The notes beneath the pieces are model-generated. The model was not told where the DNA came from. It saw only the letters and a list, made by a program, of their open reading frames with translations, and did not search any database. From assembly GCA_947258555.1 (NCBI GenBank), contig CAMYJF010000013.1, forward strand, positions 3,060 through 46,846: DNA of 43,787 nucleotides. Reading direction: 5' to 3'. The translations under genes were made by a program, and so were the position numbers. This document shows, piece by piece, positions 1 to 43,787 of the stretch. Each line of letters starts with the position of its first letter. The stretch's first letter is position 1. This stretch comes from an uncultured Eudoraea sp. GTDB lineage: Bacteria; Bacteroidota; Bacteroidia; Flavobacteriales; Flavobacteriaceae.

Positions 1-1120
1 TGAATTAACGGATGTCTTTGATGCCGAGGAATACAAACGGTCGCAGCGCTATAAAAAGGAGAATCACAGGTTCGGATTACTGACCAGTACATTCTCTTTA
101 ATACTAACCCTTACGTTTCTTTTGATCGGTGGATTTGAATGGGTCGACCAGTGGGTGCGAACCCTTACCGCTCACCCTATATTGATGGCATTGCTCTATT
201 TTGGTGTGGTCCTATTTGGCTCTGAAATATTGGGTATCCCATTTGGTTGGTACCACACCTTTGTGATCGAGGAGAAATACGGATTTAATAAAACTAGACC
301 CGGCACATATGTGATGGACAAGATCAAAGGATGGGGCTTAACTGCGATTCTTGCTGGCGGTGTTTTATCCTTGATCATGTGGTTCTACCTGTGGGCAGGC
401 CCTAACTTTTGGATCTATGCCTGGGGGTTGATCGCAATCTTTACCATCTTTATGAATTTGTTTTACAGCAGGTTGATCGTTCCTTTATTTAATAAACAGG
501 TTCCCCTGGAGGAAGGCAGTCTCAAATCCCAGATCGAGAACTATGCCTCGGGTGTTGGCTTTGATCTGAAAAATATTTTTGTCATCGATGGATCGAAAAG
601 ATCAACTAAGGCAAATGCATATTTCTCAGGTTTTGGAAGAGAAAAGCGGGTGGCTTTATACGATACACTGATCGAGGATCTGGAAGAAGAAGAGATCGTA
701 GCCGTGCTCGCGCATGAGGTTGGGCATTATAAAAAGAAGCATATCGTCATCAACTTATCTGCCTCACTCCTGTTAACCGGTTTGATGTTATTTATCCTCT
801 CGATATTTATAAACAATCCTGAACTCTCTGGAGCTATCGGTGTTACTACGCCAAGTTTTCACGCAGCCCTTATCAGCTTTGGATTATTATATAGTCCCAT
901 CTCGGAAGTCACCGGACTGATCATGAATTATCTTTCCCGAAAATTCGAGTTTCAGGCCGACGCCTATGCCAAAAATACATTTGCAGCAATGCCCCTGATC
1001 AGCTCACTCAAAAAATTGTCCAGGCATAGCCTTAGCAACCTTACTCCACACCCGGCTTTCGTATTCGTGCATTATTCCCACCCTCCTCTTTATCAGCGTA
1101 TTAGAGAGCTTAGCACATGA
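1..1120 (+). CDS. M48 family membrane metalloprotease (Ste24/CAAX prenyl protease type), 5' end outside window
   Basis: The reading frame is open from base 2, so the start lies upstream; 372 residues are visible. The TTG near base 122 is inside the coding frame, not the real start. The zinc-protease motif HEVGH lies within AVLAHEVGHYKKKH, and a downstream FEFQADAYA segment supplies the third zinc ligand (Glu) expected for M48A enzymes. Several hydrophobic membrane segments flank the catalytic region (for example LLYFGVVLFG and the LLLTGLMLFILSIF stretch). The family cleaves membrane or misfolded proteins at the cytoplasmic membrane; Ste24 homologues also process CAAX proteins, but that substrate class is not expected in a flavobacterium. 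The true substrate is unknown. It ends 41 nt before rel, which seems to have its own promoter. Confidence 0.93.
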   Translation, partial: ELTDVFDAEEYKRSQRYKKENHRFGLLTSTFSLILTLTFLLIGGFEWVDQWVRTLTAHPILMALLYFGVVLFGSEILGIPFGWYHTFVIEEKYGFNKTRPGTYVMDKIKGWGLTAILAGGVLSLIMWFYLWAGPNFWIYAWGLIAIFTIFMNLFYSRLIVPLFNKQVPLEEGSLKSQIENYASGVGFDLKNIFVIDGSKRSTKANAYFSGFGREKRVALYDTLIEDLEEEEIVAVLAHEVGHYKKKHIVINLSASLLLTGLMLFILSIFINNPELSGAIGVTTPSFHAALISFGLLYSPISEVTGLIMNYLSRKFEFQADAYAKNTFAAMPLISSLKKLSRHSLSNLTPHPAFVFVHYSHPPLYQRIRELST

Positions 1121-1126
1121 TTTTTG

Positions 1127-1157
1127 TTGGTTAGGACAAAAGATTGTGGTAACTTTA
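1127..1157 (+). promoter_or_regulatory. Bacteroidota-type promoter for rel
   Basis: TTG at 1127-1129, a 20-nt spacer, then TAACTTTA at 1150-1157, one base off the TAnnTTTG -7 consensus. Only 4 nt separate the -7 box from the rel ATG at 1162, so the mRNA would start at or next to the start codon. Confidence 0.5.
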
Positions 1158-1161
1158 TTTT

Positions 1162-3369
1162 ATGAGGACGGCAACGCTGATTGAGAAGGAGAACAAAGAA
1201 ATTGCCAGGCAGTACAAGGAATTACTTCGCATAAGTTATCAAGCGCTTTCCAAGGCCGATAAGAAATTGATCCGATCGGCTTTTGATGTGGCCGTTGATG
1301 CCCATAAAAATCAACGCCGTAAGTCCGGGGAAGCCTACATATTCCACCCCATAGCCGTGGCAAAGATCGTGGCCAATGAAATTGGTCTCGACGCAACTTC
1401 TATTGCCTCTGCCTTGCTTCATGATGTTGTCGAGGATACTGAATATACGCTGGATGATATTGAGCGACTTTTTGGGGAAGCTGTCGCTCGAATTGTAGAC
1501 GGACTAACCAAGATCGCACACCTGAAAAAGGATGCCGATATTTCCCACCAGGCAGAAAATTTCAGGAAAATGCTCCTCACTTTGAATGATGATGTTCGGG
1601 TGATCCTTATCAAAATTGCAGATCGCTATCACAATATGCTCACTCTCGATGCCATGCCTGAGCACAAGCAGGTGACCATGGCTTCAGAAACATTGTACAT
1701 CTATGCACCCCTGGCCCATCGGATCGGATTATATAATATTAAGACGGAACTTGAAGACCTCGCTTTGAAATACACCGAACCAGATGTCTATAATGATATC
1801 CAGGAGAAAATTGAGGATACCAAGGAAGAACAGCGTAAATATATTGACGATTTTACGGCTGTGATCAAAGATTCCCTGGATAAAGAAGGCCTGGATTATA
1901 CGATCAAGGGCCGGATGAAATCCACTCACTCGATTCGTCGTAAAATGCTGGTGCAAAATGTTGTCTTTGATGAGATCTATGACAAATTTGCTATCCGGAT
2001 TATTTACAAGACCGACCGGGAACAGGAGAAATTCCTGGCCTGGAAGATCTATTCCATCGTGACCGATCACTTTACCCCCAACCCTATCCGACTCCGGGAT
2101 TGGATTTCCTCTCCAAAATCAACAGGGTACGAAGCCTTGCATATTACGGTCATGGGACCTGAGGGTAAATGGGTTGAGGTACAGATCCGTTCTGAGCGCA
2201 TGCATGAGATCGCAGAGAAAGGATATGCAGCTCACTTTAAGTATAAGCACGGGGAGCAAAAAGACCTGGGAATTGAAGAATGGCTTAACAGGTTACAGGA
2301 AGCCCTGGAAGGATCCAATGGTAGTGCGGTAGATTTTGTAGAAGAATTTAAACTCAATCTATATTCCAAGGAGATCTTTGTGTTTACGCCTAAAGGGGAA
2401 TTGAAATCCTTGCCAAAAGGGGCTACTCCGCTAGACTTTGCCTTTCATATACACACCGAAGTAGGAATGAAAACCAGAGGGGCCAAAGTGAATGGCAAGC
2501 TGGTTCCTTTGAATACGACCCTCAATAGTGGTGACCAGGTAGAGATCATGACTTCAGAGAATGCGAAACCCAATAAAAACTGGCTGGATTATGCCACAAC
2601 GGGAAAGGCGCGATCCAAGATCAGATCGTCCTTAAAAGAAGAACGCAAGCTTATTGCGGCAGATGGTAAGGAAGTATTGCGCCGTAAACTGAAATCACAA
2701 AAGATCAGCCTCAATGAAGATGTGATCAATAAGATGGTCAATTTTTTCAAGCTTCAAACCAGTCTGGATCTTTTCTACAGAGTGGGTATTGGGACTATTG
2801 ATAACCAGCAAATAAAGGATTTTGCCTCTTCCTATAACAATGCATTTATCAGCTTCTTCAAAAATCGCATCCGCAAAAAAAGTGCCCCTGAAGATATTGA
2901 TAAAGAAGAGATCACTTCGAAATACGACGTAATCGTATTTGGGAAAGATGAGGAAAAACTGGATTATAAATTTTCCAAATGCTGCAGTCCTATTCCGGGA
3001 GACAGTGTCTTTGGTTTTGTAAGTGTCAAAGAGGGGATCAAGGTGCATAAGAACAATTGCCCGAATGCGTTATCCATGCAATCCAATTATGCCTACCGTA
3101 TCATGCCGGCTAAATGGATAGATTCGAGCCAGGAAGAGTATAGAGCCGACATTCAGATAACGGGTATTGACAACCTTGGGCTGGTAAGTGAGATCACGCA
3201 ATTGATCTCTACCAACCTCCATGTGAATATGCAAAATCTCAACTTCACAGCAGACAGCGGAACCTTTAAAGGGAAGATCACCGTTGTCGTAAAAAACAAG
3301 ACTATGATCAAGAAATTGATCGAGCGACTCAAGAAGATCGAAGGGATCGAGAAGGTTACCAGAATTTAA
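1162..3369 (+). CDS. rel: Bifunctional (p)ppGpp synthetase/hydrolase, RelA/SpoT family
   Basis: A 735-aa full-length Rel protein controlling the stringent response: it makes pppGpp/ppGpp from GTP/GDP plus ATP and hydrolyses it. The N-terminal HD hydrolase domain carries a His at about residue 62 and HDVVED at 87-92, so hydrolase activity is probably intact. The synthetase domain follows, with GRMKSTHSIRRK and the substrate-site block EVQIRSERMHEIAEKGYAAH. A TGS domain begins around EIFVFTPKGELKSLPKG, and a C-terminal ACT domain ends in EGIEKVTRI. As the only homologue in view, and with both catalytic domains conserved, it is best read as the bifunctional Rel of Bacteroidota. It is followed after 36 nt by a Fur-family gene and purA. 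PurA is a known target of ppGpp inhibition in other bacteria, so the neighbourhood may be functionally coherent. Confidence 0.97.
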   Translation: MRTATLIEKENKEIARQYKELLRISYQALSKADKKLIRSAFDVAVDAHKNQRRKSGEAYIFHPIAVAKIVANEIGLDATSIASALLHDVVEDTEYTLDDIERLFGEAVARIVDGLTKIAHLKKDADISHQAENFRKMLLTLNDDVRVILIKIADRYHNMLTLDAMPEHKQVTMASETLYIYAPLAHRIGLYNIKTELEDLALKYTEPDVYNDIQEKIEDTKEEQRKYIDDFTAVIKDSLDKEGLDYTIKGRMKSTHSIRRKMLVQNVVFDEIYDKFAIRIIYKTDREQEKFLAWKIYSIVTDHFTPNPIRLRDWISSPKSTGYEALHITVMGPEGKWVEVQIRSERMHEIAEKGYAAHFKYKHGEQKDLGIEEWLNRLQEALEGSNGSAVDFVEEFKLNLYSKEIFVFTPKGELKSLPKGATPLDFAFHIHTEVGMKTRGAKVNGKLVPLNTTLNSGDQVEIMTSENAKPNKNWLDYATTGKARSKIRSSLKEERKLIAADGKEVLRRKLKSQKISLNEDVINKMVNFFKLQTSLDLFYRVGIGTIDNQQIKDFASSYNNAFISFFKNRIRKKSAPEDIDKEEITSKYDVIVFGKDEEKLDYKFSKCCSPIPGDSVFGFVSVKEGIKVHKNNCPNALSMQSNYAYRIMPAKWIDSSQEEYRADIQITGIDNLGLVSEITQLISTNLHVNMQNLNFTADSGTFKGKITVVVKNKTMIKKLIERLKKIEGIEKVTRI

Positions 3370-3405
3370 TTTATTACTGTACTTTTACCGAATTATTAAA
3401 AGGAT

Positions 3406-3861
3406 ATGTCAAGAGCCAAAGATCAGGAGATCGTGAGGGGTGTTTTTACCGCATTCTTGGAGGAGAATGGGCATAGGAAAACACCTGAGCGCTATGCTAT
3501 CCTAAAGGAAATATATGACAGTGACGGGCATTTTGATATAGAGTCCCTCTACGGCATGATGAAGGATCAAAATTATAGGGTGAGCCGTGCTACCCTGTAC
3601 AATACCATTGAACTGTTGCTGGATTGTAAACTGGTAAGGCGACATCAATTTGGGTCGAACCACGCCCAATACGAGAAGTCTTATTTTGACATGCAGCACG
3701 ATCATATTATCCTTACCGATACAGGTGAGGTCATGGAATTCTGTGACCCGCGGATCCAAACGATAAAAAAGACCATAGAAGAAGTATTTGATATTCAGAT
3801 CAACAACCATTCTTTGTACTTCTATGGCACCCGAGATACAAAAGCAAAATCAAAAACATAA
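3406..3861 (+). CDS. Fur-family transcriptional repressor
   Basis: A 151-aa protein of Fur/PerR/Zur size. The N-terminal winged helix includes [14 protein letters not shown] and the recognition-helix region [20 protein letters not shown] (about residues 58-77). The dimerisation half has the HDH metal-ligand motif (98-100) within [16 protein letters not shown]. The usual CxxC structural-zinc pair expected after this histidine motif is missing (LTDT instead), leaving a single Cys at 113, so it is a Fur subtype without the Cys4 site. Which metal or peroxide signal it senses cannot be told. The start ATG follows AAAAGGAT, and a TACTTTTA box at 3380-3387 is a possible weak promoter. It ends 12 nt before purA and is probably co-transcribed with it. 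Confidence 0.9.
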
Positions 3862-3873
3862 TTAGCATATTAC

Positions 3874-5145
3874 ATGGCGGTTGATCTACTCCTGGGCTTG
3901 CAATGGGGAGACGAAGGAAAAGGTAAAATTGTTGATGTCCTAACGAAGGATTATGACATCATAGCCCGTTTTCAGGGAGGTCCAAATGCAGGGCATACCC
4001 TTGAATTTGACGGGATTAAGCACGTGCTCCATACCATCCCATCAGGTATTTTCCACGATAAATCAGTAAACGTTGTCGGTAATGGTGTCGTTATAGACCC
4101 CGTAATCTTCAAAAAAGAATTAGATAATCTGGATCAATTTAATCTTGATCTAACAAATAGATTGTTGATTTCCAGAAAGGCGCATCTTATCCTACCAACA
4201 CATCGACTCTTGGATGCTGCCAGTGAAGCCTCAAAAGGCAAAGCCAAGATTGGATCCACGCTGAAAGGGATCGGTCCCACCTATATGGATAAGACCGGAC
4301 GGAATGGCATGCGGATTGGCGACCTGGAACTGGATCACTGGACTGTGAAATATCGCTCCCTTGCGAATAAGCATGAAGCCATGTTACGCACGTTTGATGT
4401 CGATATTCAATACGATCTGCAGGAATTGGAAGCTGAATTTATGGAGGCTGTAGACCGACTCAAAACGCTACCTTTTATTGACAGCGAAGAATATTTATTC
4501 CAGGCTCAGAAAAACGGCAAGAAAATATTGGCGGAAGGGGCTCAGGGAAGTATGCTCGATATAGATTTTGGCACCTATCCTTATGTAACCTCTTCAAATA
4601 CAACAGCTGCAGGAGCCTGTACCGGACTCGGAGTATCGCCCGGTTCGATCCAGGGCGTGTTTGGGATCTTCAAGGCCTACGCGACACGAGTGGGCAGCGG
4701 TCCTTTCCCGACAGAACTATTTGATAAAGTTGGCGCCACCATGGGAAAGGTAGGGAATGAATTTGGCGCTACAACCGGCAGGCCTCGCCGTTGCGGATGG
4801 CTGGATCTGGTTGCCCTGCGATATGCAGTACAGATCAATGGGGTTACAGAATTAATGATGATGAAGGCCGATGTCCTAAGTGGGTTTAAAGAAGTGAAAG
4901 TTTGTACAGCCTATAAATACAGGAATGAAGAGATCTCACATCTTCCTTTCAATATTGAAGAAGCCAATGTGAAACCTGTTTATACATCATTTCCTGGTTG
5001 GAAAGAGGATCTGACCCGCCTCACCAAAGCCGCTGAACTTCCAAAAGCCCTGCTAGAGTACATAGATTTTCTAGAAAAATCACTTGACGTACCTATCCGT
5101 ATCGTTTCCGTAGGTCCGGACCGAAAACAAACGATCTTGCGCTGA
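3874..5145 (+). CDS. purA: Adenylosuccinate synthase
   Basis: A 423-aa enzyme matching the family's usual 420-430 aa. It condenses IMP and aspartate with GTP hydrolysis to adenylosuccinate, the first committed step to AMP, in the cytoplasm. The P-loop-like WGDEGKGKIVD (residues 11-21) contains the catalytic Asp13. Also present are GGPNAGHT (about 35-42), GSTLKGIGPTYMDK, the EGAQGSMLDIDFGTYPYVTSSNT block and the C-terminal GTP-binding region ending VSVGPDRKQTI. The ATG follows the Fur-family stop by only 12 nt, suggesting translational or transcriptional coupling. No purine riboswitch is visible upstream. Confidence 0.98.
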   Translation: MAVDLLLGLQWGDEGKGKIVDVLTKDYDIIARFQGGPNAGHTLEFDGIKHVLHTIPSGIFHDKSVNVVGNGVVIDPVIFKKELDNLDQFNLDLTNRLLISRKAHLILPTHRLLDAASEASKGKAKIGSTLKGIGPTYMDKTGRNGMRIGDLELDHWTVKYRSLANKHEAMLRTFDVDIQYDLQELEAEFMEAVDRLKTLPFIDSEEYLFQAQKNGKKILAEGAQGSMLDIDFGTYPYVTSSNTTAAGACTGLGVSPGSIQGVFGIFKAYATRVGSGPFPTELFDKVGATMGKVGNEFGATTGRPRRCGWLDLVALRYAVQINGVTELMMMKADVLSGFKEVKVCTAYKYRNEEISHLPFNIEEANVKPVYTSFPGWKEDLTRLTKAAELPKALLEYIDFLEKSLDVPIRIVSVGPDRKQTILR

Positions 5146-5209
5146 TCAAGGGCTGTAAGAAGGGGTATTAAAACTATCTTAAGTCGGCATAAGCTCACCT
5201 AAAAAAAGC

Positions 5210-5217
5210 TATTTTTG
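5210..5217 (+). promoter_or_regulatory. -7 promoter box TATTTTTG for the OstA-like gene
   Basis: A perfect match to the Bacteroidota -7 consensus TAnnTTTG, 11 nt before the ATG at 5229. No clear TTG sits at the -33 position. The implied leader is only a few nucleotides long. Confidence 0.5.
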
Positions 5218-5228
5218 ACAAAATTCTT

Positions 5229-6893
5229 ATGGTGATCCGCCTACTCTTCATATTTCTTTTTTTAATCCCCCTAACCGGTATTTCCCAGGAAGAGGAAGAG
5301 ACAGGGGAACGCCAGATCAACATCGTTTACGGTGCTAATTTTACAAAAGATGAGGTTCAGTTTCCCGGGGCTTCCATCTTCAGCAAAGACAATAGACAAC
5401 TTCAATTCGAGCATCAGGGCGCAGATCTATTCTGCGATGCAGCCATCTTTTATCAGCAGGAAAACAAACTACGCGCTGTCGGGAATATCCGATTAGTGCA
5501 GGGCGATTCCATACAAATGACAAGTAAGCGGATTGATTATGACGGCAATACCAAATTGGCAAAAGCCAGGGATAAAGTGATACTAAGAAATGCAAGTATG
5601 ACGCTTATGACAGATACGTTATACCTGGACCGGGAAGCACAGGAAGCCTATTACAATACTTCGGGCACGATCATAGATTCTACCAATGTCCTTAATAGTA
5701 AAATTGGCACCTATTTTATGGCGACGAAAAAATATCAGTTCCTTGATAGTGTGAATATTCAGAATCCTGAATATACGGTAGATTCCAAGCGGCTGGATTA
5801 TTACACTACGTCAAAAAATGCCTATATGTATGGCCCTTCGACGATCATTGGGAAGACCTATACTTTTTATTTCGAACGCGGCTTTTACGATACGAATATT
5901 GAAAGGGGCTATGGCATAAAAAACACACGCATCGATTATAACAACCGGATCATAGAGGGGGACAGTGTTTATTTTGATAAGGCTTCTGCCTTTGCTTCAG
6001 CAACCAACAATATCAAAGTAACTGATACGATAAATAAAGGAGTTGTTAGAGCACATTATGCCGAAGTATTTCGCCAGAAAGATTCTGTTTTTGCTACCAA
6101 GCGTGCCGTTGCCATAAATCTCGTCGAACAAGATTCTATGTACATACACGGCGATACCCTAATGATCACCGGGAAACCGGAGGAGCGGGTATTGCGGGCA
6201 TTTCGAAATTCTAAATTTTACAAAACAGACCTCAGCGGGAAATGCGATTCTATTCACTTTACGCAGAACACCGGGATCACCCAATTGATCAAGGAACCCA
6301 TCCTGTGGAACAAACAAAACCAAATGACGGGAGATAGTATTCACCTGGTCAGTAATATGGAGACGGAAAAACTGGATTCACTAAAAGTGATCAACAACGC
6401 ATTTGTCATCGCCTATGACAGTATAGGCAAGGAAGGATATAATCAAGCCAAAGGCAAGGACCTTTTCGGCAAGTTTGAAGAAAATCAATTGCGGACTATT
6501 GACCTGGTGAAGAATACAGAGGTCATATACTATATGTATAATGACGATGATGAATTTATAGGGATCAACAAGACGATCTGCAGTGCGATTCGGATGACAA
6601 TGGGGGCAGATGACATAGAAGAGATCATATTTTATACAAATCCGGACGGTACGATCTTCCCGGATTCCGAATTACCAAAAAACAGTCGGAAACTTCGCGG
6701 CTTTATTTGGCGTGGTGATGAACGGATCAATTCCAAAGAAGAGATCTTCGATGAAGACGACAATAATATTGAATTGGTCTATATACGGGGCATTGAAAAT
6801 CCGATCGATATTGATGCCGAAGAGGAAGAGCGGCAACAGAATGAAGGCGATCCCGTTAATGGCAAGGCCATACGCAAAAGATCTTCCCAATAA
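5229..6893 (+). CDS. OstA-like (LptA/LptD N-domain type) exported protein
   Basis: A 554-aa protein with a clear signal peptide (residues 1-19, cleavage after the GISQ region). The body is rich in short beta-strand repeats of the OstA/LptA jelly-roll type, for example VGNIRLVQGDSIQM, KARDKVILRNASMTL and DSKRLDYYTTSKNAYMYG. Such domains form the periplasmic bridge that carries lipopolysaccharide to the outer membrane, and the Bacteroidota version is a long single OstA-like protein. The C-terminus is acidic (IDIDAEEEERQQ). The stop is followed within 12 nt by the aminotransferase ATG, so the two are probably one operon. An LptF/LptG-family permease, a likely partner, is at 35541-36620. The family assignment is firm; the exact Lpt role is inferred. 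Confidence 0.85.
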   Translation: MVIRLLFIFLFLIPLTGISQEEEETGERQINIVYGANFTKDEVQFPGASIFSKDNRQLQFEHQGADLFCDAAIFYQQENKLRAVGNIRLVQGDSIQMTSKRIDYDGNTKLAKARDKVILRNASMTLMTDTLYLDREAQEAYYNTSGTIIDSTNVLNSKIGTYFMATKKYQFLDSVNIQNPEYTVDSKRLDYYTTSKNAYMYGPSTIIGKTYTFYFERGFYDTNIERGYGIKNTRIDYNNRIIEGDSVYFDKASAFASATNNIKVTDTINKGVVRAHYAEVFRQKDSVFATKRAVAINLVEQDSMYIHGDTLMITGKPEERVLRAFRNSKFYKTDLSGKCDSIHFTQNTGITQLIKEPILWNKQNQMTGDSIHLVSNMETEKLDSLKVINNAFVIAYDSIGKEGYNQAKGKDLFGKFEENQLRTIDLVKNTEVIYYMYNDDDEFIGINKTICSAIRMTMGADDIEEIIFYTNPDGTIFPDSELPKNSRKLRGFIWRGDERINSKEEIFDEDDNNIELVYIRGIENPIDIDAEEEERQQNEGDPVNGKAIRKRSSQ

Positions 6894-6905
6894 GGCTTGG
6901 CAACC

Positions 6906-8090
6906 ATGCTTGCAGACGATTTTTTCAAGTATCAATCTCAAACATCTTCTCATCCACTAGGGATGGAAATTTCGCATGCCGAAGGTTCCTATATCTATGA
7001 TACAGCCGGAAAGGCACATCTTGATTTTGTTGCCGGAGTTTCGGCATGTACCCTGGGGCACTGCCATCCGGATGTTGTAAAAGCGGTTCAGGATCAGGCC
7101 AGCTCGTATATGCATGTCATGGTTTATGGCGAATACATACAGGAACCTGCTGTTTCCTATGTCAAACTTTTGGCCGAAAATTTACCTCCTTCCTTGCAAA
7201 CTACGTATCTCGTAAACAGCGGAACTGAGGCCATGGAAGGCGCTCTTAAATTAGCCAGGAAGGCCACCGGGAGAAGTGAGATCATAGCTGCAAAAAATTG
7301 TTATCACGGGAATACCATGGGCAGTCTGAGCCTGATGGATTATGAAGAAAGACGTGCCCCTTTTTTACCCCTCATTCCTGATGTGCGTCATATTGAATTT
7401 AATCGAAAGGAATCCTTGTCGGCCATCACCGAAAAAACTGCTGCCGTAGTTTTGGAAACCATTCAGGGCGGCGCGGGATTTATCCTCCCTGAAAATGGGT
7501 ATTTGGCAGCAGTCAGGCAACGCTGTTCTGAAACCGGAACCCTGCTGATCCTCGATGAAATTCAACCAGGTTTTGGCAGGACGGGAAAATTATTTGCTTT
7601 TGAACACTATAATTGTGTGCCGGATATATTAGTCATTGGTAAGGGGATGGCTTCCGGTTTACCTATCGGGGCATTCGTAGCTTCAAAAGATCTTATGGCC
7701 ATTCTCAATTCAAGCCCGGAATTAGGTCATATTACAACTTTTGGTGGTAACGCTGTGATCGCTGCAGCAGCTAAAATGACACTGGAAATTCTTCTGCGGG
7801 ATGAGCTGATGAAATCAATTTCAGACAAGGAAGCACTCTTCAGAATGCTGCTTCAACATGAGCTGATTCAGGAAATCAGAGGTGTCGGGCTCATGCTTTG
7901 CCTTATGTTACCCACTGCTGAGATCGCTTCAAAACTGATTCATGCCTGTGCAGAGGAAGGTCTTATACTTTTTTGGTTACTCTTTGATAATAAGGCTATT
8001 AGGATAACTCCTCCGCTAACAATTTCCGAAGAAGAGATCAAAAAAGGCTGCCAGATAATCCTCGAAATTTTGGACCAAATCGCACAATAA
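6906..8090 (+). CDS. PLP-dependent class III aminotransferase
   Basis: A 394-aa fold-type I, class III (ornithine/acetylornithine type) aminotransferase. Features in order: VAGVSACTLGHCHPDVV, NSGTEAMEGALKLARKATGR (phosphate-binding region), ILDEIQPGFGRTGKLFAFEH (Asp contacting the PLP ring nitrogen), VIGKGMASGLPIGAF with the Schiff-base lysine, and TTFGGNAVIAAAA. ATG 6906 is preferred; an in-frame TTG at 6897 is the alternative. Databases usually call this flavobacterial family an aspartate aminotransferase family protein, but acetylornithine or another omega-amino substrate is equally possible. No arginine or lysine biosynthetic gene is adjacent, so the substrate stays open. It follows the OstA-like gene closely. 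Confidence 0.9.
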   Translation: MLADDFFKYQSQTSSHPLGMEISHAEGSYIYDTAGKAHLDFVAGVSACTLGHCHPDVVKAVQDQASSYMHVMVYGEYIQEPAVSYVKLLAENLPPSLQTTYLVNSGTEAMEGALKLARKATGRSEIIAAKNCYHGNTMGSLSLMDYEERRAPFLPLIPDVRHIEFNRKESLSAITEKTAAVVLETIQGGAGFILPENGYLAAVRQRCSETGTLLILDEIQPGFGRTGKLFAFEHYNCVPDILVIGKGMASGLPIGAFVASKDLMAILNSSPELGHITTFGGNAVIAAAAKMTLEILLRDELMKSISDKEALFRMLLQHELIQEIRGVGLMLCLMLPTAEIASKLIHACAEEGLILFWLLFDNKAIRITPPLTISEEEIKKGCQIILEILDQIAQ

Positions 8091-8189
8091 TCTGTTAACT
8101 ATTTTGTTAATAATATATGCCAAATCTGGAATTAAGCCTAGTTGCAAAACAGCTATTTTTAAGTCCATAGTATAACCAAACCATCTTCT

Positions 8190-9590
8190 ATGGCGTTAGA
8201 TCCTAACGATCAGCCTGGCCAACCTGTGGCCAAGTTCGAATCCATGCTCAAAACTGATGATGTCTATTTCTTCGATGCCGATGATTTCGAGGACATAATT
8301 CATCATTATCTGAACCATGGAAAGATCTCCCTGGCTAAGAAAGCTATCAAGATAGGTCTCACCCAGCACACGGCCTCTGTGGAATTAAAACTCCTCTATG
8401 TAGAAGTGCTGATCTTTGAGAACAAATTTGATATGGCAGAACGACTTCTGAATGCGCTTCAGGAGATCCATAAATCCCAGGAGGAGATCTACATTCAACG
8501 CGCAAACATATTTTCTAAAAAGGATGATCATGTAGCGGCCATTGAAATGTTGGAGCAGGCGCTGGCTATTACCAGTGAAAGTTATGATATCTATTCCCTT
8601 CTCGGTATGGAATATTTATTCCTGGATGATTTTCAAAATGCCAAGGCGAATTTTATGAAGTGCCTTTCTTTTGACGAGCATGATTACGCCTCGCTATACA
8701 ATGTGATATACTGCTTTGAGTTTCTGGAAGATTATGACGGCGCCATACAATACCTAAATGCCTATCTGGATCGCAATCCGTATTGCCAGGTGGCCTGGCA
8801 TCAGTTAGGAAAGCAATTCTTTATAAAAGAGTTGTATACCGATGCCCTTGGTGCTTTTGATTTTGCGATCATAGCCGATGATTCTTTTATCGGGGCCTAT
8901 TTTGAGAAAGGCAAGGTTTTGGAAAAATTGGGGCGTTATGAAGAGGCGATCGAGAATTACGAGATTACCATCAAGATCGAAGACCCAACATCGCACGCAT
9001 ATCTTCGTATCGGCAAATGCTACGAAAAGCTAAAGAATACAGAGCTCGCTAAATTCTATTACTATCAGACAGTACATGAAGACCCGCTCTTAGACAAAGG
9101 TTGGGTGGCTATAACTGACTTTTATGTTTCTAAAAAGAACTATGATAAGGCGTTGAGCTATATCAATAAGGCGATCAATATAGACGGTGATAATCCGGGA
9201 TACTGGAAAAAATGTGCCTATATCCATATGGAGTTGGGTAATCTTGTAGAAGCCGATTATGCCTTTAAGAAATTGGTAGAGTTGGGCAATTATGAACTCG
9301 AAACCTGGGTATATTGGGCCTGTGTTGTAGGCAAGAATATGGAAGCCGAAGTTGCTCTGGAGATCCTTAAACAAGGAAAGGAATTTTATCCTGAAAGTGC
9401 CCTTATTGATTACCTCTTTGCAGCGATCCACCTGCAAAGAAGGGATAAGACCACGGCCCGGGAATATTTAATAAGAGCCTTTCGTGAAAAGCCTGAGGAG
9501 ATCGAGGTGTTGAAGCTCAATTTCCCTACTTGCTACTATTCCAACTGGACACAAAACATTCTCTCTGAAATCAAAAAAGCTTCAGAATAA
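8190..9590 (+). CDS. Tetratricopeptide repeat protein
   Basis: A 466-aa cytosolic-looking protein with no signal peptide, built almost entirely of TPR-like helical pairs. Clear units include EEIYIQRANIFSKKDDHVAA, YDIYSLLGMEYLFLDDFQNA, GAYFEKGKVLEKLGRYEEAI, SHAYLRIGKCYEKLKNTELA and PGYWKKCAYIHMELGNLVEA. TPR arrays bind partner proteins; this one has no catalytic domain, so no specific function can be given. It appears in many Flavobacteriaceae beside aroE and DUF368 genes. The gene stands 99 nt after the aminotransferase and 27 nt before the first DUF368 gene, which has its own -7 box. Confidence 0.9.
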   Translation: MALDPNDQPGQPVAKFESMLKTDDVYFFDADDFEDIIHHYLNHGKISLAKKAIKIGLTQHTASVELKLLYVEVLIFENKFDMAERLLNALQEIHKSQEEIYIQRANIFSKKDDHVAAIEMLEQALAITSESYDIYSLLGMEYLFLDDFQNAKANFMKCLSFDEHDYASLYNVIYCFEFLEDYDGAIQYLNAYLDRNPYCQVAWHQLGKQFFIKELYTDALGAFDFAIIADDSFIGAYFEKGKVLEKLGRYEEAIENYEITIKIEDPTSHAYLRIGKCYEKLKNTELAKFYYYQTVHEDPLLDKGWVAITDFYVSKKNYDKALSYINKAINIDGDNPGYWKKCAYIHMELGNLVEADYAFKKLVELGNYELETWVYWACVVGKNMEAEVALEILKQGKEFYPESALIDYLFAAIHLQRRDKTTAREYLIRAFREKPEEIEVLKLNFPTCYYSNWTQNILSEIKKASE

Positions 9591-9595
9591 AAAAG

Positions 9596-9603
9596 TACTT
9601 TTG
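9596..9603 (+). promoter_or_regulatory. -7 promoter box TACTTTTG for the DUF368 pair
   Basis: A perfect TAnnTTTG match, 14 nt before the ATG at 9618 and just after the TPR gene stop. No obvious TTG at -33. Confidence 0.45.
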
Positions 9604-9617
9604 TCTTTTTTGAAGCT

Positions 9618-10544
9618 ATGGCAGGACGTAAGCTCCTTCAATACGGCCTCATTGCACTAAAAGGTATGGCAATGGGAGCTGCAGATGTGGTCCCCGGAGT
9701 ATCCGGCGGTACCATTGCTTTTATTTCCGGCATTTACGAAGAACTTATCGAATCCATAAACGGTATAAACATCTCCCTCTTACAGGAGTGGCGCCAGAAT
9801 GGTTTTACTTCTTTTTGGAAAAAAGCGAATGGCAATTTTCTCCTGGCCCTTTTTAGTGGCATAGCCATTAGCGTTTTTACCCTGGCACGTCTAATTAGCT
9901 GGTTATTGGAAAACCATCCCATCATGGTCTGGTCCTTCTTTTTCGGACTTGTCCTTGCCAGTGTCATCTATGTGGGCCGCGCCATCAAACAATGGAATTT
10001 TGGAGCAATTGCCTTCCTTATTCTGGGTTCGGGTATTGCCTTTATGGTAACGCGATTGCCCGTAATGGCAGACTCGGCTTCTATGCCCTATGTCTTCCTC
10101 TCCGGGGCCCTGGCTGTATGCGCCATGATCCTTCCTGGTATTTCAGGAGCCTTTATCCTGGTATTGCTGGGTTCTTATAAATTTCTTTTAGACGCCGTTC
10201 ACCAAAGGGATTTGCAAACACTACTGGTGGCAGCAGCTGGTGCTGTGGTGGGCTTACTTTCATTCGCCCGATTGCTTAAATGGATGTTTGCCAATTTCAG
10301 AAATAGCACACTCGCCCTCTTAACTGGATTTATTCTCGGTTCCTTAAATAAGATCTGGCCATGGAAAGAAGTTATAGAATTCAAGCAAATTGGAGATAAA
10401 ATTATTGCTGTAAAAGAAGAAAGCGTCTTACCTGCTTCCTTTGATGGAGATCCCCAAATGACCTGGGCGCTGATCTTAGCCATTATCGGATTTGCACTTA
10501 TCTTTATTCTTGAAAAAACAGCCTCGAAAAAAGAGCATAAATAA
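9618..10544 (+). CDS. DUF368 membrane protein, undecaprenyl-phosphate translocase family (copy 1)
   Basis: A 308-aa polytopic membrane protein. The two inverted-repeat signature motifs of DUF368 are visible: KGMAMGAADVVPGVSGGT (about residues 14-31) and MILPGISGAFILVLLGSYK in the second half, each leading into membrane helices. DUF368 proteins (PopT in Vibrio cholerae) have been shown to recycle undecaprenyl phosphate across the cytoplasmic membrane, feeding peptidoglycan and polysaccharide synthesis. A second, diverged copy begins 1 nt after this stop. Assignment to the family is secure; the transport role is inferred from homologues. Confidence 0.93.
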   Translation: MAGRKLLQYGLIALKGMAMGAADVVPGVSGGTIAFISGIYEELIESINGINISLLQEWRQNGFTSFWKKANGNFLLALFSGIAISVFTLARLISWLLENHPIMVWSFFFGLVLASVIYVGRAIKQWNFGAIAFLILGSGIAFMVTRLPVMADSASMPYVFLSGALAVCAMILPGISGAFILVLLGSYKFLLDAVHQRDLQTLLVAAAGAVVGLLSFARLLKWMFANFRNSTLALLTGFILGSLNKIWPWKEVIEFKQIGDKIIAVKEESVLPASFDGDPQMTWALILAIIGFALIFILEKTASKKEHK

Positions 10545-10545
10545 C

Positions 10546-11565
10546 ATGCATCAACCCAGGAGCTTATTAGACAGGATCTTCCTGATCATCAAGGGTCTAG
10601 GCATGGGTGCCGCCAATAAAGTACCCGGTGTATCCGGGGGTATCGTAGCATTTGTCGTCGGGTTTTACGAAGAATTTATTTATTCCCTTCAAAAGATAAA
10701 CTGGAAGGCCATGAAGCTCTTGTTCAATGGCCGCTTTCGGAGCTTTTACCGATATATTAACGGACAATTTTTGGGCTTGCTCATCTTTGGTATGCTAGTA
10801 AGCTATTTCAGTGTGTCTAGAATATTAGACTACTTCCTGGAAGTGAAAGAGCTATACGTCTGGTCTGCATTTTTCGGGATGATCATTGGCTCCATCATTT
10901 ATATCGCCAAGGATTTTGGGCATTGGAACAAACGTACGATACCAGCAGGCATTATAGGTCTTCTGATCGGCATCTCCATCAGTTTTTTGAGTCCGGCAAA
11001 AGAAAACGACAACCTCCTTTTTATTTTCCTTTGTGGTATCATAAGCGTATCAGGGATGACACTTCCGGGTTTATCAGGATCCTTTATTTTGATCTTACTG
11101 GGAAATTATGTGCTGCTTTTGGTAGACTCGGTCAATGCATTATATGACACTATGTCTGAAGTATTTCGGGGTGATCTGAGTTTTATCAAGAATTCAAAAC
11201 GCCTGAACACCTTAAAAATATTGGCCGTATTTACTGCCGGCTCTGCCACAGGATTGGTCACCCTATCACACCTCCTGGGCTATGTCTTAAAGCATTTTAA
11301 ACATATGACCACTGCTGTTATAATAGGTTTTATAACGGGTTCCCTTGGCGTGGTTTGGCCCTGGAAGAAAACTATTTTTTTATTGGAAGCGAACGGACTT
11401 CCGGCATTGGATTCTAATGGCGATAAGATCATAAGTAATTATGAGCGATACAATCCGGATTGGTCACAAGCAGAGACCTGGTATGCTATGTTATTTTTGG
11501 CCCTGGGAATTTGTATTTTACTAGGGCTGGATTGGTATGGAAAAATTCGAAAAGAAAATGAATAA
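10546..11565 (+). CDS. DUF368 membrane protein, undecaprenyl-phosphate translocase family (copy 2)
   Basis: A 339-aa polytopic membrane protein paralogous to its upstream neighbour, with KGLGMGAANKVPGVSGGIVAF near the N-terminus and MTLPGLSGSFILILLGNYV in the second half. It is about 30 residues longer, with extra sequence before the final helices (LEANGLPALDSNGDKI). ATG 10546 is chosen: it lies 1 nt after the previous stop, and the in-frame TTG at 10492 would overlap copy 1 by 53 bases. The 3' end overlaps the aroE start by 8 bases. The copies differ in the first motif (AADVV versus AANKV), so they may have separate roles or work as a pair; that is inference. Confidence 0.92.
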   Translation: MHQPRSLLDRIFLIIKGLGMGAANKVPGVSGGIVAFVVGFYEEFIYSLQKINWKAMKLLFNGRFRSFYRYINGQFLGLLIFGMLVSYFSVSRILDYFLEVKELYVWSAFFGMIIGSIIYIAKDFGHWNKRTIPAGIIGLLIGISISFLSPAKENDNLLFIFLCGIISVSGMTLPGLSGSFILILLGNYVLLLVDSVNALYDTMSEVFRGDLSFIKNSKRLNTLKILAVFTAGSATGLVTLSHLLGYVLKHFKHMTTAVIIGFITGSLGVVWPWKKTIFLLEANGLPALDSNGDKIISNYERYNPDWSQAETWYAMLFLALGICILLGLDWYGKIRKENE

Positions 11566-12298
11566 GTACGGCCTCATTGGAAAGAACATAGCCTACTCCT
11601 TCTCTCCGGGTTATTTCGCAAAAAAATTTCAACAATTGGAAATGGACGACGCTTTCTATGAGATCTTTGATCTTGATGATATTTCCCAATTCCCTGATCT
11701 CATAGTATCAGAAAGCCCGCTGTCAGGATTAAACGTTACTATCCCTTATAAAGAAGCCGTGATCCCTTATTTAGATGCACTAAGCGATGAGGCAAGAGAA
11801 ATAGGCGCGGTAAATACCATTTGTTTTGATGAAGGAAAACGTATCGGTCATAATACCGATTTTCAAGGGTTTACGGATAGTATTACCCCCCTATTGATGG
11901 GAAAGAAGCCTAAGGCGCTTGTTTTGGGCAGTGGGGGCGCTTCCAAAGCTATTCTTTATGGATTACATCAATTGGAACTCCCTGTTAACCAGGTATCTAG
12001 AAAGAAACAGAAGGGAATGATCAAATATGAGGAGTTAACCGTTGAAGTAATTAAATCTCATAAGCTTATTATTAACTGTACACCCCTAGGTACGTATCCT
12101 AAAGTTGATGAAATGCCGCCCATCCCATATGATGGAATAACGCCTGATCATTTAATTTACGATCTGGTCTACAATCCTGAGAAATCCGCTTTTTTACTTG
12201 CAGGTGAGTCACGGGGGGCACAGATCTGCAATGGCCTGGCCATGCTGGAAGGGCAGGCAGAGGCTTCCTGGAAACTCTGGCAATCCTACAACTCCTGA
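11558..12298 (+). CDS. aroE: Shikimate dehydrogenase
   Basis: A 246-aa enzyme reducing 3-dehydroshikimate to shikimate with NADPH in aromatic amino acid synthesis. The N-terminal substrate motif AYSFSPGYF provides the two serines, NVTIPYKEAV the catalytic Lys, and NTDFQGF the Asp. The nucleotide-binding region is LVLGSGGASKAILYGL, and the C-terminal QICNGLAMLEGQAEASWKLW is typical. The length suits bacterial flavobacterial AroE. ATG 11558 is preferred to 11537 because homologues begin at the MNKYGLIGK region; it overlaps the upstream DUF368 gene by 8 bases. The next pathway enzyme, shikimate kinase, is in the same window at 42528-43052 but far away. Confidence 0.96.
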   Translation: MNKYGLIGKNIAYSFSPGYFAKKFQQLEMDDAFYEIFDLDDISQFPDLIVSESPLSGLNVTIPYKEAVIPYLDALSDEAREIGAVNTICFDEGKRIGHNTDFQGFTDSITPLLMGKKPKALVLGSGGASKAILYGLHQLELPVNQVSRKKQKGMIKYEELTVEVIKSHKLIINCTPLGTYPKVDEMPPIPYDGITPDHLIYDLVYNPEKSAFLLAGESRGAQICNGLAMLEGQAEASWKLWQSYNS

Positions 12299-12421
12299 AT
12301 TTATTTGTTCTTTACTGCCTTAGCAAATACTTAGACACTATCTAAAAAGAGGGCAGCCCTCCTTGTCCATGTAGGGTGTTCTTAGTATCTTACTATTCCT
12401 AATAATTCCCCAACCGGACGA

Positions 12422-14422
12422 ATGATGGACACTATGTCGGAAGAAAAAGAAAATAAAGATGCAACTGTTATCGATAGTACTTCTAAGGCAAAAGACAAGA
12501 ATACTCCACCCAAAGATGCGCCACAGGTAACAGAGTCGGAATCTGCGGAAGCAGATCCAAAGGAAATCCCTGTTGTCCAGGCCAATGTCCTAAAGGAGAT
12601 CGATCATACAAATGCCGAAGATGCAGAGGATTCGGACAATTACCGACGCCATCATATTCCCATGTTAGACTACCACTCCATGAGCATGGAAAACCTGGTA
12701 GGAGAATTGCAGCGACTCGTCAAGAACGAAAAAGTACAATCTATCAAACGGCATATTGATAGTATTAAGCACGAGTTTGATCATAAATTTCAGGAGTTCG
12801 TCGAACAAAAAAAAGAGGAGTTCGTTAGCAAGGGCGGGAATGCGGTTGATTTTAAACTGTCATCGGTAGCCAAGCGCAATTTCAATGAGCTTTTGAGGGA
12901 GTACCGCGAGAAAAGGCAGACCTACTACAAAAGCCTGGAAAAATCCCTCAAGGAGAACCTGGAAAATCGGCTGACGATTATTGAGGAATTAAAAGGATTG
13001 GTTTCCGTTGAAGAAGATATCAACACTACTTACAAAAATTTTAAAGACTTACAGGAAAGGTGGCGGCATGCAGGATCTGTTCCTAGAAACAATTATAACG
13101 ATGTATGGCGCACCTATCATCATCATGTAGAAATATTTTATGATTTTCTACATCTTAACCGCGAACTGCGGGACCTGGATTTCAAACACAACCTTGAGGA
13201 AAAAGAGAAACTGATCGTACAGGCCGAAGCCCTGGCAGAAGATGCCGATGTGGGCAAAGCTTTCCGCAAGCTTCAAACATTGCATAAGATCTGGAAGGAA
13301 GATATTGGACCGGTCGCTAAAGAACAGAGAGAACCTATTTGGGAACGCTTTAGCGCTGCTACCAAGGCCATGCATGTAAGAAGGCAGGAGTTTTTGAAGG
13401 ACGTTGAAAAACATTATGAACAGAATCTCATAAATAAGAATGAGATCATAGTTAAGATCCAGGAGATCTCCTCACATGTGGCTACAAATCATCGTGGGCT
13501 GCAGGAACAGATCAAGAAAGTGGAAGCCCTGCGGGAAGAATTTTTTAAATCCGGGAAAGTACCCCAAAAGAAAAGCGATGCAGTCTGGGGTAATTTTAAG
13601 GAAGTAGTGCGGACATTTAATCGGAATAAAAACGCCTTTTACAAAAATCTGAAAAAGCTTCAGCAGGAAAACCTGGATCAAAAGCGTGCGCTCCTGGCCA
13701 AAGCAGATTCTTTAAAAGATAGCGAGGATTGGGAGACTACTACCCCGATCATGAAAGAGATCCAACGCGATTGGAAGAATATAGGACATGTGCCTAGAAA
13801 GTACTCCGACAAGATATGGGAGGAATTCAAAAAAGCGTGTAATCATTATTTTGACAGACTTCACAATTCGAAGAATGCAGCCCAAAAAGTGGAACTTGAG
13901 AACTATGATAAAAAAATAGCGCTCTTAAAAAGATTAAAAGAATACACCCTTAGCGGCGACAAAGAAAAAGACCTTAAAGCCATTGCTGTTTGGGTGGAAG
14001 AATGGAAAGGACTAGGCCGTGTTCCTTTTGCTAAAAAAAATATCAATTCTAAGTTTAACAAGATCATTGAAGCCCTCTACAAGAAATCGGGTGTAAGTAT
14101 TCAGGAAACCGAATTGTTGAAATACGGCAACAAGATCCAGCAATTAGCTTATGCAGATAATGAGCATGCCATTGCCCATGAAAGAACATTCATTCGGAGA
14201 AAGATTCAGGAAGCCAATAGTGAACTGCGGCAATTGGAAAATAATATGGAATTCTTTTCCAATACCTCAGGGGATAATCCCTTGCTGAAAGAGGTGATGC
14301 AAAATATTGATCGTCATAAGAACGCCCTGGCCACCTGGAAGGCTAAACTCAAGAAGCTTAATATCATGGAACACCAATTACAGAAGGGCGAGGATATAGA
14401 AAATTCAAGTGAAGAAGAATGA
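12422..14422 (+). CDS. DUF349 repeat protein
   Basis: A 666-aa cytosolic protein. The first 75 residues are acidic and low-complexity. The rest is long, highly charged alpha-helix with at least four DUF349 units, recognisable from repeated W-x(3)-G-x-VPR/PK segments: LQERWRHAGSVPRNNY, LREEFFKSGKVPQKK, IQRDWKNIGHVPRKY and WVEEWKGLGRVPFAKK. DUF349 has no established biochemical role; helical coiled structure suggests binding or scaffolding. The start could be Met 1, 2 or 5. A candidate TTG (12363)-N20-TATCTTAC promoter lies upstream but matches poorly at the -7. The stop overlaps the next ATG (ATGA at 14419-14422), indicating translational coupling to the DinB-like gene. Confidence 0.9.
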   Translation: MMDTMSEEKENKDATVIDSTSKAKDKNTPPKDAPQVTESESAEADPKEIPVVQANVLKEIDHTNAEDAEDSDNYRRHHIPMLDYHSMSMENLVGELQRLVKNEKVQSIKRHIDSIKHEFDHKFQEFVEQKKEEFVSKGGNAVDFKLSSVAKRNFNELLREYREKRQTYYKSLEKSLKENLENRLTIIEELKGLVSVEEDINTTYKNFKDLQERWRHAGSVPRNNYNDVWRTYHHHVEIFYDFLHLNRELRDLDFKHNLEEKEKLIVQAEALAEDADVGKAFRKLQTLHKIWKEDIGPVAKEQREPIWERFSAATKAMHVRRQEFLKDVEKHYEQNLINKNEIIVKIQEISSHVATNHRGLQEQIKKVEALREEFFKSGKVPQKKSDAVWGNFKEVVRTFNRNKNAFYKNLKKLQQENLDQKRALLAKADSLKDSEDWETTTPIMKEIQRDWKNIGHVPRKYSDKIWEEFKKACNHYFDRLHNSKNAAQKVELENYDKKIALLKRLKEYTLSGDKEKDLKAIAVWVEEWKGLGRVPFAKKNINSKFNKIIEALYKKSGVSIQETELLKYGNKIQQLAYADNEHAIAHERTFIRRKIQEANSELRQLENNMEFFSNTSGDNPLLKEVMQNIDRHKNALATWKAKLKKLNIMEHQLQKGEDIENSSEEE

Positions 14423-15024
14423 AACTGATTAACCTAAGAGCCGGGCACATGTTTGCTTGCCTGGTATGCATTTTAATAACTATGTCAACAAACGCCCAGG
14501 ATACACTCCCCTATTATGAGATCCCAGCTGCACCGGAACATTATACACCCGGAGGTGTCGTGGCAAGAATGATCGATGGACTAGGCTTCCGGTATTATTG
14601 GGCCACAGAGGGCCTGACAGAAGAAGACCTTGCTTACAGACCCGGGCAGACAAATAGAACGATCGGTGAGACGGTAGATCATATTTACGGACTTTCCAAT
14701 GTCATATTGAATGCTGCTTTAAAAAAGCCTAACGAAAGAAGAGAAGATTCATCGAAACCCTCAGGATTTATAGAGATCAGAAAAGCAACCCTTAAAAATC
14801 TAGAAAAAGCCAGTGCCTTTATGTTGGATTCAGATTCCCTGGAAGAACATAAAGCCATTTTTGTCAGGGAATCGGGTATGTCTGAATTCCCATTCTGGAA
14901 TATGATCAACGGCCCTATTGAAGATGCTGTCTGGCATTGCGGGCAAGTTGTAAGTTTACGACGTGCAACAGGCAATCCTATGCCTTCCGGAGTTAGCGTT
15001 TTTCAAGGCACAAAAAGAAATTAA
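14419..15024 (+). CDS. Exported DinB-like protein (copy 1)
   Basis: A 201-aa protein with an N-terminal signal peptide (about residues 1-26, ending near STNAQD). The mature part fits the DinB/YfiT-like four-helix metal-binding fold: TIGETVDHIYGLSNVIL with a first histidine and EDAVWHCGQVVSLRRATG with a second. Such proteins are usually cytosolic metal-dependent thiol transferases or hydrolases of unknown substrate; an exported version acts in the periplasm. It overlaps the DUF349 stop by 4 nt and is followed 18 nt later by a second DinB-like gene of identical length but quite different sequence. Confidence 0.78.
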   Translation: MKLINLRAGHMFACLVCILITMSTNAQDTLPYYEIPAAPEHYTPGGVVARMIDGLGFRYYWATEGLTEEDLAYRPGQTNRTIGETVDHIYGLSNVILNAALKKPNERREDSSKPSGFIEIRKATLKNLEKASAFMLDSDSLEEHKAIFVRESGMSEFPFWNMINGPIEDAVWHCGQVVSLRRATGNPMPSGVSVFQGTKRN

Positions 15025-15042
15025 CACCCTAAATAAACACGT

Positions 15043-15648
15043 ATGAAAATCATTTTCTCATTCCTATTGACTCTACTTTTAGTAAGTCCAGCTATATCGC
15101 AGCAGGTACTTACAGAGGAAGAACGCATTATGACTCTTGCCGAGTTGGAGAATACGCGAGATATGCTGGAAGAAAGCACCTCGGGTTTATCTCCGGCCCA
15201 ATTAAACTATAAGCGTAGTGAAGAAGCCTGGTCCATTGCAGAATGCGTTGAACACCTGACTATTTCGGAAAATGCCTTTGGCGAAATGATCAAAGGTGCC
15301 ATTAATGCTCCAGCAGACCCATCAAAAAGAACTGAAGTTAAAATGACAGATGGAGATCTACTAGCTATGATCCGTGACAGAAGTGGCAAGGTACAAACAT
15401 CTGAACCCTTCGAACCCAGTGGCAAATTTGGTACATACCAAGAAACACTCGAGGTATTCATGGGCTTGAGAGACATGCATATTGCTTTTATTGACGAAAC
15501 CGAGGAAGATCTCCGCAACCGATACGGCCAGCTGCCTTTTGGCACTATAGATGGACTTCAAATAGTCTTATTCATGTCCGGGCACACCGAACGCCATGTG
15601 AAGCAGATCATGGAGATCAAAGAAAGTGAAGGATATCCTTCAGAATAA
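15043..15648 (+). CDS. Exported DinB-like protein (copy 2)
   Basis: A 201-aa protein with a signal peptide (about residues 1-19, ending AISQQ). It carries DinB superfamily features: ESTSGLSPAQLNYKRSEEAWSIAECVEHL, where the last His is a likely metal ligand, and MSGHTERHVKQIMEIK, which supplies further histidines. This is the textbook DinB layout (helix 1 LxxLSPEQ-like, helix 2 ExxxHL, last helix HxxHxxQ). It shares only distant similarity with copy 1, so the pair is probably an old duplication. Substrate unknown. A strong terminator follows 13 nt after the stop and closes the DUF349-DinB-DinB operon. Confidence 0.85.
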   Translation: MKIIFSFLLTLLLVSPAISQQVLTEEERIMTLAELENTRDMLEESTSGLSPAQLNYKRSEEAWSIAECVEHLTISENAFGEMIKGAINAPADPSKRTEVKMTDGDLLAMIRDRSGKVQTSEPFEPSGKFGTYQETLEVFMGLRDMHIAFIDETEEDLRNRYGQLPFGTIDGLQIVLFMSGHTERHVKQIMEIKESEGYPSE

Positions 15649-15661
15649 AATTGACCATTTC

Positions 15662-15692
15662 AAACCTCCGAAGTACTCGGAGGTTTCTTTTT
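15662..15692 (+). terminator. Rho-independent terminator after the DinB pair
   Basis: A 10-bp perfect stem: AAACCTCCGA (15662-15671) pairs with TCGGAGGTTT (15677-15686) around loop AGTAC, followed by CTTTTT. Confidence 0.9.
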
Positions 15693-15753
15693 AAGCATAT
15701 CCTCACACTAATTATTATAGGACAAGTTTAACAACCTTTTATGTGCTATTTAG

Positions 15754-15761
15754 TACCTTTG
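15754..15761 (+). promoter_or_regulatory. -7 promoter box TACCTTTG
   Basis: A perfect TAnnTTTG match, 53 nt before the ATG at 15815 and downstream of the DinB terminator. The -33 TTG is not clear. Confidence 0.5.
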
Positions 15762-15814
15762 GGGGCCATCTAACAAACCCCGACAGAAGACCATTATAAT
15801 TAAATTAGATTGAT

Positions 15815-17110
15815 ATGAAAATGTGCAAGATGAATGTCCGATCTAAGAAGACCCAATGGGTACTGCTACTATTGTTGAGTATGGTATTCGGACCTGTGGC
15901 CGGACAAGAAAACCCGATTGATTTCAAAGCGCTTAAAGGAGAGGTAGTTGATTCACAATCGAACGAACCCTTAGTTTTTGCCACTCTTATATTGGAAGGC
16001 AGCAACATTAGTACAGTTACCAATACAGAAGGTGAATTTTTAATTAAAATACCAACTGAAGTTCAGACAGGAAATATCAAAGTTTCCTTTTTAGGGTATA
16101 AGTCAAGATCCCTGCCCCTTGATTGGTTCCAGGAGAAAAATAATAAGATTGAGCTGGATGTAGGTATTACTAAATTAACTCAAGTAGATGTGAGTGCCCC
16201 TAAAAGTGCACTTGCACTTGTTAAGACCATGATGGCTAAAAGAGGGGAAAATTATTTTAAGGATGCTACTACTATGACGGCATTCTACAGGGAAACGATA
16301 AAAAAACGGCGGCGTAATGTATCTCTGTCCGAAGCAGTCGTTACCATCTACAAAACCCCATATATAAGTTCACGAAGAGATGCTGTCTCTTTGTATAAGG
16401 CGAGAAAGAGTACTGATTATAGCAAGTTAGACACCCTGGCTTTAAAATTGCAAGGCGGACCCTATAATGCGCTCTATGTTGACATCATGAAATATCCTGA
16501 TTATTTGTTCAGTAGCGAAAGCATCCAGGACTATGATTTTAGTTTTGACCGCGCTACCAACATTAATGACAAACGTGTCTATGTGGTAAATTTTGAACAG
16601 AAGCCCGGGATCATGGAGCCCTTATATAGAGGGAAACTATACATAGATGCCGAAAAGAGGATCCTGACCTCTGCGATATTTTCCTTAAAGATCACCAATA
16701 AGGAATTGGCAGCCCGACTCTTTGTCCGGAAAAAACCCAGGCATGCAAAAGTGTATCCTACTGAAGTTGCATACCGAGTAGATTATAGGGAGAAAGATGG
16801 CAGATGGTATTATGGATACAGCAACGCTATAATGGAATTTAAAGTAAACTGGGATAAGAAATTGTTTAACTCGGTTTATAGTATGACTAGTGAAATGGCG
16901 ATTACTGATTGGGAAAAAAATGTGAGTGGAGATGTGCCAAAACCTAAAGACAGGATGAAAACTTCTATCATCATGTCTGACGAAGCCGTAGGTTTTTCTG
17001 ATCCGGATTTCTGGGGAGAATACAATATCATCGAACCCGAAAAATCGATCGAATCTGCCATTAAAAAGATCCAGAGGCAACTCAAGAGGGAACGCGGCAA
17101 AACAGGGTAA
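15815..17110 (+). CDS. Secreted carboxypeptidase-like regulatory-domain protein
   Basis: A 431-aa protein with a signal peptide (about residues 1-31, ending PVAGQE). Residues about 36-115 form a CarboxypepD_reg-like beta-sandwich (GEVVDSQSNEPLVFATLILEG, NTEGEFLIKIP, VSFLGYKSRSL), the domain that also fronts Bacteroidota TonB receptors. The remaining 300 residues are a conserved domain without a plug or beta-barrel (TTMTAFYRETIKKRRRNVSLSEAVV, GKLYIDAEKRILTSAIFSLK), so it is not itself a receptor. The family is common in flavobacteria and probably sits in the periplasm or at the outer membrane; its function is unknown. The C-terminus is basic (RQLKRERGK). It stands alone, with terminators on both sides. 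Confidence 0.85.
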   Translation: MKMCKMNVRSKKTQWVLLLLLSMVFGPVAGQENPIDFKALKGEVVDSQSNEPLVFATLILEGSNISTVTNTEGEFLIKIPTEVQTGNIKVSFLGYKSRSLPLDWFQEKNNKIELDVGITKLTQVDVSAPKSALALVKTMMAKRGENYFKDATTMTAFYRETIKKRRRNVSLSEAVVTIYKTPYISSRRDAVSLYKARKSTDYSKLDTLALKLQGGPYNALYVDIMKYPDYLFSSESIQDYDFSFDRATNINDKRVYVVNFEQKPGIMEPLYRGKLYIDAEKRILTSAIFSLKITNKELAARLFVRKKPRHAKVYPTEVAYRVDYREKDGRWYYGYSNAIMEFKVNWDKKLFNSVYSMTSEMAITDWEKNVSGDVPKPKDRMKTSIIMSDEAVGFSDPDFWGEYNIIEPEKSIESAIKKIQRQLKRERGKTG

Positions 17111-17199
17111 GTATCGCTGTGTTGGTTATGAACAATTGTTTATAACTTCGGTTTATAAAATGTTGATTTTAAAACCCATATAAAATTTGCCACTTTGGA

Positions 17200-17650
17200 A
17201 TATCCGCATATCTTAGCGGGGTGTTTGAAAGAGAAGGTCCGTTCAGGGCAGTTTTGGAAAGGCACGGTAAAGTTGACGTTCTTTGCTTTGTTGGTTAGCT
17301 TCGAAAGAAACACAGAAAACTTGTTATCTGATAACTTGTTATCTGAGCGGATGGAGAAGTGAGCATAAAGAAAAGGGGCTGTCGCCCTTAGGACACTATG
17401 TGGATACTCTTTTAGTAAGAATGAGATTTCGGTTTCAGTTTTAATGAAAAAGTATTAAAGCAACGAGAAGTATTATGGAGTAAGTAGGAAGTGAAAGCTG
17501 AATAACGAAAAGTAATGCGAACGTTGAAACAGAATGCGGATGCAATCAATGGTTGCAGTGAGGTACTTCGGTACAACACAAAACGTTTGCAAACTGTTTC
17601 TAGAAAGCCATATCAATGTACCCGTTACAGTGATATGGCTTTTGTCTTTT
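17200..17650 (+). ncRNA. Candidate structured noncoding RNA in a 635-nt gene-free stretch
   Basis: Bases 17111-17745 contain no convincing ORF. Near the 3' end several helices line up: GAAACAG (17527-17533) with CTGTTTC (17594-17600) enclosing a hairpin TGCAATC/GGTTGCA and a GTAC-TTCG-GTAC hairpin with a C(UUCG)G tetraloop, followed by a strong terminator at 17604-17650. A second C(UUCG)G hairpin is at 17139-17159. A 15-nt tandem duplication (AACTTGTTATCTGA plus T or G) is at 17318-17347. I could not match it to RNase P RNA, tmRNA, SRP RNA or a known riboswitch. The 5' end is a guess, since no canonical promoter was found. Confidence 0.35.
17604..17650 (+). terminator. Rho-independent terminator with no gene just upstream
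   Basis: A 12-bp perfect stem: AAAGCCATATCA (17604-17615) pairs with TGATATGGCTTT (17631-17642), followed by TGTCTTTTA. It is almost 500 nt from the nearest upstream stop codon, which argues for a transcript in the gap. Confidence 0.8.
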
Positions 17651-17712
17651 ATAGCTTCCCGTGACATCTGTCTTCTCAATGCTTTCACACCTTCCTAGCT
17701 CCCATAAAATTG

Positions 17713-17720
17713 TATATTTG
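17713..17720 (+). promoter_or_regulatory. -7 promoter box TATATTTG for icd
   Basis: A perfect TAnnTTTG match, 25 nt before the ATG at 17746; -33 TTG not evident. Confidence 0.55.
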
Positions 17721-17733
17721 CAGACTTAGTTAA

Positions 17734-19968
<2,235 letters not shown>

Positions 19969-20030
19969 TTATCTCGCTTTTTATAAAGCGAAACAGCGGT
20001 TATACCTATATTTAAATAAAAATTGCACCT

Positions 20031-22430
20031 ATGAGGGTATTCCGCTGGATCCTCCTTCCATTTCTCTTTTTTTCATTTCTCTCAGCCCAAGGTCAGCAAA
20101 AATATACCTTGAGCGGAACGATCCGTGAAGCGGCTACTAATGAATACTTAATAGGTGTGACAATCGCTGTACCTGAATTGAGGACCGGCGTTACCACTAA
20201 CGAGTATGGATTTTATTCCCTCACCTTGCCTGAAGGCACCTATACCATTCAAATAAGCTCCCTGGGATACCAGGATACGGTGGAATCTATTTCGTTTGAA
20301 CAAAACAACCAGCGTGATTTTCAATTACGTACCGAGGCAGAGGAATTGGAAGAGGTAGTACTCACCGAAGATGTCGAAAAAGTTAACATCCGGAAACCTC
20401 AAATGAGTGTTAGCAACCTCTCTATCCAAACTATAAAAAGCATTCCGGTGGTTTTAGGAGAGGCTGATGTCATAAAATCCCTCGTACTGCTACCAGGTGT
20501 TACCAATGCAGGGGAAGGATCCTCAGGATTTAATGTCCGTGGTGGGGCAGCCGACCAAAATCTGATCTTACTGGACGAAGCAACCATCTTTAATTCATCT
20601 CATTTATTTGGTTTCTTCTCCGTGTTCAATCCGGATGCGATCAAAGATGTAAAACTCTTTAAAGGCGCTATACCCTCTCGTTACGGAGGCCGCGTCTCTT
20701 CTGTGTTAGAGATCTTCCAAAAGGAAGGGAATAGTAAGAAATTCAGTATGAACGGGGGCATCGGTGCTGTTGCCAGTCGGCTACTGGCTGAAGGACCTAT
20801 CGTGAAAGACAAAGCTGCTTTCCTTGTGGGAGGAAGAGGCTCATATGCTCATTTTTTTCTTCCCTTGTTCGATGTAGATAATGAGGCGTATTTCTATGAC
20901 CTGAACACCAAGTTAAATTACCGTATCAATGCCCGCAATAGTCTGTTCTTATCAGGATATTTCGGACGGGATGTATTTAGTCTCTCCGATAGATTCGTTA
21001 ATACTTATGGAAATAGCGTTCTAAATTTTCGATGGAACCACTTGTTTTCCAATAAGTTATTTTCAAATCTTTCGTTGATCTATTCCGATTACTATTATGG
21101 ACTACTACTTGATTTTGCAGGCTTCGAATGGGATTCCGGGATCCAGAACTTTAACCTGAAGTATGATCTGAAACACTATCTCAGCGATAACCTGCAGATC
21201 AATTACGGCTTGAACAACATCTATTACAAATTCAACCCCGGAAAGATCAAACCCAACGATGAGGAATCGGGTATTATTGAAGAGCAACTGATCGAAAAAT
21301 ACGCCAATGAATCTGCGGTTTACGTGGATGTAGAGCACAAGATCACCGAAAACATAAGCCTGCAATACGGTTTAAGGGTTAGTCATTTTCTGCGGCTTGG
21401 CCAGGATGAATTGTTTGTATATGAAAATAATAATCCGGTTGATTTTGATCCATTTTCATTAGTATATAATGAAGCAGTGCCAATTGACTCCGTTACCCCG
21501 GGCCGCGGTACTAATCTGGCCGATTTCACCAACCTCGAACCCCGAATTTCGGCAGCAGTGGTCCTTAATGAGAACAATTCCATAAAAGCGAGCTACATCC
21601 GCATGGCGCAGTACCTGCATCTTTTATCCAATACCAGTTCCCCTACTCCATTGGATGTTTGGACACCCAGTGGTCCCTTTGTAGAACCACAGTTGCTGGA
21701 TCAATACGCCATGGGGTATTTCAGGAATATTAAATCAGGGGCATACAGTCTGGAAATTGAAGGTTTTTATAAGGACATCCAGAATCGTATCGACTACATT
21801 GACGGGGCAAACCTGATCGCTAATAACGCTATTGAGCAGGTTATTTTGAATGGTAAGGCCAGAGCCTATGGACTGGAATTACTTCTACGCAAGAACGAAG
21901 GAGCCGTAAAGGGTTGGTTGGCCTACACCTTGTCAAAATCTGAACAACGTACGTCCGGGCGCGATCCTTTTTCAGATAATGGTCGGTCTAATTTGGAAAC
22001 GGGGATCAACTTTGGGGAATGGTACAATACCCCATATGACAAGACCCACGATCTTGCTCTTTATGGAAGTTGGGATATTTCACCACAATGGAACATTAAT
22101 AGCAATTTTATTTTTCAGACCGGGCAACCCACCAATTATCCCGTCGGTCAATTCGAGTTTGAAGGACTCGTAATCCCCTATTTTGGATTACGGAATGCTG
22201 AACGCCTGCCCAATTACCATCGTCTCGATATCGCGGCCAGCCTTAAACCTAAAAAAAACAAAGGCCGCTCATGGCAGACCGAATGGGTCTTTAGTGTATA
22301 CAATGTATATAATCGGATGAATGCCGCTAGTATATCCTTCCGACAGAACCAGGATACGGGACGAAATGAAGCGATACGTACCTCAATTTTCGGAATCGTT
22401 CCGGCCATTACGTATAATTTTAAATTTTAA
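20031..22430 (+). CDS. TonB-dependent outer-membrane receptor with carboxypeptidase regulatory domain
   Basis: A 799-aa protein. The signal peptide (about residues 1-22, ending AQGQQ) is followed by a CarbopepD_reg domain (YTLSGTIREAATNEYLIGVT to SSLGYQDTVESI). The plug domain follows, with LVLLPGVTNAGEGSSGFNVR, GGAADQNLILLDEATIFNSS and KGAIPSRYGGRVSSVLEI, and then a long C-terminal beta-barrel ending in a hydrophobic strand with terminal aromatic (YNFKF). It imports a ligand across the outer membrane using TonB energy. The next gene, 1 nt later, is a DUF4249 lipoprotein, the usual partner of this receptor subclass, which is distinct from SusC/SusD. The ligand is unknown. A TATATTTA box at 20007-20014 is a likely promoter. 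Confidence 0.95.
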   Translation: MRVFRWILLPFLFFSFLSAQGQQKYTLSGTIREAATNEYLIGVTIAVPELRTGVTTNEYGFYSLTLPEGTYTIQISSLGYQDTVESISFEQNNQRDFQLRTEAEELEEVVLTEDVEKVNIRKPQMSVSNLSIQTIKSIPVVLGEADVIKSLVLLPGVTNAGEGSSGFNVRGGAADQNLILLDEATIFNSSHLFGFFSVFNPDAIKDVKLFKGAIPSRYGGRVSSVLEIFQKEGNSKKFSMNGGIGAVASRLLAEGPIVKDKAAFLVGGRGSYAHFFLPLFDVDNEAYFYDLNTKLNYRINARNSLFLSGYFGRDVFSLSDRFVNTYGNSVLNFRWNHLFSNKLFSNLSLIYSDYYYGLLLDFAGFEWDSGIQNFNLKYDLKHYLSDNLQINYGLNNIYYKFNPGKIKPNDEESGIIEEQLIEKYANESAVYVDVEHKITENISLQYGLRVSHFLRLGQDELFVYENNNPVDFDPFSLVYNEAVPIDSVTPGRGTNLADFTNLEPRISAAVVLNENNSIKASYIRMAQYLHLLSNTSSPTPLDVWTPSGPFVEPQLLDQYAMGYFRNIKSGAYSLEIEGFYKDIQNRIDYIDGANLIANNAIEQVILNGKARAYGLELLLRKNEGAVKGWLAYTLSKSEQRTSGRDPFSDNGRSNLETGINFGEWYNTPYDKTHDLALYGSWDISPQWNINSNFIFQTGQPTNYPVGQFEFEGLVIPYFGLRNAERLPNYHRLDIAASLKPKKNKGRSWQTEWVFSVYNVYNRMNAASISFRQNQDTGRNEAIRTSIFGIVPAITYNFKF

Positions 22431-22431
22431 G

Positions 22432-23331
22432 ATGAAGAAGTGGATATACATATTGCTTGCCTTGCTTATAGGAAGTTGTGAGGACGTAATCGAAGTGGAT
22501 GTCCCTCAGGAACCTCCGCGGTTGGTAGTTGAAGCCCTTTTCCGCGTAGATAGAAACGAACCCTTTGTTCCCGTGGTAGTGAAGCTTACAACAACTAATG
22601 GTTTTTTTGATGAGATTACGGCTACCAGTGCCGATGATAATATCACCATTTTAATTGACCAATATGAAAATCGAGATGGGATAGATATCATAATATCATC
22701 CGGCTCTTCAAGCCTTGCAGAAACAGAACCAGGAAGCGGCATTTATGTGCCGGATCCCACCTTCGATAATGACCAACGTATCTCTAGCATCTTGAATGAA
22801 GACCTGCAATTTACCATGATCATTCCCTATCAAGGCCGCCGCTATGCTGCACAAACACGCTATGTGCCTTCAGTACCCGTTGATAATATAGCACAAGGCA
22901 CGGAGACCTTATTTGGTGAGGATGAAACGGAAGTGATCATTACCTACACAGACGATCCGAATCGCACCAACTTCTATGTATTTGATTTTGGGTTCGGGGA
23001 ATACTTTGGTTCTGAAGATACATTCTATCGGGGTCAGCCATTCTCTTTTTCGTATTTCTATGATGAAAAATTTGATCCAGGAACAGAATTGGAGATCAGT
23101 ATCCTGGGTGCAGATCAGGAATTTTATAACTATATGAACCTTCTGGTAGAACAGTCCGATGATGATTTCAACATTTTTGATACTCCTGTGGCAACCGTTC
23201 GAGGGAATGTTTTTGATATCACCGATCTGGACAATATTGACGTCTTCGACAATGTAAATCGACCCGATTCATTCGCCCTCGGCTATTTCGCGATCGTTGA
23301 GGAATACAAGGCTACCTTAACTATCCAATAG
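22432..23331 (+). CDS. DUF4249 outer-membrane lipoprotein
   Basis: A 299-aa lipoprotein with the signal sequence MKKWIYILLALLIGSC, lipobox LIGSC, and lipidated Cys at residue 16. The mature sequence (EDVIEVDVPQEPPRLVVEAL) is the start pattern of DUF4249, a family found almost only next to TonB receptors in Bacteroidota and presumed to be a surface ligand-binding partner. ATG 22432 begins 1 nt after the receptor stop; an in-frame ATG at 22321 would lie inside the receptor gene and would destroy the signal peptide. The 3' end overlaps the convergent glycerate kinase gene by 11 bases. Confidence 0.9.
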   Translation: MKKWIYILLALLIGSCEDVIEVDVPQEPPRLVVEALFRVDRNEPFVPVVVKLTTTNGFFDEITATSADDNITILIDQYENRDGIDIIISSGSSSLAETEPGSGIYVPDPTFDNDQRISSILNEDLQFTMIIPYQGRRYAAQTRYVPSVPVDNIAQGTETLFGEDETEVIITYTDDPNRTNFYVFDFGFGEYFGSEDTFYRGQPFSFSYFYDEKFDPGTELEISILGADQEFYNYMNLLVEQSDDDFNIFDTPVATVRGNVFDITDLDNIDVFDNVNRPDSFALGYFAIVEEYKATLTIQ

Positions 23332-24466
23332 GGAAGTCCTGGTCTTTTAGATGACTCAAATACGCTCCGAACTTCTTTTCCAACAAAGCCGCTGCATGTT
23401 CCAGATTATATGATAAGGGTTTATCTTGATCTCCTATTTCAAGTACGTCATAAAATCCTGCTTCCCTGGCACGTTCAACGGATATGTCCAGGGTCCCGCA
23501 AACGGCAAGCACTGGAATATTGTACGTCGAGCCCAGTTTAAGGACACCCTGGACCATTTTCCCTGAAAGGGATTGAGAATCTAATTTACCCTCTCCGGTA
23601 ATGATCAGGTCAGGCTTTCCGGATTCGATCATCGCTTCGGCGCCCGATAATTTCAGGATAAAGCCGCTACCACTGACATAATGGGCATTGCAAAAGACTT
23701 TAAGTCCGTAGGCAAATCCGCCTGCTGCCCCCGAGCCGGGGATATTTGCCACATCATGCTTTAGTTCCTGTAGAACTATTTTCTCAAGATTGCGCAATCC
23801 GGCATCCAGCTCCTGAACTTGCTTTGGATCTGCCCCTTTCTGTGGCCCATAGACATAGGCAGCCCCGTTAGAGCCATACAGAGGGTTATTCACATCGTTC
23901 AGCGCATAAAACGTCACATTAGAAAAGGATTTATCAGGAGGTAAAACGGAGGCTAATTTCATGAGATTGGCCCCAACAGGTTCTACTTTTTGCCCTGAGG
24001 TGTCAAGAAAACTATAGCCCAAAGCTGCTGCCATTCCTATGCCTCCATCATTTGTGGAACTTCCCCCAATACCCAAATAGATTTCTTTGGCCCCTCGCTC
24101 AATTGCGTCTTTTATTTGTTGCCCGGTGCCCCAGCTAGTTGTTTTAGTCGGATCCCGTTCTTCCTTAGAAAGAAGTTCGAGGCCACTGGCCATCGCCATT
24201 TCCACATAAGCTATGTGTTCTTTTGGATCCCACAAATAATAGGATTGTAATGGCCTGCCAAGAGGGCCGGCAGTCAAAGTTTCTATACGCTCTACAGTAC
24301 GATTATTACTCACAGCATCCAGGAAACCTTCTCCACCGTCCGAAGCGAGAATATGGGCGATTTTTGCGTCTGGAAATTCACTAATTACAGCCTTGCTTAA
24401 CACCTCCACTACCTCGGAAGCAGAAAGGGACCCTTTGAATTTATCTGGGATTAGTAAGAATCGCAT
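23321..24466 (-). CDS. Glycerate kinase (GlxK/GarK type)
   Basis: A 381-aa enzyme phosphorylating glycerate with ATP. The family's N-terminus FLLIPDKFKGSLSASEV, the ATP/substrate region IGGSSTNDGGIGMAAALGYSF and PGSGAAGGFAYGL, and LIITGEGKLDSQSLSGK are all present. The length fits the type I bacterial family (about 375-385 aa), whose members make 2-phosphoglycerate. It converges tail-to-tail with the DUF4249 gene (11 shared bases) and starts head-to-head with the DUF6095 gene. No other glycerate or glyoxylate pathway gene is adjacent. Confidence 0.94.
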   Translation of the reverse strand: MRFLLIPDKFKGSLSASEVVEVLSKAVISEFPDAKIAHILASDGGEGFLDAVSNNRTVERIETLTAGPLGRPLQSYYLWDPKEHIAYVEMAMASGLELLSKEERDPTKTTSWGTGQQIKDAIERGAKEIYLGIGGSSTNDGGIGMAAALGYSFLDTSGQKVEPVGANLMKLASVLPPDKSFSNVTFYALNDVNNPLYGSNGAAYVYGPQKGADPKQVQELDAGLRNLEKIVLQELKHDVANIPGSGAAGGFAYGLKVFCNAHYVSGSGFILKLSGAEAMIESGKPDLIITGEGKLDSQSLSGKMVQGVLKLGSTYNIPVLAVCGTLDISVERAREAGFYDVLEIGDQDKPLSYNLEHAAALLEKKFGAYLSHLKDQDFPIG

Positions 24467-24561
24467 GTTATTGGACTAAATGCTAGTTAATCATCCTTCA
24501 TTAAAGAAGAGCATCCTTTAAAAATTTAATAGATCTGAAAATTAAATATAGGTATAATTCC

Positions 24562-24569
24562 TACTTTTG
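24562..24569 (+). promoter_or_regulatory. -7 promoter box TACTTTTG
   Basis: A perfect TAnnTTTG match, 21 nt before the TTG start of the DUF6095 gene. Confidence 0.45.
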
Positions 24570-24590
24570 ATCTAATCAAACAGATCCAAG

Positions 24591-24818
24591 TTGCGAACGA
24601 ACAAAGAGCTCTTAGTTAAAAGCATAACCTACCTGGTATATACTGTATTCCTTATGTTTTTGGCGCCTGTTGTCCTCTTCCAGGCTTTTAAAAACCAAGC
24701 GCATTCCCTATACCCATTTGTACTTCAAGTTGGTCTCCTCCTTGTTGTTGCCGCTATTGTAATGGGATTTTACAGCATCTATGTCATGATGCTCGCTATC
24801 TTCGGGGCAAAGAAATAG
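24591..24818 (+). CDS. DUF6095-type small membrane protein
   Basis: A 75-aa protein with two hydrophobic helices (about residues 13-30, TYLVYTVFLMFLAPVVLF, and 46-70) separated by a short loop. The pattern of charged N-terminus, TM1, FKNQAHSLYPFVL loop and TM2 resembles the flavobacterial DUF6095 family, whose function is unknown. It starts with TTG, since no ATG occurs before the first membrane helix. It lies between divergent glycerate kinase and thrS, each with separate promoter signals. The family name is recalled from memory rather than searched, so it carries moderate confidence. Confidence 0.7.
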   Translation: MRTNKELLVKSITYLVYTVFLMFLAPVVLFQAFKNQAHSLYPFVLQVGLLLVVAAIVMGFYSIYVMMLAIFGAKK

Positions 24819-24829
24819 GCTTCTAATCA

Positions 24830-24860
24830 TTGCCATCCTTAGGCGCAGGTATTATCTTTG
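24830..24860 (+). promoter_or_regulatory. Full Bacteroidota promoter for thrS
   Basis: TTG at 24830-24832, a 20-nt spacer, and perfect TATCTTTG at 24853-24860. The GTG start of thrS comes 18 nt after the -7 box, leaving no room for a T-box or attenuator leader. Confidence 0.65.
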
Positions 24861-24878
24861 CCTGCTTAAACACGCATT

Positions 24879-26837
24879 GTGCAACAGATCAATATTACAC
24901 TTCCTGATGGTTCGGTAAAGCAACACGCAAAAGGCAGCACGCCTATGGATGTTGCCATGGGTATCAGTGAGGGGTTAGCCAGAAATGTCATTTCAGCCAA
25001 GTTTAACGATACAACTGTAGAAACCGGCACCCCTTTAGAAGAAGACGGAAGTCTGGTATTGTTTACCTGGAAAAATCCTGAAGGGAAAAAAGCTTTTTGG
25101 CATTCTTCATCCCATGTGGTCGCCCAGGTTCTGGAAGAAATGTATCCCGGCGCGAAATTGACAATAGGTCCGGCCATTGAGAATGGTTTCTATTACGACG
25201 TAGATTTTGGGGAGCATACAGTTTCTGAAAAGGATTTCCCGGCCATTGAAAAACGCGCACTGGAGATCGCCAGGGAAAAACACGGCTTTAGTATGAAATC
25301 GGTTTCCAAAGCCGATGCCCTTCAACTCTACAAAGAGCGGGAGAATGAATACAAGCTGGAATTGATAGAAAACCTGGAGGACGGAGATATTACATTTTGT
25401 GACCACGACACATTTACGGATCTCTGTAGAGGGGGACATATACCAAATACCGGGATCATAAAAGCCATTAAGATCCTGAATGTTGCCGGTGCCTATTGGC
25501 GCGGTGACGAAAAGAGGCCTCAGTTAACTCGTGTTTATGGAATATCATTTCCTAAGCAAAAAGAGTTAACCGAATACCTTGAATTACTGGAAGAGGCCAA
25601 AAAGCGGGATCACCGTAAACTGGGGAAAGAACTGGAGCTTTTCACCTTTTCCTCTAAAGTGGGTCTCGGACTACCCCTATGGCTTCCTAAAGGGGCTGCA
25701 TTGCGAGAGCGACTCGAAGATTTTCTCAAAAAAGCACAAAAGCAGGCGGGCTATGAGATGGTGGTTTCCCCTCATATCGGTCAGAAAGAACTCTATGTCA
25801 CCTCCGGTCATTATGAAAAGTACGGGGAAGACAGTTTTCAACCCATACACACACCTAAAGAGGATGAGGAATTTCTCTTAAAGCCAATGAATTGCCCACA
25901 TCACTGTGAGATCTATAATGCACGGCCTTTTAGCTATAAAGATCTTCCAAAGCGATATGCGGAATTCGGAACTGTATACAGATACGAGCAGCATGGGGAA
26001 TTGCACGGCCTAACGAGGGTTCGTGGCTTTACACAGGATGATGCCCACATTTTCTGCACCCATGACCAGTTACATGAAGAATTCAAAAGCGTCATAGACC
26101 TGACTCTGTATGTGTTGAGCTCTCTTGGTCTTGACAATTTCACCGCTCAAGTGTCGATTCGCGATCCCGAAAATCCCGATAAATACATTGGAGATGTGCA
26201 TAATTGGGAAAAAGCAGAGCAGGCGATCATTGCTGCGGCAGATGAAAAAGGGCTGGATTATATGATTGAAAAAGGCGAAGCTGCCTTCTATGGTCCTAAG
26301 CTGGATTTTATGGTCAAAGACGCCCTGGGGCGCCGATGGCAGCTGGGCACCATCCAGGTTGATTACAATCTTCCAGAGCGTTTCGACCTCACCTACAAAG
26401 GCAGTGATAACGAATCACACAGGCCGGTAATGATCCACCGAGCTCCCTTTGGAAGTATGGAACGATTCGTTGCCTTGTTGCTGGAACATACGGGCGGAAA
26501 CTTCCCATTATGGCTAATCCCCGAGCAGGCCATTGTTCTGCCGGTGAGCGAGAAGGTTGAAAATTATGCCAAAAAAGTTTTAAAATCGCTTGAAAATCAC
26601 GAAATTCGCGCGCTCATTGATAATAGAAATGAAACGGTTGGAAAGAAGATCCGTGAAGCGGAAATGAATAAAATACCTTTCATGCTAGTAGTTGGTGAGA
26701 ATGAACAACAGAATGAGACTATTGCTGTAAGACGACATGGAGGTGAAGACCTTGGTACCATTACGGTTGAAGCGCTTTCAGATTTGATTAGCACTGAAAT
26801 TAATAGTACCTTAAAGTCGTTTAAAAAATTAGTTTAA
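24879..26837 (+). CDS. thrS: Threonine-tRNA ligase
   Basis: A 652-aa class II aminoacyl-tRNA synthetase charging tRNA-Thr. Domains in order: N-terminal TGS ([20 protein letters not shown]), editing domain with [20 protein letters not shown] and the downstream DLCRGGH motif (where the HxxxH and C/H residues lie), catalytic core with [12 protein letters not shown] (zinc Cys) and [20 protein letters not shown] (motif 2), [21 protein letters not shown] (motif 3), and a C-terminal anticodon-binding domain. The start is GTG at 24879, 18 nt after a strong -7 box. The stop is only 15 nt before the AUA start of infC, and the thrS-infC-rpmI-rplT order is the classical bacterial operon. Confidence 0.97.
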
Positions 26838-26852
26838 TAAAATTTAAAAGCC

Positions 26853-27407
26853 ATAGCAATACGTAGAAGATCAAGACCCCAACCAAGGAGGATCATAAAA
26901 AATCCTCACAATATCAATGATAAGATCACGGCACCGAATGTAAGATTGGTGGGTGATAATGTAGAAGTTGGTGTATATCCGCTGGCCCAAGCACTTGAGC
27001 AGTCGGATGAATTAGGATTAGATCTCGTGGAGATCTCACCTAAGGCAGATCCGCCAGTTTGTAAGATAATTGATTACAAGAAGTTCTTATACGAACAGAA
27101 GAAGCGTGAGAAGGCCATGAAGGCCAAGGCCACTAAAGTAATAGTGAAAGAAATTCGATTTGGTCCGAATACAGATGACCATGATTACGCATTCAAGAAG
27201 AAACACGCAGAGAAATTTCTTAGAGACGGTGCCAAATTAAAGGCATATGTGTTTTTTAAAGGAAGATCTATCGTGTATAAAGATAAAGGCGAGATCCTGT
27301 TATTGCGCTTAGCCCAGGAGTTAGAAGAATTGGGTAAAGTAGAACAGTTGCCGAAGTTGGAAGGAAAGCGAATGACGATGTTCATCGCCCCAAAAACAAG
27401 AAAGTAA
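26853..27407 (+). CDS. infC: Translation initiation factor IF-3, non-canonical AUA start
   Basis: IF-3 binds the 30S subunit and polices start-codon choice. Homology requires an N-terminal block (A)[11 protein letters not shown] ... [16 protein letters not shown], encoded here from 26853, giving 184 aa, the normal IF-3 length. In that frame a TAA at 26838-26840 closes the region upstream, and there is no ATG, GTG or TTG before the TTG at 26946, which would remove the conserved N-terminal 31 residues. ATA at 26853, directly before GCA-ATA-CGT-AGA-AGA, is therefore the likely start. AUU or similar infC starts are known in E. coli, where IF-3 represses its own translation through the rare start codon. 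The C-terminal domain ([26 protein letters not shown]) is intact. Confidence 0.9.
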
Positions 27408-27428
27408 GGCGAACATAAAAGAAAAGAG

Positions 27429-27626
27429 ATGCCTAAGATGAAGACTAAATCCAGTGCTAAAAAGCGATTCAAGCTTACAGGTTCTGGTAAAATAAAAAGA
27501 AAACACGCTTTTAAGAGTCATATCCTGACAAAGAAATCTAAGAAGCGTAAATTAAAATTAACGCATTCTACATTGGTACATGATGCCGATGTGAATAGCA
27601 TCAAGGAACAATTACGCCTGAAGTAA
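27429..27626 (+). CDS. rpmI: 50S ribosomal protein L35
   Basis: A 65-aa basic protein with the L35 pattern [20 protein letters not shown] and [20 protein letters not shown]. It is a structural component of the large ribosomal subunit. ATG 27429 follows AGAAAAGAG, a fair purine-rich ribosome binding site, 21 nt after infC. It is co-transcribed with infC and rplT. Confidence 0.97.
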
Positions 27627-27709
27627 TCGTTTCCGGTAAGTTTAACCCTGGAGTCGGGCTTTACAAGATCTTTCAAAGGAAAGGCGCCTGCTACAAAAAA
27701 TAACATCAT

Positions 27710-28054
27710 ATGCCACGTTCAGTTAACGCTGTTGCTTCCAGAGCACGTAGAAAAAAAATCATTAAGCAAGCCAAAGGGTACTTTGGCAGAAGGAAAAATG
27801 TCTATACGGTAGCTAAAAACGCCGTAGAAAAAGCGATGCTTTATGCGTATCGGGACCGAAGAAACAAAAAACGGACATTCCGGGCTTTGTGGATCACTCG
27901 TATTAACGCGGGAGCCCGAATGCACGGAATGAGCTATTCACAGTTCATGGGGAAAGTTAAGTCGAATAATATCGGGCTAAACCGAAAAGTCCTTGCCGAC
28001 CTGGCCATGAATCACCCTGAAGCGTTTAAAGCCGTTGTAGACAAAGTAAATTAA
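27710..28054 (+). CDS. rplT: 50S ribosomal protein L20
   Basis: A 114-aa protein with the L20 signature [30 protein letters not shown] and [20 protein letters not shown]. It binds 23S rRNA early in 50S assembly and, in E. coli and Bacillus, represses its own operon. The 83-nt gap after rpmI could fold weakly (GTAA 27636-27639 with TTAC 27661-27664, CCC with GGG inside), but I do not see a clear copy of a known L20 leader. A strong bidirectional terminator follows. Confidence 0.97.
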
Positions 28055-28071
28055 GTAAATATACAGCATAA

Positions 28072-28098
28072 AAAAACCCACCGATAGGTGGGTTTTTC
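28072..28098. terminator. Bidirectional terminator after rplT
   Basis: AAAAACCCACC (28072-28082) pairs with GGTGGGTTTTT (28087-28097) around loop GATA. The T-run and A-run on each side let it serve both rplT (+) and the convergent TPR gene (-). Confidence 0.92.
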
Positions 28099-28113
28099 TT
28101 TGTTCTCTATTTT

Positions 28114-28908
28114 TTATTCCTGAGCCTCAGCTTCTTCTACTTTCTTTTTGAGCGCTTCTAATTCATCTTTCGCATTTTGGGCCATTGGATAGTGCATAAC
28201 TGCCTTCTTATAGTATTTTATGGCATTTTCAACATCTCCTTCATTCTTATAGAATTCGGCCATAGAATCATAGGCATTGTAGCCATTAGGACGTAGTTCT
28301 ACATACTTTTCAAAATGAGCCTTAGCTTCCGCCTTATTCTCTAGGCCGTAGTGCAGATAACCCAATAAATTATGTACATGTCCTGTATTACGATCGCTTG
28401 CTTCCAATTTTGAAATAAGCTTTTCAAATTCAGCTAATTTAGCCTTGTCATCTTCCAGTGTCTGAGCATATCGGAAATGTACAAAGCGTCCATCAAATGC
28501 CAGTTCGTGCATTTTTGCCCAAGTCTCATCCCGTTGTTTCCTGGCATTCTCCTCGTTGTCTTTCCACTTAATATCGAGAAGGGAAACATATAATTTGGAG
28601 ACCTCATTCTTACCTTCGACCAGTTTATTTGCCTGTTCTTTATGGTAAGCCTTTTTTTCTCCTTTGGAAAAATTCGCTAAAAATTTATGCGGTGCAAATA
28701 AGGTGGGATCCTTTTGAACTGCTGCATCAAAAAATGTATACGCTTTTTCGAACTCAATGTTCATAGCGCAGTCAATACCTGCACCGACAAGTGCATTTGC
28801 AATTTCGTCATCACCAGTCCATTCAATATATTGCGATTCAACTTCTTGGGCGATGATTAATAGAGGGAGGAACATTAATACAATTAAATAGGGCATTCCA
28901 GTTTTCAT
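28114..28908 (-). CDS. Exported TPR protein
   Basis: A 264-aa protein with a signal peptide (about residues 1-21, ending IIAQE). It has helical TPR repeats toward both ends: AMNIEFEKAYTFFDAAVQKD, HNLLGYLHYGLENKAEAKAH, YNAYDSMAEFYKNEGDVENA and IKYYKKAVMHYPMAQNAKDE. The C-terminus is a charged helix. It probably acts in the periplasm as a protein-binding module; no specific role can be stated. It converges with rplT, sharing the terminator at 28072-28098. Confidence 0.88.
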   Translation of the reverse strand: MKTGMPYLIVLMFLPLLIIAQEVESQYIEWTGDDEIANALVGAGIDCAMNIEFEKAYTFFDAAVQKDPTLFAPHKFLANFSKGEKKAYHKEQANKLVEGKNEVSKLYVSLLDIKWKDNEENARKQRDETWAKMHELAFDGRFVHFRYAQTLEDDKAKLAEFEKLISKLEASDRNTGHVHNLLGYLHYGLENKAEAKAHFEKYVELRPNGYNAYDSMAEFYKNEGDVENAIKYYKKAVMHYPMAQNAKDELEALKKKVEEAEAQE

Positions 28909-29009
28909 ATCGGTTGTTTTAAAATTATCAATTCCTTGAAGATAAGGAATTAAAAACTTTTTCTAACCGATATTTGTCCTTACTTATAAACCAATAAAAG
29001 CCTTATGTT

Positions 29010-29285
29010 TTAAGCTGTATCTTCAATTTCATCTACAGCCAGCTTAAATTCCTCCCACCCTATTAATTCATCGCCGGAAGAATCATAACCGGATACTAAT
29101 TTGGAGGCAACAATGCCCCGGATAAACCCACTGATCTCTGCCTCTTTTAGTAGCTTGACGACTTCACTTCTTTTAAGTTTACCACTTCCATCTTTGTCGA
29201 AAAAAGCAAAGGCTTCTTCAGGGGTGTCAAACTGATTTGTGATCAGGATCTGGATCTTATTCAAAATAGATTCTTTTGTTGCCAT
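29010..29285 (-). CDS. Small EF-hand protein
   Basis: A 91-aa protein without a signal peptide. It has one canonical EF-hand loop, DKDGSGKLKRSE (about residues 30-41), with the conserved Gly6 and Glu12. A second, weaker loop, DSSGDELIGWEE, has Glu instead of Gly at position 6. This resembles bacterial calmodulin-like (calerythrin-type) Ca-binding proteins. Target and function are unknown. It lies 41 nt upstream (in transcription order) of yjbQ on the same strand, so the two may be co-transcribed. Confidence 0.8.
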   Translation of the reverse strand: MATKESILNKIQILITNQFDTPEEAFAFFDKDGSGKLKRSEVVKLLKEAEISGFIRGIVASKLVSGYDSSGDELIGWEEFKLAVDEIEDTA

Positions 29286-29326
29286 GTATTTAGAATTTTA
29301 GTGTTTATCTCGTTATTAGGATCGTA

Positions 29327-29749
29327 TCACGACCCGAAGGCTGTGACTACCAATTTGCGCGCGCCTCCCCTATCCCGGTGCTCACATAAATAAATGCCCT
29401 GCCATGTACCCAATTGCAAGGCACCATTTTTTACGGGTATCTGCACGCTACTGCCCATCATAGATGCCTTGATATGTGCGGGCATATCATCCGGGCCTTC
29501 CATAGTATGTGTAAAATGAGGCGAATCTTCCGGGACCAAAAGGTTCATATGACTTTCAAAGTCGTCCCTGACAGATGCATCTGCATTTTCATTGATGGTT
29601 AGGCTTGCAGACGTATGCTTAATAAACACATGCAGGAAACCTGTTTCTATGGAAGCCACATCGGGGAATTGAGCAAGTACTTCACGGGTGATCAGATGAA
29701 AACCCCTGGGAAATGGCGGCAGGCTAATGGTTTTTTGATAAAAATTCAT
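29327..29749 (-). CDS. YjbQ/UPF0047 family (secondary thiamine-phosphate synthase-like)
   Basis: A 140-aa protein with the whole UPF0047 pattern: HVFIKHTSASLTINENADASVRDD, EDSPHFTHTMEGPDDMPAHIKASMMGSS, LQLGTWQGIYLCEHRDRGGARK. The His residues are likely metal or substrate ligands. E. coli YjbQ has weak thiamine-phosphate synthase activity, so the name is provisional; the true role is not known. ATG 29749 is chosen because family members begin near MNFYQKTISLPPFPRGFH; the frame is open upstream to 29875 but those residues are not family sequence. It starts divergently from the HAD phosphatase, 79 nt away. Confidence 0.92.
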   Translation of the reverse strand: MNFYQKTISLPPFPRGFHLITREVLAQFPDVASIETGFLHVFIKHTSASLTINENADASVRDDFESHMNLLVPEDSPHFTHTMEGPDDMPAHIKASMMGSSVQIPVKNGALQLGTWQGIYLCEHRDRGGARKLVVTAFGS

Positions 29750-29805
29750 CTTGACTAAGGTACAGTGAAATTGGATTCGATGCCACACATCTTGATGTAA
29801 TCCCC

Positions 29806-29813
29806 TACTTTTG
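29806..29813 (+). promoter_or_regulatory. -7 promoter box TACTTTTG for the HAD gene
   Basis: A perfect TAnnTTTG match, 15 nt before ATG 29829, in the divergent gap with yjbQ. Confidence 0.45.
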
Positions 29814-29828
29814 CAGGAATTATTTTCT

Positions 29829-30632
29829 ATGGAACTCTCAAAGGTAAAATTAGTGGTAACGGATATGGACGGCACCTTGCTTAATTCTTCTCATGAAGTG
29901 AGTGAACGTTTTTTTGATCTCTTTTATAAACTTAAGGCAAAAGGTGTCTTATTTGTGGCAGCAAGCGGCCGTCAGTATAACAATATCGTCAGCAAACTTG
30001 TTCCTATCAAGGATGACTTGATCTTTATTGCGGAAAACGGGGGTATAGTAATAAATGGGGATGAGGAATGGCTTCATATTGCCATGGATGACAGTTTGAA
30101 AAATAAGGTCCTGACCGTGGTTGAAAACAGCCCGGATATGTACCCGGTACTATGCACAAAAAATATGGCCTATATCCGTAAAGATCATACCCATTTTGTA
30201 AGTCTGTTGCAAGAATATTACACCCAATTCGGATACCTGGATAACCTTGTGGCTTTTTCAGATGAAGTCATAAAAATTGCCGTTTTTCACGAGCAGGACT
30301 CTGAAAAGTATATCTATCCGGTGGTACGTCAGTTTGAAAATGAATCAATGGTCAAAGTATCCGGTCAACAATGGGTAGATCTTTCTCACAAGGATGCTCA
30401 TAAAGGACATGCCTTAAAAGAGGTACAAGCCCGGCTCAACATCAGCCCTGCTGAAACCATGGTGTTTGGTGATTACAATAATGACCTGGAAATGATGGGA
30501 GAGGCATCTTTTAGTTATGCCATGGCCAATGCACATCCAAATGTGAAGGCTGTCGCCCGGTACTCAACTGCCAGTAATGACGACTTTGGTGTAGAGTTAG
30601 TCCTTGAAAAGTTGTTAGCGACCCTCTCTTAG
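29829..30632 (+). CDS. HAD-superfamily (Cof-type) sugar phosphatase
   Basis: A 267-aa enzyme. HAD motif I is DMDGTLLN (two Asp near residue 13), motif II is the AASGRQ region, and motif IV is GDYNNDLEMM. The large cap and length fit the Cof-type IIB subfamily, which dephosphorylates sugar phosphates, FMN or PLP in other bacteria. ATG 29829 is preferred to the TTG at 29811 because it has the MELSKVKLVVTDMDG start typical of the family and lies 15 nt after a -7 box. The stop overlaps the convergent neighbour by 4 bases. Substrate is not predictable. Confidence 0.92.
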   Translation: MELSKVKLVVTDMDGTLLNSSHEVSERFFDLFYKLKAKGVLFVAASGRQYNNIVSKLVPIKDDLIFIAENGGIVINGDEEWLHIAMDDSLKNKVLTVVENSPDMYPVLCTKNMAYIRKDHTHFVSLLQEYYTQFGYLDNLVAFSDEVIKIAVFHEQDSEKYIYPVVRQFENESMVKVSGQQWVDLSHKDAHKGHALKEVQARLNISPAETMVFGDYNNDLEMMGEASFSYAMANAHPNVKAVARYSTASNDDFGVELVLEKLLATLS

Positions 30633-31888
30633 GTTTTTTGCTTTTTCTTCTTAGCGGCCGGGAATAGTACGTTGTTCAGGATAAGTCGATAACCCGGGGA
30701 AGTTGGGTGTAGTGAGAGTTCTGTCTTTGGGTCTCCTACTCTATGCTGATAATCTTCCGGATCGTGTCCGCCATAAAATGTAAAAAATCCCTTTCCTTTT
30801 ATACCATGTATATAACGGGCCTCGCCGTTGATCTTGTTCTCTCCCAGTACCAGCACATTGGGTTTCACTTCCTTTCGTTCAAAAGAAGTGGTCTGGCCCA
30901 TAAAGCCTTTTACCAAAGCTGTATGATTTTGGCAGAGCATAGTAGGCACCGGATCCCACTTGGCCGAAAAATCCATCAGGGAAAAATAATCGGTTTCTCT
31001 CTGCACATTGCTGCGTTTATTTGTCATATCAATAGACGAGAACTCATATCGCAAGGGATTTCTTTCCAACCTGAAATTTGTAAAAGCGAAGGTTCGGGAA
31101 AAATTAAGCTTCGTCTGGTAATTAGCATCTGATGGATCTCCATCAAACATCGGTTCGCAAATATCTACACCCTCTGCGGCAAGTGCAATGTCAAAACTAT
31201 CTGTAGCAGAGCACATGGCAAACATAAATCCACCGCCAATTACATAATTCCTGATCTTTAAGGCGACATCCCTCTTCTCCTCGGATACCTTGCTGTATCC
31301 CAATTTGGAAGCTAAATTTTCTGCATTCCGTTTGCCTTCAATATACCAGGGGGCTGCTCTGTAAGCGCCATAAAATTTTCCATACTGACCCGTAAAATCT
31401 TCATGGTGCAGGTGCAACCAGTCATATAGAACCAGTTTGTTGTCCAATACTTCTTCGTCATAGACTGTTACATAAGGTATCTCCGCGTAGGCAAGCACCA
31501 TGGTCACCGCATCATCCCAGGGTTGATTGTCTTTGGGCGAATAAACCGCAATTTTAGGAGCTTTCTCCAGGATGACTGCCTCCTGGTTTTGAGACGGACT
31601 ACTAATGCCATCGAGAATGGCCTGTGCCTGGGAATCTGACACGATCTCAAATGAAACACCCCTGATCTGACATTCTCTTCGAATGTTTTCTCCATCAGGT
31701 AACAAGAATGAACCTCCCCGATAATTTAAGAGCCATTGTACTTTTTGTTGCTTGGTAAGCACCCAATAGGTGATTCCATAAGCTTTCAGGTGATTCTTCT
31801 GGCTCTCCGCGTCCATAGGAATAAGGATCATAGATGCCGTGACACCCTGTGCGCAAAGCAATACCACAATAAATAATAGCTTCCTCAT
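30629..31888 (-). CDS. Conserved secreted protein, often mislabelled asparagine synthetase B
   Basis: A 419-aa exported protein with a signal peptide (about residues 1-18). It lacks everything that defines asparagine synthetase: no N-terminal catalytic Cys after a removed Met, no glutaminase His/Asn set, and no PP-loop SGGxDS. In the middle is a class I amidotransferase-like or ThuA-like fold, suggested by KIAVYSPKDNQPWDDAVTMV, NYVIGGGFMFAMCSATDSFDIA and IKGKGFFTFYGGHDPEDY. Flavobacterial genome annotations often carry this family as asparagine synthetase B, which the sequence does not support. Function unknown. It overlaps the convergent HAD gene by 4 nt. Confidence 0.8.
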   Translation of the reverse strand: MRKLLFIVVLLCAQGVTASMILIPMDAESQKNHLKAYGITYWVLTKQQKVQWLLNYRGGSFLLPDGENIRRECQIRGVSFEIVSDSQAQAILDGISSPSQNQEAVILEKAPKIAVYSPKDNQPWDDAVTMVLAYAEIPYVTVYDEEVLDNKLVLYDWLHLHHEDFTGQYGKFYGAYRAAPWYIEGKRNAENLASKLGYSKVSEEKRDVALKIRNYVIGGGFMFAMCSATDSFDIALAAEGVDICEPMFDGDPSDANYQTKLNFSRTFAFTNFRLERNPLRYEFSSIDMTNKRSNVQRETDYFSLMDFSAKWDPVPTMLCQNHTALVKGFMGQTTSFERKEVKPNVLVLGENKINGEARYIHGIKGKGFFTFYGGHDPEDYQHRVGDPKTELSLHPTSPGYRLILNNVLFPAAKKKKQKT

Positions 31889-31933
31889 GAACAGTAATTC
31901 ATCAATGTGGTTCCCTGTTGTAAATAGAACAGC

Positions 31934-33487
31934 TTAGAAAGGAATATTATTGTCTTCGTCCTCCTCACTTAGGTCGTCGTTTAAGGGACTTCCAAAAGCT
32001 TCTTCTGTGCTTGGCAGGTTTTTGGTAATGAACGGATTATCATCCTTGGCATTCATCTTGGATTGGATTTCGTAAGGTAAATCAAAATCGTCCAGGTTCT
32101 CAAATTTACCAAGTTGGGCAACAAATTTCAAGCGCAGGGAATCCAATCCTCCATTACGATGCTTAGCTACAATGAATTCTGCCTGACCCTGTGTCGGTGT
32201 CCGCTCTTCATCGTCCCACTCGTCAATCTTATAATATTCCGGACGATAAATAAAGGATACGATATCAGCATCCTGTTCGATAGCTCCGGATTCCCTTAGG
32301 TCAGAAAGAATAGGACGCTTACTCCCACCCCGGGTTTCAACCGCCCTCGAAAGTTGTGAAAGAGCAATTACCGGCACGTTCAATTCCTTGGCCAGGGCTT
32401 TTAAATTTCTGGAAATACTACTGATCTCCTGTTCCCTGTTCCCCGCTTTATTAGAGGTACCTGATGTCATCAATTGAAGGTAATCCAGCACGATCAATTT
32501 AATATCATGTTGCGATACAAGTCGCCTTGCTTTTGCCCTCAGATCAAAAATGGATAGCGACGGGGTATCATCAATAAATAAGGGGGCTTTCTCCAGGGAT
32601 TTGATCTTTACATTAAGCTGCTCCCACTCATGGGGTTCGAGATTTCCTGTTCTTAATTTCGCAGATGAAAGGCCGGTTTCCGCAGAGATCAGACGAGTGA
32701 TCAGCTGTACCGAGGACATCTCCAAAGAGAAGAATGCGACAGGTATATTATCATTCACCGCAATATTGCGCGCCATGGAAAGTGTCAAAGCTGTTTTACC
32801 CATACCCGGTCTGGCGGCAATAATGATCAGATCACTGGGCTGCCAACCCGATGTTAGTCTGTCCAGACGCTCAAAACCGGAAGGAATACCACTCAAGCCT
32901 TCTTTGTTAGAGATCTCTTCGATCTTCTTTTTTGCTTCGATAACCAGGTTGAGTGCAGACTGAGCAGATTTTTTCAAATTCCCTTGTGTGACCTCATACA
33001 ATTTTGATTCTGCACTATCTAACAGATCAAAAACATCTGTAGTTTCATCATAGGCATCTTCAATGATCTCATTGGAGATCCGGATCAGACTACGCTGGAT
33101 GTATTTTTGTAAAATAACACGTGCATGGAACTCAATATGAGCCGATGACGCCACTTTCTGAGTGAGCTTGATCAGGTAAAAATCCCCACCGACGGCTTCG
33201 AGCTTCTGTACTTTCTTCAATTGACCCGAAACGGTTAATAAATCCACCGGTTCGGAATTCTCAAAGAGGGTGAATATGGCTTCAAAGATCAACTTATGGG
33301 CGTCTTTGTAGAAGGCCTCCGGATGAAGTATGTCGATCACTTCATCGATCCCTTTCTTGTCGATCATCATGGCGCCAAGTACAACTTCCTCTAAATCAAC
33401 CGCTTGTGGCGGTAATTTTCCTTTTTCGAGTTGTATGAGCGTAGATTTACCGATCTTATGAGCAAGTACCCGGCTTGGTTTATCCAT
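31934..33487 (-). CDS. dnaB: Replicative DNA helicase DnaB
   Basis: A 517-aa hexameric helicase unwinding the replication fork and interacting with primase. The N-terminal DnaB domain (PPQAVDLEEVVLGAMMIDKK) is followed by a linker and the RecA-like ATPase with Walker A ARPGMGKTALTLSMA, Walker B LIVLDYLQLM and DIVSFIYRPEYY near the C-terminus. ATG 33487 (MDKPSRVLAHKIGK) is chosen over the in-frame TTG at 33505; homologues begin at this position. No intein interrupts the ATPase. The acidic tail (LSEEDEDNNIPF) is typical of flavobacterial DnaB. Confidence 0.97.
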   Translation of the reverse strand: MDKPSRVLAHKIGKSTLIQLEKGKLPPQAVDLEEVVLGAMMIDKKGIDEVIDILHPEAFYKDAHKLIFEAIFTLFENSEPVDLLTVSGQLKKVQKLEAVGGDFYLIKLTQKVASSAHIEFHARVILQKYIQRSLIRISNEIIEDAYDETTDVFDLLDSAESKLYEVTQGNLKKSAQSALNLVIEAKKKIEEISNKEGLSGIPSGFERLDRLTSGWQPSDLIIIAARPGMGKTALTLSMARNIAVNDNIPVAFFSLEMSSVQLITRLISAETGLSSAKLRTGNLEPHEWEQLNVKIKSLEKAPLFIDDTPSLSIFDLRAKARRLVSQHDIKLIVLDYLQLMTSGTSNKAGNREQEISSISRNLKALAKELNVPVIALSQLSRAVETRGGSKRPILSDLRESGAIEQDADIVSFIYRPEYYKIDEWDDEERTPTQGQAEFIVAKHRNGGLDSLRLKFVAQLGKFENLDDFDLPYEIQSKMNAKDDNPFITKNLPSTEEAFGSPLNDDLSEEDEDNNIPF

Positions 33488-33598
33488 ATCCGCTAAAGTA
33501 TACAATACGCTTAAGTTAACACTTTTTTTTACCCTTTGGGATATTCACTATTTGATTAACATCTGCTGTTAATAAGTTGCAAACTTGTGTTAATAAGC

Positions 33599-33629
33599 CA
33601 AAAAAACCGGATTTCGATAAAACCCGGTT
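33599..33629 (-). terminator. Terminator after accA
   Basis: Read on the - strand: AACCGGGTTT, short loop, GAAATCCGGTT, then seven T. It lies between the accA stop and the dnaB start and should separate the two transcripts. Confidence 0.75.
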
Positions 33630-33655
33630 GTGCAGTTTGTCGATGTTTTATAGGC

Positions 33656-34609
33656 TCATGAATTAAAGACGCCCATATCGGCATATTTATTCATTCGCTT
33701 TTTAACCAGGGCTTCTGGTGATAACTTTTTCAGCTCGTCAAAATGTTTTAAAATCTTGTTCTTGACGATCGTAAATGTTTTCTCATGATTCCTATGGGCA
33801 CCTCCAATAGGTTCTCTCACGATCTCGTCAATGAGCTTTAATTTCTTCATATCTGTAGCCGTAAGCTTCAACGCTTCGGCCGCTATTTCTTTGTACTCCC
33901 AACTGCGCCAAAGGATAGAAGAGCAACTCTCAGGAGAGATCACAGAGTACCAGGTGTTTTCCAACATCAAAACTACATCTCCAACGCCTATTCCCAATGC
34001 ACCTCCTGAAGCACCTTCCCCAATTATAACCACAATGATCGGGACTTTGAGTCGGGTCATCTCCAATATATTCCGGGCAATAGCTTCTCCCTGGCCGCGC
34101 TCTTCTGCTTCAATACCCGGATAGGCTCCGGGGGTATCGATCAGAGAAACAACGGGAACTCCAAATTTCTCGGCAGATTTCATGAGTCGGAGTGCCTTAC
34201 GGTATCCTTCCGGATTTGCCATTCCAAAATTCCTGTATTGCCGTGTCTTGGTATTATAGCCTTTTTGCTGGCCGATAAACATAAAACTTTGATCCCCGAT
34301 CTTACCCAGACCCCCGATCATGGCTTTATCATCTTTCACATTTCGGTCGCCATGCAACTCAAGAAATGTATCCCCGCAAATAGCGCGGATATAATCTAAG
34401 GTATAAGGCCTGTCCGGATGACGCGATAGTTGCACCCGCTGCCAGGCGCTTAAATTTTTGTAGATCTCCTTGCGTGTTTCCAGGAGTTTTGACTCGATCT
34501 GCTTACAAGTTTCAGTTACATCAACCTCACTCTCTTCTCCGATCACCTGGCATTTTTCCAGCTGCTCTTCCAACTCCTTGATGGGTAATTCAAATTCTAA
34601 ATATTCCAT
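33656..34609 (-). CDS. accA: Acetyl-CoA carboxylase carboxyltransferase subunit alpha
   Basis: A 317-aa AccA, usual length about 317. With AccD it transfers CO2 from carboxybiotin to acetyl-CoA, making malonyl-CoA for fatty acid synthesis. Visible motifs: [74 protein letters not shown] and [14 protein letters not shown] perfect TATCTTTG box stands upstream on the - strand (34635-34642). accD and the biotin carrier are not in the window. Confidence 0.97.
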
Positions 34610-34634
34610 ATAAAAGTGTCCCTATCTGTAGAGG

Positions 34635-34642
34635 CAAAGATA
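34635..34642 (-). promoter_or_regulatory. -7 promoter box TATCTTTG for accA
   Basis: A perfect TAnnTTTG match on the - strand, 25 nt before the accA ATG; the -33 TTG is unclear. Confidence 0.5.
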
Positions 34643-34663
34643 TAGTTTTATGACAAATGGCAG

Positions 34664-35554
34664 CTATATTTCAGGTGCCGACTTCTTCCTGTTTTTCAGG
34701 ATGCCATTTGTGACTACGGTTATCAGGATTATCAAGGCACCCAAGTAGAAATTTGGATGCATTTTTTCATCGTCCCCAAAAATAAAATAGGCCAGAATGA
34801 TCCCATATACAGGCTCCAGATTTACCGTAAGCATTACGGTAAAAGGACGGATGTAGCGCATCACCTTAACGGATCCAATAAAGGCATAGGCTGTACATAC
34901 CGTTACCAGGATCGCCAAATAGAACCAATCTGTTAAGGGAAGGGTTTTAAATGGGGAGGTGAGATCTGATGCAGAAAAGCCATAAATACTGATACAGACC
35001 GCGCCAACCAATAGTTCATAAAACGTAATTGTGGTAGGTCGTTCCTTCATTACTAACTGCCCATTGATCAAGGTGAAGATGGCTCCAAAAAATGTAGACA
35101 AAAGGCCCAGCCAAAATCCGAGTTCATACTCGGAATTAACCTGAAAAATAATGGCCAATCCCAAGATAACCAGGATGCCAAATACGATTTCATAGCCAAT
35201 AAACTTTCGTTTATACCAAATAGGTTCCAGGATAGCTGTAAACAGCGCCCCGGATGCCATGGTTGCCAGGGTAATAGACACATTAGCCACTTTGATGGCA
35301 TGAAAAAAGGTGATCCAGTGCAGGGCAATGGCTATGCCGCCCAGGACGAGCATGATCCTGATACGCCTGGAGACCCTGAAGGAATAGTTGCGCACCCACA
35401 TAAACCCCAGGATAAACAGCACGGCAAAGAGCATTCGGGCCCACACCAATGGTATAGCGTCCAGACTGATGAGCTTACCCAGGATGGCCGTAAAACTCCA
35501 GATAAAAATGATAAAATGGAGGTGAAAATAATTGCTAAGCTTAGCGTTTGGCAT
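34664..35554 (-). CDS. DMT-superfamily (EamA-type) transporter
   Basis: A 296-aa protein with about ten hydrophobic helices in two EamA halves (first half begins YFHLHFIIFIWSFTAILGKLI; second begins LGFWLGLLSTFFGAIFTLING). Members export or import metabolites such as amino acids, nucleosides or sugars; the substrate cannot be read from the sequence. ATG 35554 (MPNAKLSNYF) is preferred to the upstream in-frame start at 35584, whose extra residues are not family-like. It overlaps the LptF/LptG gene by 14 nt, so it is probably the last gene of the tgt-lptG-DMT operon. Confidence 0.88.
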   Translation of the reverse strand: MPNAKLSNYFHLHFIIFIWSFTAILGKLISLDAIPLVWARMLFAVLFILGFMWVRNYSFRVSRRIRIMLVLGGIAIALHWITFFHAIKVANVSITLATMASGALFTAILEPIWYKRKFIGYEIVFGILVILGLAIIFQVNSEYELGFWLGLLSTFFGAIFTLINGQLVMKERPTTITFYELLVGAVCISIYGFSASDLTSPFKTLPLTDWFYLAILVTVCTAYAFIGSVKVMRYIRPFTVMLTVNLEPVYGIILAYFIFGDDEKMHPNFYLGALIILITVVTNGILKNRKKSAPEI

Positions 35555-36620
35555 TTTGCAGCAAGTAAATAGCAAAGATACCAAAGAGGATATTAGGTAA
35601 GACTACGGCTAACAAGGGAGAGAATCCCGACTGTTCTGCCAATGTACCAAATACCTTATCGAAAAAAATATAGAGAAACGCCACCCCGATCCCAAAGGCC
35701 AGGTTCACGCCCATACCTCCACGCCTTTTTACGGAAGAAACAGATACACCAATAATCGTCAGAATAAAAGCGGCAATGGGTAAGGCCCACCTTCTGTAAC
35801 TAACCAGCACATAGGTATTGATATTCGATGCCCCTTTCCGTTTCTGGTCTTCTATGAAGCTGTTCAATTGAAAAAGATCTTTGGTTTCTGCAATATATGA
35901 TACGGGTGTAAGGTCATCGATGCGAAAATTAAACAAGGTATCCAGCCTGCGCTTGGTCTCGATCACTTCCGTGTCACCGGTAAGCTTGCGTTTATTATAT
36001 GAAGTCAGGCGATACAGGCTGTCTTCGGGCATCCAACGGATATTGGCCGCTGAGATCTTGTAATCCAGTTTATCTTCTTCGTTAAAGTGCTCAAAGGTAA
36101 AATTGTACCCAATTTTCCGATTGGGATCGAAGCTACTCACATAAATAAAATCAGACTCATTTAACTGGTTAAAGATATTATTGGTGACCCTGTCTTTTGT
36201 GCCTTTTTTGAGATACTTGAATTTAAACTCATTAAACCCTACGCTGGACCTGGGAACGATGAACATCGCCAAGAAGAACATGATCACAGCAATGATAGCG
36301 GCCCCTATCCAATAGGGTCTGAGAAATCGACCGAAGGAAACCCCAGAACTTAATATGGCAACGATCTCCGTATTACTGGCCAATTTGGAAGTGAAGAATA
36401 TGATTGAAAGGAATAGGAATATTGGGAATAATAGACTGCCTACATAGATCGTGAAATTCACATAGTACATCACGATCTCTCCCAGCGGCGCTTCATTGTC
36501 TATCATCCGCCCTATCTGCTCTGCAAGGTTAAGCATAATGCCGATCGGGATAAAGAGCAACAGCATCATAGCAAAGGTGACCAGGTAGCGCTTTAATATG
36601 TACTTATCCAGAATGGTCAT
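35541..36620 (-). CDS. LptF/LptG-family permease (YjgP/YjgQ)
   Basis: A 359-aa inner-membrane protein with the family's layout: N-terminal helices (LDKYILKRYLVTFAMMLLLF, then two more), a large periplasmic beta-rich domain (about residues 130-260), and three C-terminal helices. LptF and LptG extract lipopolysaccharide from the inner membrane with LptB. It may cooperate with the OstA-like protein at 5229-6893. Whether it is the F or G form cannot be decided. It begins 1 nt after tgt and overlaps the DMT gene by 14 nt. Confidence 0.92.
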   Translation of the reverse strand: MTILDKYILKRYLVTFAMMLLLFIPIGIMLNLAEQIGRMIDNEAPLGEIVMYYVNFTIYVGSLLFPIFLFLSIIFFTSKLASNTEIVAILSSGVSFGRFLRPYWIGAAIIAVIMFFLAMFIVPRSSVGFNEFKFKYLKKGTKDRVTNNIFNQLNESDFIYVSSFDPNRKIGYNFTFEHFNEEDKLDYKISAANIRWMPEDSLYRLTSYNKRKLTGDTEVIETKRRLDTLFNFRIDDLTPVSYIAETKDLFQLNSFIEDQKRKGASNINTYVLVSYRRWALPIAAFILTIIGVSVSSVKRRGGMGVNLAFGIGVAFLYIFFDKVFGTLAEQSGFSPLLAVVLPNILFGIFAIYLLQNAKR

Positions 36621-36621
36621 C

Positions 36622-37752
36622 TTACAACCTGTTGTTTAATTGCTTCACCATTTTATTTTTCCATTCGGCAAAATCGCCCTGAAGAATACGTTCCCTGGCC
36701 TCTCGCACCAACCAAAGATAAAATCCTAGATTATGAATGGTAGCGATCTGTTTCCCCAGATATTCGTTCGCCATGAACAAATGCCGCAAATATCCACGAG
36801 AATACTCTCTGTCTACAAAGGTATAGTCTTGTTCATCAATAGGATCAAAATCATTTTCCCACTTTTTGTTTTTAATGTTGATCGTTCCCTCTGCCGTAAA
36901 TAACATCCCGTTCCGTGCATTGCGGGTAGGCATGACACAGTCGAACATATCTATTCCCAAGGCGATATTTTCCAGAATATTGACAGGCGTACCCACACCC
37001 ATGAGGTACCTGGGTTTATCTTCCGGTAAGATGTCACAAACCACTTCAGACATGGCATACATCTCCTCTGCCGGTTCTCCTACTGAGAGTCCGCCTATGG
37101 CATTCCCTACAGCACCTACTCCGGCCACATATTCAGCAGATGCCTTCCTGAGATCTGTATAAACACTTCCCTGAACAATGGGAAAAAAGGCCTGTTCAAA
37201 GCCGTAATGAGTGGGGAGCGTTTCCAAATGCGACATGCAACGATCCAGCCATCTATGGGTCATTTCCATGGATCGTTTGGCATAGTCGTATTCACAGGGA
37301 TAAGGTGTGCATTCGTCAAAAGCCATGATAATATCAGCACCAATAGCCCGTTGGATCTCCATGACATTTTCCGGCGTGAATACATGAAAAGACCCATCGA
37401 TATGCGACTTAAATTTTACGCCTTCTTCTTTTATTTTGCGATTGGCCGATAAGGAATATACCTGGTATCCGCCACTGTCTGTAAGGATATTCCCTTCCCA
37501 ACCCATAAACTTATGGAGTCCGCCTGCCTGCTGAAGGATAGGAACGGAAGGACGCAGATACAAATGATAGGTATTACCAAGAATGATAGGAGGTTTTATC
37601 TCTTCCCGCAGCTCTTTCTGATGCACCCCCTTTACTGTAGCAGCCGTACCTACCGGCATGAACATAGGGGTAGGCATATCCCCATGTGGTAATTTCAGGG
37701 TTCCTGCACGTGCTTTGGAAGCACTGTCTTTTTTCTCAATGGTATATTTCAC
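36622..37752 (-). CDS. tgt: Queuine/preQ1 tRNA-ribosyltransferase
   Basis: A 376-aa enzyme exchanging guanine-34 for preQ1 in GUN-anticodon tRNAs. The catalytic set is intact: DSGGYQVYSL (general acid/base Asp) and MFDCVMPTRNARNG (nucleophile Asp), with GGLSVGEP. The zinc-binding CxCxxC expected before YSRxYLxHL is absent (the segment reads YTFVDREYSRGYLRHL), while the fourth ligand His remains in IATIHNLGFY. GTG 37752 is the preferred start: it lies 18 nt after a perfect TATATTTG -7 box, while the alternative ATG at 37794 lies upstream of that box. Confidence 0.95.
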   Translation of the reverse strand: MKYTIEKKDSASKARAGTLKLPHGDMPTPMFMPVGTAATVKGVHQKELREEIKPPIILGNTYHLYLRPSVPILQQAGGLHKFMGWEGNILTDSGGYQVYSLSANRKIKEEGVKFKSHIDGSFHVFTPENVMEIQRAIGADIIMAFDECTPYPCEYDYAKRSMEMTHRWLDRCMSHLETLPTHYGFEQAFFPIVQGSVYTDLRKASAEYVAGVGAVGNAIGGLSVGEPAEEMYAMSEVVCDILPEDKPRYLMGVGTPVNILENIALGIDMFDCVMPTRNARNGMLFTAEGTINIKNKKWENDFDPIDEQDYTFVDREYSRGYLRHLFMANEYLGKQIATIHNLGFYLWLVREARERILQGDFAEWKNKMVKQLNNRL

Positions 37753-37770
37753 AGTACTGGAAATCGGTAG

Positions 37771-37778
37771 CAAATATA
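37771..37778 (-). promoter_or_regulatory. -7 promoter box TATATTTG for tgt-lptG-DMT
   Basis: A perfect TAnnTTTG match on the - strand, 18 nt before the GTG of tgt. It decides the start codon. Confidence 0.55.
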
Positions 37779-37892
37779 GGAAACCACACCCCATTATGTC
37801 CCTAAGGGAATATTAAAGTTCAGCAGGGCCTCATCCCTTTGCAGGACTCCTCCTACGCCCCCCTTTTAGTTAATAAATTGTAATAACTCAAG

Positions 37893-37923
37893 TTGTGGAT
37901 GATTTAGAATGCCGTTACTTTTG
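37893..37923 (+). promoter_or_regulatory. Full Bacteroidota promoter for the transketolase genes
   Basis: TTG at 37893-37895, a 20-nt spacer, perfect TACTTTTG at 37916-37923; ATG follows 23 nt later. Confidence 0.65.
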
Positions 37924-37946
37924 GCCTCAAATAAATAGCCCGTACT

Positions 37947-38792
37947 ATGCCCGACATTCAGGAATTGCAGGATTTGGTGATCCAGGTAAGGCGCGATATT
38001 CTACGAATGGTACATAAGGTAAATTCCGGACATCCAGGAGGTTCCCTGGGATGCACGGAATTTTTTGTTGCCTTATACCATGTCTTGATGAATCGACATG
38101 AGACCTTTACTATGGACGGAATTGATGAAGATATTTTCTTCCTTTCAAATGGCCATATATCGCCAGTATATTATAGTATCCTGGCAAGAGCAGGATACTT
38201 TCCTGTAGATGAACTCAATACATTCCGACTTTTAAATTCGCGCTTACAAGGCCACCCTACAACCCATGAAGGGTTACCCGGGGTGCGCATCGCATCCGGA
38301 TCTTTGGGTCAGGGAATGTCTGTAGCCATAGGGGCTGCCTTGTCTAAGAAGTTAAACAATGATACCTCAATAGTATATAGCCTTCACGGAGACGGAGAAC
38401 TTCAGGAAGGACAGAATTGGGAAGCGATCATGTTTGCTGCAGGCAAGAAGGTGGATAACCTTATCGCTACGATCGACCGAAATGGACAGCAAATTGATGG
38501 AGCTACACAGGACGTAATGCCATTGGGAGATCTGAGGGAAAAATTCGAGGTCTTTGGATGGGACGTATTAGAAATTGAGGAAGGAAATGACCTGGAAGCC
38601 ATCATTAAGGGCATGCAGGAAGCCAAGACCCGAACAGGGAAAGGAAAGCCGGTCTGTGTGATCATGCACACAGTGATGGGCAACGGGGTGGACTTTATGA
38701 TGCACACCCATGCCTGGCACGGCAAAGCACCGAATGATGAGCAGTTAGAAATTGGATTAGCACAAAATAAAGAGACCATTGGAGACTATTAA
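37947..38792 (+). CDS. Transketolase, N-terminal (TPP-binding) subunit
   Basis: A 281-aa protein equal to the first half of a classical 660-aa transketolase. TPP/metal binding is visible as HGDGELQEGQNWEAIMFAAG (GDG...N motif, about residues 148-160), and GHPGGSLGCTEFFVALYHVL is the usual N-terminal block. Together with the next gene it forms a complete enzyme of the pentose phosphate pathway. The split form is common in flavobacteria and archaea. It overlaps the frame of the second subunit's TTG but ends 22 nt before that subunit's preferred ATG. Confidence 0.95.
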   Translation: MPDIQELQDLVIQVRRDILRMVHKVNSGHPGGSLGCTEFFVALYHVLMNRHETFTMDGIDEDIFFLSNGHISPVYYSILARAGYFPVDELNTFRLLNSRLQGHPTTHEGLPGVRIASGSLGQGMSVAIGAALSKKLNNDTSIVYSLHGDGELQEGQNWEAIMFAAGKKVDNLIATIDRNGQQIDGATQDVMPLGDLREKFEVFGWDVLEIEEGNDLEAIIKGMQEAKTRTGKGKPVCVIMHTVMGNGVDFMMHTHAWHGKAPNDEQLEIGLAQNKETIGDY

Positions 38793-38814
38793 AACAGAAC
38801 AGGTACAAGAGACC

Positions 38815-39771
38815 ATGAAGAAATATACGGATCAGGGAAAACAGGATACACGAAGTGGATTTGGGGCAGGACTCACAGAATTGGGTCGCACAAATCCAAA
38901 AGTGGTTGCCCTTTGTGCCGATTTGATAGGCTCTTTAAAAATGCAGACATTCCAGGAAGAGAACCCTGAACGATTCTTCCAGGTTGGGGTCGCAGAGGCT
39001 AATATGATGGGGATCGCAGCCGGACTCACTATTGGAGGTTTTATTCCTTTTACCGGAACATTTGCCAATTTCTCTACGGGTCGAGTATATGACCAGATCC
39101 GCCAATCGATTGCCTATTCACATAAGAATGTTAAGATCTGTGCTTCGCACGCAGGAATAACCCTGGGGGAAGACGGGGCCACACACCAGATCCTCGAAGA
39201 CATCGGTCTGATGAAAATGCTTCCGGGCATGACAGTGATCAATACCTGCGATTTTAATCAAACAAAGGCTGCCACACTGGCTATTGCCGATCATAACGGA
39301 CCGGTATACCTGCGTTTCGGGAGGCCGAAAGTTCCGAATTTCACTGAAGCAGACCAGGACTTCCAGATCGGAAAAGCAGTCACTTTACTAGAAGGTAATG
39401 ATGTGACGATTGCTGCAACAGGACATTTGGTGTGGGAAGCTCTTTTGGCTGCAGAAAATCTTGGCAACTTGGGCATTTCTGCAGAAGTCATAAATATCCA
39501 TACGATCAAACCCTTGGATGAGGAAACTTTAGTTAGATCAGTACAAAAAACAGGCTGTATCGTCAGCGCAGAAGAACACAATTATTTAGGAGGCCTTGGG
39601 GAAAGTATCGCACGTACACTTGCAAGCCATCACCCAAGCCCACAGGCATTTGTAGCTACTCAGGATACATTTGGGGAAAGCGGAACTCCCGCACAATTAA
39701 TGGAGAAATACGGACTGAACAATAAAGCCATTGAAGCAGCCGTTGTACAGGTGTTAAAACGCAAGAAATAA
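38815..39771 (+). CDS. Transketolase, C-terminal (pyrimidine-binding) subunit
   Basis: A 318-aa second half of the split transketolase: Tkt_pyr domain starting DTRSGFGAGLTELGRTNPKV, with the catalytic Glu region FFQVGVAEANMMGIAAGLTI, then the C-terminal domain (GNDVTIAATGHLVWEALLAA ... EEHNYLGGLGESIA). ATG 38815 (MKKYTDQGKQD) is preferred over the in-frame TTG at 38779; it lies 22 nt past the upstream stop. The two subunits are almost certainly translated from one mRNA and assemble together. Confidence 0.95.
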   Translation: MKKYTDQGKQDTRSGFGAGLTELGRTNPKVVALCADLIGSLKMQTFQEENPERFFQVGVAEANMMGIAAGLTIGGFIPFTGTFANFSTGRVYDQIRQSIAYSHKNVKICASHAGITLGEDGATHQILEDIGLMKMLPGMTVINTCDFNQTKAATLAIADHNGPVYLRFGRPKVPNFTEADQDFQIGKAVTLLEGNDVTIAATGHLVWEALLAAENLGNLGISAEVINIHTIKPLDEETLVRSVQKTGCIVSAEEHNYLGGLGESIARTLASHHPSPQAFVATQDTFGESGTPAQLMEKYGLNNKAIEAAVVQVLKRKK

Positions 39772-39776
39772 ATAAT

Positions 39777-39794
39777 GGTATCGTTTTTGATACC
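39777..39794 (+). terminator. Weak stem-loop after transketolase
   Basis: GGTATC (39777-39782) pairs with GATACC (39789-39794) around loop GTTTTT; the 3' T-run is short (CTTCTT). Possible weak terminator. Confidence 0.35.
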
Positions 39795-39905
39795 CTTCTT
39801 GCCAAACAATCGAACACTATATGAAATGCGCTCCGTTAAAGGAAATTCCTTCAACTTTATTATTAGCATACTTCATATTGTTGTTCTTAATTTAAATTTA
39901 GAACA

Positions 39906-40505
39906 ATGAGAAAGACACTTATGTCGGCGGCTTTAGCGTTGATCGCTACCGTCACTTTTGCTCAGTCAGAACCCGGGATCGGGCTCAAAGCAGGTTTAAA
40001 TTACAGCGCCAACGGAGATTATTTTGAATCGATCAGTGCTGCGGCACAGGATCCGGATCGAAATGTGGGTTATCACATAGGTCTGTATGGGAAATTGGGA
40101 CGCAATCTCTATTTCCGACCTGAATTTGTCTACACCAAGACCAAATCGGATTATAATGGAGATGTCTTTGATGTCAGCAAACTGGATGCCCCTTTATTGG
40201 TAGGTACCCGCGTTATCGGACCACTACATGTATTCGGTGGCCCGGCTTTTCAATACATCCTCAGTTCCGATTTTGATGGTATCTCCATAGATCGCGTAGA
40301 GAACGATTTTACCGTTGGACTACATCTTGGAGCCGGTGTTAATTTGGGAAGACTAGGCGTAGACCTCCGCTATGAAAGAGGGTTTACTGAAAATGAAGCA
40401 AGATTTATCAATACTAATATTACGACTATTGAAGACAGTCGGATTGATACCCGACCCGATCAATTGGTCTTAAGCGTCTCTATAAGTTTAGGGAAAGACA
40501 AATAA
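39906..40505 (+). CDS. Outer-membrane beta-barrel protein (porin-family type)
   Basis: A 199-aa protein with a signal peptide (about residues 1-20, ending TFAQ) and amphipathic strands of an OmpA/PorT-like small barrel: GIGLKAGLNYSANGDYF, YHIGLYGKLGRNLYFRPEFVYT, DFTVGLHLGAGVNLGRLGVDLRY, and a final strand DQLVLSVSISLGK. Such proteins are abundant in flavobacterial outer membranes and mostly of unknown function. It ends just before the palindromic terminator at 40526-40551 and converges with the FKBP-like lipoprotein. Confidence 0.85.
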   Translation: MRKTLMSAALALIATVTFAQSEPGIGLKAGLNYSANGDYFESISAAAQDPDRNVGYHIGLYGKLGRNLYFRPEFVYTKTKSDYNGDVFDVSKLDAPLLVGTRVIGPLHVFGGPAFQYILSSDFDGISIDRVENDFTVGLHLGAGVNLGRLGVDLRYERGFTENEARFINTNITTIEDSRIDTRPDQLVLSVSISLGKDK

Positions 40506-40525
40506 GAATGCATGGAATTAGTAAG

Positions 40526-40551
40526 CCCTGTAGTACGTACTACAGGGTTTT
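40526..40551. terminator. Perfect 22-bp palindrome, bidirectional terminator (copy 1)
   Basis: CCCTGTAGTAC (40526-40536) abuts its exact reverse complement GTACTACAGGG (40537-40547), followed by TTTTAG. It serves the convergent outer-membrane protein and FKBP-like genes. The same 22 bases recur at 43484-43505. Confidence 0.8.
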
Positions 40552-41524
40552 AGTTTGTATCCGGATCTAAATAATCAGGTATGCCATCACCGTCAGAATC
40601 AGGCGTAGAAATCAGATTTCCTTCTTCATCCAGTATTATCTCCTCTCGGGTAGGCGTCCCGTCCTGATCATCATCCGGATCCAGGAAGTTTGAGAAGCGG
40701 ATCAATTGTCCGGTTGCCCTTTCGGCTTCTTCGTCAGTATTATCATTGTATAGATATCCATCTCCATCCAAATCTTCTTGTATAGACGGTATACCATCCC
40801 TGTCGTGATCTGTAGGATTCACGGCAAATAGGTCAACCTGAAAGATCAGAGGACTGTAGGCGGGTACGATACCCTGGGGTACATTAAAAAAACCAAGGCC
40901 GGATGGCATAAACATTAGGCCCACGCCATATCCTTCTACAGTGACCGTGCCATCTGGATTTTCAATGAAATCCGTACCTGATTTAAAAAATGGGGTTGCT
41001 TCCGAAACTCCTCGTGCTCCTTGCTGTGGTCCCTGCAACTGTGCCAGGTCGAACCAAACACCAAAATTTTCTGAGGCATCAAAGGATTCTCCTGTCAGGA
41101 GTGACCCTTTATAACGAATAAAAACTGAATCTGCTACAGATGGACTCGGCCCTCCGCCAGGTCGGGCGTTTAGATAGTAGAATGTATGATCTATCGTTAC
41201 ATCTTCATCGAGAAAGAACTCTCCGGACTGTATGCTACGGGTCTCACTGCTAACCTGATCGATCAGTGGTGTTTTGTCTGCATTATCACCGGCTATCGTA
41301 TCCAGAACGATCCTGAAATCAAATCCAGCAGGCGGATTGTCAAAATCTTCATAATTGTAGAAATGTGTCTGCAGGTATTCAATCAATTCGGCCGCATCCT
41401 CTGCTTCAACTTCCGCAAAGTCACGAGGTGGGACTGCTACAAAGTCAGGTCCCTCATCATTGGAACAGGAGAAGAGAATAAGAATGAAAATCAGGGGGAT
41501 CACCCGCTTGGAAAGATACATCAC
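40550..41524 (-). CDS. FKBP-like lipoprotein with Asp-rich calcium-type repeats
   Basis: A 324-aa lipoprotein with lipobox LFSC and Cys about residue 20. The central part (about residues 130-235) resembles an FKBP-type peptidyl-prolyl isomerase: DSVFIRYKGSLLTGESFDAS, SGTDFIENPDGTV, YGVGLMFMPSGLGFF, SPLIFQVDLFAV. The C-terminal 90 residues are DxDxDG-type repeats (DHDRDGIPSIQEDLDGDGYL, DPDDDQDGTPTREE, DSDGDGIPDYLD), as in thrombospondin type-3 or dockerin-like calcium loops. It is probably anchored in the outer membrane or periplasm, and may assist folding of exported proteins. The FKBP call is by pattern, so activity is uncertain. Confidence 0.78.
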   Translation of the reverse strand: MMYLSKRVIPLIFILILFSCSNDEGPDFVAVPPRDFAEVEAEDAAELIEYLQTHFYNYEDFDNPPAGFDFRIVLDTIAGDNADKTPLIDQVSSETRSIQSGEFFLDEDVTIDHTFYYLNARPGGGPSPSVADSVFIRYKGSLLTGESFDASENFGVWFDLAQLQGPQQGARGVSEATPFFKSGTDFIENPDGTVTVEGYGVGLMFMPSGLGFFNVPQGIVPAYSPLIFQVDLFAVNPTDHDRDGIPSIQEDLDGDGYLYNDNTDEEAERATGQLIRFSNFLDPDDDQDGTPTREEIILDEEGNLISTPDSDGDGIPDYLDPDTN

Positions 41525-41560
41525 AGCTACTTTTTAAGCCCGCAAGATACAATTTTCCCC

Positions 41561-41568
41561 TATTTTTG
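41561..41568 (+). promoter_or_regulatory. -7 promoter box TATTTTTG for the S4 gene
   Basis: A perfect TAnnTTTG match 29 nt before ATG 41598, in the divergent gap with the FKBP-like gene. Confidence 0.45.
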
Positions 41569-41597
41569 CGTCTTACCTTAACAAAGAATTTGGGAGG

Positions 41598-41969
41598 ATG
41601 CGAATCGACAAATATCTCTGGTGTACTCGTTACTTCAAGACCCGCAACCAAGCCACGGAAGCAACTAAAAAGGGGCATATCCATGTCAATGGTGTAGCTG
41701 CTAAACCAGCTAAAGAGGTCCAAATTGGAGATCACATCATGGTGCGAATAAACCAGGTAAAGTTTGAACTCGAGGTTTTAGAGATCCCTAAAAGCCGGGT
41801 AGGCGCGAAATTAGTAGACGAACTCCGCAAAGATTGCACATCTGAGGAAGCGCTGGCCCATAGGGACATGATGCGACTTGCGAAGAAACACTATAGAAAA
41901 AAAGGTGAGGGCCGCCCCACAAAGAAAGATCGAAGAGATATGGAAGGCTACCTGGATGATACGGAATAG
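41598..41969 (+). CDS. S4-domain RNA-binding protein (Hsp15/YlmH-like)
   Basis: A 123-aa basic protein. The S4 domain fills residues about 1-60: MRIDKYLWCTRYFKTRNQAT, KKGHIHVNGVAAKPAKEVQIGD. The tail is charged (KKKGEGRPTKKDRRDMEGY). This matches the Hsp15 family, which in E. coli binds stalled 50S subunits carrying nascent peptidyl-tRNA. It stands before the PRTase and shikimate kinase genes, an order often seen in flavobacteria. The PRTase gene has its own promoter. Confidence 0.9.
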   Translation: MRIDKYLWCTRYFKTRNQATEATKKGHIHVNGVAAKPAKEVQIGDHIMVRINQVKFELEVLEIPKSRVGAKLVDELRKDCTSEEALAHRDMMRLAKKHYRKKGEGRPTKKDRRDMEGYLDDTE

Positions 41970-41986
41970 CTCATGCCCAATTCTCC

Positions 41987-42019
41987 TTGATCTAAGTAAG
42001 AAACACTTTCCTATCTTTG
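41987..42019 (+). promoter_or_regulatory. Bacteroidota promoter for the PRTase gene
   Basis: TTG at 41987-41989, a 22-nt spacer, perfect TATCTTTG at 42012-42019; ATG follows 19 nt later. Confidence 0.55.
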
Positions 42020-42038
42020 ATCAGAAATCAGGCGGAAG

Positions 42039-42536
42039 ATGAAAAATAAGATCTTAAACCACACACAGATCCAGAACAAAATACGGCGTATTGCCTATCA
42101 GATCTATGAAACCAACGTCAATGAAAAAAAGATCATCATAGCCGGGATAGATGGAGGGGGGCTAAAACTGGCAACCAAAATTCAGGAGATCCTGGAAGAG
42201 ATAACTACGGCGAAAATTGTACTATGTACAGTTAAGATGAATAAGAAAGATCCCCTGGAAAGCGGGGTGACCACTTCCCTGGAAGAAAAGGAGTATAAAA
42301 ATGCCTCTGTGGTTATAGTAGATGATGTATTAAATTCCGGTACAACCCTGATCTATGCTGTGCACCATTTTCTTCAAACCCCTCTGAAGCGATTAAAAAC
42401 CGCTGTATTGGTTAACCGAAATCACAAGAAATACCCTGTTAAAGCAGACTTTAAGGGAATATCATTGTCTACATCCCTGCAGGAGCATATAGAGGTGAAG
42501 ATCGCTCAAAAAAATGCCGCGGTCTATTTAGATTAG
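42039..42536 (+). CDS. Type I phosphoribosyltransferase-domain protein
   Basis: A 165-aa protein. The PRPP-binding loop is VVIVDDVLNSGTTLIYAV (about residues 92-109) and the N-terminal hood includes IIIAGIDGGGLKLATKIQ. It resembles PyrR or hypoxanthine-type PRTases. A PyrR-like role as an RNA-binding regulator is possible but no pyr operon is near. Adjacent shikimate kinase runs convergently and overlaps by 9 bases. Substrate base not predictable. Confidence 0.88.
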   Translation: MKNKILNHTQIQNKIRRIAYQIYETNVNEKKIIIAGIDGGGLKLATKIQEILEEITTAKIVLCTVKMNKKDPLESGVTTSLEEKEYKNASVVIVDDVLNSGTTLIYAVHHFLQTPLKRLKTAVLVNRNHKKYPVKADFKGISLSTSLQEHIEVKIAQKNAAVYLD

Positions 42537-43052
42537 GGCCTCACGGATCTCTTCTACGATCTGTTCTACATCTTTTTCCTCACAACTTATATGGTATTTC
42601 GCCTGGGTGTAATAGGCACTACGCTCAAAAATGTGCTTCCCTATAAACTCTATCATTTCATGATCGTCCAGATGGCTGATCATGGGTCGGTGCGATTTTT
42701 CTTTTTTTAGTCGACTAGCTAAAACAGGAATCGGAGTTTGGAGATAGATCGTCAGGGCCTCACTTTTTTCCAGGAAGAATAGATTATTTCCATAGCAAGG
42801 AGTTCCTCCACCTGTAGCCAGAACATATTGATCATGTGCAGCTAAGAATTCTTCCAGGATTTCAGCTTCTTTTTTTCTGAAGAACAACTCCCCTTTCTTG
42901 GCGAATAGTTTCTGAACGGAAGTCCCTTCAGAATCTTCGATCAAAGTGTCCAGGTCAAAGAAAGGCAATCCGAGGTCATTGGCCAGCGCGGATCCAATGG
43001 CGGATTTTCCACTTCCCATATAGCCAAATAGTGCGATCTTTTGAGGAGTCAT
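42528..43052 (-). CDS. aroK: Shikimate kinase
   Basis: A 174-aa enzyme phosphorylating shikimate at the 3-hydroxyl. Walker A is GYMGSGKSAIGSALA (about residues 10-24), the shikimate-binding DxD region is FFDLDTLIEDSEGTSVQKLF, and further motifs are GELFFRKKEAEIL and ATGGGTPCYGNN. The lid region contains EKSHRPMI. The length fits. It overlaps the 3' end of the PRTase gene by 9 bases. Its pathway partner aroE is at 11558-12298. Confidence 0.96.
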   Translation of the reverse strand: MTPQKIALFGYMGSGKSAIGSALANDLGLPFFDLDTLIEDSEGTSVQKLFAKKGELFFRKKEAEILEEFLAAHDQYVLATGGGTPCYGNNLFFLEKSEALTIYLQTPIPVLASRLKKEKSHRPMISHLDDHEMIEFIGKHIFERSAYYTQAKYHISCEEKDVEQIVEEIREALI

Positions 43053-43115
43053 ACTGCAAAAATGAGGGAAAAGAAACGCAATTCAAAGAATTGCCAAAAA
43101 TATGCGTGGTTGCTC

Positions 43116-43145
43116 TTGAAAAATGGATTTATGATAGTATATTTG
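43116..43145 (+). promoter_or_regulatory. Promoter for tRNA-Lys
   Basis: TTG at 43116-43118, a 19-nt spacer, perfect TATATTTG at 43138-43145. Transcription would start about 43150, so the pre-tRNA carries a 5' leader of about 60 nt including the hairpins at 43156-43193. Confidence 0.65.
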
Positions 43146-43155
43146 CGCCTCCTGC

Positions 43156-43193
43156 GCCCCGATAGTTATCGGGGCTTCGGCGGGCGAAGCCCC
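43156..43193. repeat. Two overlapping palindromic hairpins in the tRNA-Lys leader
   Basis: GCCCCGATA (43156-43164) pairs with TATCGGGGC (43167-43175) around GT. The GGGGC of that stem, within GGGGCTTCG (43171-43179), can instead pair with CGAAGCCCC (43185-43193) around GCGGG. The two stems share five bases and cannot form together. The elements look like small dispersed palindromes common in flavobacterial intergenic DNA. Confidence 0.75.
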
Positions 43194-43211
43194 TCGAAAT
43201 CGAAATGTTTA

Positions 43212-43287
43212 GACCTGATAGCTCAGTTGGTAGAGCATCTCCCTTTTAAGGAGAGGGTCCTGGGTTCGAGCCCCAGTCAGGTCACCA
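43212..43287 (+). tRNA. tRNA-Lys (anticodon TTT), CCA encoded
   Basis: A complete cloverleaf: acceptor GACCTGA (43212-43218) with TCAGGTC (43277-43283), D-stem GCTC/GAGC, anticodon stem TCTCC/GGAGA with loop CTTTTAA giving anticodon TTT at 43245-43247, T-stem CTGGG/CCCAG with loop TTCGAGC. Discriminator A43284 is followed by CCA (43285-43287). It decodes AAA/AAG. Confidence 0.95.
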
Positions 43288-43295
43288 GAGAGAGC

Positions 43296-43323
43296 AAAAC
43301 CCACCCAAAAGGTGGGTTTTTAT
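43296..43323 (+). terminator. Terminator after tRNA-Lys
   Basis: AAAACCCACC (43296-43305) pairs with GGTGGGTTTT (43311-43320) around CAAAA, then more T. The CCCACC/GGTGGG core is the same as in the rplT terminator. Confidence 0.9.
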
Positions 43324-43330
43324 TTTGAAG

Positions 43331-43397
43331 CTAATTCGAGCTCGCTCGAGATTAGCGAAGAAATAATAAACCATGCCTTCGCTAGAAGGCTGGGTTT
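43331..43397. repeat. Two further hairpins between tRNA-Lys and the second 3'-end copy
   Basis: CTAATTCGAGC (43331-43341) pairs with GCTCGAGATTAG (43344-43355) with one bulge. GCCTTC (43375-43380) pairs with GAAGGC (43385-43390) and extends to AAACC/GGTTT, followed by TTGCTTTTTG, another terminator-like structure. Confidence 0.65.
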
Positions 43398-43416
43398 TGC
43401 TTTTTGACCTTGGGAC

Positions 43417-43512
43417 GACTGGGTCCAACGAGCGAGCAAAGTGAGCGTAGTTAACCCCAGTCAGGTCACGAAGTGACATGGAACCCTGTAGTACGTACTA
43501 CAGGGTATTTTT
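43417..43512 (+). repeat. Second copy of the tRNA-Lys 3' end plus its own terminator
   Basis: CCCCAGTCAGGTCAC at 43455-43469 is identical to the tRNA T-stem/acceptor 3' end at 43271-43285. GACTGGG (43417-43423) pairs with CCCAGTC (43456-43462), so it recreates a T-arm whose loop is enlarged by about 32 nt of GAGCGAGC-rich DNA. A terminator made of the 22-bp palindrome (43484-43505, then ATTTTTA) follows. The upstream two thirds of a tRNA are absent, so no functional tRNA forms. Confidence 0.75.
43483..43512 (+). terminator. Perfect 22-bp palindrome terminator (copy 2)
   Basis: The same CCCTGTAGTAC plus reverse complement as at 40526-40547, here at 43484-43505, extended by A/T to 24 bp and followed by ATTTTTA. 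Confidence 0.75.
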
Positions 43513-43522
43513 ATGCAATAAA

Positions 43523-43640
43523 ACTGGGGTGAGAACCTGCCTGCCGGCAGGCAGGGTTTATGCCGAGCGTAGCCGAGGGAAGCCCCAGTCAGATCACGAT
43601 CAAGCACAAAACCCCGCCTATACGGCGGGATTTTTTATTT
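43523..43640 (+). repeat. Third copy of the tRNA-Lys 3' end plus its own terminator
   Basis: CCCCAGTCAGATCAC at 43583-43597 differs from the tRNA 3' end by one base (G to A). ACTGGGG (43523-43529) pairs with CCCCAGT (43583-43589). The enlarged loop contains the perfect 20-bp palindrome CCTGCCTGCC/GGCAGGCAGG (43536-43555) and GCCGAGCGTAGCCGAGGGA. A terminator CCCGCC/GGCGGG (43613-43618 with 43624-43629) and ATTTTTT follow. Confidence 0.7.
43613..43640 (+). terminator. Third terminator of the tRNA-Lys tail
   Basis: CCCGCC, loop TATAC, GGCGGG, then ATTTTTTATTTTT. Confidence 0.9.
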
Positions 43641-43787
43641 TTGGGAAACGCCGAGCTTGTTCAAGTGTTTTCATAAAACAAAAAGTCAAGCAAGCATGGC
43701 TTGCTTTGGTTTTGTATTTGCAGTACAGGACCACTGGGCACTGACGAATCGTCCACTAGTCGATTGTCACCGTACTGATCGGAGTAT
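43641..43787. other. Unassigned DNA at the window's end
   Basis: No gene seen. AAGCAAGC (43688-43695) and GCTTGCTT (43699-43706) form an 8-bp stem around ATG, and an imperfect stem AATCG/CGATT lies near 43745-43767. Could be the 5' side of a further gene outside the window. Confidence 0.4.

Follow-up and report, generated by a model that had tools for sequence, protein, structure and literature searches.

A probable tandem array of tRNA-anchored repeat units of the RtT kind behind a tRNA-Lys gene in the Flavobacteriaceae

The 43,787-nucleotide stretch of DNA analysed here (the window), from an uncultured Eudoraea sp. of the Flavobacteriaceae, ends in a tRNA-Lys gene followed by further copies of that gene's own 3' end; with a probability of roughly 0.6, the locus is considered to be an array in which tRNA-anchored repeat units of the type found at tyrT in E. 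coli (RtT) stand in tandem, and not a product of site-specific integration. The observation is real and is wider than the window alone could reveal: units of the same general anatomy, fitted to their own tRNA and with covarying stems, occur across the family, are reordered between sister genomes and are displaced by real islands. The features of the locus, in window coordinates, are as follows.

43212..43287, + strand: tRNA-Lys(ttt), the sole tRNA detected in the window; the source copy (c0) consists of its last 15 nt, 43271-43285
43286..43469, + strand: unit A, second class, 184 nt; terminator hairpin in a predicted four-way-junction-like fold, then a T-arm mimic closing with copy c1
43296..43320, + strand: terminator 1, an arm of unit A
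43406..43467, + strand: minihelix-like T-arm mimic of unit A; GACCT:AGGTC and GACTGGG:CCCAGTC pairing with an enlarged loop in between
43455..43469, + strand: copy c1 of the tRNA-Lys 3' end, exact
43470..43597, + strand: unit B, conserved-motif class, 128 nt; its 3' end is copy c2
43483..43506, + strand: terminator 2, a palindromic stem
43523..43582, + strand: T-stem 5' strand mimic of unit B (ACTGGGG), then GAGAA and GTTTATGCCGAGCGTAGCCGAGGGAAG, the two parted by a 20-bp palindrome at 43536-43555
43583..43597, + strand: copy c2 of the tRNA-Lys 3' end, one change
43598..43787, + strand: unit C, second class; terminator 3 at 43613-43629, T-stem-like 5' strand, then the contig end

An earlier, sequence-only reading of this DNA had described three copies of the tRNA-Lys tail, and these are confirmed: CCCCAGTCAGGTCAC lies at 43271 (inside the tRNA), 43455 (exact) and 43583 (one change), which at one mismatch are the sole sites in the genome (2.73 Mb, 104 contigs); at up to three mismatches the window holds 3 sites versus 0.52 expected, three being reached in 1 of 100 shuffles. 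The terminators that it placed behind the copies are indeed all three different (43296-43320, 43483-43506 and 43613-43629), and the extra copies do carry a T-stem 5' half with an enlarged loop, the folds scoring z -7.3 for unit A and -4.3 for unit B against shuffles. The extra copies are built alike: a T-stem 5' strand that is new, a loop that is structured and enlarged, and the copied T-stem 3' strand with the acceptor end. The window contains one unit of the conserved-motif class (B) and two of the second class (A and the contig-cut C); the counterpart of unit C in sister genome G001 closes with a decayed CCCCAGTC, and the GACCT strand of unit A is also present at loci L336 and L104. As the final base of the window is the final base of contig C13, the array is cut and may be longer. 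Covariance model R1 has a single match in the window, at 43550-43601 in unit B (E 1.5e-6); Rfam matches on the window end besides the tRNA are all under the cut-off, and annotated plasmids gave short matches, none of them useful among the five listed. The stem of terminator 2, around GTAGTACGTACTAC, has further copies in the genome and the counterpart unit in G001 and G002 has a different stem; to judge from these sequences, it looks as if terminator cores had been swapped. The palindrome CCTGCCTGCCGGCAGGCAGG within the unit B motif (43536-43555) recurs at many sites in the genome, in some cases immediately upstream of a tRNA.

When units are set side by side, the copied tail is usually preceded by the complement of the T-stem 3' strand, with a structured loop in the place of the T-loop. 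Covariation supports this hairpin; in alignment A1, consisting of 26 units picked for standard spacing from about 50, the paired cells of the outer and inner stems amount to 94.9% versus 83.2% when shuffled, changes on both sides number 37 versus 8.8 when shuffled, and slid-partner controls give 37-68%. Unconstrained RNAalifold retains the inner stem and gives the outer strand other partners, so that the outer stem rests on the count for the named structure and on the match to each tRNA. Among 75 units, one per genome and tRNA, wobble pairs number 74 versus 35 A-C mismatches and 51 other mismatches; this excess of wobble over A-C leans toward a transcribed strand without being decisive, and it is presumed that the units are transcribed, with selection on that strand.

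Tail copies were also sought without the motif. In this blind survey, which allowed up to one mismatch in the 15 nt, among 136 tRNA genes from five genomes, 15 are followed on their own strand, no more than 600 nt downstream, by a repeat of their 3'-terminal 15 nt (G000, 6/27; G001, 4/20; G002, 3/17; G034, 0/36; G027, 2/36); own-tail copies upstream or on the other strand of the 136 genes number zero. The longest Watson-Crick stem in 17 copies from the blind surveys averages 5.3 bp versus 4.0 bp when shuffled, and because these copies include related ones from sister genomes the combined P of 0.001 is optimistic; in five of the 17 (Gly, Arg-cct and Val of G000; Asn and Met of G027) the stem is no better than shuffled. 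Slightly different 15-mers with up to two mismatches add Arg-acg of G000. Of a further 33 tRNAs surveyed in G004 and G016, one, in G004, has an array; the 45 tRNAs of 23 loci from other relatives have none; and 10 tRNAs at named contigs gave arrays at L104 and L110, the latter being the G001 locus again. Letter-by-letter matching identifies L110 with the G001 contig and L114 with the G019 contig (an Algibacter), and shows that L209 overlaps G282 (Maribacter arenosus). The pattern of the Lys extras, AACCCCAGYCMGGTCAC, is present in 10 of 397 genomes, the matches in G346 and G175 sitting in intact tRNAs; a contig scan with a shorter pattern has L104 among the matches listed, beside many unrelated high-GC genomes.

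The loop of the conserved-motif class reads GAGAAGTTTA-YNCY-GAGCNNAGTCGA-RGNR-A. Searched as GAGAAGTTTAYNCYGAGC, it is found in 96 of 397 Flavobacteriaceae genomes and 77 of 237 genera, and this strict motif has no match in the other 301; the reversed pattern is absent among the matches listed from the same search. Examination of 110 loci among the matches listed (30 and 80 further stretches) gives 142 distinct occurrences, of which 125 have a tRNA on the same strand within 800 nt upstream. The sequence-only reading had offered a repeat seeded from the tRNA, a T-arm-like stem with a terminator, as its second choice; this is close to right as to the unit, but the dispersal it assumed is not what these 125 occurrences show. 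The tail of the adjacent tRNA itself is carried by 107 of the 142, covering 14 tRNA species (Thr, Gln, Trp, Met, Gly, Leu, His, Arg, Asn, Lys with two anticodons, Ala, Ile and Asp); the 35 occurrences with an unmatched tail include some at contig edges or near-misses and some that are decayed or unrelated. Thirteen of the 110 loci have no tRNA in the examined stretch, several of these being at contig edges or behind an island. In a phylum-wide draw the motif is present in 10 of 41 genomes of the family and in 2 of 354 others, neither near a tRNA, and the reversed pattern has one match. Spread of the motif between tRNAs within a genome was considered and is unsupported: copies from one genome resemble each other no more than would be expected, 252 of 1000 permutations reaching the observed value, and there is thus no sign of recent movement from one tRNA to another.

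The units of the second class (A, and C as far as present) are about 174-206 nt long and have relatives behind Lys, Val, Phe, Arg and Met tRNAs in several genera. In single-sequence folds read by eye, seven of 11 such units, including unit A, form a closing stem that bears three arms and stands ahead of the T-arm mimic; the exceptions are L332 and Val (one), Phe and Met units. The class rests on 12 hand-chosen aligned sequences (alignment A2, 12 of 14 units, two longer ones of 278 and 290 nt being omitted), and its consensus is therefore provisional.

The order of modules behind tRNA-Lys varies between three genomes of the same genus, being A-B-C in the window, B-C in G001 and B-A in G002. These orders are attributed to recombination or slippage between identical tails and spacers. 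Behind tRNA-Phe, G000 has one unit more than G001, gained or lost exactly at the tail, which is likewise ascribed to recombination between identical tails. Tandem arrays of near-identical units are mostly spaced at 58-135 bp. At L337, L371, L378 and L450 near-identical tandem units have a period of 73-111 bp; several arrays lie at contig ends, as in the window, and arrays therefore probably break assemblies. At least two tandem tRNA-Lys genes are present at 6 of the 30 tRNA-Lys loci examined.

Real integrated elements occur at these tRNAs and show how such an insertion differs from a unit. At a tRNA-Met of G147, a 47.7-kb stretch leads to an attR of 46/47 aligned bases from the anticodon arm, with a repeat unit beyond; a 23-kb stretch at another tRNA-Met, in G376, ends in an attR of 43/47 from the anticodon arm, again with a repeat unit beyond; and a 20-kb island at tRNA-Asn of G236 has a full tyrosine integrase near its end and a core of 30 of 30 bases that ends in the T-arm, then a unit. 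As the unit lies beyond attR in all three cases examined, it is taken to have been there already and to have been displaced by the island. The 47.7-kb stretch has a gene of the Rad52/22 family and a phage-like look. Genes beside the units include an HNH endonuclease and an AAA_15 ATPase together with the integrase at L470 (G236) and an HATPase gene at L468 (G376), where a methyltransferase candidate picked by eye has no Pfam match; these neighbours are possibly defence genes.

Other islands are laid out differently. In G026 (L465-L467, L486) two tRNA-Leu arrays enclose an island of 56.6 kb that has SusD and sulfatase genes, with no tRNA-type attR before the right-hand unit and with an integrase gene just upstream of tRNA-Leu. 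At the tRNA-Lys of Maribacter arenosus (L333) a 15.6-kb island of SusC-like, SusD, two GH32 and hybrid sensor genes is flanked by two near-identical units (176 of 180 positions identical), its site adjoining a shikimate-kinase-like gene; at the tRNA-Lys of G034 (L332) a 5.4-kb island has a sodium:solute symporter gene. No integrase ORF was recognised by eye in the 15.6-kb and 5.4-kb islands. The layouts of the 56.6-kb and 15.6-kb islands are not explained by this analysis. Right-hand island ends at the Lys tail share roughly 90 nt between L332, L333, L335 and L337, from several genera, with an inverted repeat of the TTTACAAATCGTCTACACGAGATGTAAA type some 40-50 nt ahead of the tail; a tmRNA origin of this conserved right end was tried, and no similarity to six tmRNAs compared was found.

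These islands bear on two explanations that invoke integration. The sequence-only reading had preferred to see the copies as scars left where mobile elements had repeatedly entered the tRNA attachment site and been lost again, a view encouraged by integrase pieces near such tRNAs (a Phage_integrase C-terminal remnant beyond the Lys array of G001 and an integrase-like Arm-DNA-bind ORF after tRNA-Phe of G002, both just under the Pfam cut-off, and the gene upstream of tRNA-Leu in G026) and by the Maribacter tRNA-Lys locus with islands ending in the tail. It is now unsupported and considered highly improbable, as a true attR aligns with the tRNA over 30-47 nt, has its start in the anticodon arm and, in all three cases examined, stands upstream of the displaced unit, whereas the window copies share about 15 nt, from the T-stem 3' strand onward, joined to a new T-stem 5' strand; the long identity of an attR, from the anticodon arm or T-loop onward, is absent from them. 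A conserved hairpin with a 5' strand matched to the tRNA across 14 tRNA species is moreover not expected of deletion scars, and no integrase was recognised by eye among the ORFs of window positions 38000-43787. The least probable explanation is an attC-like system in which a recombinase supplied in trans would shift the units and some large cargo, such as polysaccharide islands, as cassettes from tail to tail. The G026 island between Leu arrays and the Maribacter 15.6-kb and 5.4-kb tRNA-Lys islands, lacking a tRNA-type attR before the right-hand unit and an integrase by eye, respectively, would suit such a system, as would the variable-loop hairpin of the unit, which resembles attC in outline; against this, no motif-linked recombinase was found, the Maribacter islands terminate in a different sequence, and homologous recombination between arrays gives the same layout.

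The two remaining explanations dispense with integrases. A self-spreading, REP-like palindromic element that establishes itself behind tRNAs, carries a tail copy along and has no function for the host is thought unlikely; the loop hairpin does resemble dispersed palindromes, its inner hairpin has a match behind Arg-cct of G000 on the opposite strand, other palindromes are inserted in the loop and the distribution is patchy, but the motif is tied to tRNAs and its copies are not unusually alike within a genome, as the permutations above indicate. That the units are decayed tandem duplicates of tRNA genes of which the 3' ends alone were kept is considered highly improbable: the six loci with tandem tRNA-Lys genes and the GACCT retained in unit A, as in the acceptor 5' strand, speak for it, yet no remnant of a D-arm or anticodon arm was seen by eye in the units examined, and the replaced loop is a conserved motif over many tRNA species.

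Under the preferred reading, an array of repeat units of the tyrT kind, each unit would be read as part of the tRNA transcript and would comprise a terminator or other spacer followed by a hairpin that mimics the T-arm, made of the complement of the T-stem 3' strand, a structured loop replacing the T-loop, and the copied T-stem 3' strand with the acceptor end. Units would be gained, lost and reordered through recombination or slippage between identical tRNA tails and spacers. By analogy with RtT, the hairpin may act as an RNA that is released from, or matures with, the tRNA precursor; this role is proposed because PMC4986893 (citing Bosl and Kersten 1991) reports RtT as an RNA released from the tRNA precursor or operons that affects the stringent response, and the same paper ties RtT to other tRNA operons as well as tRNA-Tyr.

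That 14 tRNA species are followed by an RtT architecture, and that roughly one in four sampled genomes of the family has the motif, makes these repeats a comparative problem and raises the questions of which tRNAs carry units, what covaries and what effect deletion has. We know of no settled explanation of the tyrT repeats, partly because they seemed peculiar to a single locus in E. coli. A short tail copy following a tRNA gene is readily mistaken for an integration scar; here scars and repeat units can be separated by where the copied stretch starts. A wider proposal, put forward tentatively and with the odds against it, is that two distant phyla keep one device behind their tRNA genes, an RNA hairpin that imitates the T-arm, carries the exact tail and is re-tailored for each tRNA species; in the Flavobacteriaceae it would serve many tRNAs in two structural classes, one with a four-way junction, and RtT of E. 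coli would belong to a wide and so far unrecognised class of tRNA-tail decoys that act in tRNA maturation, quality control or starvation signalling.

In comparison with known systems, the units share with the attachment scars of integrative elements direct repeats of the tRNA 3' end downstream of the tRNA; they differ in a far shorter identity, a new 5' strand, a conserved hairpin and the lack of an integrase in view, and real islands push them aside. With REP/BIME palindromes they share short palindromic hairpins in variable tandem arrangement; they differ in being tied to tRNAs and carrying that tRNA's own tail, and the dispersal between ordinary genes typical of REP/BIME was not found, 125 of 142 occurrences lying within 800 nt of a tRNA. 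The closest comparison is with RtT (E. coli tyrT/tyrV; RF00391; rttR in MG1655), for which matches occur in 4695 of 5426 genomes at 1-14 places per genome. In the tyrT region of E. coli K-12 the last 19 nt of tRNA-Tyr recur four more times, and Rfam places there four RtT units (RF00391), each closing with a 19-nt copy of the tRNA-Tyr tail; an opening strand complementary to the tail is seen in the three alignments shown, with GAGAAG right after it in three of the four matches. No description of such Flavobacteriaceae arrays was found in the literature searched, most subscription papers lying outside its reach. The Rfam RtT model gave 0 of 60 relatives over the gathering cut-off, with a positive E. 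coli control, and RtT is absent from the window-end matches up to E 5; R1 in turn has no match at the E. coli RtT locus. On the 0 of 60 and the failed R1 match, the units are RtT-like in anatomy and are not members of RtT by model. They differ from the E. coli units, which at the locus examined lie 178 nt apart behind tRNA-Tyr, in standing behind 14 tRNA species, in spacers that often have terminators, and in a loop that is shorter and unlike that of E. coli. GAGAAG follows the 5' strand in both, being part of the Flavobacteriaceae motif by construction; in the window it is split after GAGAA by the palindrome in unit B and is absent from units A and C, and this six-letter match at a fixed place is suggestive only. 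The likeness otherwise extends to repeats directly behind a tRNA with a tail copy at the end (the window and 107 of 142 motif occurrences), an opening strand that pairs with the copied tail, as the covariation indicates, an enlarged structured loop and a variable copy number; as tRNA-tail repeats, the units represent a new form of the RtT type.
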